Below, piece by piece: positions 1 to 64,000 of a stretch of DNA of 64,000 bases. The notes under the pieces were generated by a model. The model was given only the letters and a program-made list of their open reading frames with translations, did no database searches and was not told where the DNA came from. Source of the DNA: Nannobrachium achirus (Eukaryota > Chordata > Actinopteri > Myctophiformes > Myctophidae); the NCBI GenBank assembly GCA_963921795.1, contig OY997642.1:56529331-56593330 (forward strand), given 5' to 3'. The position numbers were made by a program, and so were the translations under genes. Positions within the stretch are counted from its first letter, which is position 1; each line of letters starts with the position of its first letter.

Positions 1-159
1 AAAAGCTTGACTGTGGCTCTGCTTTAGACACAAAACATGGCCATGGTTCTACGCGTCAACCTGTATGGTGGATTACATCTTCCTGCGATGAATCGACATG
101 GAGGGAATGTGCAATGCAGCCTGGTATTTCTGTGGAGAGACTGGAGGTGACCTGTTCAG
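1..159 (+). CDS. SRCR-like domain exon (partial) of a secreted serine protease gene
   Basis: The reading frame starting at base 3 is open to a GT donor at 160 and ends in phase 1. It shows the C-terminal half of a scavenger receptor cysteine-rich domain: LDCGSAL, then PVWW, then spaced cysteines, and a VERLEVTCS ending. The 5' end is cut by the window edge. The next exon in the same phase begins a trypsin-like domain, so the protein has SRCR followed by protease. SRCR modules usually bind ligands outside the cell. The domain call rests on cysteine and CGSA spacing over about 52 residues. A degenerate kringle is less likely, because the CGSAL and WW positions fit SRCR better. Confidence 0.65.
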
Positions 160-1949
<1,790 letters not shown>

Positions 1950-2340
1950 TAAGCTGCTATACATTACTATTTCATGGTATAATATAGGGCCAGGCAACCT
2001 TAGGCACGGGTTATAAGTAACTTTGGCACAGGGGAGGGTGATCACTGGCACAGTGGCGTAAGTTTGAGAGAGACAGGACCATATTTTAAAATAAAATATT
2101 TAAAAGCTGCTGCATATTGGGCACCGGAAAGACTTCCTTTCCTGTCAAACCATTTGAAGTATACATTCATCTCGTCTGTCCACTCCTTAGTCCCTGTCGC
2201 TGAGTAATCTAAAGGCAGCTCTTAACCATGCCGCCGTCTACGACGGAAGAAGTTGGAAAACGTCTGCTGCTGACAGGGAGTCTTCGGGAGCTTGTCGGCA
2301 AGAGATGCTTGTCGTCGATTAAGCCGTCGGAACCCTTTAA

Positions 2341-2692
2341 CCCTTTCAAAGCCACAGGGAGCCCCTTAATGTTAAAACCGTACTCTATCGCACATCCCAG
2401 CGGGGAGTCTCAGCCACGTCGTACTTTCCCGGACTTTGTCATTAAAACCGGAATAAATGATTTTGATCCGAAAATCGCAACGTTCCCCATTCTATCCCAA
2501 CGGAGAACCAGATAATCACGGTGAGTTTATGACCTGGGGGGAAAAAAAAAAGAAAAAACAACGGCGCTGTCCAAGAAGGAAGGGCGGCGGGGTCATGTTT
2601 ATAAACATAATATTATGTCTCAGATCACAATACAATAATAGAAATCTCACAGCTAATCTACCAACCACCATTCTATTTCGGACGGCAAAGTG
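2341..2692. mobile_element. TTAA-bounded short element, internally deleted copy
   Basis: TTAA flanks both ends (2,337-2,340 and 2,693-2,696). The left end begins CCCTTTCAAAGCC and the right end is the complement of CACTTTGCCGTCC, an imperfect inverted repeat. The ends and body match the longer copy at 37,936-38,561, but about 285 bp of the middle is missing here. TTAA duplication is typical of the piggyBac superfamily. No transposase is present. Confidence 0.75.
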
Positions 2693-3326
2693 TTAATGAA
2701 GCCATGGTCAGTCTTTTGCCGTCTCTTGCTTGGAATCGGTATAATGGATGAATAGCAGCTCCGCCCCTCCAAACGCTGTCTCCGCCTCGACGTCCGACTA
2801 CTATCACAGCGCGTCTCTATTAGCCTCATTCACTTCAAAGGAAATAGCGCAGATTTTTACACACATTTTACACATTAAATACTAATTCAGTGTTGGACCT
2901 AGAGCTTCGAAATCTCCTCCGGGTCCGTCGGCAGGGCCTGGCATGTGTTGGAGGAAAGTGTATTAGCCTACACGGCTATTAGAACAAAACTGCAGAGGAA
3001 TATTATGAAACAACAAAGGAATGAGGAAGCCCTTGGCTACTGGACCACATCGCCGTCTTTTATATAAAGTACACCGATTTAAATATCAATACACTGTATT
3101 GGCTAAACGGCCATGACCCATGACTATTAACACCTTATTTGTTATGTTAAATAGCCACTGATAAAGTAGCCTAATGATGAATGAACAACGCGAAGTGTTG
3201 TATTTCTGCATTGCTGCGCAGTAGACAGGCTGTGTGCAGGTGCGTCACAAGAGGGGGAAGTGGGACTGAGTTACAAGGGCCCAAGGTGGAAGGGCCTTAA
3301 TTATTTTATACTTTAACTATTGAAAT

Positions 3327-3393
3327 ATAGCAGATATATAAGCTCACAGCGCGACACCGAGTGCCACGATGCGAGCTTGTAGCTCTGCTATTT
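3327..3393. repeat. Member of dispersed near-palindrome (hairpin) family
   Basis: Two arms beginning TAGCAGAT.TA.AAGCTC and ending GAGCTTGTAG.TCTGCTA face each other around a short GC-rich centre. The same arms recur at 18,368, 28,272, 41,584 and 45,650, so this is a family and not a chance hairpin. Confidence 0.75.
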
Positions 3394-4599
3394 TTGATAT
3401 ACCCCGATGAAGAACATTCATGTGGGCCCGCAGTGAATCCTTGTACCCAGTGCCCAGAATTTGGTGCGACGACACCCTTGCCTCGATGTGCTAAAACTTA
3501 TCGGAATCGAAACCGTTTTACGCCAGAGATTTCAAATGTTATAGATTTATAAGCAATCGGCATGATAAGAAACATGTAGGCCTAGACTACATTTGAAGCA
3601 GTTTATTGCCAGTGCTGCTATTTGTTGTCTTTCTTACCTTGTGTTGTGGTACACATATAGCTGTCCAGTACAGTGATAAGTTGGCTTATATTAGATGAAG
3701 TAGCCTATTCCTTGGTGCTTCTTGATACAGACACATACTGTAGAACGTGTTGGTATAAAATGAGTCATACACATATGTTCTCAGTTCATATGACAAGAAA
3801 CTCACATGCCGCCCAGGTCAATAACACTAATCATTATAATGGCATGAATCGATCTAAACAAATAAAGTCTGTGCCGATGATGATGATGATGATGATGTTG
3901 GTATGCTTATGGCTGATGTTGCTTAACATAACAAATAAGGTGTTGGTGTTATAGTCATGGGTCATTTAGCAAGTAGGCTATTCATATTTAAATCGTTCCG
4001 AGTCAGTGTAAAACGGCTCTCAATCCAGCAGAGAGATTTCCTTATGTATTCTCTGCTGTTTTGTTTTAATAGGCCTACATATTTTTCCAATGCATGCCAG
4101 GTCTTGTTGACGGATTTGGAAGAGATTTCAAGACAAAAACGCGACATGCAGTGTGTCTGTGTGGGACATTCTCCTCCATGGTGCTGACAGTGAATGACTG
4201 AGTGAGGGTTGTAGGACTTCAAAGCTTGTCTTACATAGCAACAGTAACTAGGGCGGAGAGGTGCGGGCGCGGCCTCCGGTAGTCATTTATTGAAGGGGTT
4301 GTAGAGTGGATCTTTAGTTTGCTACTGCTGCAGAACCAAGCCGGAGACCTTTTCCTATCGCACATTTGAACGAAATATTCTCAATTTCAACTCTGTCACA
4401 CTCTGCCCTGAGTGAGAGTATTGTTGGCAAAAAAAAGGCATTTGAATCAATACTCCAAATACTCCAAAACATACTCAAATTACAGCACAAACTCAATACT
4501 ATTTAAAAAAAGGACTGGTCGGATTGGCATCTGTTCAGCTCCACACTCCTACATTGAGTACTTACTTGAGCAGGTGGCAGGTCCTCTTCTTAAGGCTAC

Positions 4600-5395
4600 T
4601 TTTAACCAAACCGATTCGGCCGCGAATCGGCGGCGGAAGGCGGCGGATAGCGTCTGTTGCCGAACGGGAGCTCATCGTCGGGTTTTCGGCAGCGGGTCGG
4701 GAACGTTATCGACCGAAAACTGGAAAACTGGACATGCTCAGTTTTGTTGAGTCGCCCCTCGCCGTCGGTAAGATTGAGGGAGTTGTAGAATAGTTGCTAC
4801 TGCTGCAAAACCAAGCCAAAATAAGCCAGAGACATTTTCCCGTCGCATACTTTTACTAAATACCATATTCTCAATCTCCACTCTCAATTCCTATTCCAAT
4901 CTGATCCAAAGCAAAGCTAGTAGTAGGCTAGTAATAGTGCAGCAGCTGCCCGTGTTGTTGTTTTTTTTTTCTTCTCCTCTGCACGGAGAACAGTCACGTA
5001 GAGTGCCTCCGGGTTCGGTTGCCAGATTCTGTGAGTGAAATAAGCGACCAGGTCTAGCCCAAAAGCCGGGACCAGTTTCACCTCTGAGCTCTATTACATT
5101 AGTTATTTTATAAAATAATGTTGAAAGCAAGGCCAAATAAGCAACTACACTTCAGAAACAAGCCCAAACAAAAGCAACCCACAACTAGTAACATTATAGG
5201 AAAACAGGATCAACGTTGCTTATAACGAGCAGACCTGGCACCACTGCCATACAGTAACTACAGTCGGCGTCGTCTGAAAAAATAAATAAGTGCTTAGTTT
5301 TTTGCAGTTCTTTGCAGTTCTTTGCAGTCTGTATACAGTCAGAAGGAGTCTCCTGTAGGCTGTTTGGTGTGGAGACACCTTTAAGTAGGCTAAGC
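4600..5395. repeat. Dispersed repeat, inverted relative at 50,464-51,140
   Basis: Shared blocks include the CG-rich stretch with GGCGGCGGAAGG, the block that contains GAGTCGCCCCT, and tandem GCAGTTCTTT copies near 5,300. Each reappears reverse-complemented at 50,464-51,140. The outer edges carry TTAA in both copies (TTAACCAAACC at one side). No ORF is recognisable. Family not identified. Confidence 0.6.
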
Positions 5396-6707
5396 CCTTC
5401 CCACCGGAACGTACCAATCTTAAATTGATTACATACAAACCAGTATATATTGTCCAAAGACATTACAAATCTTTGACACATTTAAAGTATCATCACCACA
5501 TTACTCAAATAATTACTTCCATAATATTCATAGGCGGACTTTGCCATTTGCCCTAGGGGGGGCAGGCTTGAGCAGCAACATGCCAATTGTCAACCCCTCA
5601 ACACTAACTTATCACACTGTCCAACTACTGTTATTCATTGTGTCCACCAGACCACTAGTGTACCAAATAAAACACAAGTACAATTATGTGTGGTTAGAGC
5701 AGTGTCATTTTACAAATTGTGTTCATTATTAAGTAAAATAACTACTTTCGTTATTGGTAACACAGTTGTTGCAGCTTACAAGAAATGCCAATAAGAATAA
5801 ATCATTTGATAATCTCAGCTATAATTTCTAAATGGCTACAAAACATTTTGTTTGATGCAGGACAATAATTATTGTAATTTAATTTATTTTAAGTAATGAA
5901 CAATAAGGGAATATCAGTGAATAATAACTTAAAAAATAGATATTTTTACATTTTAAACCCCTTTTTAATTATTTTTCAAGCCTAATACAGTGGTTAGCAC
6001 TTGAGATTGGCAGTGTCACCAGTTGGCTGCCTCAGTGGCACCACTGTAGTGCCATTGAGTGAATTGAGTGAAATGTGGTACCACCTTTTTTAGAGGTGTT
6101 ACAGCATGTAATGTGGCTTATCTGCCACAGGGAGGCACATGTGAGTCCATGAACCCTACATTACAGTGTTGGCAACACGGCAAGGGTGAACAGATTCATT
6201 GTGATTGTTATTAATTAAAGAAAAATTTGACGACAATGCAGAGTTCAGGTTGAATTGAAATGCAATTGTTGCTTTATACACAACTGTGTTTATTATACTT
6301 AAAAACATTTGACAAATAAAAAACTAGATGCGCCTAGACCTCAACTAGATTTGTAATAATAAGTATGCTATTGAATTCTAATTTCCCCACGACCCATGAC
6401 AATAATTTATCTTTTGAGGCAGAAATAAGCTTGGGTTGTTTATCCCTTTAAAGTTATTTAAGGGGTAGCTTGAGTGAGCTATAATATTTTAATTTCATGG
6501 ATATTTTTAATTAAGTTTAAAATATAACTCTCTGTGGAAACAAGTCCCCAGTACCCAAGGAACAAAATCAAAACAATCAAATCTTTCAGTTGTAATAATT
6601 TTTTGGCAGTTGTAAATCTGCATTTTATGAAGTCACTTAAAAGATAGGCCTATATTTAAACGTGGTAAAACATTGGAGCTTTAGCAATGGACAACATTTT
6701 AGTGGCT

Positions 6708-6772
6708 AATGCAAGGATTGAACCCCCAACCCTTGACACATAAGTCTGACTTTTAGCCCACTAGACTACCTT
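6708..6772 (-). repeat. tRNA-like module (A and B box) inside foldback arm
   Basis: On the minus strand an A-box-like TAGTCTAGTGG is followed by a B-box-like GGTTCAATCC at the normal spacing. The mirror copy lies at 12,171-12,236. It sits inside a transposon arm and lacks a convincing full cloverleaf, so it is read as a tRNA-derived repeat module and not a tRNA gene. Confidence 0.55.
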
Positions 6773-7430
6773 CATCCTGTTGATGAGAGACCATTGTGTT
6801 GGCTACAGTTAGTTCGCCTGCTACAGTGAGTTTGAGATATGGCCCAAAATGTATAGCTTTAGTCATGTGCATGTCATCCAATGTCTACTAAGTGAGTGCA
6901 TTATTATAATAACTAATTGTGTGGAGTCGTATATAATGCATGTTATTGAACTGTTTACAATTCTCTCTGCTAACAGATGTGAATGGAACTCAGTAGAACA
7001 AACATGTGTAGACAGAAAAGTACAGTATCCTGACAAATCATGTGTGTGTTAAAGTAATATGTTCTTCATTTTGAGGTAGAAATAAGCTTTCAATCAACAG
7101 ATAGAAGCTTGTTGACAAGTGAAAAGAAAACTACTTGTAATGCTAATGAGTGACTGTAATACAGTAGGCTAATGTAGTGCAATGTTAGGCCTACTTTAAG
7201 TACATTTTGAGGCCAACACTTTCAAACTAAAAGATTTGAAAAGTAAAAGTAAAAGATTTGAATACTTTCTACACCACTGGTGGTGAAGGGTATACAAATG
7301 TGACCCTTTGTTTGAGCGGGATCTTGGTTGAACATGTAGAGAACAGTTTGAATGGACAACATTTTAGAGGCTAAAGGAACAATCAAACCCTGATGTCCTG
7401 ACTAACAAGTATGTATCCTGGCCTAGAAAG

Positions 7431-7509
7431 CTGTAGCTTAGTGGTTAGTGAGAATGCCTAGAGAGCCTAAGCTCCTGTTTGTCCCAGGTTCGATTCCCGG
7501 CCAAGCCAG
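7431..7509 (+). repeat. tRNA-like module (A and B box) inside foldback arm
   Basis: It contains TAGCTTAGTGGTTAG, a good A box, and GGTTCGATTCC at 7,487-7,497, a perfect B box. The mirror copy is on the minus strand at about 11,442-11,523. Together these could act as an internal RNA polymerase III promoter. The position inside a transposon and the imperfect acceptor stem argue against a functional tRNA. Confidence 0.55.
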
Positions 7510-8383
7510 CTAGGAATTGATGTGTCCGTGAGCAAGATCCCTATTGCTCCCTGAGCCCCTGCTACAGAGAATTGGCGGTACAAAACTACTCATTTGCATG
7601 TCATCCAAAGTCTGCTAAGTTGTGCATTATAATAATTATATTTTCACACTAATTATATGGAAATGCATTTGATTGTTTATTGTTTGTTTAATTGTTTATA
7701 AGGCATTTCATTGAAATGTTACTTTTAAAAAAAGGCCTCAAAAACTTTTTTTTTCTTTTTTTAGTAATAAGCTAATCTGCATTTTAGTCTACAAACTGTG
7801 TTGAATTTACAGATCGCTACTTCAACAGAGGTCACACAACTACTAGCCATATAGCTACAGCTGCACTGCTGGTATGAATTAAAAAAACAAACAGTGGCCA
7901 AACCTGTTTGGCTCTGAGCTGGGGCCTGGAGTCGACCCCCGTTCTAAGGAGGCAAAGTTGCTGTAACTGTCTCACGTGGGGGGTTGGGGAGTAGGAGAGA
8001 CCCAAACCAAAGACATCTATTAACTAGGTACGAGTGAGCACTAATCTTGCTATTGAGAAAGGCTGCCATGGGCATACCTGGCTCTCTAGAGAAAACAGAC
8101 TTTGCACCCACTGCGCACAAAATGCAGAAACTGAGAGACACTGTTTAAATAAAATTAGTCAGGATGATTTCTAAAGAGATTGCCTCTTTATAAACAACTA
8201 TGTTTATTACACTAAACAATGTTAGAGCAAGCAAACAACAACAAAGGGTCAAATTTGTTATCCTGCTCTACCACTAAAATGTGGAACACCCTACTGAAGG
8301 CCTTAAAGGAGTGTAACTTCCTAACTTCCTTTAAAACAGCTTTGAAAAAACACTCGAAACTGCTAACAATGAACCTAGCTTAA

Positions 8384-8941
8384 AGGGGTGGTGACATCCA
8401 AAAATAAATTTTGAGTTTTTTATGCTTTTTTTAATGTTCCCTGGCCTCAATTACACCAAAAAAAACACAACTTTTGACATGCAGTGGTTTTCCTGCTATC
8501 TGTGTGTTTGTGCCGGTTTCTGCATAATGAGTCTCAAACGCGCAGTTCATTGGATACTGGACTCATACGTCGTCAGTCCTCCTCTCTCCCAGTCTCCCTG
8601 TCTGTATTTCTCCCATAGAGTTATTTCTCCACAGCCCAAGTTTTGAGGAAGTGACCTCTTACATTATATCGTCCTTTAATTGTAAATATGGGCATATAAA
8701 ATAAATGTATCCATTCAAATATCTTATTTACATCAATATCCTTCATATCAAGTAGTCTGTTTATGCTTTAGTGAAATAATTAAAATCGCTATGTATTTGC
8801 GCACAGCGGAACCTCTCTCCTTCTTACCGACACTCTGTGTCGGCTGTGTCCGACTAACAGTGCACTGCTCCCCGGGGTAGAGCTAAGTGGAACCTCCCTC
8901 CTTTTACCGACACTCTGTCGTTGCTGTGACAGTGCACAGCG

Positions 8942-9015
<74 letters not shown>

Positions 9016-9970
9016 GACAGTAATGCGAGCAGACAGTAAAACGCTATAACACAAGCAATAGGTGTTTCTCTAAACTGAGGCATTTAGCCAAAATATGTTG
9101 CTATAACTACAAAGGACCATGACGTTTTTCTGCATTGCGGAGCGGAGCTGAACGTTACCGCGGCGCCGACGGTCTAAATTGAACTCCGCGAAGGTACATA
9201 GTAACCGCAGGGCTCCGGTAATGTATCGTTCCCGGGGTAAGAAAAAACACCCGCGCCTCGGCTCGTAATGACACAATTCCCCGCTGATCATGCAGACGCG
9301 TATGCCTCAGGCCAGGGCTTAGCTCAGCCTCTTTAGCTGCCATGGTTGTGTGTGTGTCTGTGTCACAGCCACTGTCTTGTGCGAAAGCAACAAAAAATGC
9401 GAGCACGCATCTCTGTGTGTTGGAGCCGGGGCGGCCGCAGATCTGTATGTGCGTGCGCGTGCGTGTGTGCGTGCGTGCGTGTGTGTGTGTGTGTGGCCAC
9501 TTTGGGTACCATAGTTTGAGAATCGCTGTCCTATAAGGGCTGAAGTGATTGATTTGTATTAATAATCAAAATCTACAAAGTTACTAGTAACTAAAGCCTC
9601 CAAATGATTGTAGTGGAGAGATAAAGTGCATTTGCCTCTGAGATGTAGTGGAGTAGAAGTATAAGAATTGAAAATTGGAAAGGGTTAGGGTTAGGGTTAG
9701 GGCTAATACTCAAAATTGTACTCAAGTACATGTACTTACTGCACTATAGGCCTACTAATATTTATTTTGTTAGAATGAGTGTGAGAGAGAGGCTCCCCTG
9801 GTGGTGAGTTTAGAGTATTTCAGGTGACAGACCGTTTTTCATGACACCTAAACAGAGAGAGACACCATGGCTCCATGGAGTGGATTTTCAAGTTTAAACA
9901 TTTTAAAACATGTTTTTAGGACCAGGGCAAAGACTTTTATGATTGGTAAAAACAGAATGTCATTTAACCT
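8384..9970. mobile_element. TTAA-inserted element nested in the left foldback arm
   Basis: The right foldback arm reads continuously through CTAGCTTAAGCTAGG. In the left arm this is split by 1,587 bp, with TTAA on both sides (8,380-8,383 and 9,971-9,974). The ends are AGGGGTGGTGACATCC and, inverted, AGGTTAAATGACATTC. This is the most recent of the three nested insertions. It contains a CA microsatellite (8,945-9,011), a GT-rich block near 9,440-9,495 and three TTAGGG-like units near 9,680. No transposase frame. Confidence 0.85.
8945..9011. repeat. CA dinucleotide microsatellite
   Basis: A CA run ending in an ACAG triplet run, inside the nested TTAA element. Confidence 0.95.
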
Positions 9971-11441
9971 TTAAGCTAGGTTAGGCTATCTGTCATTCAA
10001 TGTTGTATGAGTTAAACAAGGATCTCAATGTAAAACAGCATTGGGCTTTCCTGAGCTTATCCTTTTAATTTACCTTTTTACCAGTGAACTGTATGTACTG
10101 TCATGAAAGTCTACCTTTTCCTATGCAAACACACAAGATATTGGATAGTGTTAGCACCCCACACACCCCACACAATATCTTGTGTGTTTGCTTTATCTAA
10201 ATAACATTGTTTATTGTAATAAACCGTTTTTTTATGAAGAAACAAACTCTTCAGTCCCCATGTACTCAAGGAACACCGTACAGGGAAAAAAATCAATACA
10301 ATAAAATCTCAATATTTATAAGTTGTAATCACTTTTTGTAAACCTGCATTTTATGGAGACTGAAGATTGCCACTTTAAAGACAGGCCTATATTTAAACTG
10401 GTTAGAAGTTTGCATAGGAAAAGGTAGACTTTCATGACAGTATACAGTTCACTGGTAAAAAGGTAAATTAAAAGGATAAGCTCAGGAAAGCCCAATGCTG
10501 TTTTACATTGAGATCCTTGTTTAACTCATACAACATTGAATGACAGATAGCCTAACCTAGCTTAAGCTAGGTTCATTGTTAGCAGTTTCGAGTGTTTTTT
10601 CAAAGCTGTTTTAAAGGAAGTTAGGAAGTTACACTCCTTTAAGGCCTTCAGTAGGGTGTTCCACATTTTAGTGGTAGAGCAGGATAACAAATTTGACCCT
10701 TTGTTGTTGTTTGCTTGCTCTAACATTGTTTAGTGTAATAAACATAGTTGTTTATAAAGAGGCAATCTCTTTAGAAATCATCCTGACTAATTTTATTTAA
10801 ACAGTGTCTCTCAGTTTCTGCATTTTGTGCGCAGTGGGTGCAAAGTCTGTTTTCTCTAGAGAGCCAGGTATGCCCATGGCAGCCTTTCTCAATAGCAAGA
10901 TTAGTGCTCACTCGTACCTAGTTAATAGATGTCTTTGGTTTGGGTCTCTCCTACTCCCCAACCCCCCACGTGAGACAGTTACAGCAACTTTGCCTCCTTA
11001 GAACGGGGGTCGACTCCAGGCCCCAGCTCAGAGCCAAACAGGTCACTGGCCACTGTTTGTTTTTTTCATTCATACCAGCAGTGCAGCTGTAACTATATGG
11101 CTAGTAGTTGTGTGACCTCTGTTGAAGTAGCGATCTGTAAATTCAACACAGTTTGTAGACTAAAATGCAGATTAGCTTATTACTAAAAAAAAAAAAAAAA
11201 AAAGTTTTTGAGGCCTTTTTTTAAAAGTAACATTTCAATGAAATGCCTTATAAACAATAAAACAAACAATAAACAATCAAATGCATTTCCATATAATTAG
11301 TGTGAAAATATAATTATTATAATGCACAACAACTTAGCAGACTTTGGATGACATGCAAATGAGTAGTTTAGTACCGCCAATTCTCTGTAGCAGGGGCTCA
11401 GGGAGCAATAGGGATCTTGCTCACGGACACATCAATTCCTA

Positions 11442-11523
11442 GCTGGCTTGGCCGGGAATCGAACCTGGGACAAACAGGAGCTTAGGCTCTCTAGGCATTC
11501 TCACTAACCACTAAGCTACAGCT
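11442..11523 (-). repeat. tRNA-like module, mirror copy of 7,431-7,509
   Basis: This is the reverse complement of the module in the left arm, with the B box reading GGTTCGATTCC on the minus strand. It lies in the right foldback arm. Confidence 0.55.
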
Positions 11524-12170
11524 TTCTAGGCCAGGATACATACTTGTTAGTCAGGACATCAGGGTTTGATTGTTCCTTTAGCCTCTAAAATGTTGTCCAT
11601 TCAAACTGTTCTCTACATGTTCAACCAAGATCCCGCTCAAACAAAGGGTCACATTTGTATACCCTTCACCACCAGTGGTGTAGAAAGTATTCAAATCTTT
11701 TACTTTTACTTTTCAAATCTTTTAGTTTGAAAGTGTTGGCCTCAAAATGTACTTAAAGTAGGCCTAACATTGCACTACATTAGCCTACTATATTACAGTC
11801 ACTCATTAGCATTACAAGTAGTTTTCTTTTCACTTGTCAACAAGCTTCTATCTGTTGATTGAAAGCTTATTTCTACCTCAAAATGAAGAACATATTACTT
11901 TAACACACACATGATTTGTCAGGATACTGTACTTTTCTGTCTACACATGTTTGTTCTACTGAGTTCCATTCACATCTGTTAGCAGAGAGAATTGTAAACA
12001 GTTCAATAACATGCATTATATACGACTCCACACAATTAGTTATCTATCTATGTAGACATTGGATGACATGCACATGACTAAAGCTATACATTTTGGGCCA
12101 TATCTCAAACTCACTGTAGCAGGCGAACTAACTGTAGCCAACACAATGGTCTCTCATCAACAGGATGAAG

Positions 12171-12236
12171 GTAGTCTAGTGGGCTAAGTGTCAGACTTAT
12201 GTGTCAAGGGTTGGGGGTTCAATCCTTGCATTAGCC
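12171..12236 (+). repeat. tRNA-like module, mirror copy of 6,708-6,772
   Basis: The A box is TAGTCTAGTGG at about 12,172 and the B box GGTTCAATCC at 12,216-12,225, in the right foldback arm. Confidence 0.5.
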
Positions 12237-13173
12237 ACTAAAATGTTGTCCATTGCTAAAGCTCTAATGTTTTACCACGTTTAAATATAGGCCTATCTTT
12301 TAAGTGGCTTCATAAAATGCAGATTTACAACTGCCAAAAAATTATTACAACTGAAAGATTTGATTGGTTTGATTTTGTTCCTTGTGTACTGGGGACTTGT
12401 TTCCACAGAGAGTTATATTTTAAACTTAATTAAAAATATCCATGAAATTAAAATATTATTGCTCACTCAAGCTACCCCTTGAATAATTTTAAAGGGATAA
12501 ACAACCCAAGCTTATTTCTGCCTCAAAAGATAAATTATGAATATGTTTTTGTATTTATTTTGTCTAACATTGTTTAGTGTGTTTATTGTTGATAAATATT
12601 ATAAACACAGTTGTGTATAAAGCAACACTTTCTTTTTCTTTTAAAAAAAGAAGAAAAAACAGCTAACTAACTTTATTTTTTTTCAATTGTCTATTTGTTG
12701 ACTGAAACTGCCTGGGTCTGGGCATTAGTTGCTCTCTGCCACCACCTAGTGGTGGAGCTATAGAATAGAAAATTAGGTGGTACCACCAAACTGCCATTGT
12801 GGTACCACCACCAGCACTTTCAAGGTACAACGACTGTATGTGTAATCTTTGTGTACAGTTCGGATATTGCAGGTATGTTCAGGTATATTCATAGTCTGAC
12901 AACCCCCATTCTTAACAATGCTATCTTCAGAGAGAGAGAGGCTCTGATCACATAACATTCCAATCAATCAACTTATTGTCGCCAGCTGGTCTCTGTGTGA
13001 TGGGGAGAAACCAGTGACTATTAGTTGGTTAATTCTTTAAAAAATCATAACTCTTGACAGGAATGGGCTAGAGACTTACTTTCCCTAAATACTACTTTCC
13101 CTAAATGCTCAGAAATGCCTGGGGGGTGCAGTGCACCCCCTGCACCCCCATAACGTCCGCCCATGATAATATT

Positions 13174-14396
13174 TCAACACTGTTCACACAAACCCACAGT
13201 TGGTAATGATCCAGTAGGAGGGACCGTGGAAACTCCCTACAATGGAGTCAGGCACTATAAAAGGTAGCCTGATGCTACGGGAAAATCGCGCTCTTTTGAA
13301 CGACCATCATTTCGACCGGAGGGTTAGCGACTCACTCCACAGAGGTTAGGGTTAGGGTGAGGGTTAGAGTAGGGTGTTGAAAAGATGACATGTAGTAACA
13401 GCGAAACGCTCCCGATGCTACAATGGGGTCTCCACAGGCTTCCATTGACTCCAATGTATTCCACCAAACTTCCGGCTGTAGAACCAGTAAACACAGAAGT
13501 AACAAAACTCTGCAACTTAAATAACAAAGAGTAACTCAAACTTAACCTGTGTTATGAAATGATTGCAATTTAAAACTTGGGAAAATACAGGAAACTTAAG
13601 TCCTCTTCATCTGTAGCAGGATGAACTGCCACAAACTCTCAATTTCTATACCAGTCGATCAGCTCCAAAACAAAGCTAGCGCTAAATGATTTTGTTTTCG
13701 GAGCTGAAAGAGTGTTGCCACTTTTGACAGATTCTGTGTGTGAAAAAGCGAACTGGTCTATGAAAACAAGCCCACTTGAGACCTATACTTCAGCTTTTTT
13801 TAATAATCTTTAAAGCAAGACCCAAATAAGCAACTACACTTCAGAAAATAAACAAAAGCGACCATGAATATTTACTTTACAGGAGGACTTAAAGTTGCTT
13901 ATAATGAGAAGAACTGACAACACACTATCAGACAGAGATCACCGCAAAAACAATGTTCTTGATATGCTGTGAGACCCCAAACATGCTTACTCAGTTATTC
14001 GTTATGTGAAAGTCCTATGACATCTGACATCATACATGCAATCCCTTTTATGCCCATATATGGAGATCCCTGTTTGTAGAACCAGCCACACGGATATGGG
14101 CTGTCTTCCTCCATAGACTCTTCCTCCGGGTCTTTTCGATCCAAAGTCAGTTCAAATCACACAAAGAAGTACATATCCTCTTACTGTTAAGTCAATGGGA
14201 AAAACTATATTCCATATTCCAGGTTATATCACACATAAAAATGCCCAAAACAGGCAATTAGCAGCCTAATGTGGCCACTGCTATCTATAAATCTATCTGA
14301 ATTGAAAGAACACAATATTTATTTTTATTTAACATTCATTAGATATTGGTACATTCACATAATGTAAGATACTTAAATTGACTGACTGGTCTACAA
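13174..14396. other. Intron segment before the third protease exon
   Basis: No exon is seen. It holds the inverted partner (13,283-13,410) of the telomere-like repeat at 430-570 and a CCATATATGG motif near 14,052 that recurs elsewhere. Confidence 0.55.
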
Positions 14397-14506
14397 CGAC
14401 GGTTCTATGGACATGCAGGTGGTCTTAATGAATGACTGGTTGTTTCTACAGTTACAGTTCCATGGACATGCAGGTGGACTTAATGAATGACTGGTTGTTT
14501 CTACAG
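14397..14506 (+). repeat. Two 55-bp tandem copies of the splice acceptor region
   Basis: Units of 55 bp start at 14,397 and 14,452, and a third partial copy runs into the exon at 14,507. Each unit carries a GTTTCTACAG acceptor-like end and a segment like ATGCAGGTGG that matches the real exon start. The real acceptor is therefore preceded by a decoy at 14,451. Confidence 0.85.
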
Positions 14507-14673
14507 TAACAGTTCGAAGGAGATGCAGGTGGTCGTGGGGGCATTGGACCATAAGTACCCTGAAAGGTATGCCCAGGTCATCTCTGTGGTAGACTACATC
14601 AGACACCCGGAATACAAGATATCAAGGTTCCCTGATGATGAGGATAGTACATCGGCTATTCATAATGACATTG
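14507..14673 (+). CDS. Serine protease exon (middle of S1 domain)
   Basis: The acceptor is TTTCTACAG and the donor ATTG|GTGAGG. One base completes the codon left by the previous exon (phase 2), and the exon leaves in phase 1. It encodes an EMQVVVGALD strand, an RHPEYK loop of the type that precedes the catalytic Asp, and HNDI, which contains that Asp. The DDEDSTSA insert before HNDI is acidic. This is a normal second protease-domain exon of the HABP2/tPA type. Several ATGs in the frame are internal, so the exon is not an independent ORF. Confidence 0.85.
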
Positions 14674-15032
14674 GTGAGGACATGAATTTATATATATCAC
14701 TGACATAACATGATTAGTTAGCATTCTGAATGTATTAACATAATGGGTGCGTAGCGCTGTTCTGACACGCATTACACAGATGTTGCGTTCATCCAACTCT
14801 CCCCATTACTCTATTCAATATTGTAAACCCTAACCATATCTAACCCTAACCGCACGCGTAGCCACGTACTCGGAGTAATGAGACGTTGGACTGACATATT
14901 CCTTCCTGACATAACTATGAAGAACGTATGCAACATTGTACAATATTGGCTCGTTGTAATGTCATTATTTCATTTCATAAATGACATGTATGCACATCAG
15001 AGATGCTAATAATGTACCATTCTGTGTGTCAG
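14674..15032. other. Short intron
   Basis: No coding signal is seen. It includes a degenerate CCCTAACC-like block near 14,825-14,850. Confidence 0.6.
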
Positions 15033-15164
15033 CTTTACTTCAACTGAACGTCACCAAGGGTCCTCTGTGTGCTGTGGAAAGTCGCTATGTTAAAACTGTC
15101 TGTTTGCCAAACCAGCTCTTCCCTGATGGCCTGGAGTGTGTGATTTCTGGATGGGGCCGCACTC
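15033..15164 (+). CDS. Serine protease exon (ALLQL to SGWGRT)
   Basis: The acceptor is GTGTGTCAG and the donor ACTC|GTATGT. In phase 1 it joins the previous exon as NDIALLQL, which is exactly the expected motif after the catalytic Asp. It then reads VESRYVKTVCLP and CVISGWGRT. The YVKTVCLP stretch and spacing strongly resemble HABP2. The exon ends in phase 1, so a further exon ending in a CQ-type motif should follow before the GDSGG exon. None was found in 15,165-19,021. Confidence 0.85.
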
Positions 15165-15227
15165 GTATGTATCTAACTACACATTAGCACTGATCTCAAT
15201 CAACCTGATTCCACAGAGAGTTTAGAG
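15165..15227. other. Intron start before a hAT-like insertion
   Basis: Short intronic sequence between the donor at 15,165 and the first base of the inserted element. No exon is seen. Confidence 0.5.
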
Positions 15228-15491
15228 CACTGTTTCCCAAACACTGGGTCGGGACCCATGTTTGGGTCGCGGACACATTTTTGTGGGTCCCTTAATCTTT
15301 TGTTTCCTATATTTTGTTTTTAATTCTTAAGATTTCGAAATGCATTCCAAAAAGCATTCCCCCAAAGCGCTAACATGTTCATGAATTAAGGTCAGTAATT
15401 CGCCAAAATAAAAGTCTTGGTTTCCGAGGCTAGTAATTTCATGAAGAAAAAAAATCTAAGAATTTCCATAAATTTGAAAACAAATGTTTAA

Positions 15492-18354
15492 CTCTTTTAC
15501 TGCCACAGAATTTAACAAAAAGCTTCATCCACTGCCAGCTAAATTTGAGAATTGTCGCTCATCTTTGAAGGCCTACTGGAGAAAATTGGCTTTGACTATA
15601 AAGACAACAATTATATGGCAACGAAGAATATAATGTCTACTTTGCAACAGAAAAAGATTTCGTGTTTTTATCATGTTCTATTCATTAGCTAGAAGCTGCT
15701 GAATATGGCCTAAAAAACAGCTCTTTGAGAACATAAAGCTGAGAAAAATGACATTATAGGCAGGCAGAAATCTCTCTTTAGCCTTTTATTGTTGGCTTCA
15801 GTAACATCACACCTATGATCAGTGGTTGTTTACAAACAAATTCAAAAAAATAAAAACAAGAAAAAGTGTTTTTTTACACACTTTTAGTGTGTAAGAGCAG
15901 TAAGAGCAGTGCAGAACATTGACACAGTGACATGAGATTCAGCCTGAATCCTGCTTCAGCTTTCAGGGTTCTCTTTATCTCACACTTTTTAGGTTGAAGT
16001 ACAGTACAAATGATTGTCTAGTTTTACGGGGGGTGGGCTGTAAGGTCGCAAGTGAATGACCTAGCTTTTCATTCAGCCTGCACAGGGCCTGGGGCTCCAG
16101 TCTGCTGAACTCTGCACCCCTACCACGTACACAAGCCTATGGTCGATCTGTAAATTATACAAATACATAATTACTATAAAATACATGAAAAATAGTACAC
16201 CTCCAAGCTCACAACGCGTCACAGCAGAATGGGTGGAGGTTGGGGGCCTAATATTTTCATCAAAAGGCTGTTTTAGAAATTCTCTAACATTCTATGCACT
16301 TCACTGCTTACCACACAAATATATATATAAACTATATATATAGTAATTATGTAAAAACAGCATTCATGGTCTGGAGAGGGCACTTTTTACAGATGGATAA
16401 AAGGGCAGGGGCTCCAGCCCCCTTTGATGTCTATGTGAGCATGTGTCTGGTGCTAAGTCTGCTTTACAGAAAAAAGGTTTTTGTTCTTTACCTATCCTTG
16501 TCCTTGGACGACTACGATGTGGCAATGAAGAAGTAGGCTCATCATCGTCGACTCATCATCTAAAATCATAGCCAGGAAATTATCAAAAGGTTTATATGTA
16601 AACAAATCAATTTACAATTTTGACATTTAGCAAATGACTTACAATAAGTTCATATGTAATACATAAAATGCAGATATAGTAAATAGTTACCATGCATTTA
16701 CTGTCACAGTGAAATGCCCTTTATACCCTGTATGTATAATATATAAAATGTCACAATGCAACATAGCTCTGTTTACACAAAGCTGTACTCCCTCCAACTG
16801 TATATATGTTCCCCATTTTCAACAGTTTTTATTTGTAACGCTTTGGCAATGTAAACGTATGTTTTCTCATGCCAATAAAGCTCCTTTGAATTGAACTGAA
16901 AAGCTACATCATCAGCTACTGATGATGATGATGATGATGATGACGATAAAAAGAAACCTCTCCCTCTCTCACACACACACGCATCGTACGCACGCACACA
17001 CAAACTAAGCCAATAAATCCTAAATTCCCATCAAATAATCCTAGTAGCTGTGCAGTGCACGTACACTACACGCTGTACGTGCACGCGCGTGATAGGAACT
17101 CCACGTGTGTCCTGTGTAGCGACAAAAACAAACGCATGCACGTGGATCCTAACTGCTTGGATCAAGTTACTGATCCGGTCCGGATACGGAAACATGTCTT
17201 GCATGTATGTGTACGTGTAAATAGCCGGATGCAGTAGGCGGGCTCTAGACCGGATCCCACTGGTTTATTCGCAATAGAGATCACTCAGACTAGGCTCGAG
17301 GCTTGTCACTCAAACCAGGCTTCCTCACGGATGCGATGGAAAGAAAGCCTGAAGCGATGTTTCACATACAGTATACATGCATGCACTGGAATTATGTCTT
17401 ACCACTTTGGAAAGTAGAATCATGGCCTCTGTTCTCCAAGGGGTCTCTACGCGGAAGCCAGATCGTCGGCCAAATCGTCCAGTTAGTCTCTGCCTCTGTA
17501 GGCTACGTCTGGTGGTCTCTGCTGCGGTGGAGATGTGTGTCCACTGTCCCAGCACGGGGGTCTCCCTCTCAGGAACGAACGGCGGGGGTCTCCGAGTCCA
17601 TATCGGGATATCAGGAGGCTCTTGATGCACTTTTTGACCCGGTTCTTCGCGACCAACGGCACCAAGAAATGGAATATGTTTCTCTTCAAAGCCAACGGCT
17701 ACACTACAGGAATCTTTTTCTCTTCTTCTTCATCACATCATCATCATCATCATCATCATCACGACCACCACCACCATTCGCTGCTGGGTCACCAACGCGG
17801 GTAGGTTGTAATCCTAAAGTTTGTTGTCGAAACTTTCCTGCCGTGGATCTGCTGCTGTCTGCGACCCCGGCCGTGGGGTGGTGGGGGATGGTCGCTTTGC
17901 TTCGGCGGATTGATACTGAGCAGGGCCTAGTACTTGGCCTAATACATCTCAATATTCTAGTACTGCTAAATACTACTACCTACTACAATTACTATACTAC
18001 TAATACTATAAAACAACTGATTTCCGACAAAATGATCGCTTTTACCAACGTTTCTCTCTCTCTTTCTCTACTAACAGCCCGCATAAAACAATATAGTCCC
18101 TCAAGGCTAGCAGCTAGGCAGGCGCAGAGTCGCTCTGGGCAGGCGGAGCCAGGACAGTCTGTTTACTTTTTTTTTTTTATGAACGGTTTCCGGCTGTCCT
18201 CAAAAGACCCCGACGACCAATTATAGATTCACAAGTTGCGCAAGGACCGCTTTTATCATAATCCATAAAAAACATCAAACGAACGAACGGCCGTATTGGC
18301 CGTCCTCACTCTCTAGAATTGGGGCGAACAGGAACGTCCAAAGCAGTATAAGAG
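15492..18354 (+). mobile_element. TTAA-bounded (piggyBac-like) element, copy 1
   Basis: TTAA lies on each side (15,488-15,491 and 18,355-18,358). The ends are CTCTTTTACTGCC and, inverted, CTCTTATACTGC. A second copy in opposite orientation at 47,204-50,459 has the same ends and TTAA sites, which defines the element independently. The interior has ATG/ATC runs (16,920-16,942; 17,730-17,760) and a 307-codon frame (17,303-18,226) with no recognisable transposase motif and low-complexity runs. It is therefore treated as non-autonomous. Confidence 0.8.
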
Positions 18355-18367
18355 TTAAGAAGTAGTG

Positions 18368-18435
18368 AAAATAGCAGATCTAACTCATAAAGCGGGACGA
18401 AGCGACGTGTTGTGAGCTTGCAGATCTGCTGTTTT
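18368..18435. repeat. Member of dispersed near-palindrome family
   Basis: It starts AAATAGCAGATCTA and ends GAGCTTGCAGATCTGCT, with a GC-rich centre. The left arm is somewhat decayed compared with the copy at 28,272. Confidence 0.7.
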
Positions 18436-18500
18436 CTCTAGTTGGGTCCCGACCAAAGAAGTTTGGGAACCACTGATTTAGCATTCTGGGTGGTTGCAAC

Positions 18501-18502
<2 letters not shown>

Positions 18503-18573
<71 letters not shown>
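18503..18573. repeat. GT dinucleotide microsatellite
   Basis: A GT run of about 35 units just after the right end of the hAT-like element. Confidence 0.95.
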
Positions 18574-18574
<1 letters not shown>

Positions 18575-18725
18575 ACGCGCGCACGCTCTTCCCAGGTTGG
18601 CAGAGGGAGAGCAGCGCCCAAGATTACAGCTTAGAGCCTTAGACAATATTGGCACTGGGTGAAAAATGGGTTACAAATTCACGGATTTCTTTTTTAAGAA
18701 GGAAATAATGGATGCTTGCCATCTG

Positions 18726-19219
<494 letters not shown>

Positions 19220-19322
19220 GACGCCTATGGGCGAAAAGCGAGGTCGCCATGTCTTGGCCATCTGGCCAAAGGTATTTGGTTCTGTGGGCTAATGTGTCTG
19301 GCATCACATCTCCATATATGGC

Positions 19323-19328
19323 AATAAA
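19323..19328 (+). promoter_or_regulatory. Poly(A) signal of the protease gene
   Basis: AATAAA lies 104 bases after the stop codon, followed by a T/G-rich stretch. A plausible 3' end. Confidence 0.6.
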
Positions 19329-19700
19329 AGGGATTTGTTCACTGTGATTATATAACAGTAAATAAGAATGGTTTATATTTGTAATATTTTAGTGATTTTT
19401 CTTTCTGGCCTATAGGCCATGTGAGAATTGAGTGGGTGGAGGTTGTGGTTTGGCAGCTAAGGAGTGTGTGCGCAAAGTTTGGCATGGATAAGGGCAACGG
19501 TGGCAGAGATATGAGTAGGGCAAAAGTGTGACGCTTGGTGACGTACAGACAGAGGGGCAGCCGGTGGAGGTTTATTATTATCTCACTACCTAATTCAAAA
19601 TAATGGCGTACCACAAAAATAGTGTCTCTGTCCATCTGCAACTCCACGTTCATCGGTTGTTCAATTGTCCTAAAAAACATAATGCAAAAATCAATAACTG
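19329..19700. other. Downstream of protease gene
   Basis: No gene is recognised. Confidence 0.5.
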
Positions 19701-19701
19701 G

Positions 19702-20285
19702 TCACTTGGGACATGTGGGCACTTGGATAACTGGGCACCTGGATAACTGGGCACTACGGACATGTGGGCACTTGGAGAGGTGGGCACCGGGACAACTGGG
19801 CACTTGGAGGGGTGGACACCTGGACAACTGGGCACTTGAGACATGTGGGCACTTGGAGACGTGGGCATCTGGAAAACTGGGCACTTGGGACATGTGGACA
19901 CTTAGAGAGGTGGGCACCTGGACAACTGGGCACTAGGGATATGTGGGCACTTGGCACCTAAACAACTGGGCACTAGGGACATGTGGGCACCTGGACAACT
20001 GGGTACATGGAGAGGTGGGCACCTGGACAACTGGGCACTAGGGACATGTGGGCACTTGGAGAGGTGGGCACCTGGACAACTGGGCACTATGTAGGCACTT
20101 GGAGAGGTGGGCACCTGAACAACTGGGCACTTGGGACATGTGGGCACTTGGATAGGTAGGCAGCCACCTTGACAACTGGGCACTTGAAACATGTGGGCAC
20201 TTGGAGAGGTGGGCACCTTGACAACTGGGCACTAGGGACATGTGGGCACCTGGCCAACTGAGTACTAGGGGCATGTGTGCAAGGA
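19702..20285 (+). repeat. Minisatellite with 16/16/17-bp higher-order unit
   Basis: About 35 subunits start GGGCAC and end alternately in GGACAACT, GGAGAGGT or GGACATGT. Three subunits make a repeating block of about 49 bp. Long open frames across it in several registers come from the absence of stops in the unit and are not genes. Confidence 0.92.
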
Positions 20286-20347
20286 CTGACTGGAGATACA
20301 TCTAGCCGATCTAGATGTGAGTGGCCCAAAGGGCCGCGAACTTCTAG

Positions 20348-20350
<3 letters not shown>
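20286..20350 (+). repeat. Possible Helitron-like 3' end next to the minisatellite
   Basis: A GGCCCAAAGGGCC hairpin is followed by eight bases and CTAG, then T, then an ATT run (20,347-20,381). Hairpin plus CTAG followed by T is the Helitron 3' signature. The 5' end is not identified. Confidence 0.35.
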
Positions 20351-20380
<30 letters not shown>

Positions 20381-20618
20381 GTACCCTTATTATTTAGAAT
20401 GTGCCAGTCAGAAAACAAGAAAGGAATGTCCGGCTGAATATATTAGGGTATTCAGTTAACAGAGCACCTGTCCAATAAAAGCTTTCATATACAGTAGCCT
20501 ATAATAGTGAAATGAAATACTAAAATATCTAAAAACACAGATTGAACACAAAAAATAACTCAGGATCGTGTTTATCGTGTCCCAAACAACAATAAAATAA
20601 GATCGGGTTGTCCCAGAG

Positions 20619-20864
20619 GTGAAGTATTCTTTTAAATCATTGCTGCATTGGACAAAAATGTCAAGTAGATTCAGATCACAGCTGGTAACACCATGCCTCC
20701 AATGTGGAGTGTCTGACTGGACTGAACGTGAACTGTTCAGGCTCTTCAAAACAAGAGAGAAGATGATGGTCTCCAAAAGCTCTTCACCATCTTTGTCAGA
20801 GGAGGAAGGGCGCAGGTTGATGGAAGACATGCTGAAGCCCCAACTTAAAGGTGATACACCATGA
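20619..20864 (+). other. Unidentified ORF, possible exon or repeat remnant
   Basis: An 81-codon frame whose composition looks protein-like, with an acidic/Ser-rich SSSPSLSEEEGRR stretch and two CxxC-like cysteines near its start. A GT follows AAAG near 20,850. It is not recognised as any family and starts in AT-rich repeat. It could be an exon of an unseen gene or part of a transposon. Confidence 0.25.
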
Positions 20865-23160
20865 ATTTTCACTTTTCCTATTTTAAAACCTTTTTTGGGG
20901 TCCCACTAGCACCTTCTATCCTCACAAAGTCCCATTTCTGACCATTGTGTCTTTCTCTGTTTTTGGGAAGGCAGAGGTTAAAAACATTCCACAGGTTCTC
21001 AGAACAGGCTGTCCTGATATGCTGCCGTCGCTGATGTCAGCGCCGGCACTCTACTAGCATTTGCCCTCCCCGCCCTTCAGGTCCAAAACAGAATAAGCAA
21101 GGTGTCAAAATCGCATATTAAATAACCTGCCACAAATGCATGTCCAAGAAGCAAACAATCAACTAATGTCAGATTCACATACACAAGTGTACTAGTTATA
21201 TTTTCTAATTAGGTGCTTCTGAATTGTTCCAGTGTGTTTGTGTCAGTGTAATCCATGCCGTTTGTGCACTGTGTTTGTCTGTTGACGACTAGTCGCAACG
21301 CTTCCATGTTCACACTGCTACTAGCTGGATCTGCGTGAGCTGTGCCTCCCCAAGTGGATGATCCGTTGATTTTGAATCTGTTCGCGACACTGACTCACCA
21401 CTCAGTCAGTACTCTGTGTCTCGCGACTGCGAACCGGATTGCATCATTCATTTAAAAGAGCCGTTCAAGAGAACCGAATTGTTCGCGAACGTCTCATCTC
21501 TACTGCCGACGGGGCAGCGTCTTCTATCGTTGTGCATGCAGTGCTGTGCGGTAACGTTATGTTACGTGCGTAGTGCTCGCACCGAAAACACAGTGTATCG
21601 TGATAACCCTGCTATTGTACAGTGACCATAAACATCTTATCTTATTATAGGTGATTCTGCTAGCCCTGCTAACCCTTACCAATACCATTCTGTATGGAAC
21701 AATGAGCAATATGAAGAGGCTTATTATAGATCATTATTTCCTTTAGGATTAGCCTAAATCATGTTTCATGTTACAGTAGGTGTAATACTGTAGCCTAATT
21801 CAAGTGTAGGACCTGTAGTGTATTGCGTGTCTGTGTCTAAATGCAGTTTTCTTGCTGCGACGCTCACAACGCGTCGCAGCACGATGCATTGTGAGCTTGG
21901 AGGCCGACTGCTACAGTAGTAGCAGTCTACTGTACACAAGGCAATAAAACAGTTAAACTAGCAGACAATTGTAAAGTTAAGCAAAACAATAAATCTGTAA
22001 CTTTCCATTAAGTGTCACAGATTGGCTGAGGTTGCTTTCATGTTATATCCTATACAGCACATGTCAGGTTGATAGATGAGATGGATGATGTCACCCCTGT
22101 CCTACCACGACCTGGGAGTGGACCTCCAATAGACCATATGTCAAATCCCGCCCCATTTTGCTCTTGTTACTAGGTGGGTCGAAACAACCAGGGCAGATTC
22201 TTTTATAATGGAAGTGGATGGGGGGGAAAAAAAATTCACAGCCTCATTATAGCTATTTAAAGTAGGCCTACCAAAAGAAACACATCTACGTGATATTAAT
22301 AAAAAGGGAAGAAAAAAGTACAGTAGTTACATTGCAACATAGTTCGGCTCTTTTGTTGGCTAGCGACGCAATGCTTCGGTCTACCTGTGAGCTGATTATT
22401 GAAGCTGTAGGTGGTCCGATGGTCGGCGTTGTTTACCGCGATCGCCGCCGTTGTTTTCCGCCGATGTATTCAATGTAATCCAATGCAGATGGCCAACTTT
22501 AAGACCCCCTTTCTCTGAATCTATGCTTTTCTGGAAGCGGACAGCCTTTATTCGCGGCCAAATAGCCGAAATAATGTGCTTCTAACAATAACATTAGCCT
22601 AGAGGTAATGGAAGCCAAGGCCTTCCGGCGCATAGTGATGACACGCACGGAAGTCATCGTGCACATCACGGCTGCGCAGGTCTTGCATATACATAGCCCC
22701 TTTACGTTTTTTTACCATATCGATACCTTACATATATTATTATGCCAACAAACCATTCAAAGCATTAGTCACCATTGTGTCATAAAAAAAACTAAATAAA
22801 GTTAAAATTGGACCTATATCTGTAAAGAAATTGCACCATTAGAGAAATTGAATTGAATTAAAGCTGCACTATGTAACTTTCCTTTTCTTATTTGCACACA
22901 GCCCACAGGGTTAATTTTGACGGCAAAATTAGATTTAGTTTTTGTCATATTTAGGTCATCTGAAATGTTTTAGTTTCAGTCTAGTTTTTGTTGACTATCA
23001 TAACATTTTTGTCGACTAAATTGTCGACTACAGTTGTTTTTTTGAAGGGCCTGATGTTACACTTGGTAGATCTGCTATTTTAAGCGCGCAACACTAACTA
23101 AACTAAACTACTGTATTTTAGTTATTGGCTTAGTCTAGTTTTTATTTTTGAAATCATTAA
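20865..23160. other. Repeat-rich intergenic stretch
   Basis: No gene is recognised. It holds half-copies of the dispersed palindrome (near 21,850-21,905 and 23,069), a TTAA-linked repeat fragment near 22,857, and GC-rich repeat pieces near 21,300-21,500 and 22,360-22,460. Confidence 0.5.
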
Positions 23161-23650
23161 AGCTATACTGTGTAAGTTGCTCAACTTGTGGTCAGTAGCT
23201 CTATAGCAAACCTCGGTCACGTCCGCGTCTTTCGGCCGTTTTTCGGTTCTCACACCCCCGCGTCTGCCTCCACCTCGCCGAGATCTATCTTTTGAGGGGT
23301 CCCTGGTTCCTGTGCGTTCAGCCATTCCGGAGATACACTCCTTCACCCATGCTTCACCGTGCACCCGAGTATAGAGACACACGGGAGACTACAAATATGG
23401 CCGTCCTAGCGACCCCACTCCAAGATGCGCTGTGACTGGCCGGCAGTGTATAACCCTCGCTGTGATTGGCCGGTAGTATGATGACATCATTTTGCCGCGA
23501 AATTCTCCCCCCCTCACGGCTCATAGAAAACATATAAAGAGAAGGCTTTTGAAGCTGAAAATAACGGAGTGGGGGTTCTAAAACTTTAGCGATTTAACAG
23601 TTAGGACCATTTTAAGATTTGTTTTATAAAAAAAGTTACATGGTATAACT
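23161..23650. mobile_element. TTAA-bounded short element (490 bp)
   Basis: TTAA lies at 23,157-23,160 and 23,651-23,654. The ends are AGCTATACTGTGTAAGTT and, inverted, AGTTATACCATGTAACTT. No coding capacity. A fragment with a related start is seen at about 22,861. Confidence 0.8.
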
Positions 23651-23654
23651 TTAA

Positions 23655-24672
23655 CATGTTTTAGTTTAACCTAGTTTTTATTTAGTGTGTGTCAGTGAAA
23701 AAATGTAGTCTGCGTACATTTTCCATCATAGTCAAAATGTACACTGCTTCAGGCATCAGACACATGATACAAATTTGAATTGAATAAACTTTGTCTAAAA
23801 AAATACATCCAGACAGACATTCATTGTTCTACTTTGTAATCTTATCCATGTACTGTAGGTTGTTCCCCGATATTACATGCATTATGTAAGTAGGCCTATT
23901 AGGTTTTTTGTATATTCTTTAAAGACACGGTGCCATGATTGGTGTGTTTGACAGACATCACCAAAGACCAATCAGAAGCCGCGGTTGTATTCAAACGAGT
24001 TCTACAGTCCACTTCCACTTGGAGATACGAGGCTTTCCAGACTGTGATGCGGAGAGAGAATACACCACCAGTTCATTAAAGGGGAGGACACACTGGACGC
24101 GGGCGGCTGCACAGCATCGCGTCGCGGTATCGACGCACGTGAAGTGCCACGCGGTAACCCCAACTGGATGTGACGCGCTGCCACACAGCACATCCATTTC
24201 CCCCGGTGGGAAAAACCATGGGAGAACATGTTCACCGCACGGCAACGCTGGACAAATAGAACAGCAGCGTATCAGTGCGGCAGGCGAGGGGTCAGGGGTC
24301 TTCTGGTAAATTATGTCACCATAGTCCAGTACATGGAATAACAGCTGCTAAGCAATATGTTTTCTTATTTTTAAAATAAAACAACTGATTGATCTGTACA
24401 ATCATTTAAGACTGATGTTTATTTTAGTTCTAATGAAATCAATGTCAGGATAAAAAGTAAGCTCAGAATCCAACCAAAGTCAGAGGTCCCAGAGTCAACA
24501 GAATAGAGGGGGGACTTGTTATTTGAAACTCTGTGTTTGTTAAATGAACAAACATGGAGGTATACATTTCACAAATTGATCTACAAGTAGAATCGATCAG
24601 GTGGAAAGAATTATCTGCAGATCATTTTTAAAGGTTTCATTTGTACATTTAAAAACTAAAATAAGGTTTAGG

Positions 24673-24763
<91 letters not shown>

Positions 24764-25002
24764 TGTGTGAGTGTGTGTATATATATATATGTGTGTATAA
24801 TTAAAACAAGTTGATATCCCACGTAGCATTAAGCTCTAATAAATAAATTAAAACCAATTCCTCTCAAAGAAATACTAATACAAGTTCAACTTTGACAATG
24901 ATTAACTTGTATAGTGATCAGAAGCAGGCCCACATATTGACAGTCATTCTGTGAAGCACCTTGTACTCTGCTGTTGTTGGACTGAAATAGCTCCCAACAA
25001 AA
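23655..25002. other. Upstream region of the CCP gene
   Basis: No gene is recognised. A GT microsatellite with GA and TA interruptions fills 24,677-24,791. Promoter elements of the CCP gene must lie here or just upstream of 25,003, but no clear TATA box near the start codon was identified. Confidence 0.45.
24677..24791. repeat. GT/TA compound microsatellite
   Basis: A GT run of about 42 units, followed by GAGTGTGT variants and a TA run. Confidence 0.95.
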
Positions 25003-25060
25003 ATGTACTTTAGATGTCTTCATTTTGTTCTTCTCGGTTTCTTTCTTGAGGCATTAAATG
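25003..25060 (+). CDS. Signal-peptide exon of the CCP/F5-8C locus
   Basis: The ATG at 25,003 opens 19 codons with the core HFVLLGFFL, a typical short hydrophobic signal peptide, and ends AATG|GTAAG in phase 1. All CCP exons downstream start in phase 1, so the join works. The following intron is clearly related to the intron after the third CCP exon (33,731 onward), and a broken copy of this exon lies at 30,219-30,283. The exact first base of transcription is not determined. Confidence 0.7.
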
Positions 25061-26377
25061 GTAAGAACATTTTGTTAGTGGATAACTCTTTAAAATGATT
25101 TGTGAATGGAAATCGACCAACAAAATCAAACAAAGCTAGCTGAAACCTATGGCTGGTAGATAAATAGAAATAGTGTTTGATAATGTTTAGAAATGTTGTT
25201 GATTCTGGATCAATGCTTAAATGCAAATACTGACTCCAATGTTTGAACCCCGAACATGCGCAGCAATGTGTCTTTTCTTTCTTTAGTTTTTTGTTTTCTT
25301 TGTTTTTGTTTTCTCTCTCCATTTGACATTTTCCATCTTATCTCTGTTTTGTAAAAGGGTAGGCATAATAAGCTATGACTTCAGCCTATACTGTACTTTT
25401 TGGTCAGAAATGTGGTTTATTTTTCTGTAAGACTAGTTTTTCTTGTATTTAGCATGAAACATTTGATACCACAAAACGGACTAAAATAAGCAAAAAAAAA
25501 AGAAAAAAAAAAGCTTAATTGCTTGTACCCTTACAATTGATGCTTGTGGATCTATATTCATGTTAGATTTTATATTTGTAATGGATTATGTAACTGGTGC
25601 CATGGCATTAGTCCGAAGGTTCATTAGTCAGAATTTGTTAAGAATACTATGCCTAACATTAAGCCTAATAGTCCGGGAGCCAGCCCAGCCCTCTGAATGT
25701 TCTCTGCTAACTTTTTTTCACTATTATTTCCTGTTGGCATATACCTTGGGCCATCACAAGTTCATACTGAACACCCCCAACTTGGGGCCGTTTGGTCTCA
25801 GGGCTGTTTTGGTACATTCATTATGTAAATGTATATAATAATTCACTAGAATTACATACATTGTCACACATGTATGACATTTGGCATGGAGTATCCTGAC
25901 ACATATAGGGGTAAGTAGCAGAATAGGATTCTGGTGCTTGCTACCATTGTATTTTATGATATCACTCATTGGATTTTCAGTCAGTAGCTTTACAGAAGCC
26001 AAGAATCTAACAATGGGTTCACAAATACTGCTATTTAAAGTTATAAACATGAGAAATGAATACTAGCAGGGAAGCAAATGTTTTGAAATGGTATTCAAAA
26101 ATATGTTTTATGTTTGATATGCACAAAATAGCTTGTTGCAAATTTGCAATACAATAATAATACAGTAACACAGTATAGCAAATACATGTGAAACAAAATG
26201 TACTGTAAAAACAGACCAAGTAAATACACGGTAAATATAGAAAATGGAATAAATCACAAATAAAGTCAATGACAAGGGGCAGCAGAGTCCTTGTTTTCCT
26301 CTTTTTTCATCATTTGACATACAAAGAGAAAATCAAACCTTGGTTCGAAGTAGAGCGGTGAATCTGAGCAGCTATAC

Positions 26378-26481
<104 letters not shown>

Positions 26482-26590
26482 TAGTCTGCAAACAGTGCCC
26501 TTCTCAATCTGTTCCTGTCTGTACAGTATGCCTACAGTACTGTTGTGGCTAGGCTGCACAACAGTGCCCTCTGGTCACCCAGCATCATTG

Positions 26591-26878
26591 CTGTACCTTA
26601 CTGTACTGTACCTTACTATACTGTACCTTACTGTACTGTACTGTACTGTACTGTACTGTACTGTACTGTACTGTACTGTACTATACTGTACTGTACTGTA
26701 CTGTACTGTACTGTACTGTACTGTACTGTACCTTACTGTGCTGTGCCTTACTGTATCTTACTGTACTGTATCTTCCTGTATTGTACCTTACTGTACTGTA
26801 CTGTACTTTACTTTACCTTACTGTACTGTACCGTACCTTACTGCACTGTACCTTACTGCACTGTACCTTACTGTACAA
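26591..26878 (+). repeat. CTGTA pentanucleotide repeat
   Basis: A pure CTGTA core with flanking variants containing CTTA and CTATA. As the unit is five bases, several frames stay open, giving artefactual Tyr/Leu/Cys-rich frames. Confidence 0.93.
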
Positions 26879-27239
26879 GTAAATTGTTTAAGAAGCGCTG
26901 AGCCACACTGTGTGTGTGTTGTGGGATTTCTGTTCTAGATCTATGAATTCTATATGTTCTAGATCTATGTTTTTGATTATATGTGTTCTAGATCTATATA
27001 CATTCTATGTGTTTTAGAGATACTTAGAAGGCCCATCATCTCCATTGAGTATGGTCAAGCCTACAGGATAGAAGCAGGTCTAGCTGGAGACATTTCTAAA
27101 ACACTTCTACTGTACCTGAGCTCTCTTCAAACCATGAAGAAACTGATGTGAGGGCAATCATACATGGGCAACTGGCGGCCCGGGGGCCACATGCGGCCCC
27201 CACCTTCACTTAATGCGGCCCACAGGTTGATACCGGAAT

Positions 27240-28006
27240 CATAGGCGGACTTTGCCATTTGCCCTAGGGGGGGCAGGCTTGAGCAGCAACATGCCAATTG
27301 TCAACCAACCCCTCAACACTAACTTATCACACTGTCCAACTACTGTTATTCATTGTGTCCACCAGACCACTAGTGTACCAAATAAAACACAAGTACAATT
27401 ATGTGTGGTTAGAGCAGTGTCATTTTACAAATTGTGTTCATTATTAAGTAAAATAGCTACTTTCATTATTGGAAACACAGTTGTAGCTTACAAGAAATGC
27501 CAATAAGAATAAACCATTTGATAATCTCAGCTATAATTTCTAAATGGTTACAAAACATTTTGTTTGATGCAGGACAATAATTATTGTAATTTCATTTATT
27601 TTAAGTAATGAACAATAAGGGAATATCAGTGAATAATAAATACAAAAAATATATTTTTACATTTTAAACCCCTTTTTAATTATGTTTCAAGCCTAATATG
27701 TGTAATCTTTGTGTACAGTTCGGATATTGCAGGTATGTTCAGGTATATTCATAGTCTGACAACCCCCATTCTTAGCAATGCTATCTTCAGACAGAGAGGC
27801 TCTGATCACTTAACATTCCAATCAATCAACTTATTGTTGCCAGCTGGTCTCTGTGTGATGGGGAGAAACCAGTGACTATTAGTTGGTTAATTCTTTAAAA
27901 AGTCATAACTCTTGACAAGAATGGGCTAGAGACTTTGTTTTCCTAAATGCTCAGAAATGCCTGGGGGGTGCAGTGCACCCCTGCACCCCCATAAAGTCCG
28001 CCTATG
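27240..28006. mobile_element. hAT-like non-autonomous element, uninterrupted copy
   Basis: A perfect 8-bp duplication, ACCGGAAT, flanks it (27,232-27,239 and 28,007-28,014), and the termini are perfect CATAGGCGGACTTT inverted repeats. It is the undisturbed relative of the element at 5,529-13,165. No coding capacity. Confidence 0.9.
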
Positions 28007-28271
28007 ACCGGAATACTGATATATTATTGATTTCAGCTGTTATAATTCCAAACATGACCTGCTTTAATTCTGTCAGTCTATATTAGTAGCTTAATGACTA
28101 GTATAGTAGTATTAAAATGTCTTCTTTTATGTCCAGCGTATTTGTATTTAGGTTAATAAAGTTAACATGAGTATATAACTAAATGCGTTTGAAATTAAAT
28201 CAAAATGTTACATTTCAGGATTCCAATTAAAAAATAAAACAAATAATTCAGGATTCCAATTCAAAAGAAGC

Positions 28272-28344
28272 AAAAATAGCCCATCTACAAGCTCAAAACG
28301 CATCGCAGCACGATGCGTTTTGAGCTTGTAGATCTGCTATTTTT
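28272..28344. repeat. Best-preserved member of the dispersed palindrome family
   Basis: Two 34-bp arms match at 32 positions around a 5-base centre, CAGCA. The arms contain TCTACAAGCTCAAAACGC. If transcribed it would fold into a nearly perfect hairpin of microRNA-precursor size, but its many relatives point to a repeat. Confidence 0.9.
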
Positions 28345-28487
28345 ACTTTTGTATGAGATACTAGAATGACAAAGTAGGACGTAGCAATATGCAATGTGGC
28401 CCTCTGGAGTGAAGGTGGAAATATAGTGGCCCTCGCCATCATCAAAGTTGCCCACCCCTGATCTACATCAATCATATCCAAAACACA

Positions 28488-29146
28488 ATGCCTCACATCA
28501 AAACTGTCAGAGTCAGAGCAAAAGACACTGGCATTTTCTTCATTCTCCTCTATTATGCCAAATCCTTCACCGTAGACATCATATTTCACATGGGATATAA
28601 GCTGATTAATATCAACCAGCTGGCTTTCACTGGTGCTGACTGCACCTCTGGATTCAAAGGCAAAGGAAAGGTGCGACTAATCAAGCTTCAATCAGCATTC
28701 AAGTTCATGCCGATCTTTGCTGCAGTGGAGAACTCTTGGGAGCTTGATGAGCTTGTGATAACTGTTGTTGAAGAGTTCACCTGTCGCCTCTATGGCTTTG
28801 GTCCTCGGGTAAAGCAATCTAACGCATGTCAATAAAGCAAGAGAGATTAAGATGAAGAAAATGTGTGGCTCAAGCCTCGAGCTTCGACCAGGTCTCCATT
28901 GACCTCTCAACGTTTCCGCCCTGCAAGAGTGTGCTCTTTCAGCACATCAAAAGAGTAAACTTTCAGACATGCATCTGGGAGAGGGCTCATGAGAACAACC
29001 CAGAAATTCCATCATCTCTTGACCATGGGTTTCACCTGAACTCAGAAAATGGTAAACTAAAGCCTCTGTGGTTTGAAGGTGACGTCATCCCTAAAGCCCT
29101 CATTGATACATTGTTTGAAGAGGGGACAGACGAGTATGACCTATAG
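28488..29146 (+). pseudogene. Dead ORF of a transposon-associated family
   Basis: Two frames follow one another. The first (28,488-28,835) has FTGADCTSGFKGKGKV and EEFTCRLYG. The second (28,865-29,146) has LSTFPPCKSVL, HIKRVNFQT.IW and DHGFHL and ends EEGTDEYDL. From memory these blocks belong to one conserved protein type found repeatedly in fish and invertebrate genomes next to repeats. Here they sit in different frames with a stop between, so the copy is broken. The biochemical function of the family is not known to me. Confidence 0.5.
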
Positions 29147-30218
29147 AAGAAATTCATTCAAATATTAATGAGGAAGATGAATAGGCCTATGATGATGATG
29201 ATGATGATGATGAATAAACATGAAGCAGATAACACGATGTACTGGATGGGTGAATTATTAGGCATGACATAACCACTCTTTTTGCAATTAGTTTTTTCTT
29301 TGTATGTCAAAAGAGTAAAACAAGGACTCTGCTGCCCCTTGTCATTGACTTTATTTGTCGTTTATTCCATTTTCTATATTTACAGTGTATTTACTTGTTC
29401 TGTTGTTACATGTATTTGCTATACTGTATTACTGTATTATTATTGTATTGCAACAAGCTATTTTGTGCATATCAAACATAAAACATATTTTTGAATACCA
29501 TTTCAAAACATTTGCTTCCCTGCTAGTATTCATTTCTCATGTTTATAACTCCAAATAGCAGTATTTGTGAACCCATTGTTAGATTCTAGGCTTCTGTAAA
29601 GCTACTGACTGAAAATCCAATTTTCTCTGATTTGAGGTATAGTGTCATATTTTGACTACACAAATGGTAATGTTCAAGATACTAAGATCATCTTGGGCTC
29701 AAATTGTAGCTTATGCATGTGGGAGGTTTTCTATATAGAGGAGAGGTAGTTATATTCACCATAAAGTGCTTGAAAATAATCCTATTTGATGAGGAATTGT
29801 CAAGCGGACAGCATTTTTTGGGTGTTTCTGTGGATGTTCTGGGTGATATCCTAAAATACAATGGTAGCAATCACCAGAATCCTATTCTGCTACTTACCCC
29901 TATGTGTCAGGATACTCCATGCCAAATTTCATACATGTGTGACAATGTATGTAATTCTAGTGAATTATTATATACATTTACATAATTAATGTACCAAAAA
30001 ATGGGTTTTGGGGCCCCTGAGACCAAACGGCCCGAGTTGGGGGTGTTCAGTATGAACTTGTGATGGCCCAAGGTATATGCCAACAGGAAATAATAGTGAA
30101 AAAAAGTTAGCAGAGAACATTCAGAGGGCTGGGCTGGCTCCTGGACAATTCGGACTAATGAACCTTCGGACTGATGAACCTTCGGACTTATGGGCAGACT
30201 ATCTCTAGTCCCATGTGG

Positions 30219-30283
30219 GTACTTTAGATGTCTTCATTTTGTTCCTCTTTTTGTTCTTCTTGGTTTCTTTCTTTAAGTGCATA
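30219..30283 (+). pseudogene. Broken copy of the signal-peptide exon
   Basis: The sequence follows 25,003-25,060 closely (GTACTTTAGATGTCTTCA shared) with a short duplication inside. The start codon is lost, the frame ends in TAA where the original has GAG, and the GTAAG donor is absent. It lies 134 bp before the first CCP exon and may mark where the original signal exon of this block stood. Confidence 0.6.
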
Positions 30284-30416
30284 AGGTTGCTCAGGATAGG
30301 GAACTCTGGAAACCTCAATTAAACTGATGCCCCAGGTTGAAGATGGATGGATGGCTGGGTGGATGGACCAAATAACACAATGAATAAAGAACATTGTAAT
30401 TATTATTCCATTTTAG

Positions 30417-30608
30417 GGCAAAGGGAGAAAAGAGGCTGCCGTTCTCCCGAAGTGGAGGGAGGGTTTTTTGCACCAGAGAAAGAGACGTATCCTCATGGAG
30501 CAACAATTCATTACAGGTGTGACCAGCGACATAAACCTAACGCTGAGGGGTGGTGGGCAACAAGCTCATGTCAAGATGGCAACTGGGCACATACACCACA
30601 ATGTATAG
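30417..30608 (+). CDS. CCP/sushi module A1
   Basis: The acceptor is TTTTAG and the donor ATAG|GTAAGT; phase 1 in and out, 64 codons. It has the four CCP cysteines, GGFFAPEK, TIHYRCDQ and EGWWATSSC, with the conserved Trp before the last Cys (TPQC). The WWATS signature recalls teleost factor-H-like proteins. CCP modules of this kind bind complement fragments and cell surfaces. It is nearly the same as module A2 at 34,525. The reading frame continues into the intron but ends in CTGT and AT repeats, so the frame beyond 30,608 is not coding. Confidence 0.85.
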   Translation, partial: GKGRKEAAVLPKWREGFLHQRKRRILMEQQFITGVTSDINLTLRGGGQQAHVKMATGHIHHNV

Positions 30609-30662
30609 GTAAGTGTAAATACAAGGTATTTTTGCATTGTGTTTTATTGTGTGTGTGTGTCT

Positions 30663-30699
30663 CTGTCTGTCTGTCTGTCTGTCTGTCTGCCTGCCTGCC

Positions 30700-30764
<65 letters not shown>

Positions 30765-30804
30765 GCCCAACTAATTATCATATATTTAAGGCCCTAACCG
30801 GCCC

Positions 30805-30850
<46 letters not shown>
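30663..30850. repeat. CTGT tetranucleotide run followed by an AT run
   Basis: The CTGT repeat with a short CTGC interruption spans 30,663-30,765. The AT repeat spans 30,807-30,850. Confidence 0.95.
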
Positions 30851-30852
<2 letters not shown>

Positions 30853-30897
30853 CTTCAACCCCCAAAAAATGGCTATAATTGCGACCGAAGGTCGCAT

Positions 30898-31095
30898 TAT
30901 ACCCTGAAAAGAATCTCGTAGCTTGTCTGACTGTCAGTATTGTCTGACTGTCAGTACAGGAAGTGATGTCACGTGATGTCAGTGAGTCACAGTGATGTGG
31001 TACAGAATGACTCATATATGGGCATAAAAAGGATGTCACGTGACATCACTTCCTGTACTGACAGTCAGACAAGCTACGAGATTTCTCAGGGTATA
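30898..31095. mobile_element. Foldback element of about 200 bp
   Basis: The ends TATACCCTGA and their inverse TCAGGGTATA enclose arms with CTCGTAGCTTGTCTGACTG and GAAGTGATGTCACGTGA. The left arm has a 17-bp tandem duplication. No coding capacity. Family not identified. Confidence 0.7.
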
Positions 31096-31442
31096 AAAGT
31101 CCATATATGGTCATTCCCAGAAAAAGAAAAAAACCTTTTATGCCCATACATGGAGATTTCTGATGTCATAAATCCCAGGCCGAAAATGAGAATATTAGGG
31201 TACCCCGTTATGCCCATATATGGAGATCCACAGGCATCAAACCAAGGCCCTAACTCACCAAGGCCCTCCTTGTTGTTTCTAACTAACGTACGTTTTATGC
31301 CCATATATGAAGATTCCTATATTGTCAATATTAAGGACATTATTAAGGATATTATGTTATCAATATTAAGGACATAAATGGGAATGCCCAAGCTACAATG
31401 CATCAAGCAGTGTTATTACATGAACTTAATGGTATGGACAAT

Positions 31443-31684
31443 TACATCAAAATAAAGATATAGCTGCAAGCAGCGATAAAGTGCAAGCCAGGACAAAGTA
31501 TGAAAGGGAAAAAACTGCGGAAAAAAGCAGGAAAAGCAAGAAAAGTGGGAAAAGAAATCAAAGAAAAACTAGAAGCAGTGTTCTTCCGAGAACAGATCTC
31601 CGGCCAGTCAGGTAGGTTTTTTTGGCCTCCTGGTGGCGCTATAATAGGCCAATGTGAAATGGGTGCCACGTTTTCTTGCAGCTA

Positions 31685-31722
<38 letters not shown>

Positions 31723-32578
31723 CTTATAAAAAATAAAAAAGTGCACTTCATAGGCATGTTAAAGGTTGTTAGATTGTGTGTAGAATGTTTCATGCAAATT
31801 GCTCAAAAATCGTGTTTAAGCTCAAAATGATGAAAGCAAGTTGCATGTTTACAAGCCAAACGAGGCATGACTTATGCCAATTTTCAAACGCTTCGTATAG
31901 CGCCCCCCCTTTGGCCAATTGGAATAAGATTGGTTTCAGTGTTTGGACTAACCCTCTACATCTTTGCCAAATGTCATGATATGTGACTTTGCATGTATGA
32001 TTTAGAGGCAGAAGAATAATTTGCATAAAACTGCAATATTCATTGAATTACCGTATTAAAAAATTATTTCACGTACAAACTTCTTACCCCATAGCCTGAG
32101 TAGGTATTGGTCCAAATTTCATGTAAAAACTTTCTGTGCGCATGACGCGAAAATCCCAGGAGGAGATAGATTTTTACAGTTTTTCATATAATTCAAAATG
32201 GTGGAAGATCTAAAGGTCAGAGGTCAAAAGTCAGAGTGTCAAAGTCGTTTGGCATGAGGAGACGCATATTATGTGTGTCCAGGTTTCATGGCTGTACGTC
32301 AAACAGAGCATGAGCTATACCTGTTCAAAGTTTGCACTTTCAAAGGCTTCCTACAGCTTCCTACCTTTGGCCATTTTTTGCTAAAAGTAATAGCACACGT
32401 CTCCACAGTAAGCTGAACACAGTGATTTTTGAATGGTGATTTTCGGTGTAAGTATGTAGGAGTAGAAAGGTGCCAACATTTTGAGGAGAACTTATATAGT
32501 ATGACTGACTGACTGACTGTTAGATAAATAATGAGGATAACATACGTGTGCTCGCTTTCAGCGAGCCCACAATTATTA
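31443..32578 (+). mobile_element. Dispersed relative of the 51-64 kb array unit
   Basis: It shares with the array the GGTGGCGCTATAA block, the TTGCAGCTATATTTATT block with an ATT run, the TAGCGCCCCCC blocks and the GGTCAGAGGTCAAAAGTC block, in the same order. It starts with a GCTGCAAGCAGCGATA palindrome. It ends with a GCTCGC/GCGAGC hairpin followed by CCACAA, like the junction hairpins in the array. It lacks the CTAG start seen in the array. Confidence 0.7.
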
Positions 32579-32828
32579 TAATTAATTACTTACAACTTGC
32601 CTTTACGGAGGGAGGAACTATGGGGGAGAGGGACTGAAGTCGATAGTGAAATGTTGTTGTCTATTAGAGTGACACACTCACTCACTGACAGACATGAGGT
32701 GGCTGCTTTGATACTAACTGAGAACTGACGGTCGCAACAATCAATGACAAAAGGTCTGTGACTGAGATACCCTGTGGCTGCCGAATGAACATGGTAAATA
32801 AAATGAGTTGCAAATGCTTTCTCTTCAG

Positions 32829-32999
32829 GTCTAAAAGATTGCCTTGGCCCAGAGATCCCCAATGCACACTACCCTCGCAGGTCATACAAGGATGGTGAAA
32901 CGATTAGGATTAAGTGTGATGAAGGGTATGAAATCGGTGATGACATTCTCACTGCTACATGCAGACAAGGATACTGGACATCACTTCCAATCTGTTACA
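32829..32999 (+). CDS. CCP/sushi module B1
   Basis: The acceptor is CTCTTCAG and the donor TTACA|GTAAG; phase 1 in and out, 57 codons. Four cysteines (KDC, IKC, ATC, PIC) and GYWTSLP with the conserved Trp. The motif PEIPNAHY followed by DGETIRIKCDEGYEI is typical of factor-H/factor-XIII-B type CCPs. Its partner is B2 at 35,104. Confidence 0.87.
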
Positions 33000-33535
33000 G
33001 TAAGCCTATGAGATGTTTGAACAGGTAGTTGTTAAAGGTAGGATAAGTGATTTTCTATTAACATTGCTTGTGTCTCCATGTCTCTCCAGCTCTTTGTTTA
33101 AACAGAAAATGCAGTTTCAGGTCGGGATACCAATTTTATCCAATTAGAATAGAGACCTTAAACAGGATACAGATTAAACAAGTGGAATTGGAAGTGATGA
33201 CAAATAAATGACAAAACTGGAACTGAAACACTATTAAAACAAAATAAGCAGATACATGGATACTCTCTTCTGATTGGCTGGCATTTTGTCACCTACTGTA
33301 CCTGAAAAAATCCCCGTTTATTAAAGAGCTGGAGAGACAGGGAGACCAGTAGCAATTATTATTATCAGAAAAGAGTGCTTTTGCCTTTTTACAAAATAAA
33401 ACTCAACCATAGAATATCACTTACCATACCTTAATCTATGTGTTAGTTTAATGTTTTAAAATTCAAATCCCTGTGAAGTGTTTTTAACTTTATCTTTTTT
33501 GTTCTCCTCTCCGTAATTAACATATTCATTCACAG
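33000..33535. other. Intron
   Basis: No coding signal or named repeat is seen. A T-rich stretch precedes the acceptor at 33,535. Confidence 0.5.
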
Positions 33536-33730
33536 AGGATGTATTTGGATGCACACAGCCTGATGAAATACCTCATGCAGTAATCATGCATGAATACCAG
33601 ACCATGTTTCCTGATGAGAAGACCTTATCATATGAATGTAAAAAAGGATATTCTGTTGCACAAGGCAAAAGCAAATCCATTATGTGTGTTCTTGGTTTGT
33701 GGGATTGGGATTTGGTTGCACCATGTGACA
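33536..33730 (+). CDS. CCP/sushi module C1
   Basis: The acceptor is CATTCACAG and the donor GTGACA|GTAAGTG; phase 1 in and out, 65 codons. Four cysteines with QPDEIPHAVIM, the block YECKKGYSVAQGK and a final WDLVAPC. It closely matches module C2 at 35,377. The following intron resembles the intron after the signal-peptide exon at 25,061, a trace of unequal exchange within the locus. Confidence 0.87.
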
Positions 33731-33964
33731 GTAAGTGCACATTTTATGAACATGAATGAATAACTCTTTTAAATCATTTAGGAATGGAAATAGACTTACA
33801 AAACCAAACAAAGCTAGGTGAAACCTCGTAGATAAATAGAAATAGTGTTTAATAATGTTTAGAAATGTTGTTCGTATACAGTTGCTAATTCTGGGTAAAT
33901 GCTCGCTTGTACCCCTAAAATGCTTGTAGCTAGATTAATTTTTATATCTGTCACCTTCTTGCAG

Positions 33965-34032
33965 GAGATTCTGCGCCTGGTGTCTCAACCCCAACTGGGA
34001 CTGGACATGCACTTGTGCCAAGTAATACATAA
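33965..34032 (+). CDS. Short terminal exon (Ser/Thr tail and stop)
   Basis: A strong pyrimidine tract and CTTGCAG acceptor lead, in phase 1, to a 22-residue tail containing APGVSTPTGTGHALV and then TAA. If used, the product is signal peptide plus three CCP modules plus a short Ser/Thr-rich tail. No AATAAA is seen shortly after. It could be the true end of a first gene, or an alternative last exon skipped in longer transcripts. Confidence 0.55.
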
Positions 34033-34524
34033 GTATTATGTATTGTTTAACTAGAGTAATAGATTACATAACGCTCTCCTCTGCTCTCTAGTCCCATGTG
34101 TGCAAATGCATTGAAAGAGCCTGTAAACAGGAAATGCCTCCGTTTAGGGTATTTAGAAAGACCTCTGTTTTTTATTTATTTAACGTGGCTTGTATGTGGC
34201 CAACTCGATAAATGAATGTCCGGACAAGGTACAGCCTGGGTACAGAGCAGAGAAGATACAGCCATTTGGAAGCACTGTTATGCCACATTTTACATCACAC
34301 TGTGGATATAGCCTACATTGTACACATTCTGTTTCTCACTGAATAGTGAGTGATCTATTCAAATGTTTTGAAATATTTTAAAGCACATATTGATGGTCAT
34401 GTTTTTGAAGCACTCATATTCTGCTGTTGGACTGAATTAGCACCTAACAAAATAGTAAATGATCTTTATTTATTTTTCTGGATTTCTTTCAAAATTAGAA
34501 TTTGTAAAACCTTTTCTGTTTCAG
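34033..34524. other. Spacer between the two CCP blocks
   Basis: The stretch at about 34,420-34,500 is related to the sequence around the signal-peptide exon (24,960-25,060), but no clean signal-peptide exon with ATG and donor is left. A 31-codon hydrophobic frame from 34,459 runs out of frame into the next exon. Confidence 0.5.
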
Positions 34525-34716
34525 GTCAAAGAGGGGAAACAGATTGTCCTGCTCCCAAACTGGAGGGTGGGTTTTTTGCACCAGAGAAAGGGTCCTATCC
34601 TCATGAAGCAACAATTCATTACAGGTGTGACCAGGGACGTAAACCTAACGTAGAGGGGTGGTGGGCAACAAGCTCATGTCAAAATGGCAGCTGGACACAG
34701 ACACCACAATGCATAG
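34525..34716 (+). CDS. CCP/sushi module A2
   Basis: The acceptor is CTGTTTCAG and the donor ATAG|GTAAG; phase 1, 64 codons. It has the same four-cysteine pattern and the same GGFFAPEK and EGWWATSSC blocks as A1, with about a dozen or so substitutions (for example DCPAPKLE for GCRSPEVE). The intron after it carries a CA microsatellite in place of the CTGT run after A1. Confidence 0.87.
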
Positions 34717-34755
34717 GTAAGTGTGCCATATACTGTATGCTGGAATTCTATCTAA

Positions 34756-34757
<2 letters not shown>

Positions 34758-34837
<80 letters not shown>
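34758..34837. repeat. CA dinucleotide microsatellite
   Basis: A CA run of about 40 units in the intron after module A2. Confidence 0.97.
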
Positions 34838-34843
<6 letters not shown>

Positions 34844-35103
34844 GTGTATTTCTTCTGCACTAGTACTTCAATTGATTGAAGTACTGTGTATCACATGGTA
34901 GCAGTGAGCATATTCACATTGTTGTACATCATAATCAAGGGTGGGCATAAGCCACCCTGTGGCCCCTAATGTTACAGTACATGTATGTGGAATATCAGCC
35001 AGATCGAGAAAGGAGCGTTCATTTTTCGAGTGTTCTTTTGTCGACGCCACGGCCCGACCGGGCGCCAATGAAATCTAAAATTGCAAATGCTATTTCTTTT
35101 CAG

Positions 35104-35271
35104 ATGAATACGATTGCCTTAACCCAAAGATCCCCAATGCACAATGCACACCTCCTCCATATGAGAATGGAAAACAGATTATGATTAAGTGTAATGAAGG
35201 CTATACACTCAGTGGAAGTGTCAGTACAACATGTAGAGATGGAAGCTGGACATCACCTCCAATCTGTGAAA
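35104..35271 (+). CDS. CCP/sushi module B2
   Basis: The acceptor is CTTTTCAG and the donor GAAA|GTAAG; phase 1, 56 codons. Four cysteines with NPKIPNA, PPPYENGKQIMIKC, GYTLSG, and RDGSWTSPPIC at the end. It is a canonical CCP and is the partner of B1. Confidence 0.88.
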
Positions 35272-35376
35272 GTAAGCCTATGAGATGTTTTTTCCACAAA
35301 AAGTGTTAAAGTCCCTGTATTCATAACAAAGTGTTTCTAACTTTACCCTCCCAATGATTAACTGAACTGTTTACAG

Positions 35377-35565
35377 GGGACATAAATGCATGTCCACAGC
35401 CTGATGAAATACCTCATGCTGTCATCATGTATGAATACCAGACAATGTTTCCTGACAGGAGGAACGTATCGTTTCAGTGTGAAAAAGGATATTATGTTGC
35501 ACAAGGCAAAGGCAAATCCATTGTGTGCTCACGTGGTCAGTGGTACGGGATTGAATCATGTTTCA
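35377..35565 (+). CDS. CCP/sushi module C2
   Basis: The acceptor is TTTACAG and the donor TTCA|GTAAG; phase 1, 63 codons. It contains QPDEIPHAVIMYEYQTMF (shared with C1 apart from one residue), GYYVAQGKGKSIVC and a final QWYG...SC. It belongs to the second three-module block. Confidence 0.88.
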
Positions 35566-35838
35566 GTAAGTGAACATTTTCTGATCATAAATCTATAACA
35601 GTGTTGATTTTGACAGCAATTCATGTGTTACGTGTTGTCACCTTAAACTAATGACCTATGTTTTTAAGTTTTTCAGGAAAAATTCAAAACAATCATATTT
35701 CTTAATCATTTCACCCATAACATTTATGACAATGTTTGAATATTAACCTAAAAATAATAGTGTCAGTTATGTAACATACTGTAAGAGGATTAAACATGAT
35801 TAAATAGCATTAAATCTGACTTATGCTTATGCCAATAG

Positions 35839-35903
35839 AAGGCTCTGTAGAAGACCTGGCCACATGGAGGATCTCTCCAATAGACAGCTCTGGTCCTCAC
35901 TAA
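35839..35903 (+). CDS. Possible short terminal exon after block 2 (uncertain)
   Basis: A weak acceptor (CCAATAG) is followed in phase 1 by a 22-residue tail, including EDLATWRISP, and TAA. Its position after C2 mirrors the terminal exon at 33,965 after C1. The poor pyrimidine tract makes this a weak call. Confidence 0.25.
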
Positions 35904-35919
35904 CGCTCATTAGTGAAAA

Positions 35920-36745
35920 AAAACTCACAAGGATGCAACTGGGACGTATCATCAGTGATGTAGCCTGGGGTCGACGGGTGTTTCGGGTCTCGCAACATCA
36001 TACACCCTCGCCCAGGTGACCCAGCCGGGGTTGATCAAGTCCCGACTTACGTCCCAGTAGCTATCCACGATCAGTCCTATTAGGGAAAGACAGGGGCACT
36101 CAATGTGCTGCACCGGAACTACTCTGCCGGGATTGGGGGTACTATTCTGGCGCGTGGAAGAACTAGGCTCTATGGGTTGACTCCTGGCCGGGCTCCTCCT
36201 ACGTCTCACCAGGTCCTCTCCTGCTCTCACCAGGTTCAGAACCTGTGCGTTGCACCAGACCCCAATCCAAACATTCCATTCAGCTGCTGCAGGTGGTTTG
36301 GCCGCAAGGGTTGGCTGGTGGTAGTACTGCAAGCTCCACCCTGAAAAGCTGGCGCTGCAGGCTCTACTTGCGGCTTGAATGGCCCTCCTAAAGGCCTCAC
36401 CATGGATTTGTTGGGCTTCTTCCTCACGGAAGACACAGGCTGGGGCGCTAACCCAACCTGCTCCCGGGTGCCGTCTAAATTCCGGCCGTCAACCGAGTCT
36501 CCGGTGGTCACCAAACTATTCCTGGTTGTCACATAGTCTATTCCTATGAGCCACTATAAATAGAACTAATAGTGAAAAAAAAAAAACATCACAAGGATGC
36601 AACTGGGACGTATCATCAGTGATGTAGCCTGGGGTCGACGGGTGTTTCGGGTCTCGCAACATCATACACCCTCGCCCAGGTGACCCAGCCGGGGTTGATC
36701 ATTTCCCGACTTAAGCTATCCACGATCAGTCCTATTATGTTATAA
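35920..36745. repeat. Pair of near-identical direct repeats of about 150 bp
   Basis: Copies at about 35,930-36,085 and 36,592-36,740 share CACAAGGATGCAACTGGG through GATCAGTCCTATTA, with an 18-base gain or loss near the end. About 510 bp lies between them. They might be terminal repeats of a small LTR-type element, but no primer site or coding region was recognised. Confidence 0.55.
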
Positions 36746-37406
36746 TATAACATAATATATATAATATATTTCTGTCAACTGTGTGTCTCCATGGTGGGCT
36801 ATTAGTCTTGCGTAACCAGACAACTATTCCATAATCTCTGCATGATCGGTTTGTCATTTCCGTTCATGAAAATATATTTTAAACATATTTGACCGACCGA
36901 TAGACTTTTTTGTGATCCGATACAATACCGATTCTAGAGAGGGGGGCCATCACCGATACCGATACGATACCGATATATACATATATATAAAAAAACAGAG
37001 CCTTCTACCACTTTTTCTCTGTTCAAATTCTGGATTCTGATTGGTTTAAAACAGTGGTAAATAGGCCAACATCCTTCAGAGTTTTAACATTTCCAAGATC
37101 AATGCGCCTCCCAAACAAGCGACTCGGGCGCCCTAGCTAAATCATTAGAGCATGCCCTGGGCTACATCTGTGCAAAATTAGGCCCTTTTAGACCCTAACC
37201 CTAACCCTAACCACCAGGGGGAACTTTACTTAAACACATATGAAAAACAACAAATCAGACATTTTTAAATACAAAATGAAACTAATTAAAGTTGCATAAC
37301 CCGCCTAAAGCCAACCCCCCCCCCCCCCCCCCACCCAAATTCTCAACCAAATATTTGATGACCCCCCCCTTTTGGACCATACTAACCTTAAATAATTAAC
37401 CTACAG

Positions 37407-37512
37407 TGCCTGAGTCATGCGGTCCCCCTGATGCAGAGCATGCAGAGTTCCAGCTTATGGAGGGAGATGATTTCGTCTTTGGGTCAGAGGTCCAGTACAC
37501 GTGCCGCCCAGG
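37407..37512 (+). CDS. CCP module D, first half
   Basis: The acceptor is ACCTACAG and the donor CCCAGG|GTATG, phase 1 in and phase 2 out. It encodes PESCGPPDAEHAEF, then FGSEVQYTCRPG, the first two cysteines of a CCP. The split falls in the Gly codon just after the second cysteine, where some CCP exons of complement regulators are split. The second half is at 41,797. The longer open frame past 37,512 is intron. Confidence 0.82.
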
Positions 37513-37935
37513 GTATGACGACACATTCACTCACACAGCGATTTACTTTCATCGTGAAATTGTCCTCTGTCCTAAACTGGGATCAATTTGATTTTACCAA
37601 GCTGCACACATAAACACGCCATTAGACAGAGCTGTAAAGAACACGCTTGGTATAGCATCGCAGCGGAAGTGGATTACTGGTCCCACTAAAAACAAACAAA
37701 AAAACAATTATGTTAAGCCTAGAACCAATCCATCCAGGATTGCAGTGAATCATGACCATAAAACCTTTGAGCCTATGTGAAAATAGCCTGATCTCAGACT
37801 CAGCTCACGCAGTAGTCTGAAACTGTGCCCTATTCTGAGCGTTTTACGGGGGAGGGACTTTTTTGCAAGCGTGAGTGATCGCGACGCACGGTGATCGAGA
37901 CGCACGGTGGACGCTTTCAGCCAGCCCACAATTAA

Positions 37936-38561
37936 CCCTTTCAAAGCCACGGGGAGCCCCTTAATGTTAAAACCGTACTCTATCGCACATCCCAGCGGGG
38001 AGTCTCAGCCACGTCGTACTTTCCCGGACTTTGTCATTAAAACCGGAATAAATGATTTTGATCCGAAAATCGGCGATCGTCTAACCTTCCCTAGTCACCA
38101 CTCGTGCATTGATAGCTCATGGCTGGGCTGACATGAAGCAGAAGTGATGTCATTGGCCTTTCCTTTTCCAAGGCACATTACCCTATTCGGTTACTGTCTA
38201 TACCCTGGTGCTTCTACAGCAGCCATGCTAGGGGCTATGCTAGCGAAAATTTTCAGTTCTGCTTTTGAGTCACACATGGACTATTTGCGGGGACATTTAC
38301 GTGAAGGGGTCGCGCACGCGAAACGCACAGGGAGATCGATGATCGGCCAAAACCCCCATTCTATCCCAACGGAGAACCAGATAATCACGGTGAGTTTATG
38401 ACCTGGGGGGAAAAAAAAAAGAAAAAACAACGGCGCTGTCCAAGAAGGAAGGGCGGCGGGGTCATGTTTATAAACATAATATTATGTCTCAGATCACAAT
38501 ACAATAATAGAAATCTCACGGCTAATCTACCAACCACCATTCTATTTCGGACGGCAAAGTG
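37936..38561. mobile_element. TTAA-bounded short element, longer copy
   Basis: TTAA lies at 37,932-37,935 and 38,562-38,565. The ends are CCCTTTCAAAGCC and, inverted, CACTTTGCCGTCC. It is the long form of the element at 2,341-2,692, which lacks the middle. An 85-codon frame (38,144-38,401) has no recognised motif. Confidence 0.82.
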
Positions 38562-39718
38562 TTAAGATCACATGAACTACATTACTCCTACTGCTAAAAA
38601 TGTACGCGTCTGTGATAGGTGGAGCTTGCGGTTACCTCGGAAATAGCTACTGCCCCCTGTCAGCCCGGCAGATTAATGCACTTCAGGAGAACTCTGTGCA
38701 CGAGGCGAGTGAGCGTCTTTCTTTTACTAATATAATGAACTATTTTAAATATGAAGATAAGAGCGTCCACAGAGATGAAAATCATTACGTGTCAGGCCAT
38801 ATCCTGGCCTGGATAACTAAACTGAGCGTGGTCTATGGGATACATTTCAGGGAATAAATGTCATTCGCAATGCTTTGTGGGAGTGTAGTTTCTGCAGTTC
38901 TGACAAAGATTATGTGCACAGTGTTGTACCCTGCAATTTTTTTTAACTTTCTAATTAACTCTCCTACTGCCAGATTATTTATTTATTTATTGGGTCTGGT
39001 GCCATCAAAAAGCGGCTTACCTTTGCGACGTTATAGTAGATAGACAGACAGACATTTATTTATTTATTTTTATTTTTTTGGGTTGTGCAATAGTGCACTT
39101 TGGTCTGCCAGGCAGCAGAGGGCGGCGTCATGCGAGAATGAATGTGAATTTGCCTGTTATGTGTTGAAGAAGAAGAAGACCAGTCACTGGCCACAGAGCC
39201 TTACAGCCAGAGGAAATCAACAAGGAAGTGAATTGTTCTCCGTTGATGTTAACGCATAATGGATTTTTTACACCATCACCGCGGAAAATGTGTTTACAGT
39301 ACACGGCCGCGTGACCCCTCATCAGCTTACAGTCATCAGACGAACGAACCGAACGAGCGCCGTATTGGCGGAGAGGTCTTGCGAATTGGGGCGAACGTGA
39401 ACGTTCAAAGCGTTGGGAGAGTTAATCGTTGCATTCCAAAAAATGTGTTTATTGTCATGATTCCTCACAAGCCGGGGTGGCTTTTTCAGAGGCTTAAAAT
39501 ATTTTTAAATAAATACTTTATAAAATGTCTATGGATGAAATGAATGGGGAAAATATACACAATATGTCCATATATGGGCATTCCCAGAAATGGGCTTAAT
39601 ATCGATGACATCAGCGTTCTCCATATATGGGCATAAAAGGGACAACCACAAAGTGTGGTTGCTGTGAAGCGGTTTGGTTTCAGTTCATTCCATCTCCTGT
39701 GTGTGTTTTGGCTTGTAA

Positions 39719-41509
39719 GGGCACGTTCTCACCCAAAGTCCGCTTAAAAGGTCCGGATCAGGGACCAAATGTTTACATTGTTGCATTTTGAATTTGGTCC
39801 GGGTAGCGTTCACACAGGACTTTTGTTAAAAGAATCAAATATGTAAACAAAATGACACGTGGACATGGTCATACAGGCTGCTGTTGATCTATTGACAGAA
39901 TAGGCTATTCCTATGGAAAATTACTTCACTGCCTATTCTAATTCATTTTGTGTTATTAATCACAGCCGCTTCCTATATCTCTTTTTTTAAAGAAGCGAAA
40001 CTCACACATTTCAGGCAGTAATTAGCGATGGATGGAGGAATCTCTCTCTTTCTCTCTCTCAAAAAAAAAAATATAGCCTAATATAAAGCCTTCTTCTTGA
40101 TTCATTTAACAATAAATAGCGCAAGAACGCGTGGCCAAATAAAAACATAATAAGCGTCACCGTTTCCACATCAAATAATCTCTCTCTGTCTCTTTCTTTC
40201 TTTACAAGCAACGGGTCCATAAAGATATTTCCTATCCTTATCATGTTGGAAATGTGAAGCTACATGAATAAATAACCTAAATAAATACAATAAAATAATA
40301 GCAAATCCCTATTGTCCCAAATGTTGAATCTAGCATATGCGTGTGAGCCATAACTTTATATGCGGTGGCGCATGCTTAAAAATAACATATCTAACAGGTT
40401 GCTAGCTTGCAGATCTGTTCTTTAGACCACAGGATTTATTTAGCTCTGATACAGCCGTGTAAGCTTGCAAATCAGTTATTTTTACGCACAGCACACGATG
40501 ACTGGAGTAGGCTATGGACATCTTACTGCCGTCCCAACAACAATGTGAAAAGTTTGACTCGTGAACGCCAGTGAGAGAGCGAAAAGAGAGCGAAATCCTA
40601 ATAATGCCTTGAAAAAAAAGCCAAGTTTGACATTTCCTTGTTGGATGGAAGTTATGTGCGCATCGATTGCTATGGTAAACAGTTGGTTAGTAGGGTAAAC
40701 CTTCAATGATTTTGACATCTTGTTACTAATCTGTCGGTAGATAATGCCGGTCTTATATAAGGGTCATTTGTGTACGGTGTGATGTCATACTGATGTCAGC
40801 AGTGTGACAGGAGATAAGCGACCAACGGTCGCTTATCTCCCGATTAGGGAGTCTTACTGGTTTGTGACAGTATTTGCGTCAAAACAAACAATGATCACCG
40901 TGTTCGGAGAGCGACCCCTGGAGTCACCGCACACGATGGGTCACCAGTTTCCATGTAGGCTGTAGCTTACAAGACACCGCACCGGAGCGACGGCTCACAG
41001 GGAGAGGAGATGATACAATTATTAACGTGTAGCCTACTGCATCTAATGAAGAAATATCAGCGGTCGGGTCATATCAATAGTGATTCCCGTAAGAAATTAA
41101 TGCTTTTAGAACTAATTATTAATCCAGCTTCACAACTGCAAAACATAAAGATTGATGAGTGTAGGCTAAGCTGTAGGTAGCTGAAGTTAGAATTGATTAA
41201 CAAGTTGTCGTTTATTCTTTTTTTCCATAGCCTATTGTTTTTCAATGAACAACACACAATGCAGAATGTACTGTAGGCTGATCAGACCTACGTTTGGTCC
41301 TCTATAAAGTCCGGCTCCGTTCACACCAGCAGAGGACCGGACCATGGTCCTTTTGGAAGAGGACCGAGTCCTGCCTTTTCAAGAGGACCATGGTCCGGAC
41401 CAAACAAAGGGACCATGGTCCCTTTGCACGTTCACACCAGCGGACCAAAGGAGAAAGAGGACCATGGTCCCTTTTAAGCGGACCAAATAACCCTGGTGTG
41501 AACGCGCCT
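39719..41509. mobile_element. Harbinger-like non-autonomous element
   Basis: TAA flanks both ends (39,716-39,718 and 41,510-41,512), as expected for the 3-bp duplications of PIF/Harbinger elements. The ends are GGGCACGTTCTCACC and, inverted, AGGCGCGTTCACACC. Next to both lies GTCCGCTTAAAAGG. The right end carries several GGACCATGGTCC palindromes. No transposase or Myb-like frame is visible. Confidence 0.72.
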
Positions 41510-41583
41510 TAAGACACCCCTAGCGAGACATATTCTTCACCCCATAACATTATTTAGGCCTATTGCGTGCCGAGAACAGCTGA

Positions 41584-41642
41584 CATACAAGCTCACAACC
41601 GTGTCGCGGATGTGACCGCTGTGGGCTTGTAGGTCTGCTATT
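41584..41642. repeat. Member of dispersed near-palindrome family
   Basis: The arms ATACAAGCTCACAACCG and CGCTGTGGGCTTGTAGGTCTGCTA face each other over a short centre with TCGCGGATGTGA. Confidence 0.7.
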
Positions 41643-41796
41643 CTCAGCTGTTCTCTGCACGCAACACCGTATCAGTGTGACATCTGGAAATGCATTTATT
41701 AAACAGCATGAAATTGTATGTGAATTTAATTTGACTTGTTATAATGAAGACATGACCGTTGACATGCTATGCTGTATTCATTCACATTCATCTTAG

Positions 41797-41873
41797 CTAC
41801 CAACTTGTCCGTGGGTCCAGTAAACGCCGTTGCACATTTAATGGATGGGATGGTGCTGCTCCAGTGTGTCAGA
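41797..41873 (+). CDS. CCP module D, second half
   Basis: The acceptor is ATCTTAG and the donor CAGA|GTAAG, phase 2 in and phase 1 out. Joined to 37,407-37,512 it reads CRPGYQLVRGSSKRRC, then NGWDGAAPVC, which completes a CCP with its third and fourth cysteines and the conserved Trp. The exact frame match across a 4.3-kb intron filled with transposons supports both halves. Confidence 0.82.
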
Positions 41874-41900
41874 GTAAGCACATGCACGCATGCACGCACG

Positions 41901-41901
41901 C

Positions 41902-41963
<62 letters not shown>
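41901..41963. repeat. CA dinucleotide microsatellite
   Basis: A CA run preceded by CACGCATG-type units, just after the exon at 41,797. Confidence 0.95.
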
Positions 41964-41965
<2 letters not shown>

Positions 41966-42624
41966 GCGCTGATATAAGGAGTGCGTGAGTGCATTGAGTT
42001 CTCACTCATCTCTCTCACTCAACCACATTCCTGCTACTTTGCCCGATTTTCACACCTTCCTGTATTGTCCTCTTGTTTGAGGGGAACACTACACAGCGGT
42101 ACAGTCCACCCCCCACACTCCCTAGCCACTGTGATGTAAATTAACTAAATACATTTGCTGAAATAGCCTAATGTAGCCTACTTAAGTACAATTTTAAGGT
42201 ATTTGTACTTTACTTGTTACTTCTACTCCACTACATCTCGGATCCAAATATTGTAGACCTACTTTTACTCGTTACATTTATTTGAAAGGTTTAGTTACAT
42301 AGATTTGGATTTTTATTACAACACATTAACCAGATTAGCCACTAACACTTCAGCCCTATATTCTGTATTCGGCCATTTGAAAACAGAAGATCTACGAGCT
42401 TAACACTCAACTAAAGAGCCAGGCTTAGCCGAGCTGCAACGCACACACTGTATAGCCTACAGTCGTCCCCTCTAAACTGGAAGCGCAACCACACGCACCG
42501 GCCAGGGGCTAAGCTCGACTGAAACCTGGGGGTCCGAGCGCGACCAGCGTTGGGGGACTGTCGTGGACAACCAGGCTTAAGGTCTACAACGACCGAGAAA
42601 CTGACGGAGTCCCCGACAGTACCT

Positions 42625-44010
42625 ATCAGAATCAGAATCAGAATCAGAATCAGAAACACTTTATTGCCAAATGCGTCACAAGGACACACAGGAATTTGTT
42701 GTGGTGTTACAGCACAGATAAAAACACACAGACAGAACACATTTAAGACAAGACACTCAGGACATGATATAACCCATAATAAAGACTAAAATATACGTAA
42801 AACATCATTATTCTTTAAAAGTCAGTGGAATAAAAACTAGCTAACAAGAACAACAGGGGGTGGTGGAGAGGTCCATATTGAGGAGGGACACGGCCCTCGG
42901 GAAAAAACTGTTCAGGTGACGAGTGGTCTTGGTCCCTATGGCACGGAAGCGTCTTCCTGAGGGGAGCTTCTTAAAAAGACCATTACCAGGGTGAGAGGGG
43001 TCAGAGAAGATCCTCCCTGCCCGCTTCCTGACCCTGGCATCGTACAGCTCACTAACAGAAAGCTGCTTCTGTCCCGTCAGCTTCTCCGCTGTGCGAACAA
43101 TCCTTTGCAGTCTGTTTTTTGCAATGGCAGAGACAGAGCCAAACCACACAGAGATGGACGAGGAGAGTATACTCTCGGTGGTGGCTCTGTAGAATTGAGT
43201 CAGGACTGAACGGGAGACGTTGAGTTTCCTCAGCTGTCTTAGAAAGAGCATCCCATTATGGGCCCTTTTAATAATGGAGCAGGTGTTCGTCTCCCACTTG
43301 AGGTCATTGGTGATTGTGGTGCAGAGGAATTTAAAGGCTTCCACTTCCTTGACCACCGCACTGTTTATTATCAGAGGTGCCAGTGGGGGAGGGGATTTAC
43401 GGAAGTCCACGACCATCTCAACCGTTTTGAGTGGGTTGAGCTCCAGGTTGTGCTCAGAGCACCACACAGCCAGGTCGGTCACCGTCTGTCTATAAGCAGA
43501 CTCATCATTGTTCTTTATAAGACCTACCACGGTCGTGTCATCCGCATATTTGATCACCCTGATGGTCGGATTAGTGGATATGCAGTCATTAGTGTACAGC
43601 AGGTACAAAAATGAGGATAGTACACATCCTTGGGGTGCCAGGTGTTTCAGGATGTGGTGTAGGCCAATGTTGACTGCATCATCCACTGAACGGTTTTCTC
43701 TGTATGCGAACTGTGATGGGTCAAGGTGAGGGTCAGTAAGGGGCTTTAGGTAGGCGACAACTAGCTTTTCAAAGCACTTCATGGCTACAGACGTTAGGGC
43801 CACCGGTCTGTAGTCGTTGAGGCCTGTAACACTGTCCTTCTTGGGAATGGGGATTATAGTGGATGCTTTAAAACAAGCTGGCACTTTGCATTGTGCAAGG
43901 GACTGATTAAAAATATCAGTAAAAACTGGGGCTAGCTGATTGGCGCAGTGCTTCAGTGTGGCCGGTGAAATACCATCTGGGCCGCCTGCTTTCCATCCCA
44001 CTGCAGCCAC
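42625..44010 (-). mobile_element. L2-type LINE, 5' truncated, reverse transcriptase broken
   Basis: On the minus strand, a 412-codon frame (44,079 to 42,841) holds typical fish L2/CR1-group reverse transcriptase blocks: [65 protein letters not shown] and PSGRRFRAI. Between HHILKHL and APQGCVLS the segment that normally carries the first catalytic Asp is missing in frame, so the enzyme would be dead. The 5' part, including any endonuclease, is missing. The 3' end has a TTCTGA tandem tail (plus strand TCAGAA at 42,626-42,656), typical of this group. Confidence 0.85.
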
Positions 44011-44021
44011 CAATGTACTGT

Positions 44022-44095
44022 AGCCTCGGCCGGGAGGCGAACCCGGGACCCCGATATACGATTGCGTGTGCGTTACCACTCAACTAAAGAGCCAG
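44022..44095 (-). repeat. tRNA-derived SINE-like head
   Basis: On the minus strand an A box (TAGTTGAGTGGTAACG, 44,071-44,086) and a B box (GGTTCGCCTCC, 44,033-44,043) lie at tRNA spacing. A related piece (CAACTAAAGAGCCAGGCTT) lies at about 42,405-42,427, on the other side of the LINE, where the B box is absent. Confidence 0.55.
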
Positions 44096-44348
44096 GCTTG
44101 TTAGCTGTGCTGCCACGCACACATGCTATAGCCTACAGTAGTTGGTCTTAGTATTTAGCTCTGGTTCTGGCGTTAACAAATCACACAAATCTCTGGACCT
44201 TTCTAGTATTAAAATTGTAGGTGCCCAGAACTGGCTGACAGGCTGGCTTCAGCTGCATGTATGACCTGTCCTCTTGTTATCATGTGTTCTCTCTATTCTT
44301 ACATTTGTCTCTCTGGTCTCAACTCTGTTGTGTGTTTGAACATGGCAG

Positions 44349-44512
44349 TTTGTTCCAGTTACCTTGGTATAGAGTATGAGCGGAGGCTGGTGACGGACGA
44401 TCAGCTGACGGCCTCCAGTGTGTATAGTACATCCTACCCCGCCTACGATGCCCGTCTGGGCAATGGTAACTCCTGGTTCCCTGCTACAGATGATCGTCGT
44501 CAGTGGCTGCAG
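44349..44512 (+). CDS. F5/8-type C (discoidin) domain, exon 1
   Basis: The acceptor is ATGGCAG and the donor CTGCAG|GTAAGG; phase 1 in, phase 0 out. It begins with the domain's first Cys (CSSYLG), then DDQLTASS, ARLGNG.SWFPA and RRQWLQ, the classic N-terminal part of the discoidin fold as in coagulation factors V/VIII and retinoschisin. Such domains bind phospholipid or glycans. It joins the CCP exon at 41,797 in phase. The frame beyond 44,512 is intron. Confidence 0.9.
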
Positions 44513-44762
44513 GTAAGGAAAGAAGGAGCCTGTGGAGAACATTTGAACTACAACACTGTTGTGAAAGAATATCTACAGGTTTTGGGGGGAAAGAGAAAGA
44601 AAACGTCTCATGTCACAGATAGATTTGGCATTCTCAATGAGCACTACTACTACTAAAAATAAATAAATGTGCCCATGGATTTACTTGCAGTGGTTACAAT
44701 CTGACGAGGTGAACTGGAGAAATATAGACTATACTAAATAAATGACTGGTGTTTGTACACAG

Positions 44763-44909
44763 GTGGACCTGAAGCATCCCAAGACTATCACAGGCATCAT
44801 CACCCAGGGAGGAGGTGGTTATAAATATTATGTGAAATCCTTCAAAGTGTCCCACAGTGATGACGGACGGTCCTGGACCATCATCAAAGAAGCCAACGGG
44901 TCAGACAAG
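44763..44909 (+). CDS. F5/8-type C domain, exon 2
   Basis: The acceptor is GTACACAG and the donor GACAAG|GTCAG, phase 0, 49 codons. It encodes VDLKHPKTITGIITQGGG, KSFKVSHSDDG and WTIIKE, the middle of the discoidin domain (the QVDL and VSYS-like strands). Confidence 0.9.
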
Positions 44910-45982
44910 GTCAGTTTAGCTGGACTTTCTTGGTCATTGGTCACTGAAGCATTATTATGGTCAATTTTTTCCACGTGTTTCTTTCCCTGTCTTTCAATTT
45001 CTTATGGAGAATGGAGCGTATTGTTGCACATATTTTTGCACAAACTCGCAAATAGCAAGAAACCACTCCATTCCCATTGAAAAGCAGAATCCGTAGATTT
45101 AAACTTCAAAGTCAGAGGCCATAGTCAAGGCCAAAGAAATAGCGGAAATAGCTGATCTACAATCCCCTGAAAATCTACTGTCTTGCCAATGGAAGGACGT
45201 GTGAAGTTTTGAAATGGCACATTTGTAGACATAGTTCAGTTCTAGGCAAAACCTGCTGTGATTGGCCAGTATAGCCGCTGCAATTAAACCTAACCGTAAT
45301 CCTAACCTCAGTAAGTATTAATGGGATGACTGGAAGCAGCGATGGAAGGCTTGTCTGAGGACGACCTAGAGAGATATACTGTTAGCAATCAGCCCACTAA
45401 TGAGTGGGTGGAGGATGGACCGTGGGAACTCACGCCCATCCTGCTACAATCGCATATCTACTAGCAGTGCAGCATTCGGTGCTGTGCTGTGAGCTTGTAT
45501 ATCTGCTATTTTTTAATAGTTAAACCATGGTTAAAGTAGCGTAATAATACGTTCCCGCTCTTAATAGGTTAAGTATATCCACAACTTTCCAACATCCCAT
45601 CGTGCATTGCGCAGAAGGCGAGCGGCATATCCGGCGTCGCAGCCAAGTGTGATCTACAAGCTCACAGCGGTTGCATCTGCGCCGCAACGCGAGCTTGTAT
45701 GTCTGCTGTTAACCGGAAGTGCCAGTCTTGCGGAAACAGGTGGATAGCCCGCCTGGGGAGCCGCAGTCCCCAGTTTCCCCAGTTACGATTCCAGGCCTCT
45801 TCAATATGACTGGTCGAGGTGTCCTTGAGCAAGACACCTAACCCCTGCTCCTCATCCTTTGCATGTGGGCAGCGAGCAGCTGGTTACTTTGAGCTGAAAC
45901 AGAATTTCAACGTGGGAGCAAGCTGGTTATTTTTATTACTATTAACATTCTGACATTTTATTTATTGTCATTCTGTCTCCAG
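44910..45982. other. Intron before last F5/8C exon
   Basis: No exon is seen. It holds two half-copies (about 45,130 and 45,488) and one full copy (45,650-45,710) of the dispersed palindrome. Confidence 0.5.
45650..45710. repeat. Member of dispersed near-palindrome family
   Basis: The arms GATCTACAAGCTCACAGCGG and CGCGAGCTTGTATGTCTGCT face each other over a short GC centre. Confidence 0.7.
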
Positions 45983-46118
45983 ATCTTCACTGGTAACCAC
46001 GACTGGTTCACCTTCAAGGAGAACCTGTTCGAGTCACCCATCACCAGACGGTTTGTGCGTGTGCATCCAATGGCGTGGTACAACGGTATCGCCCTGAGAA
46101 TAGAGCTGCTGGGCTGCG
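45983..46118 (+). CDS. F5/8-type C domain, exon 3 (last recognised exon)
   Basis: The acceptor is TGTCTCCAG, phase 0. It encodes [23 protein letters not shown] and [10 protein letters not shown], the end of the discoidin domain with its closing Cys. A GT at 46,119 would be a poor donor (GCG|GTTTGT). The sequence directly after ELLGC is a repeat that is also found near 36,848. The frame can run on 28 residues to a stop at 46,202-46,204 within that repeat. Either the gene continues beyond the window in unseen exons, or its 3' end was replaced by the repeat. Confidence 0.85.
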
Positions 46119-46589
46119 GTTTGTCATTTCCGTTCATAAAAATATATTTAAAACATATTTTTGAATTAGCATTTTCTGATAAAGCAGCAAGTTACTGTAT
46201 ATAGATTTTATTTCAACAGATAAACAGATAAAACTTAATCTAAGTTCAACATTTAACCACTAGGGGGAACTTTAAAATAGCTGATGTACAAGCTCACATC
46301 TGTGCCCACACACATTTTGTCAGGCCAACACATTCTCACCCCTCACTGCGCATGACGCTACCGTTCAAGCCACTATCCACGGCGGAGCCGCGCCGTCTCA
46401 GCCAAGGATGAGCCCTGTGACTCACTGCCGAGCAAGCGGTAGCGAGCAATTCGCCGTGAGGAACAGTGTGAACGGCGGATGTGCCTCTCACCGGCGTTAC
46501 CGAGTTATGTGCCGTTATTGATAGAATAGTAAATATTCAGTCCCCCATTATCCACATTCTCAAAGATAAACTCACAACACGGTTATTAA
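46119..46589. other. Region after the last F5/8C exon
   Basis: Repeat-related sequence (similar to 36,848-36,890), a half palindrome near 46,278 and a GC-rich stretch around 46,370-46,470. No exon is recognised. Confidence 0.5.
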
Positions 46590-47031
46590 AGAGGTGGTGC
46601 CATAGTTTTGTACTTTTTCTGTTTTTCATGTGTCTAGGAGGTTGAAAGTACTTCATTAGACCCCCTGGTGTGGTTTCTATGAGCAATTATGTATTCTCTT
46701 GGTATTTGTTTGTTTTCTCTTGGAGGCTGCCACCTTGTGGTCAAAAGTGTCAGTTAAAAACACACATACTTACTATGTCACAGTATCAACTCCTCCCCTA
46801 ATTACCATTCACCCAACACTGTGGGGTGTGGCTAACTTCAGCTGGGTCACCACCCACCATGACATCCATGCATACTTAATGAACTGGGGGTGTGGCCACA
46901 TAAAAACCCAATTTTAACTCTATCTGTATACTTTTTTGGAAAAAATCTTCCTCCTAGTATAATCATAATACCTGATAATCCTGTTTTAGAGGGGGTGGGG
47001 GGTGGGGGGGGGGAATCATGGCACCACCTCT
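46590..47031. mobile_element. TTAA-bounded short element (442 bp)
   Basis: TTAA lies at 46,586-46,589 and 47,032-47,035. Perfect 14-bp inverted ends AGAGGTGGTGCCAT. A G-rich run sits near the right end (46,991-47,013). No coding capacity. Confidence 0.9.
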
Positions 47032-47203
47032 TTAAGAGCCGATTCTTGCAAAACTCATTTTTGGACACTGCTCCTACAGATTTTTCCCTAAAATCACGCA
47101 AAGCGGTACACAGTATGTCTACACTAATGTCATCAACATGGACCCATCCCATTTTGTATTATGTGACCTGACGGTCGCTTATCTCCCGATTAGGGAGTCT
47201 TAA

Positions 47204-49529
47204 CTCTTATACTGCTTTGAACGTTCCTGTTCGCCCCAATTCTTGAGGTCGAGTAGGGCCAATACGGCCGTTCGTTCGTTTGATGTTTTTTATGGATTAT
47301 GATAAAAGACGTCCTTGCGCAACTTTTGAATGCATAATTGGTCGTCGGTGTCGTTTTGAGGACAGCCGGAAACCGTTCATAAAAAAAAAAGGTAAACAGA
47401 CTGTCCTGGCTCCGCCTGCCCAGAGCGACTCTGCGCCTGCCTAGCTGCCAGGGGCGTCAATTGGGTATGGCAGGGGTATGCAGCTGCCATACCTTGACAG
47501 GGGGAAATAATAAAAATGTACTTTTCATCGTGCCTGTTGCTAAGGTATGGCAACATGACTGGTGTCTTCACCAGACACCAGTCATGTTGCCATACCTTAG
47601 CTTGTTCTGAACTGACGCCACTGCTAGCTGCTAGCAGCCTTGAGGGACTATATTGTTTTATGCATCGGGCTGTTAGTAGAGAAAGAGAGAGAGAAACGTT
47701 GGTAAAAGCGATCATTTTGTCGGAAATCAGTTGTTTTATAGTATTAGTAGTATAGTAATTGTAGTAGGTAGTAGTATTTAGCAGTAGACCTACTAGAATA
47801 TTGGGCCCTGCTCAGTATCAATCCGCCGAAGCAAAGCGACCATCCCCCACCACCCCACGGCCGAGGTCGCACAGCAGAGATTCCACGGAAGGAAAGTTTC
47901 GACAACAAACTTTGTTAGAATTAGGATTACAAACCTACCCGCGTTGGTGACCCAGGACCAGGCAGCGCCCACCACGAATGGTGGTGGTCGTCGTGATGAT
48001 GATGATGATGAAGAAGAAGAGAAAAAGATTCCTGTAGTGTAGCCGTTGGCTTTGAAGAGAAACATTCCATTTCTTGGTGCCGTTGGTCGCGAAGAACCGG
48101 GTCAAAAAGTGCATCAAGAGCCTCCTGATATCCCGATATGGACTCGGAGACCCCCGCCATACCCGCCGTTCGTTCCTGAGAGTGAGACCCCCGCGCTGGA
48201 TGGATCGGCACGGCACAGTGGACACACATCTCGGGCGCAGTAGAGACCGCCGCCACCCATTCAACAGCCAGACGTACAGAGGCAGAGACTCACTGGACGA
48301 TGGCCATGATTCTACTGTCCAGAGTGGTAAGACTTAGACTTAAATCCAGTGCATCTGCATGTATGTATAGTATACTGTATGTGAATCGCTTCAGGCTTTC
48401 CACTGCATCCGTGAGGAAGCTTGGTTTGATTGACAAGCCTAAAGTCTGGTCTGGTCAGACGTGATCTCTATTGCGAATACACCAGTGGGATCCGGTCTAG
48501 AGCCCGCCTACTGCATCCGGTTATTTACACGCACACATAGACTACATGCAAGAAACGTTTCCGTATCCGGACCGGATCAGCAACTTGATCCAAGCATAGA
48601 GTTAGGATCCAAGTGCATATGCGTTTGTTTTTGCTACACAGGACACACGTGGATTTCCTATTACGCGCGTGCACGTACCGCATGTAGTGTACGGTGCACG
48701 GCACAGGTTAGCATTTAGCCAGCTACTATGATTATTTGATGGGATTTTAGGATTTAGTGGCTTAGTTTGTGTGTGCATGCGTACGATGCGTGTGAGAGAG
48801 AGAGAGAGATGCGTGTGTGAGAGAGAGAGAGAGAGGTTTCTTTTTACGTGTGGTGCACGTGTGGTGCACGTGCGGTGCACGCGCGTGCACGTACGGTGTG
48901 CGTTGCACGCGCGTGATCGTACTGTGCACGTGTACGGTGCACACCCGCACACCCGTAGCCTTTCAATTCAATTCAATTCAAAGGAGCTTTATTGGCATGA
49001 GAAAATATAGTTTACATTGCCAAAGCAAGTGTTATAAATAAAAACAGTTGAAAATGGGGAAGATAGCCTATACAGTTCTTGGAGGAAGTACAGCTTTGTG
49101 TAAACAGAGCTATGTTGCATTGTGACATTTTATATAGGTATACAGGGTATAAAGGGAATTTCACTGTGACAGCAAATGCATGGTAACTATTTACTATAAC
49201 TGCATTTTATGTTATATATGAACTTATTGTAAGTCATTTGCTAAATGTCAAAATTGTAAATTGATTTGTTTAGATATAAACTATTTGATATTTTCCTGGC
49301 TATGATTTTAGATGATGAGTCGACGATGATGATGAGCCTACTTCTTCATTTCCACATCGTGGTCGTCCAAGGACAAGGATAGGTAAAGAAAAAACAAACT
49401 TTTTTCTGTAAATCAGACTTAGCACCATGCACATGCTCACATAGACATCAAAGGGGGCTTGAGCCCCTGCCCTTTTATCCATCTGTAAAAAGTGCCCTCT
49501 CCAGACCTTGAATGCTGTTTTTACATAAT

Positions 49530-49570
<41 letters not shown>

Positions 49571-49880
49571 TATATATTTGTGTGGTAAGCAGGACGTGCA
49601 TAGAATGTTAGAGAGGCAGGGGTTGACATTTCTAAAACGGCCTTTTGATGAAAATAGTAGGCCCCCAACCTCCACGCATTCTGCTGTGACGCGTTGTGAG
49701 CTTGAAGGTGTACTATTTTTCATGTATTTTATAGTAATTATGTATTTGTATAATTTACAGATCGACCATGGGCTCGTGTACGAGTTCAGCAGACCCGGTG
49801 GAGCCCTTCCGGAGGAGCCTGGCTGGAGTGAAACAGAATGGAGCCCCAGGCCCTGTGCAGGCTGAATGACACACACGCAT

Positions 49881-49911
<31 letters not shown>

Positions 49912-50459
49912 CACATATACACTCTGTAGACATGTAGTGTCACAGTGAGATAAAGAGAACCCTGAAAGCTGAAGCAGGATTCAGGCTGAAGCTCATGTCA
50001 CTGTGTCAATGTTCTGCACTGCTCTTACTACTGCTCTTACTTCTCTTACACACTAAAAGTGTGTAAAAAGACACTTTTTCTTGTTTTTATTTTTTTGAAT
50101 TTGTTTGTAAACAACCACTGATCATAGGTGTGATGTTACTGAAGCCAACAATAAAAGGCTAAAGAGAGATTTCTGCCTGAAAATGTATTCTTCACAAAAA
50201 TGCATTTTTCTCAGCTTTATGTTCTCAAAGAGCTGTTTTTAGGCCACATTCTGCAGCTTCTAGCTAATGAACAGAACAAGATAAAAACTCGAAATCTTTT
50301 TCTGTTGCAAAGTAGACATTCTATTCTTCGTTGCCATATAGTTGTTGTCTTTATAGTCGAAACCAAATTTCTCCAGTAGGCCTTCAAAGATGAGCGACAA
50401 TTCTCAATTTAGCTGGCAGTGGATTGAGCTTTTTGTTCAATTCTGTGGCAGTAAAAGAG
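47204..50459 (-). mobile_element. TTAA-bounded (piggyBac-like) element, copy 2, inverted
   Basis: TTAA lies at 47,200-47,203 and 50,460-50,463. The ends match copy 1 (15,492-18,354) in reverse. It carries an extra 175-bp hAT-like insertion at 47,449, longer AT and CACG runs (49,536-49,577; 49,876-49,912), and changed internal microsatellites. No transposase frame is recognised. The right-hand TTAA is directly followed by the repeat that pairs with 4,600-5,395. Confidence 0.8.
47449..47623. mobile_element. 175-bp hAT-like element with perfect internal hairpin
   Basis: A perfect 8-bp duplication CTAGCTGC (47,441-47,448 and 47,624-47,631) flanks ends CAGGGGCGTCA and, inverted, CAGTGGCGTCA. Copy 1 of the host element lacks the insert at this point. 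The centre is a perfect inverted repeat of 28 bp (47,540-47,567 and 47,573-47,600) around TCACC. Confidence 0.9.
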
Positions 50460-50463
50460 TTAA

Positions 50464-51140
50464 GGTGCCTCCACACAAATACTACAGGAGACTCTTTCTA
50501 ACTGTTCACAGACTGCAAAGAACTGCAAAGAACTGCAAAAAACGAAGCAATTTTTTTACCAGCCGACTGCACGCCGACTGTAGTTACTGTACGCAGTTGT
50601 GCGCATGCGCACAGTGTTGCCAGGTCTGCTCGCCATAAGCGACTTTGATCCTGTTTTCTTATATGTTGCTAGTTGTGGGTTACTTTAGTTTGAGCTTGTT
50701 TCTGAAGTGCAGTTGCTTATTTGGCCTGGCTTGTTTCACTCACAGAATCTGTCAATCGGACAGGGGAAGCGGAGATTTTACTCTGTGCGATGTTTTTTTC
50801 TGCTCTCACCAATACAACACACATCACTATTACTAGCGATGGTTTGGAGTTGATTAGTATAGGAAATTGAGAGTTGAGATTGTGAATATGCTATTAGTAA
50901 AAATGTGCGATGGGAAAATGTCTAATGGACTAATGGTCCATTCTACAACTCCCTCAATCCTACCGACGGCCAGGGGCGACTCAACAAAACTGGGCAAGTC
51001 CAGTCTTCCAGTTTTCCGTTGATACTGGTCGAAAGCGTTCCCGACCCGCTGCCGAAAACCTGCCGATGAGCTCCCTGTCGGCAACAGACGCTTTCCGCTG
51101 CCTTCCGCCGCCGATTCGTAGCTGAATTGGTTTGGTTAAG
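50464..51140. repeat. Dispersed repeat, inverted relative of 4,600-5,395
   Basis: It shares GCAAAGAACTGCAAAGAACT, GAGTCGCCCCT-type and GGCGGCGGAAGG-type blocks in reverse orientation with the copy at 4,600-5,395, and TTGGTTTGGTTAA at the far end. No gene is recognised in it. Confidence 0.6.
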
Positions 51141-51486
51141 AGTGCACTTTACTGGTAGTTACTGATAGTATTATAATGTCCACAACACATGAAATAATAA
51201 TCCTGTTTAGTTTCATTAGCGCGATCATGTGAGAATAGGCTACAGTGTGTTTTTGTCATTCTGCATAATGTACAGTTTGCACACACAAACAGTGCAACTT
51301 CTAGGATAAAGATACCAAGGTTTTGACAGTGATGTCCTTCTTATCCAACCCGGAAGTAGGAAGTAGCACAGGCTTGAAGTTTGAAGCCGTTTATAAACCA
51401 CAGTGACATCACTGACGAATCCTTGGTATCTTCAACTTTGCTCTCTGCTGTTTGGAAACTTCGGAGGTGGGAGATACCAAGTTGAA
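51141..51486. other. Spacer before the tandem array
   Basis: No gene. A small inverted repeat, AGATACCAAGG-type and its complement, lies near 51,310 and 51,420. Confidence 0.5.
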
Positions 51487-54400
51487 CTAGAAAAATATTG
51501 TTCCTTCGAAACAATTGTGGGCTCGCTTCAAGCCAGAAAACAATGGCTATAAAAGTACAAAATGTCAAGATCGCAGGCAGTGCTCTCTTTGACGTTACTG
51601 ACGTCAAAGATTGGTCCATTTTGTTCCAAAAATGTGTTGTGCAAAAGTTGACCCGCTGGTGGCGCTATAACAGGCCAATGTGAGAAGGTTGGTATCTGTT
51701 CCTTGACCTATTGGGAATGTGCTTGCAAGATTTCACGCACATCCCAGGCTGTGTTCATGATTTGAGGTGTTTTTGGCTTTGGACACTTTATCGCTGCTTG
51801 CAGCTATATTTATTATTATTATTTTATAATTTTTTTGTGTGCACTTCATAGGCATGTTAGATAAAGGTCCTTAGATTGTGTGTAGAATGTTTCATGCAAA
51901 TTGCAAAAAAAATCCTAGAATAAAAACGGGTTTAAGCGTTTTACAAACTGCTCAAAATTATATAGCGCCCCCCTTTGGCCATTTGGGGTAAGATTGGTTT
52001 CAGTGATATTTGAACTAACCCTCTACACTATTTTGTCATGAAAATGTGACTTTGCTTGTATGTTTTAGAGGCAGAAGAATAATTTGCATAAAAATGCAAT
52101 ATTGTTTGAATTATTTAAAAAAGCATGTTTCAATGTTAAAGGAATCCGATCTGACAGATCTTTAGATATCGGTCCAAAGTTCACGTAAAAAAAGTTTTGT
52201 GCACGTGACGCGAAAATTCCAGAATAAAAGCGGGTTTACGCGTTTTACAAACTGCTCAAAGTGGCGGAAAATCGAAGGGCGGAGCTTACTTAACAACGAC
52301 ACAGATGTCTTCCGCTTGAGTCAAAGCACGCGTGTAACAAGTTGCATGTCTTCAAACGAAACGAGTCATGACTTATGCCCGTTTGAAGTTTGAATTTTCA
52401 GACGCTTCGTATAGCGCCCCCCTTTGGCCGATTGGAATAAAATTGGTTTCAGTGATACCTTGACTAACCCTCTACATCTTTGCCAAATGCCATGAACGTG
52501 TAACTTTGCATGTATGATTTAGAGGCCGAAGAATAATTTGCATAAAACTGCAATATTTATTGAATTATTAAAAAAATATATTTCACTTTAAAAGAAATCC
52601 GCCGAGATTAGTTTGACCGTATTGGTCCAAAGTTCATGTGAAAAAAGTTTTGTGCGCGTATCGAAAAAAACCCAGGAGGAGATAGATTTTTACTGTTTTT
52701 CATATAATTCCGAATTGTGGGAGATCTAAAGGTCAGAGGTCAAAAGTCAGAGGCTAAAAGTTGTTCGGCATGAGGAGACGCATACGTGTATACAGGTTTC
52801 ATGCCTGTACCTCAAACACAGCATGAGCTATACCTGTTCAAAGTTCGCACTTTCGAAGGCTTCGTGCAGCGCCACCATTTGGCCGATTGCTATAAAAAAT
52901 AATAGCGCACTTCGCCACTGTAAACTGAACACATTGATGTTTTTATTTTCATTTTCTCACTAAGTATGTAGGAGTAGAAAGGAACCGAAGTTCCCGTCTA
53001 CTGTCTGTCTGACTGACTGACTGATAGATAAACTAGAAAAATATTGTTCCTTCGAAACAATTGTGGGCTCGCTTCAAGCCAGAAAACAATGGCTATAAAA
53101 GCACAAAATGACAAGATCGCAGGCAGTGCTCTCTTTGACGTTACTGACGTCAAAGATTGGTCCATTTTGTTCCAAAAATGTGTTGTGCAAAAGTTGACCC
53201 GCTGGTGGCGCTATAACAGGCCAATGTGAGAAGGTTGGTATCTGTTCCTTGACCTATTGGGAATGTGCTTGCAAGATTTCACGCACATCCCAGGCTGTGT
53301 TCATGATTTGAGGTGTTTTTGGCTTTGGCCACTTTATCGCTGCTTGCAGCTATATTTATTATTATTATTTTATATTTTTTGTGTGTGCACTTCATAGGCA
53401 TGTTAGATAAAGGTCCTTAGATTGCGTGTAGAATGTTTCATGCAAATTGCAAAAAAAATCCTAGAATAAAAACGGGTTTAAGCGTTTTACAAACTGCTCA
53501 AAATTATATAGCGCCCCCCTTTGGCCATTTGGGGTAAGATTGGTTTCAGTGATATTTGAACTAACCCTCTACACTATTTTGTCATGAAAATGTGACTTTG
53601 CATGTATGTTTTAGAGGCAGAAGAATAATTTGCATAAAAATGCAATATTGTTTGAATTATTTAAAAAAGCATGTTTCAATGTTAAAGAAATCCGATCTGA
53701 CAGATCTTTAGATATCGGTCCAAAGTTCACGTAAAAAAAGTTTTGTGAACGTGACGCGAAAATTCCAGATTAAAAGCGGGTTTAAGCGTTTTACAAACTG
53801 CTCAAAATGGCGGAAAATCTAAAGGCGGAGCTTACTTAAAAAAGACACAGATGTCTTCTGCTTGAGTCAAAGCACGCGTGTAAGCAAGTTGCATGTCTTC
53901 AAACGAAACGAGGCATGACTTATGCCCGTTTAAAGTTTGAATTTTCAAACGCTTTGTATAGCGCCCCCCTTTGGCCGATTGGAATAAAATTTGTTTCAGT
54001 GATACTTTGACTAACCCTCTACATCTTTGCCAAATGCCATGAACGTGTAACTTTGCATGTATGATTTAGAGGCCGAAGAATAATTTGCATAAAACCGCAA
54101 TATAGATTGAATTATAAAAAAATATATATTTCACTTTAAAAGAAATCCGGCGAGACTAGTTTGACCGTATTGGTCCAAAGTTCATGTGAAAAAAGTTTTG
54201 TGAGCATAACGCGAAAATCCCAGGAGGAGATAGATTTTTACTGTTTTTCATATAATTCCAAATTTTGGGGGATCTAAAGGTCAGAGGTGAAAAGTCCGAG
54301 CGTAAAAGTTGTTCGGCATGAGGAGACGCATACGTGTATACAGGTTTCATGGCTGTACGTATAACAGAGCATGAGCTCTACCTGTTCAAAGTTCGCACTT

Positions 54401-57400
54401 TCGAAGGCTTCCTACAGCGCCACCATTTGGCCGATTGCTGTATAAAATAATAGCACACTTCGCCACTGTAAGCTGAACACATTGATGTTTTTATTTTCAT
54501 TTTCTCACTAAGTATGTAGGAGTAGAAAGGAACCGAAGTTTTGAGGAGAACTTGATATGACAATATCAAGTTCTCACTAGAAAAATATTGTTCCTTCGAA
54601 ACAATTGTGGGCTCGCTTCAAGCCAGAAAACAATGGCTATAAAAGCACAAAATGTCAAGATCGCAGGCAGTGCTCTCTTTGACGTTACTGACGTCAAAGA
54701 TTGGTCCATTTTGTTCCAAAAATGTGTTGTGCAAAAGTTGACCCGCTGGTGGCGCTATAACAGGCCAATGTGAGAAGGTTGGTATCTGTTCCTTGACCTA
54801 TTGGGAATGTGCTTGCAAGATTTCACGCACATCCCAGGCTGTGTTCATGATTTGAGGTGTTTTTGGCTTTGGACACTTTATCGCTGCTTGCAGCTATATT
54901 TATTATTATTATTTTATAATTTTTTTGTGTGCACTTCATAGGCATGTTAGATAAAGGTCCTTAGATTGCGTGTAGAATGTTTCATGCAAATTGCAAAAAA
55001 AATCCTAGAATAAAAACGGGTTTAAGCGTTTTACAAACTGCTCAAAATTATATAGCGCCCCCCTTTGGCCATTTGGGGTAAGATTGGTTTCAGTGATATT
55101 TGAACTAACCCTCTACACTATTTTGTCATGAAAATGTGACTTTGCATGTATGTTTTAGAGGCAGAAGAATAATTTGCATAAAAATGCAATATTGTTTGAA
55201 TTATTTAAAAAAGCATGTTTCAATGTTAAAGAAATCCGATCTGACAGATCTTTAGATATCGGTCCAAAGTTCACGTAAAAAATGTTTTGTGCACGTGACG
55301 CGAAAATTCCAGAATAAAAGCGGGTTTACGCGTTTTACAAACTGCTCAAAGTGGCGGAAAATCGAAGGGCGGAGCTTACTTAACAACGACACAGATGTCT
55401 TCCGCTTGAGTCAAAGCACGCGTGTAACAAGTTGCATGTCTTCAAACGAAACGAGTCATGACTTATGCCCGTTTGAAGTTTGAATTTTCAGACGCTTCGT
55501 ATAGCGCCCCCCTTTGGCCGATTGGAATAAAATTGGTTTCAGTGATACTTTGACTAACCCTCCACATCTTTGCCAAATGCCATGAACGTGTAACTTTGCA
55601 TGTATGATTTAGAGGCCGAAGAATAATTTGCATAAAACCGCAATATTGATTGAATTATTAAAAAATGATATTTCACTTTAAAAGAAATCCACCGAGATAA
55701 ATCTGACCGTATTGGTCCAAAGTTCATGTGAAAAAAGTTTTGTGCGTGTAACAAAAAAAACCCAGGAGGAGATAGATTTTTACTGTTTTTCATATAATTC
55801 CGAATTGTGGGAGACCTAAAGGTCAGAGGTCAAAAGTTAGAGGGTAAAAGTTGTTCAGCATGAGGAGACGCATAAGTGTATACAGGTTTCATGGCTGTAT
55901 GTATAACACAGCATGAGCTATACCTGTTCAAAGTTCGCACTTTCGAAGGCTTCCTACAGCGCCACCATTTGGCCGATTGCTGTAAAAAGTAATAGCACAC
56001 TTCGCCACTGTAAACTGAACACATTGATGTTTTTATTTTCATTTTCTCACTAAGTATGTAGGAGTAGAAAGGAACCGAAGTTTTTTGATACTTGATATGC
56101 CTGCCTGATAGATAAACTAGAAAAATATTGTTCCTTCGAAACAATTGTGGGCTCGCTTCAAGCCAGAAAACAATGGCTATAAAAGGACAAAATGTCAAGA
56201 TCGCAGGCAGTGCTCTCTTTGACGTTACTGACGTCAAAGATTGGTCCATTTTGTTCCACAAATGTGTTGTGCAAAAGTTGACCCGCTGGTGGCGCTATAA
56301 CAGGCCAATGTAAGAAGGGTGGTATCTGTTCCTTGACCTATTGGGAATGTGCTTGCAAGATTTCACGCACATTGCAGGTGTTCATGATTTGAGGTGTGTT
56401 TGGCTTTGGCCACTTTATCGCTGCTTGCAGCTATATTTATTATTATTATTATTTATTTTGTGTGTGTGCACTTCATAGGCCTATTAGATAAAGGTCCTTA
56501 GATTGTGTGAAGAATGTTTCATGCAAATTGCAAAAAAAAATCCTAACGGGTTTAAGCGTTTCACACACTGCTCAAAATGATATAGCGCCCCCCTTTGGCC
56601 AATTGGAGTAAGATTGGTTTTAGTGATATTTGGACTAACACTCTACATCTTTGCCAAATGCCATGAACATGTTACTTTGCATGTATGATTTAGAGGCAGA
56701 AGAATAATTTGCATAAAACTGCAATATTCATTGAAATTATTTAAAAAAGCATGTTTCAATTTTAAAGAAATCCGATCTGACAGATCTTTAGATATCGGTC
56801 CAAAGTTCACGTAAAAAAAGTTTTGTGCACGTGGAGCGAAAATTCCAGAATAAAAGCGGGTTTATGCGTTTTACAAACTGCTCAAAATGGCGGAAAATTG
56901 AAGGGCGGAGCTTACTTAACAACGACACAGATGTCTTCCGCTCGAGTCAAAGCACACGTGTAACAAGTTGCATGTCTTCAAACGAAACGAGTCATGACTT
57001 ATGCCCGTTTGAAGTTTGAATTTTCAAACGCTTCGTATAGCGCCCCCCTTTGGCCGATTGGAATAAAATTGGTTTCAGTGATACTTTGACTAACCCTCCA
57101 CATCTTTGCCAAATGCCATGAACGTGTAACTTTGCATGTATGATTTAGAGGCAGAAGAATAATTTGCATAAAACCGCAATATTGATAGAATTATTAAAAA
57201 ATTATATTTCACTTTAAAAGAAATCCGCCGAGATTAGTTTGACCGTATTGGTCCAAAGTTCATGTGAAAAAAGTTTTGTGCGCGTATCGAAAAAAACCCA
57301 GGAGGAGATAGATTTTTACTGTTTTTCATATAATTCCGAATTGTGGGAGACCTAAAGGTCAGAGGTCAAAAGTTAGAGGGTAAAAGTTGTTCGGCATGAG

Positions 57401-57660
57401 GAGACGCATACGTGTATACAGGTTTCATGCCTGTACCTCAAACACAGCATGAGCTATACCTGTTCAAAGTTTGCACTTTCGAAGGCTTCCTACAGCGCCA
57501 CCATTTGGCCGATTGCTATAGAAAATAATAGCACACTTCGCCACTGTAAACTGAACACATTGATGTTTTTATTTTCATTTTCTCACTAAGTATGTAGGAG
57601 TAGAAAGGAACCGAAAATCCCGTCTACTTACTAGATAAACAAATAAATAAATAAATAAAT

Positions 57661-57823
57661 AATGACAATATCTAAAGTGTGCTCGCCAGGTACTGGCGAG
57701 CCCACAATAAATAAATAAATAATGACAATATCTAAAGTGTGCTCGCCTTATAGGCGAGCCCACAATAAATAAATAAATAATGACAATATCTAAAGTGTGC
57801 TCGCCTTATAGGCGAGCCCACAA
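57661..57823. repeat. Three tandem 60-bp hairpin units at an array junction
   Basis: Three near-identical units read AATGACAATATCTAAAGTG, then GCTCGCC..GGCGAGC hairpins with different loops (AGGTACT in the first, TTATA in the next two), then CCACAA, separated by AATA runs. A single unit occurs at the junctions before 61,299 and 62,868. Confidence 0.9.
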
Positions 57824-59371
57824 CTAGAAAAATATTGTTCCTTCGAAACAATAGTGGGCTCGCTTCTAGCCGGAAAACAATGGCTATAAAAGTACAAAAT
57901 GTCAAGATCGCAGGCAGTGCTCTCTTTGACGTTACTGACGTCAAAGATTGGTCCATTTTTTCCAAAAATGTTAATGCAAAAGTTGACCCGCTGGTGGCGC
58001 TATAACAGGCCAATGATAGAAGGGTGGTATCTGTTCCTTGACCTATTGGGAATGTGCTTGCAAGATTTCACGCACATCCCAGGCTGTGTTCATGATTTGA
58101 GGTGTTTTTGGCTTTGGCCACTTTATCGCTGCTTGCAGCTATATTTATTATTATTATTTTATTATTTTATTGTATGCACTTCATAGGCATGTTAGATAAA
58201 GGTCCTTAGATTGCGTGTAGAATGTTTCATGCAAATTGCTAAAAAGAAATCCTAGAATAAAAACGGTTTTAAGCGTTTCACAAACTGCTCAAAATGATAT
58301 AGCGCCCCCCTTTGGCCAATTGGGGTATGATTGGTTTTAGTGATATTTGGAATAACACTCTACATCTTTGCCAAATGCCATGAACATGTTACTTTGCATG
58401 TATGATTTAGAGGCAGAAGAATAATTTGCATAAAACTGCAATATTCATTGAATTTATTTAAAAAAGCATGTTTCAATTTTAAAGAAATCCGATCTGACAG
58501 ATCTTTAGATATCGGTCCAAAGTTCACGTAAAAAAAGTTTTGTGCACGTGGAGCGAAAATTCCAGAATAAAAGCGGGTTTACGCGTTTTACAAACTGCTC
58601 AAAATGGCGGAAAATTGAAGGGCGGAGCTTACTTAACAACGACACAGATGTCTTCCGCTTGAGTCAAAGCACGCGTGTAACAAGTTGCATGTCTTCAAAC
58701 GAAACGAGTCATGACTTATGCCCGTTTGAAGTTTGAATTTTCAAACGCTTCGTGTAGCGCCCCCCTTTGGCCGATTGGAATAAAATTGGTTTCAGTGATA
58801 CTTTGACTAACCCTCCACATCTTTGCCAAATGCCATGAACGTGTAACTTTGCATGTATGATTTAGAGGCCGAAGAATAATTTGCATAAAACCGCAATATT
58901 GATTGAATTATTAAAAAATTATATTTCACTTTAAAAGAAATCCGCCGAGATTAGTTTGACCGTATTGGTCCAAAGTTCATGTGAAAAAAGTTTCATGCGC
59001 GTATCGCGAAAATCCCAGGAGGAGATAGATTTTTACTGTTTTTCATATAATTCCGAATTGTGGGAGACCTAAAGGTCAGAGGTCAAAAGTTAGAGGGTAA
59101 AAGTTGTTCGGCATGAGGAGACGCATAAGTGTATACAGGTTTCATGGCTGTACGTATAACAGAGCATGAGCTATACCTGTTCAAAGTTCGCACTTTCGAA
59201 GGCTTCCTACAGCGCCACCATTTGGCCGATTGCTTTAAAAAGTAATAGCACACGTCGCCACAGTAAGCTGAACACATTGATGTTTTTATTTTCATTTTCT
59301 CACTAAGTATGTAGGAGTAGAAAGGAACCGAAGTTTTGAGGAGAACTTGATATGACGGTTAGATATTGTCA

Positions 59372-59708
59372 CTAGAAAAATATTGTTCCTTCGAAACAAT
59401 TGTGGGCTCGCTTCAAGCCAGAAAACAATGGCTATAAAAGCACAAAATGTCAAGATCGCAGGCAGTGCTCTCTTTGACGTTACTGACGTCAAAGATTGGT
59501 CCATTTTGTTCCAAAAATGTGTTGTGCAAAAGTTGAAGGCTTCCTACAGCGCCACCATTTGGCCGATTGCTGTAAAAAATAATAGCACACTTCGCCACTG
59601 TAAGCTGAACACATTGATGTTTTTATTTTCATTTTCTGTCTAAGTATGTAGGAGTAGAAAGGAACCGAAGGTTTGAGGAGAACTTGATATGACGGTTAGA
59701 TATTGTCA
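59372..59708 (-). mobile_element. Array unit with a 1.2-kb internal deletion
   Basis: The first about 165 bp match other units up to AAAAGTTGA, then the sequence jumps to GGCTTCCTACAGCGCC and runs to the normal unit end. Both termini are kept. Confidence 0.88.
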
Positions 59709-62700
59709 CTAGAAAATATTGTTCCTTCGAAACAATTGTGGGCTCGCTTCAAGCCAGAAAACAATGGCTATAAAAGTACAAAATGTCAAGATCGCAGGCA
59801 GTGCTCTCTTTGACGTTACTGACGTCAAAGATTGGTCCATTTTGTTCCAAAAATGTGTTGTGCAAAAGTTGACCCGCTGGTGGCGCTATAACAGGCCAAT
59901 GTAAGAAGGGTGGTATCTGTTCCTTGACCTATTGGGAATGTGCTTGCAAGATTTCACGCCCATTGCAGGCTGTGTTCATGATTTGAGGTGTTTTTGGCTT
60001 TGGCCACTTTATCGCTGCTTGCAGCTATATTCATTATTATTATTATTTTTTTTTGTGTGTGTGCACTTCATAGGCATATTAGATAAAGGTCCTTAGATTG
60101 TGTGTAGAATGTTTCATGCAAATTGCAAAAAAAAATCCTAATGGGTTTAAGCGTTTCACAAACTGCTCAAAATGATATAGCGCCCCCCTTTGGCCAATTG
60201 GGGTAAGATTGGTTTTAGTGATATTTGGACTAACACTCTACATCTTTGCCAAATGCCATGAACATGTTACTTTGCATGTATGATTTAGAGGCAGAAGAAT
60301 AATTTGCATAAAACTGCAATATTCATTGAATTTATTTAAAAAAGCATGTTTCAATTTTAAAGAAATCTGATCTGACAGATCTTTAGATATCGGTCCAAAG
60401 TTCACGTAAAAAAGAGTTTTGTGCACGTGGAGCGAAAATTCCAGAATAAAAGCGGGTTTACACGTTTTACAAACTGCTCAAAATGGCGGAAAATCGAAGG
60501 GCGGAGCTTACTTAACAACGACACAGATGTCTTCCGCTCGAGTCAAAGCACGCGTGTAACAAGTTGCATGTCTTCAAACGAAACGAGTCATGACTTATGC
60601 CCGTTTGAAGTTTGAATTTTCAAACGCTTCGTATAGCGCCCCCCTTTGGCCGATTGGAATAAAATTGGTTTCAGTGATACTTTGACTAACCCTCCACATC
60701 TTTGCCAAATGCCATGAACGTGTACCTTTGCATGTATGATTTAGAGGCCGAAGAATAATTTGCATAAAACCGCAATATTGATTAAATTATTAAAAAATTA
60801 TATTTCACTTTAAAAAAAATCTGGTTGATCAATCTGACCGTATTGGTCCAAAGTTCATGTGAAAAACGTTTTGTGCACTTGACGCGAAAATCCCAGGAGG
60901 AGATAGATTTTTACTGTTTTTCATATAATTCCGAATTGTGGGAGACCTAAAGGTCAGAGGTCAAAAGTTAGAGGGTAAAAGTTGTTCGGCATGAGGAGAC
61001 GCATACGTGTATACAGGTTTCATGGCTGTATGTATAACACAGCATGAGCTATACCTGTTCAAAGATCGCACTTTCGAAGGCTTCCTACAGCGCCACCATT
61101 TGGCCGATTGCTATAGAAAATGATAGCACACTTCGCCACTGTAAACTGAACACATTGATGTTTTTATTTTCATTTTCTCACTAAGTATGTAGGAGTTGAA
61201 AGCGGACAAAGTATTGAGGAGAACTTGATATGCTCTGGTTGATAGATAAATAATGACAATATCTAAAGTGTGCTCGCCAGGTACTGGCGAGCCCACAACT
61301 AGAAAAATATTGTTCCTTCGAAACAATTGTGGGCTCGCTTCTAGCCACAAAACAATGGCTATAAAAGTACAAAATGTCAAGATCGCAGGCAGTGCTCTCT
61401 TTGACGTTACTGACGTCAAAGATTGGTCCATTTTTTCCAAAAATGTTATGCAAAAGTTGACCCGCTGGTGGCGCTATAACAGGCCAATGATAGAAGGGTG
61501 GTATCTGTTCCTTGACCTATTGGGAATGTGCTTGCAAGATTTCATGATTTGAGGTGTTTTTGGCTTTGGCCACTTTATCGCTGCTTGCAGCTATATTTAT
61601 TATTATTATTTTATTATTTTATTGTATGCACTTCATAGGCATGTTAGATAAAGGTCCTTAGATTGCGTGTAGAATGTTTCATGCAAATTGCTAAAAAGAA
61701 ATCCTAGAATAAAAACGGTTTTAAGCGTTTCACAAACTGCTCAAAATGATATAGCGCCCCCCTTTGGCCAATTGGGGTATGATTGGTTTTAGTGATATTT
61801 GGAATAACACTCTACATCTTTGCCAAATGCCATGAACATGCTACGTTGTATGTATGATTTAGAGGCAGAAGAATAATTTGCATAAAAATGCAATATTCAT
61901 TGAATTATTTAAAAAAGCATGTTTCAATTTTAAAGAAATCCGATCTGACAGATCTTTAGATATCGGTCCAAAGTTCACGTAAAAAAAGTTTTGTGCACGT
62001 GACGCGAAAATTTCAGAATAAAAGCGGGTTTACGCGTTTTACAAACTGCTCAAATTGGCAGAAAATCTAAGGGCGGAGCTTACTTAACAACGACACAGAT
62101 GTCTTCCGCTTGAGTCAAAGCACGCGTGTAACAAGTTGCATGTCTTCAAACGAAACGAGTCAAGACTTATGCCCGTTTGAAGTTTGAATTTTCAAACGCT
62201 TCGTATAGCGCCCCCCCTTTGGCCAATTGGAATAAGATTGGTTTCAGTGATATTTGGACTAACCCTCTACATGTTTGCCAAATGCCATGAAAGTAACACT
62301 TTGCATGTTTGATTTAGAGGCAGAATAATAATTTGCATAAAACCGCAATATGAATTGAATTATTAAAAATTAATGGTTTAACGTACAAACTTCTCACCAC
62401 ATAGACTGTATAGGTATTGGTCCAAAGTTCATGTGAAAAAAGTTTTGTGCACTTGACGCGAAAATCCCAGGAGGAGATAGATTTTTACTGTTTTTCATAT
62501 AATTCCGAATTGTGGGAGACCTAAAGGTCAGAGGTCAAAAGTTAGAGGGTAAAAGTTGTTCGGCATGAGGAGACGCATAAGGGTATACAGGTTTCATGGC
62601 TGTATGTATAACACAGCATGAGCTATACCTGTTCAAAGATTGCACTTTCGAAGGCTTCCTACAGCGCCACCATTTGGCCGATTGCTATAATAAATAATAG

Positions 62701-64000
62701 CACACTTCGCCACTGTAAACTGAACACATTGATGTTTTTATTTTCATTTTCTCACTAAGTATGTAGGAGTAGAAAGGAACCAAAGTTTTTTGATACTTGA
62801 TATGCCTGCTTAGTATAGAAATAATGACAATATCTAGAGTGTGCTCGCCTTATAGGCGAGCCCACAACTAGAAAAATATTGTTCCTTCGAAACAATTGTG
62901 GGCTCGCTTCAAGCCGGAAAACAATGGCTATAAAAGCACAAAATGTCAAGATCGCAGGCAGTGCTCTCTTTGACGTTACTGACGTCAAAGATTGGTCCAT
63001 TTTTTCCAAAAATGTTATGCAAAAGTTGACCCGCTGGTGGCGCTATAACAGGCCAATGATAGAAGGGTGGTATCTGTTCCTTGACCTATTGGGAATGTGC
63101 TTGCAAGATTTCATGATTTGAGGTGTTTTTGGCTTTGGCCACTTTATCGCTGCTTGCAGCTATATTTATTATTATTATTTTATTATTTTATTGTATGCAC
63201 TTCATAGGCATGTTAGATAAAGGTCCTTAGATTGCGTGTAGAATGTTTCATGCAAATTGCTAAAAAGAAATCCTAGAATAAAAACGGTTTTAAGCGTTTC
63301 ACAAACTGCTCAAAATGATATAGCGCCCCCCTTTGGCCAATTGGGGTATGATTGGTTTTAGTGATATTTGGAATAACACTCTACATCTTTGCCAAATGCC
63401 ATGAACATGCTACGTTGTATGTATGATTTAGAGGCAGAAGAATAATTTGCATAAAAATGCAATATTCATTGAATTATTTAAAAAAGCATGTTTCAATTTT
63501 AAAGAAATCCGATCTGACAGATCTTTAGATATCGGTCCAAAGTTCACGTAAAAAAAGTTTTGTGCACGTGACGCGAAAATTTCAGAATAAAAGCGGGTTT
63601 ACGCGTTTTACAAACTGCTCAAATTGGCAGAAAATCTAAGGGCGGAGCTTACTTAACAACGACACAGATGTCTTCCGCTTGAGTCAAAGCACGCGTGTAA
63701 CAAGTTGCATGTCTTCAAACGAAACGAGTCAAGACTTATGCCCGTTTGAAGTTTGAATTTTCAAACGCTTCGTATAGCGCCCCCCCTTTGGCCAATTGGA
63801 ATAAGATTGGTTTCAGTGATATTTGGACTAACCCTCTACATGTTTGCCAAATGCCATGAAAGTAACACTTTGCATGTTTGATTTAGAGGCAGAATAATAA
63901 TTTGCATAAAACCGCAATATGAATTGAATTATTAAAAATTAATGGTTTAACGTACAAACTTCTCACCACATAGACTGTATAGGTATTGGTCCAAAGTTCA

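Follow-up and report, generated by a model that had tools for sequence, protein, structure and literature searches.

The window, by which we mean the whole stretch of 64,000 nucleotides analysed, ends in a head-to-tail array of nine units whose CTAG starts lie at 51487, 53033, 54577, 56117, 57824, 59372, 59709, 61299 and 62868, with start-to-start spacings of 1546, 1544, 1540, 1707, 1548, 337, 1590 and 1569 bp. All nine starts and all eight spacings of the array in register that had been predicted were reproduced exactly, and the array does run past the window, as was also claimed: it comprises 12 units in total and reaches its 5' end near position 69108, counted on the window's numbering. The motif CTAGAAAAATATTGTTCCTTCGAAACAA is error-free in eight of the nine unit starts, the unit at 59709 having one A fewer. 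The observation of an array is thereby confirmed as genuine. Its features, and one relative elsewhere in the window, are as follows.

51487..53032, minus strand: 3'-most unit of the array; CTAG at 51487-51490, then host T on the minus strand; 5' leader 52992-53032 truncated, TTTATCTATC type
53033..54576, minus strand: unit; 5' leader 54540-54576 folds back into a hairpin, TGAGAACTTGATAT..ATATCAAGTTCTC
54577..56116, minus strand: unit with truncated 5' leader, 56082-56116, of TTTATCTATC type
56117..57823, minus strand: unit; 5' leader 57618-57823 contains the 5' palindromic module, stacked three times
57824..59371, minus strand: unit with remodelled 5' leader, 59335-59371, of TGACAATATCTAACC type
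59372..59708, minus strand: 337-bp unit with an internal deletion and both ends kept; leader 59672-59708, TGACAATATCTAACC type
59709..61298, minus strand: unit with full 5' palindromic end, leader 61213-61298; one T fewer at the 3' end
61299..62867, minus strand: unit with full 5' palindromic end, leader 62787-62867
62868..64000, minus strand: unit crossing the window end; runs to 64436 in L026, then three units to about 69108
62868..62907, minus strand: example of a 3' terminus, with GCGAGCCCACAA (3' subterminal repeat), hairpin and CTAG
62839..62867, minus strand: example of a complete 5' palindromic subterminal repeat, TTGTGGGCTCGCC..GGCGAGCACAC, immediately behind CTAG
31675..32497, minus strand: diverged partial relative of the unit, 81% identity over 690 bp

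The units at 61299 and 62868 are a local duplicate, with cores 99.73% identical. A host gene context was rejected after six of the 11 window open reading frames of at least 130 aa had been scanned: five of these six had no match, and the other is a reverse transcriptase with an ALKBH8_N match.

Structure and class of the units

Read on the minus strand, a unit ends in GCGAGCCCACAA, a hairpin and CTAG, the next base being host T; the Helitron-superfamily 3' end of the original prediction (hairpin, 10 nt, CTAG, host T) is therefore present. The hairpin, 10 nt from the unit end, has six Watson-Crick pairs and one T.G pair and is weak on energy alone (z -1.6; 18 of 200 shuffles equally good). The CTAG border holds in dispersed copies as well: all 20 solitary 3' ends read, from 32 singletons among the first 100 matches listed, are CTAG followed by T, with TT in 17 of them, and their flanks, judged by eye, are unrelated to each other.

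The opposite edge had been described as TC after A, and here the prediction failed. Complete 5' ends begin TTGTGGGCTCGCC, the remaining ones being truncated or remodelled, and a canonical Helitron with 5' TC was rejected on these ends, which open with TTGTGGG. The 5' palindrome has a folding energy of -13.2 kcal/mol (z -6.7) and contains the 5' member of the subterminal inverted repeats TTGTGGGCTCGC and GCGAGCCCACAA, whose length agrees with the 12-15 bp of Helentron/HINE elements; the 3' member lies 29-40 nt from the unit end, which is at the near edge of the range of roughly 38-60 nt given for that class, and the hairpin lies nearer the end. Unlike Helentron/HINE elements, which insert within TT and duplicate no target bases (PMC4067079), the units have A as the 5' host base in 12 of 13 cases read, that is, they lie between A and T; the thirteenth, L021, has T preceding the palindrome. 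The 3' end also has the features of a canonical Helitron (Helitron1), namely CTRR (as CTAG), a hairpin 10 nt upstream and insertion between A and T, and each of the units examined carries a 3' end of its own, which differs from the multiple 5' ends and single 3' end of plant-type arrays. The units are non-autonomous Helentron/HINE-type rolling-circle transposons, in minus-strand sense in the window; of the earlier interpretation the Helitron-superfamily 3' end stands, and the TC 5' end gives way to a palindromic subterminal repeat of Helentron/HINE type.

Joins, leaders and Rep-bearing partners across the genome

In the one genome assembly from which our counts are drawn, the exact 3'-end pattern has 7219 matches and the reversed pattern none, so that chance does not account for it. 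There are at least 3,651 exact tail-to-head joins genome-wide, with CTAG meeting the full palindrome in 1580, TTTATCTATC in 677, TGACAATATCTAACC in 1288 and TGAGAACTTGATATTG in 106 (reversed controls 0 throughout), and 51 of 54 close neighbour pairs lie on the same strand. The suggestion that a transposon is becoming satellite-like was right.

Two leader types lack the palindrome, and they are restricted in position: 1288 of 1310 TGACAATATCTAACC-type leaders (for the total, the reversed control gave 1) and 106 of 111 TGAGAACTTGATATTG-type leaders (reversed control 2) stand directly behind CTAG, and the 22 and 5 others, with no exact CTAG end ahead, could reflect mutated ends, host sites or chance. 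The 100 listed TGAGAACTTGATATTG-type (TGAGAAC) units occupy 73 loci on 23 contigs and form 4 adjacent pairs. In post hoc tests, the palindrome, or its first arm, opens 12 of 12 host-site 5' ends (in L016 and L047 it breaks off partway, and L055 has its first base changed), and all 5 ends that follow the CTRR of another family are truncated; these tests omitted L014 (diverged, end unclear), L021 (T ahead of the palindrome), L017-L020 and L022-L025 (rearranged, cut or unread), C1:85.03 Mb (another family's end without CTRR) and starts behind partner tails. Eight array starts read in host DNA have TTGTGGG directly after host A and complete palindromes, and at four loci the array starts directly behind the CTAG of another family.

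Among 31 array units from five chromosomes, with the 337-bp unit excluded, mean identity was 95.8% for adjacent units (26 pairs, one actually split by the excluded unit), 95.7% between arrays and 95.4% within arrays, and within-array homogenisation as the main force was rejected on this comparison. The closest pair, the window unit at 53033 (C5_u10) and C9_u3, is a single-unit identity block bounded by the unit ends: a post hoc test found 1 difference in 1544 positions, and differences return 1 base downstream and 70 bases upstream of the unit. The TGACAAT leader is found on several core lineages in the tree, and the eight cores under it are only marginally alike (permutation p 0.057), so recombination or template switching also takes place. 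Local duplication contributes too, as follows from the cluster at C1:58.33-58.41 Mb, with its run of eight equal leader types and partly repeating spacing pattern.

Rep-bearing relatives with the shared 3' end, which the original prediction proposed to seek, were found. All ten full-length partner tails lie 10.3-28.5 kb downstream of PF14214 hits on the same strand, and all ten (nine sequences read, one inferred from coordinates) are directly followed by a unit, the units being of four leader types. Eight of the tails read and C9 show no difference over the 3' 40 nt, the shared 3' end expected of Helentron/HINE partners. Of 1939 candidate tails 40 were scored: 16 have a listed Rep upstream of them, one has a Rep only on its downstream side and 23 have no Rep within 30 kb; six of 30 partial tails were read, and another search scored 150 of 245 candidates for relatives sharing the 3' end. 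For 24 Reps on C1 and C2, paired with part of the listed end positions, a same-strand end lay downstream within 60 kb in three and only an opposite-strand end in three; the Rep at C1:71817452 (3155 aa, similar frame length) had only an opposite-strand end among the positions used.

In a sister partner group, all six copies read have CTTT and no unit behind, and the tail continues into extra sequence. The six CTTT copies represent one shared ancestral change, which counts against the weight of this comparison. A Rep-helicase-endonuclease gene at C1:85.03 Mb, with the same 329-bp tail downstream, was rejected as a partner; the tail joins another repeat there. That arrangement was the sole full-length match among the 40 candidates scored out of 2565, and a place on C16 among the same 40 has both parts with a gap between. 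A tandem pair on C12 suggests that the gene's family ends in another way at the 3' side, and the single adjacency may well be chance. An endonuclease domain, PF03372 (8.1e-9), was seen only in a different family on C1.

How the arrays may have formed

The observations to be explained are the anatomy of the units, their 3' boundary, the counts, the acceptor restriction, the single-unit identity block and the 3' ends of the partners. We consider it likely that units spread singly, with resident CTAG^T 3' termini as the preferred landing site and with Rep elements participating. In the mechanism we infer, the partner's HUH (Rep) nuclease would cut one unit's CTAG^T and then the next CTAG^T downstream, and the segment between the two cuts would be copied, probably into a single-stranded circle, and inserted behind the CTAG of a further resident copy; since the cuts would fall in one strand only, the inserted unit would point the same way. 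Entry into ordinary host A^T sites would require the canonical 5' palindrome. Within an array the upstream unit's CTAG^T would substitute for the 5' cut, and palindrome-free units could therefore still move, only between CTAG^T sites. Recombination and local duplication also act alongside targeted insertion, and the Rep with only an opposite-strand end, the shared origin of the CTTT copies and the single assembly weigh against the account as well. Of the two mechanisms originally named, end-to-end insertion fits most junctions better, and simple read-through, yielding identical neighbours, is disfavoured because adjacent units are no closer to each other (95.8%) than units of different arrays (95.7%).

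Arrays might instead have been seeded once, and homologous recombination (unequal crossing-over, gene conversion), without any targeted insertion, would then have made them grow and exchange units. Leader types joined to several core lineages, local duplicates and partly repeating spacing are in keeping with this account, but the identity block of the closest pair stops at the unit boundary, the 100 listed TGAGAAC units are scattered over 23 contigs with only 4 adjacent pairs, and four arrays begin directly behind another family's CTAG; we regard it as unlikely. Slightly less probable is that arrays were inserted as multimers made in one event, by a rolling circle or by read-through of the 3' hairpin. 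Such terminator bypass has been demonstrated for Helraiser (PMC4778049) and suggested for arrays in bat and silkworm (PMC4067079), some neighbours are near-identical, the spacing at C1:58.4 Mb partly repeats and the CTTT sister group extends into extra sequence; yet average neighbours are no more alike than units from different arrays, and every examined unit has its own 3' end, unlike the plant arrays (Xiong et al., as told in PMC12628747).

The sequence of events described in the maize paper (PMC2267711), in which the remodelled types would have entered host A sites first and been buried later, agrees with the eight array starts in host DNA, yet it must contend with the nearly invariable CTAG ahead of both remodelled leaders (1288/1310 and 106/111) and leaves a 99.9% identical unit between different neighbours (C5, C9) unexplained; we find it improbable, a shade more so than the multimers. 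An assembly artefact of collapsed or chained repeats would be least surprising in a single assembly, where long near-identical repeats assemble poorly, but with a mean difference of about 4% between adjacent units, thousands of joins with several distinct leaders, one of them alone on 23 contigs, and a single orientation rule that holds, this is very improbable.

Going beyond single-unit insertion at resident 3' termini, we tentatively suggest that the family may have given up random insertion into host DNA for a closed economy of cassettes, in which CTAG^T of resident copies is both donor cut and acceptor and units lacking a functional 5' end multiply across the genome as obligate array dwellers. 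If so, about 1,400 copies of two types without a functional 5' end would be parasitising 3' termini, and their hosts would be complete copies and the Rep-carrying elements.

Known systems and implications

The origin of tandem Helitrons has been debated since the first bat and maize examples, the candidates being read-through, circles and insertion at the end of a neighbour; the study of adjacent maize elements is reportedly by Du et al. Bacterial single-strand transposons of the IS91/ISCR and IS200/IS605 groups insert beside a short motif equivalent to their own cleavage site and show one-ended mobilisation, a likeness to the behaviour proposed for the units here.

A G/T join between two neighbouring maize Helitrons has been described, with insertion at the 3'-end GT proposed, and tandem Myotis Helitrons were reported by Pritham and Feschotte (cited in PMC2267711). 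There, as here, the next element directly follows the prior CTAG with no host A between. Those cases, one in maize and several in bat, concern TC Helitrons (PMC2267711), whereas we find thousands of joins with several leader types, and our counts, unlike those cases, separate the two proposed orders. The units resemble Helentron/HINE elements (DINE-1-like, Helitron2-type; Thomas et al. 2014, PMC4067079) in their palindromic 12-bp subterminal inverted repeats, 3' hairpin, absence of visible coding capacity and Rep relatives with a common 3' end, and differ in forming very large head-to-tail arrays with palindrome-free leaders nearly all behind CTAG. They also resemble proto-Helentron-Pi of Phytophthora infestans (5' TT, 3' CTAG, insertion between A and T), although the passages of PMC4067079 on that element make no mention of tandem arrays. 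Plant Helitron arrays, many of which combine multiple 5' ends with one 3' end (Xiong et al. 2016, as told in PMC12628747), are likewise satellite-like and derived from rolling-circle elements, but here each examined unit has its own 3' end and it is the 5' ends that vary.

Tandem Helitrons and the G/T join are already in print; against the open literature searched, the scale of the joins and the acceptor-restricted unit types look new. Because thousands of joins carry marked unit types, the competing models can be told apart by counting, and the numbers point to insertion at the 3' end of a resident copy. This genome thus offers a large natural record of array formation by rolling-circle transposons. 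It also shows a plausible path from transposon to satellite-like DNA in which each unit could still act as a donor. Should units that lack a 5' end of their own prove mobile, the two-end definition of a Helitron would need revision for arrays.

Anatomy of the unit and of the array in the window

All nine unit starts and eight spacings of the original prediction proved exact, and the array does run past the window as proposed, by 5.1 kb. Within a 1.66-Gb genome of 564 contigs the window occupies C5:56529331-56593330, and its features are as follows.

19696-20281: degenerate minisatellite, TGGGCACTTGGACA-like
26591-26876: CTGTA pentanucleotide array
42841-44079, minus strand: reverse transcriptase fragment (PF00078, 1.8e-20) with an ALKBH8_N match
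51300-51486: flank behind the array 3' end, with inverted repeats of GATACCAAG(G/TTGAA) spanning ~170 bp, perhaps another transposon's end
51487 to about 69108 (window coordinates, past its end): array of 12 units in total, minus-strand sense
53504-53990 and 53954-54448: example of the two diverged copies (about 71%) of a ~455-495 bp block inside units

On the minus strand the units terminate in GCGAGCCCACAA-TTGTTTCGAAGGAACAA-TATTTTTCTAG followed by T; a single unit in the window lacks one T of this end. The 3' hairpin is short and energetically weak (z -1.6). The complete 5' end, originally proposed to start with TC, is instead a strong palindrome, TTGTGGGCTCGCC-TATAA-GGCGAGCACAC (-13.2 kcal/mol, z -6.7), and the unit is not a canonical Helitron; the 3' GCGAGCCCACAA is the inverted complement of the palindrome's first 12 bases. 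The last 329 bp of the unit also occur fused to a different body, at an ATAAATATAGCTGCAAGCAGCGAT point.

Copies bordered by host DNA define both boundaries. T follows CTAG in all 20 solitary 3' ends read (20 of the 32 singletons among the first 100 3' ends listed), TT in 17, and their flanks, judged by eye, are unrelated to each other. The host base before the palindrome or its first arm is A in 12 of 13 5' ends read (L010, L013, L016, L047, L055, L062-L068; L021 has T); the first base of the 5' end is altered in L055, L016 and L047 carry deletions within the palindrome, and L047, a 94-bp derivative, has host DNA at both termini. Helentrons and non-autonomous HINEs, as described in PMC4067079, have the same layout, and the proto-Helentron the same A|TT...CTAG|T insertion, as the units here.

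Joins, leaders and array starts across the genome

The 3' end is constant among units and the leader, the 5' start, varies among four recurrent kinds: the full palindrome, in places stacked in up to six copies; truncated forms, for example TTTATCTATC; an inverted snippet, TGACAATATCTAACC, with no notable folding (z -0.4); and a fold-back hairpin, TGAGAACTTGATATTGTCATATCAAGTTCTC (z -7.7). Certain unit and array starts (window 57618-57823; L063, L064, L068) carry 3 to 6 copies of the ~46-bp 5' palindromic module in a row, which could reflect abortive insertions or slippage.

Genome-wide there are 7219 exact 3' ends (reversed control 0), and a 37-base pattern of the one-T-shorter end has 1828 matches when as many as 3 mismatches are allowed (control 0). 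Exact joins of CTAG directly to a next leader number 1580 + 677 + 1288 + 106 = 3651 (control 0 for each), a lower bound covering four leader patterns; the 3' stretch in these patterns is shorter than in the count of ends, so the figure of about half as many joins as ends is a rough one. The first 100 listed 3' ends include 54 neighbour pairs <6 kb apart, of which 51 share a strand and 3 are in opposite orientation; 68 of these 100 ends fall in same-strand clusters. Two C1 clusters hold 49 listed joins in 81.4 kb and 36 in 68.3 kb, with a few gaps.

Of 111 occurrences of the fold-back leader (2 for the reversed pattern), 106 follow an exact CTAG end, and the 100 listed copies represent 73 loci on 23 contigs with just 4 neighbouring-unit pairs; the TGACAATATCTAACC leader stands behind an exact CTAG end in 1288 of 1310 cases (reversed control 1). 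Both of these leader types, which lack the canonical palindrome, are therefore numerous and found widely across the genome, but they hardly occur anywhere except behind CTAG ends.

Eight of the 12 array starts used lie at a host A and have complete palindromes (L010, L062-L068); at the other four (C5, C2, and two on C1, at 58.41 and 9.0 Mb) a truncated leader immediately follows another family's CTAG. With five solitary copies (L013, L016, L047 and L055 at host A; L015 behind CTGG) the division is 12 vs 5 (p 1.6e-4), by a post hoc test designed once the data had been seen.

Rep-bearing partner and other families

Of 245 candidates for PF14214 (Helitron_like_N), 150 were scored as matches, many in open frames >2000 aa (longest 3176). 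A query from the tail of the partner, a Rep-bearing element sharing the unit 3' end (L039:7900-8440, just upstream of a C9 3' end), had 1939 candidates, 40 of them scored. All 10 full-length matches among these share the strand of a PF14214 Rep and sit 10.3-28.5 kb downstream of it. Six of the 30 partial matches are downstream of a Rep, one is upstream and 23 have no listed Rep within 30 kb. Each of the eight full-length tails read ends in the exact 40-nt terminus, followed by a unit whose leader is TGACAAT (2), TTTATC (2), TGAGAAC (1) or full palindrome (3). The C9 tail, read separately, is also exact, and a C1 tail has a listed join at the predicted base, 81033999, from coordinates rather than from reading that copy. 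In the six partial tails read, all downstream of Reps (L077-L081, L083), CTTT replaces CTAG and no unit follows; sequence runs on ~70 bases to a different hairpin (GCTGCTTGCAGC) before flanks diverge, possibly a natural case of a lost terminator and extended 3' end. These copies share descent and so count as one event. Rep, PIF1 helicase and endonuclease (Pfam) occur together in a C1 gene of another family.

Same-strand Rep clusters occur at C9:8.18-8.27, C14:25.23-25.43, C1:14.70-14.86, C10:56.70-56.84 and C508:0.69-1.03 Mb, with spacings mostly of 23-101 kb (one 183 kb) and frames of 2205-2743 aa; head-to-tail arrays may also be formed by large elements belonging to other families. Between two same-strand Reps at L038:5690 (C12:5386089), a 3' end TGCTATTGCATAGCAGGCACACTTAAT seemingly abuts a palindromic 5' end GAGTGCATATGCACT, in a different family that stacks in the same way.

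Origin of the arrays

Tandem Helitrons have been described in bat and silkworm (PMC4067079), PMC5148889 lists them for bat, Drosophila, rice, maize and a fungus, and PMC12628747 recounts plant arrays that have several 5' ends but a single 3' end. In the open literature searched, we came across neither acceptor-restricted leader types nor arrays on this scale.

Among 31 units from arrays on C5, C9, C10, C16 and C17, mean identity is 95.8% for adjacent pairs (n 26), 95.4% within arrays (n 97) and 95.7% between arrays (n 368). Because adjacent units are about as similar as those of different arrays, homogenisation has not taken place within the arrays, and neighbouring units do not as a rule derive from a single concatemer. 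In the window, the unit at 53033 has 1 difference in 1544 bases from a C9 unit; the next differences lie 1 base beyond it downstream and 70 bases upstream, and 900-base flanks show 47 upstream and 55 downstream. A C16 copy differs at 8 positions, and all three share the fold-back leader.

Against a pure insertion model, the TGACAAT leader is carried on several core lineages, some neighbours are near-identical and one C1 cluster has partly repeating spacing, indicating that recombination or template switching, with local duplication, also acts. The most economical explanation is that newcomers insert at the CTAG^T with which a resident copy ends; from this follow the shared strand of neighbours, the G|T join lacking a host A, the cross-family joins and the single-unit identity block. 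A maize paper describing one such join (PMC2267711) leaves undecided whether the newcomer entered GT or the A^T before the resident; for two leader types, the counts here argue against the A^T order. The acceptor would be the same CTAG^T that the nuclease must cut when finishing its own transposition and, as the acceptor-restricted leaders suggest, the upstream CTAG^T within an array may also act as the 5' cut.
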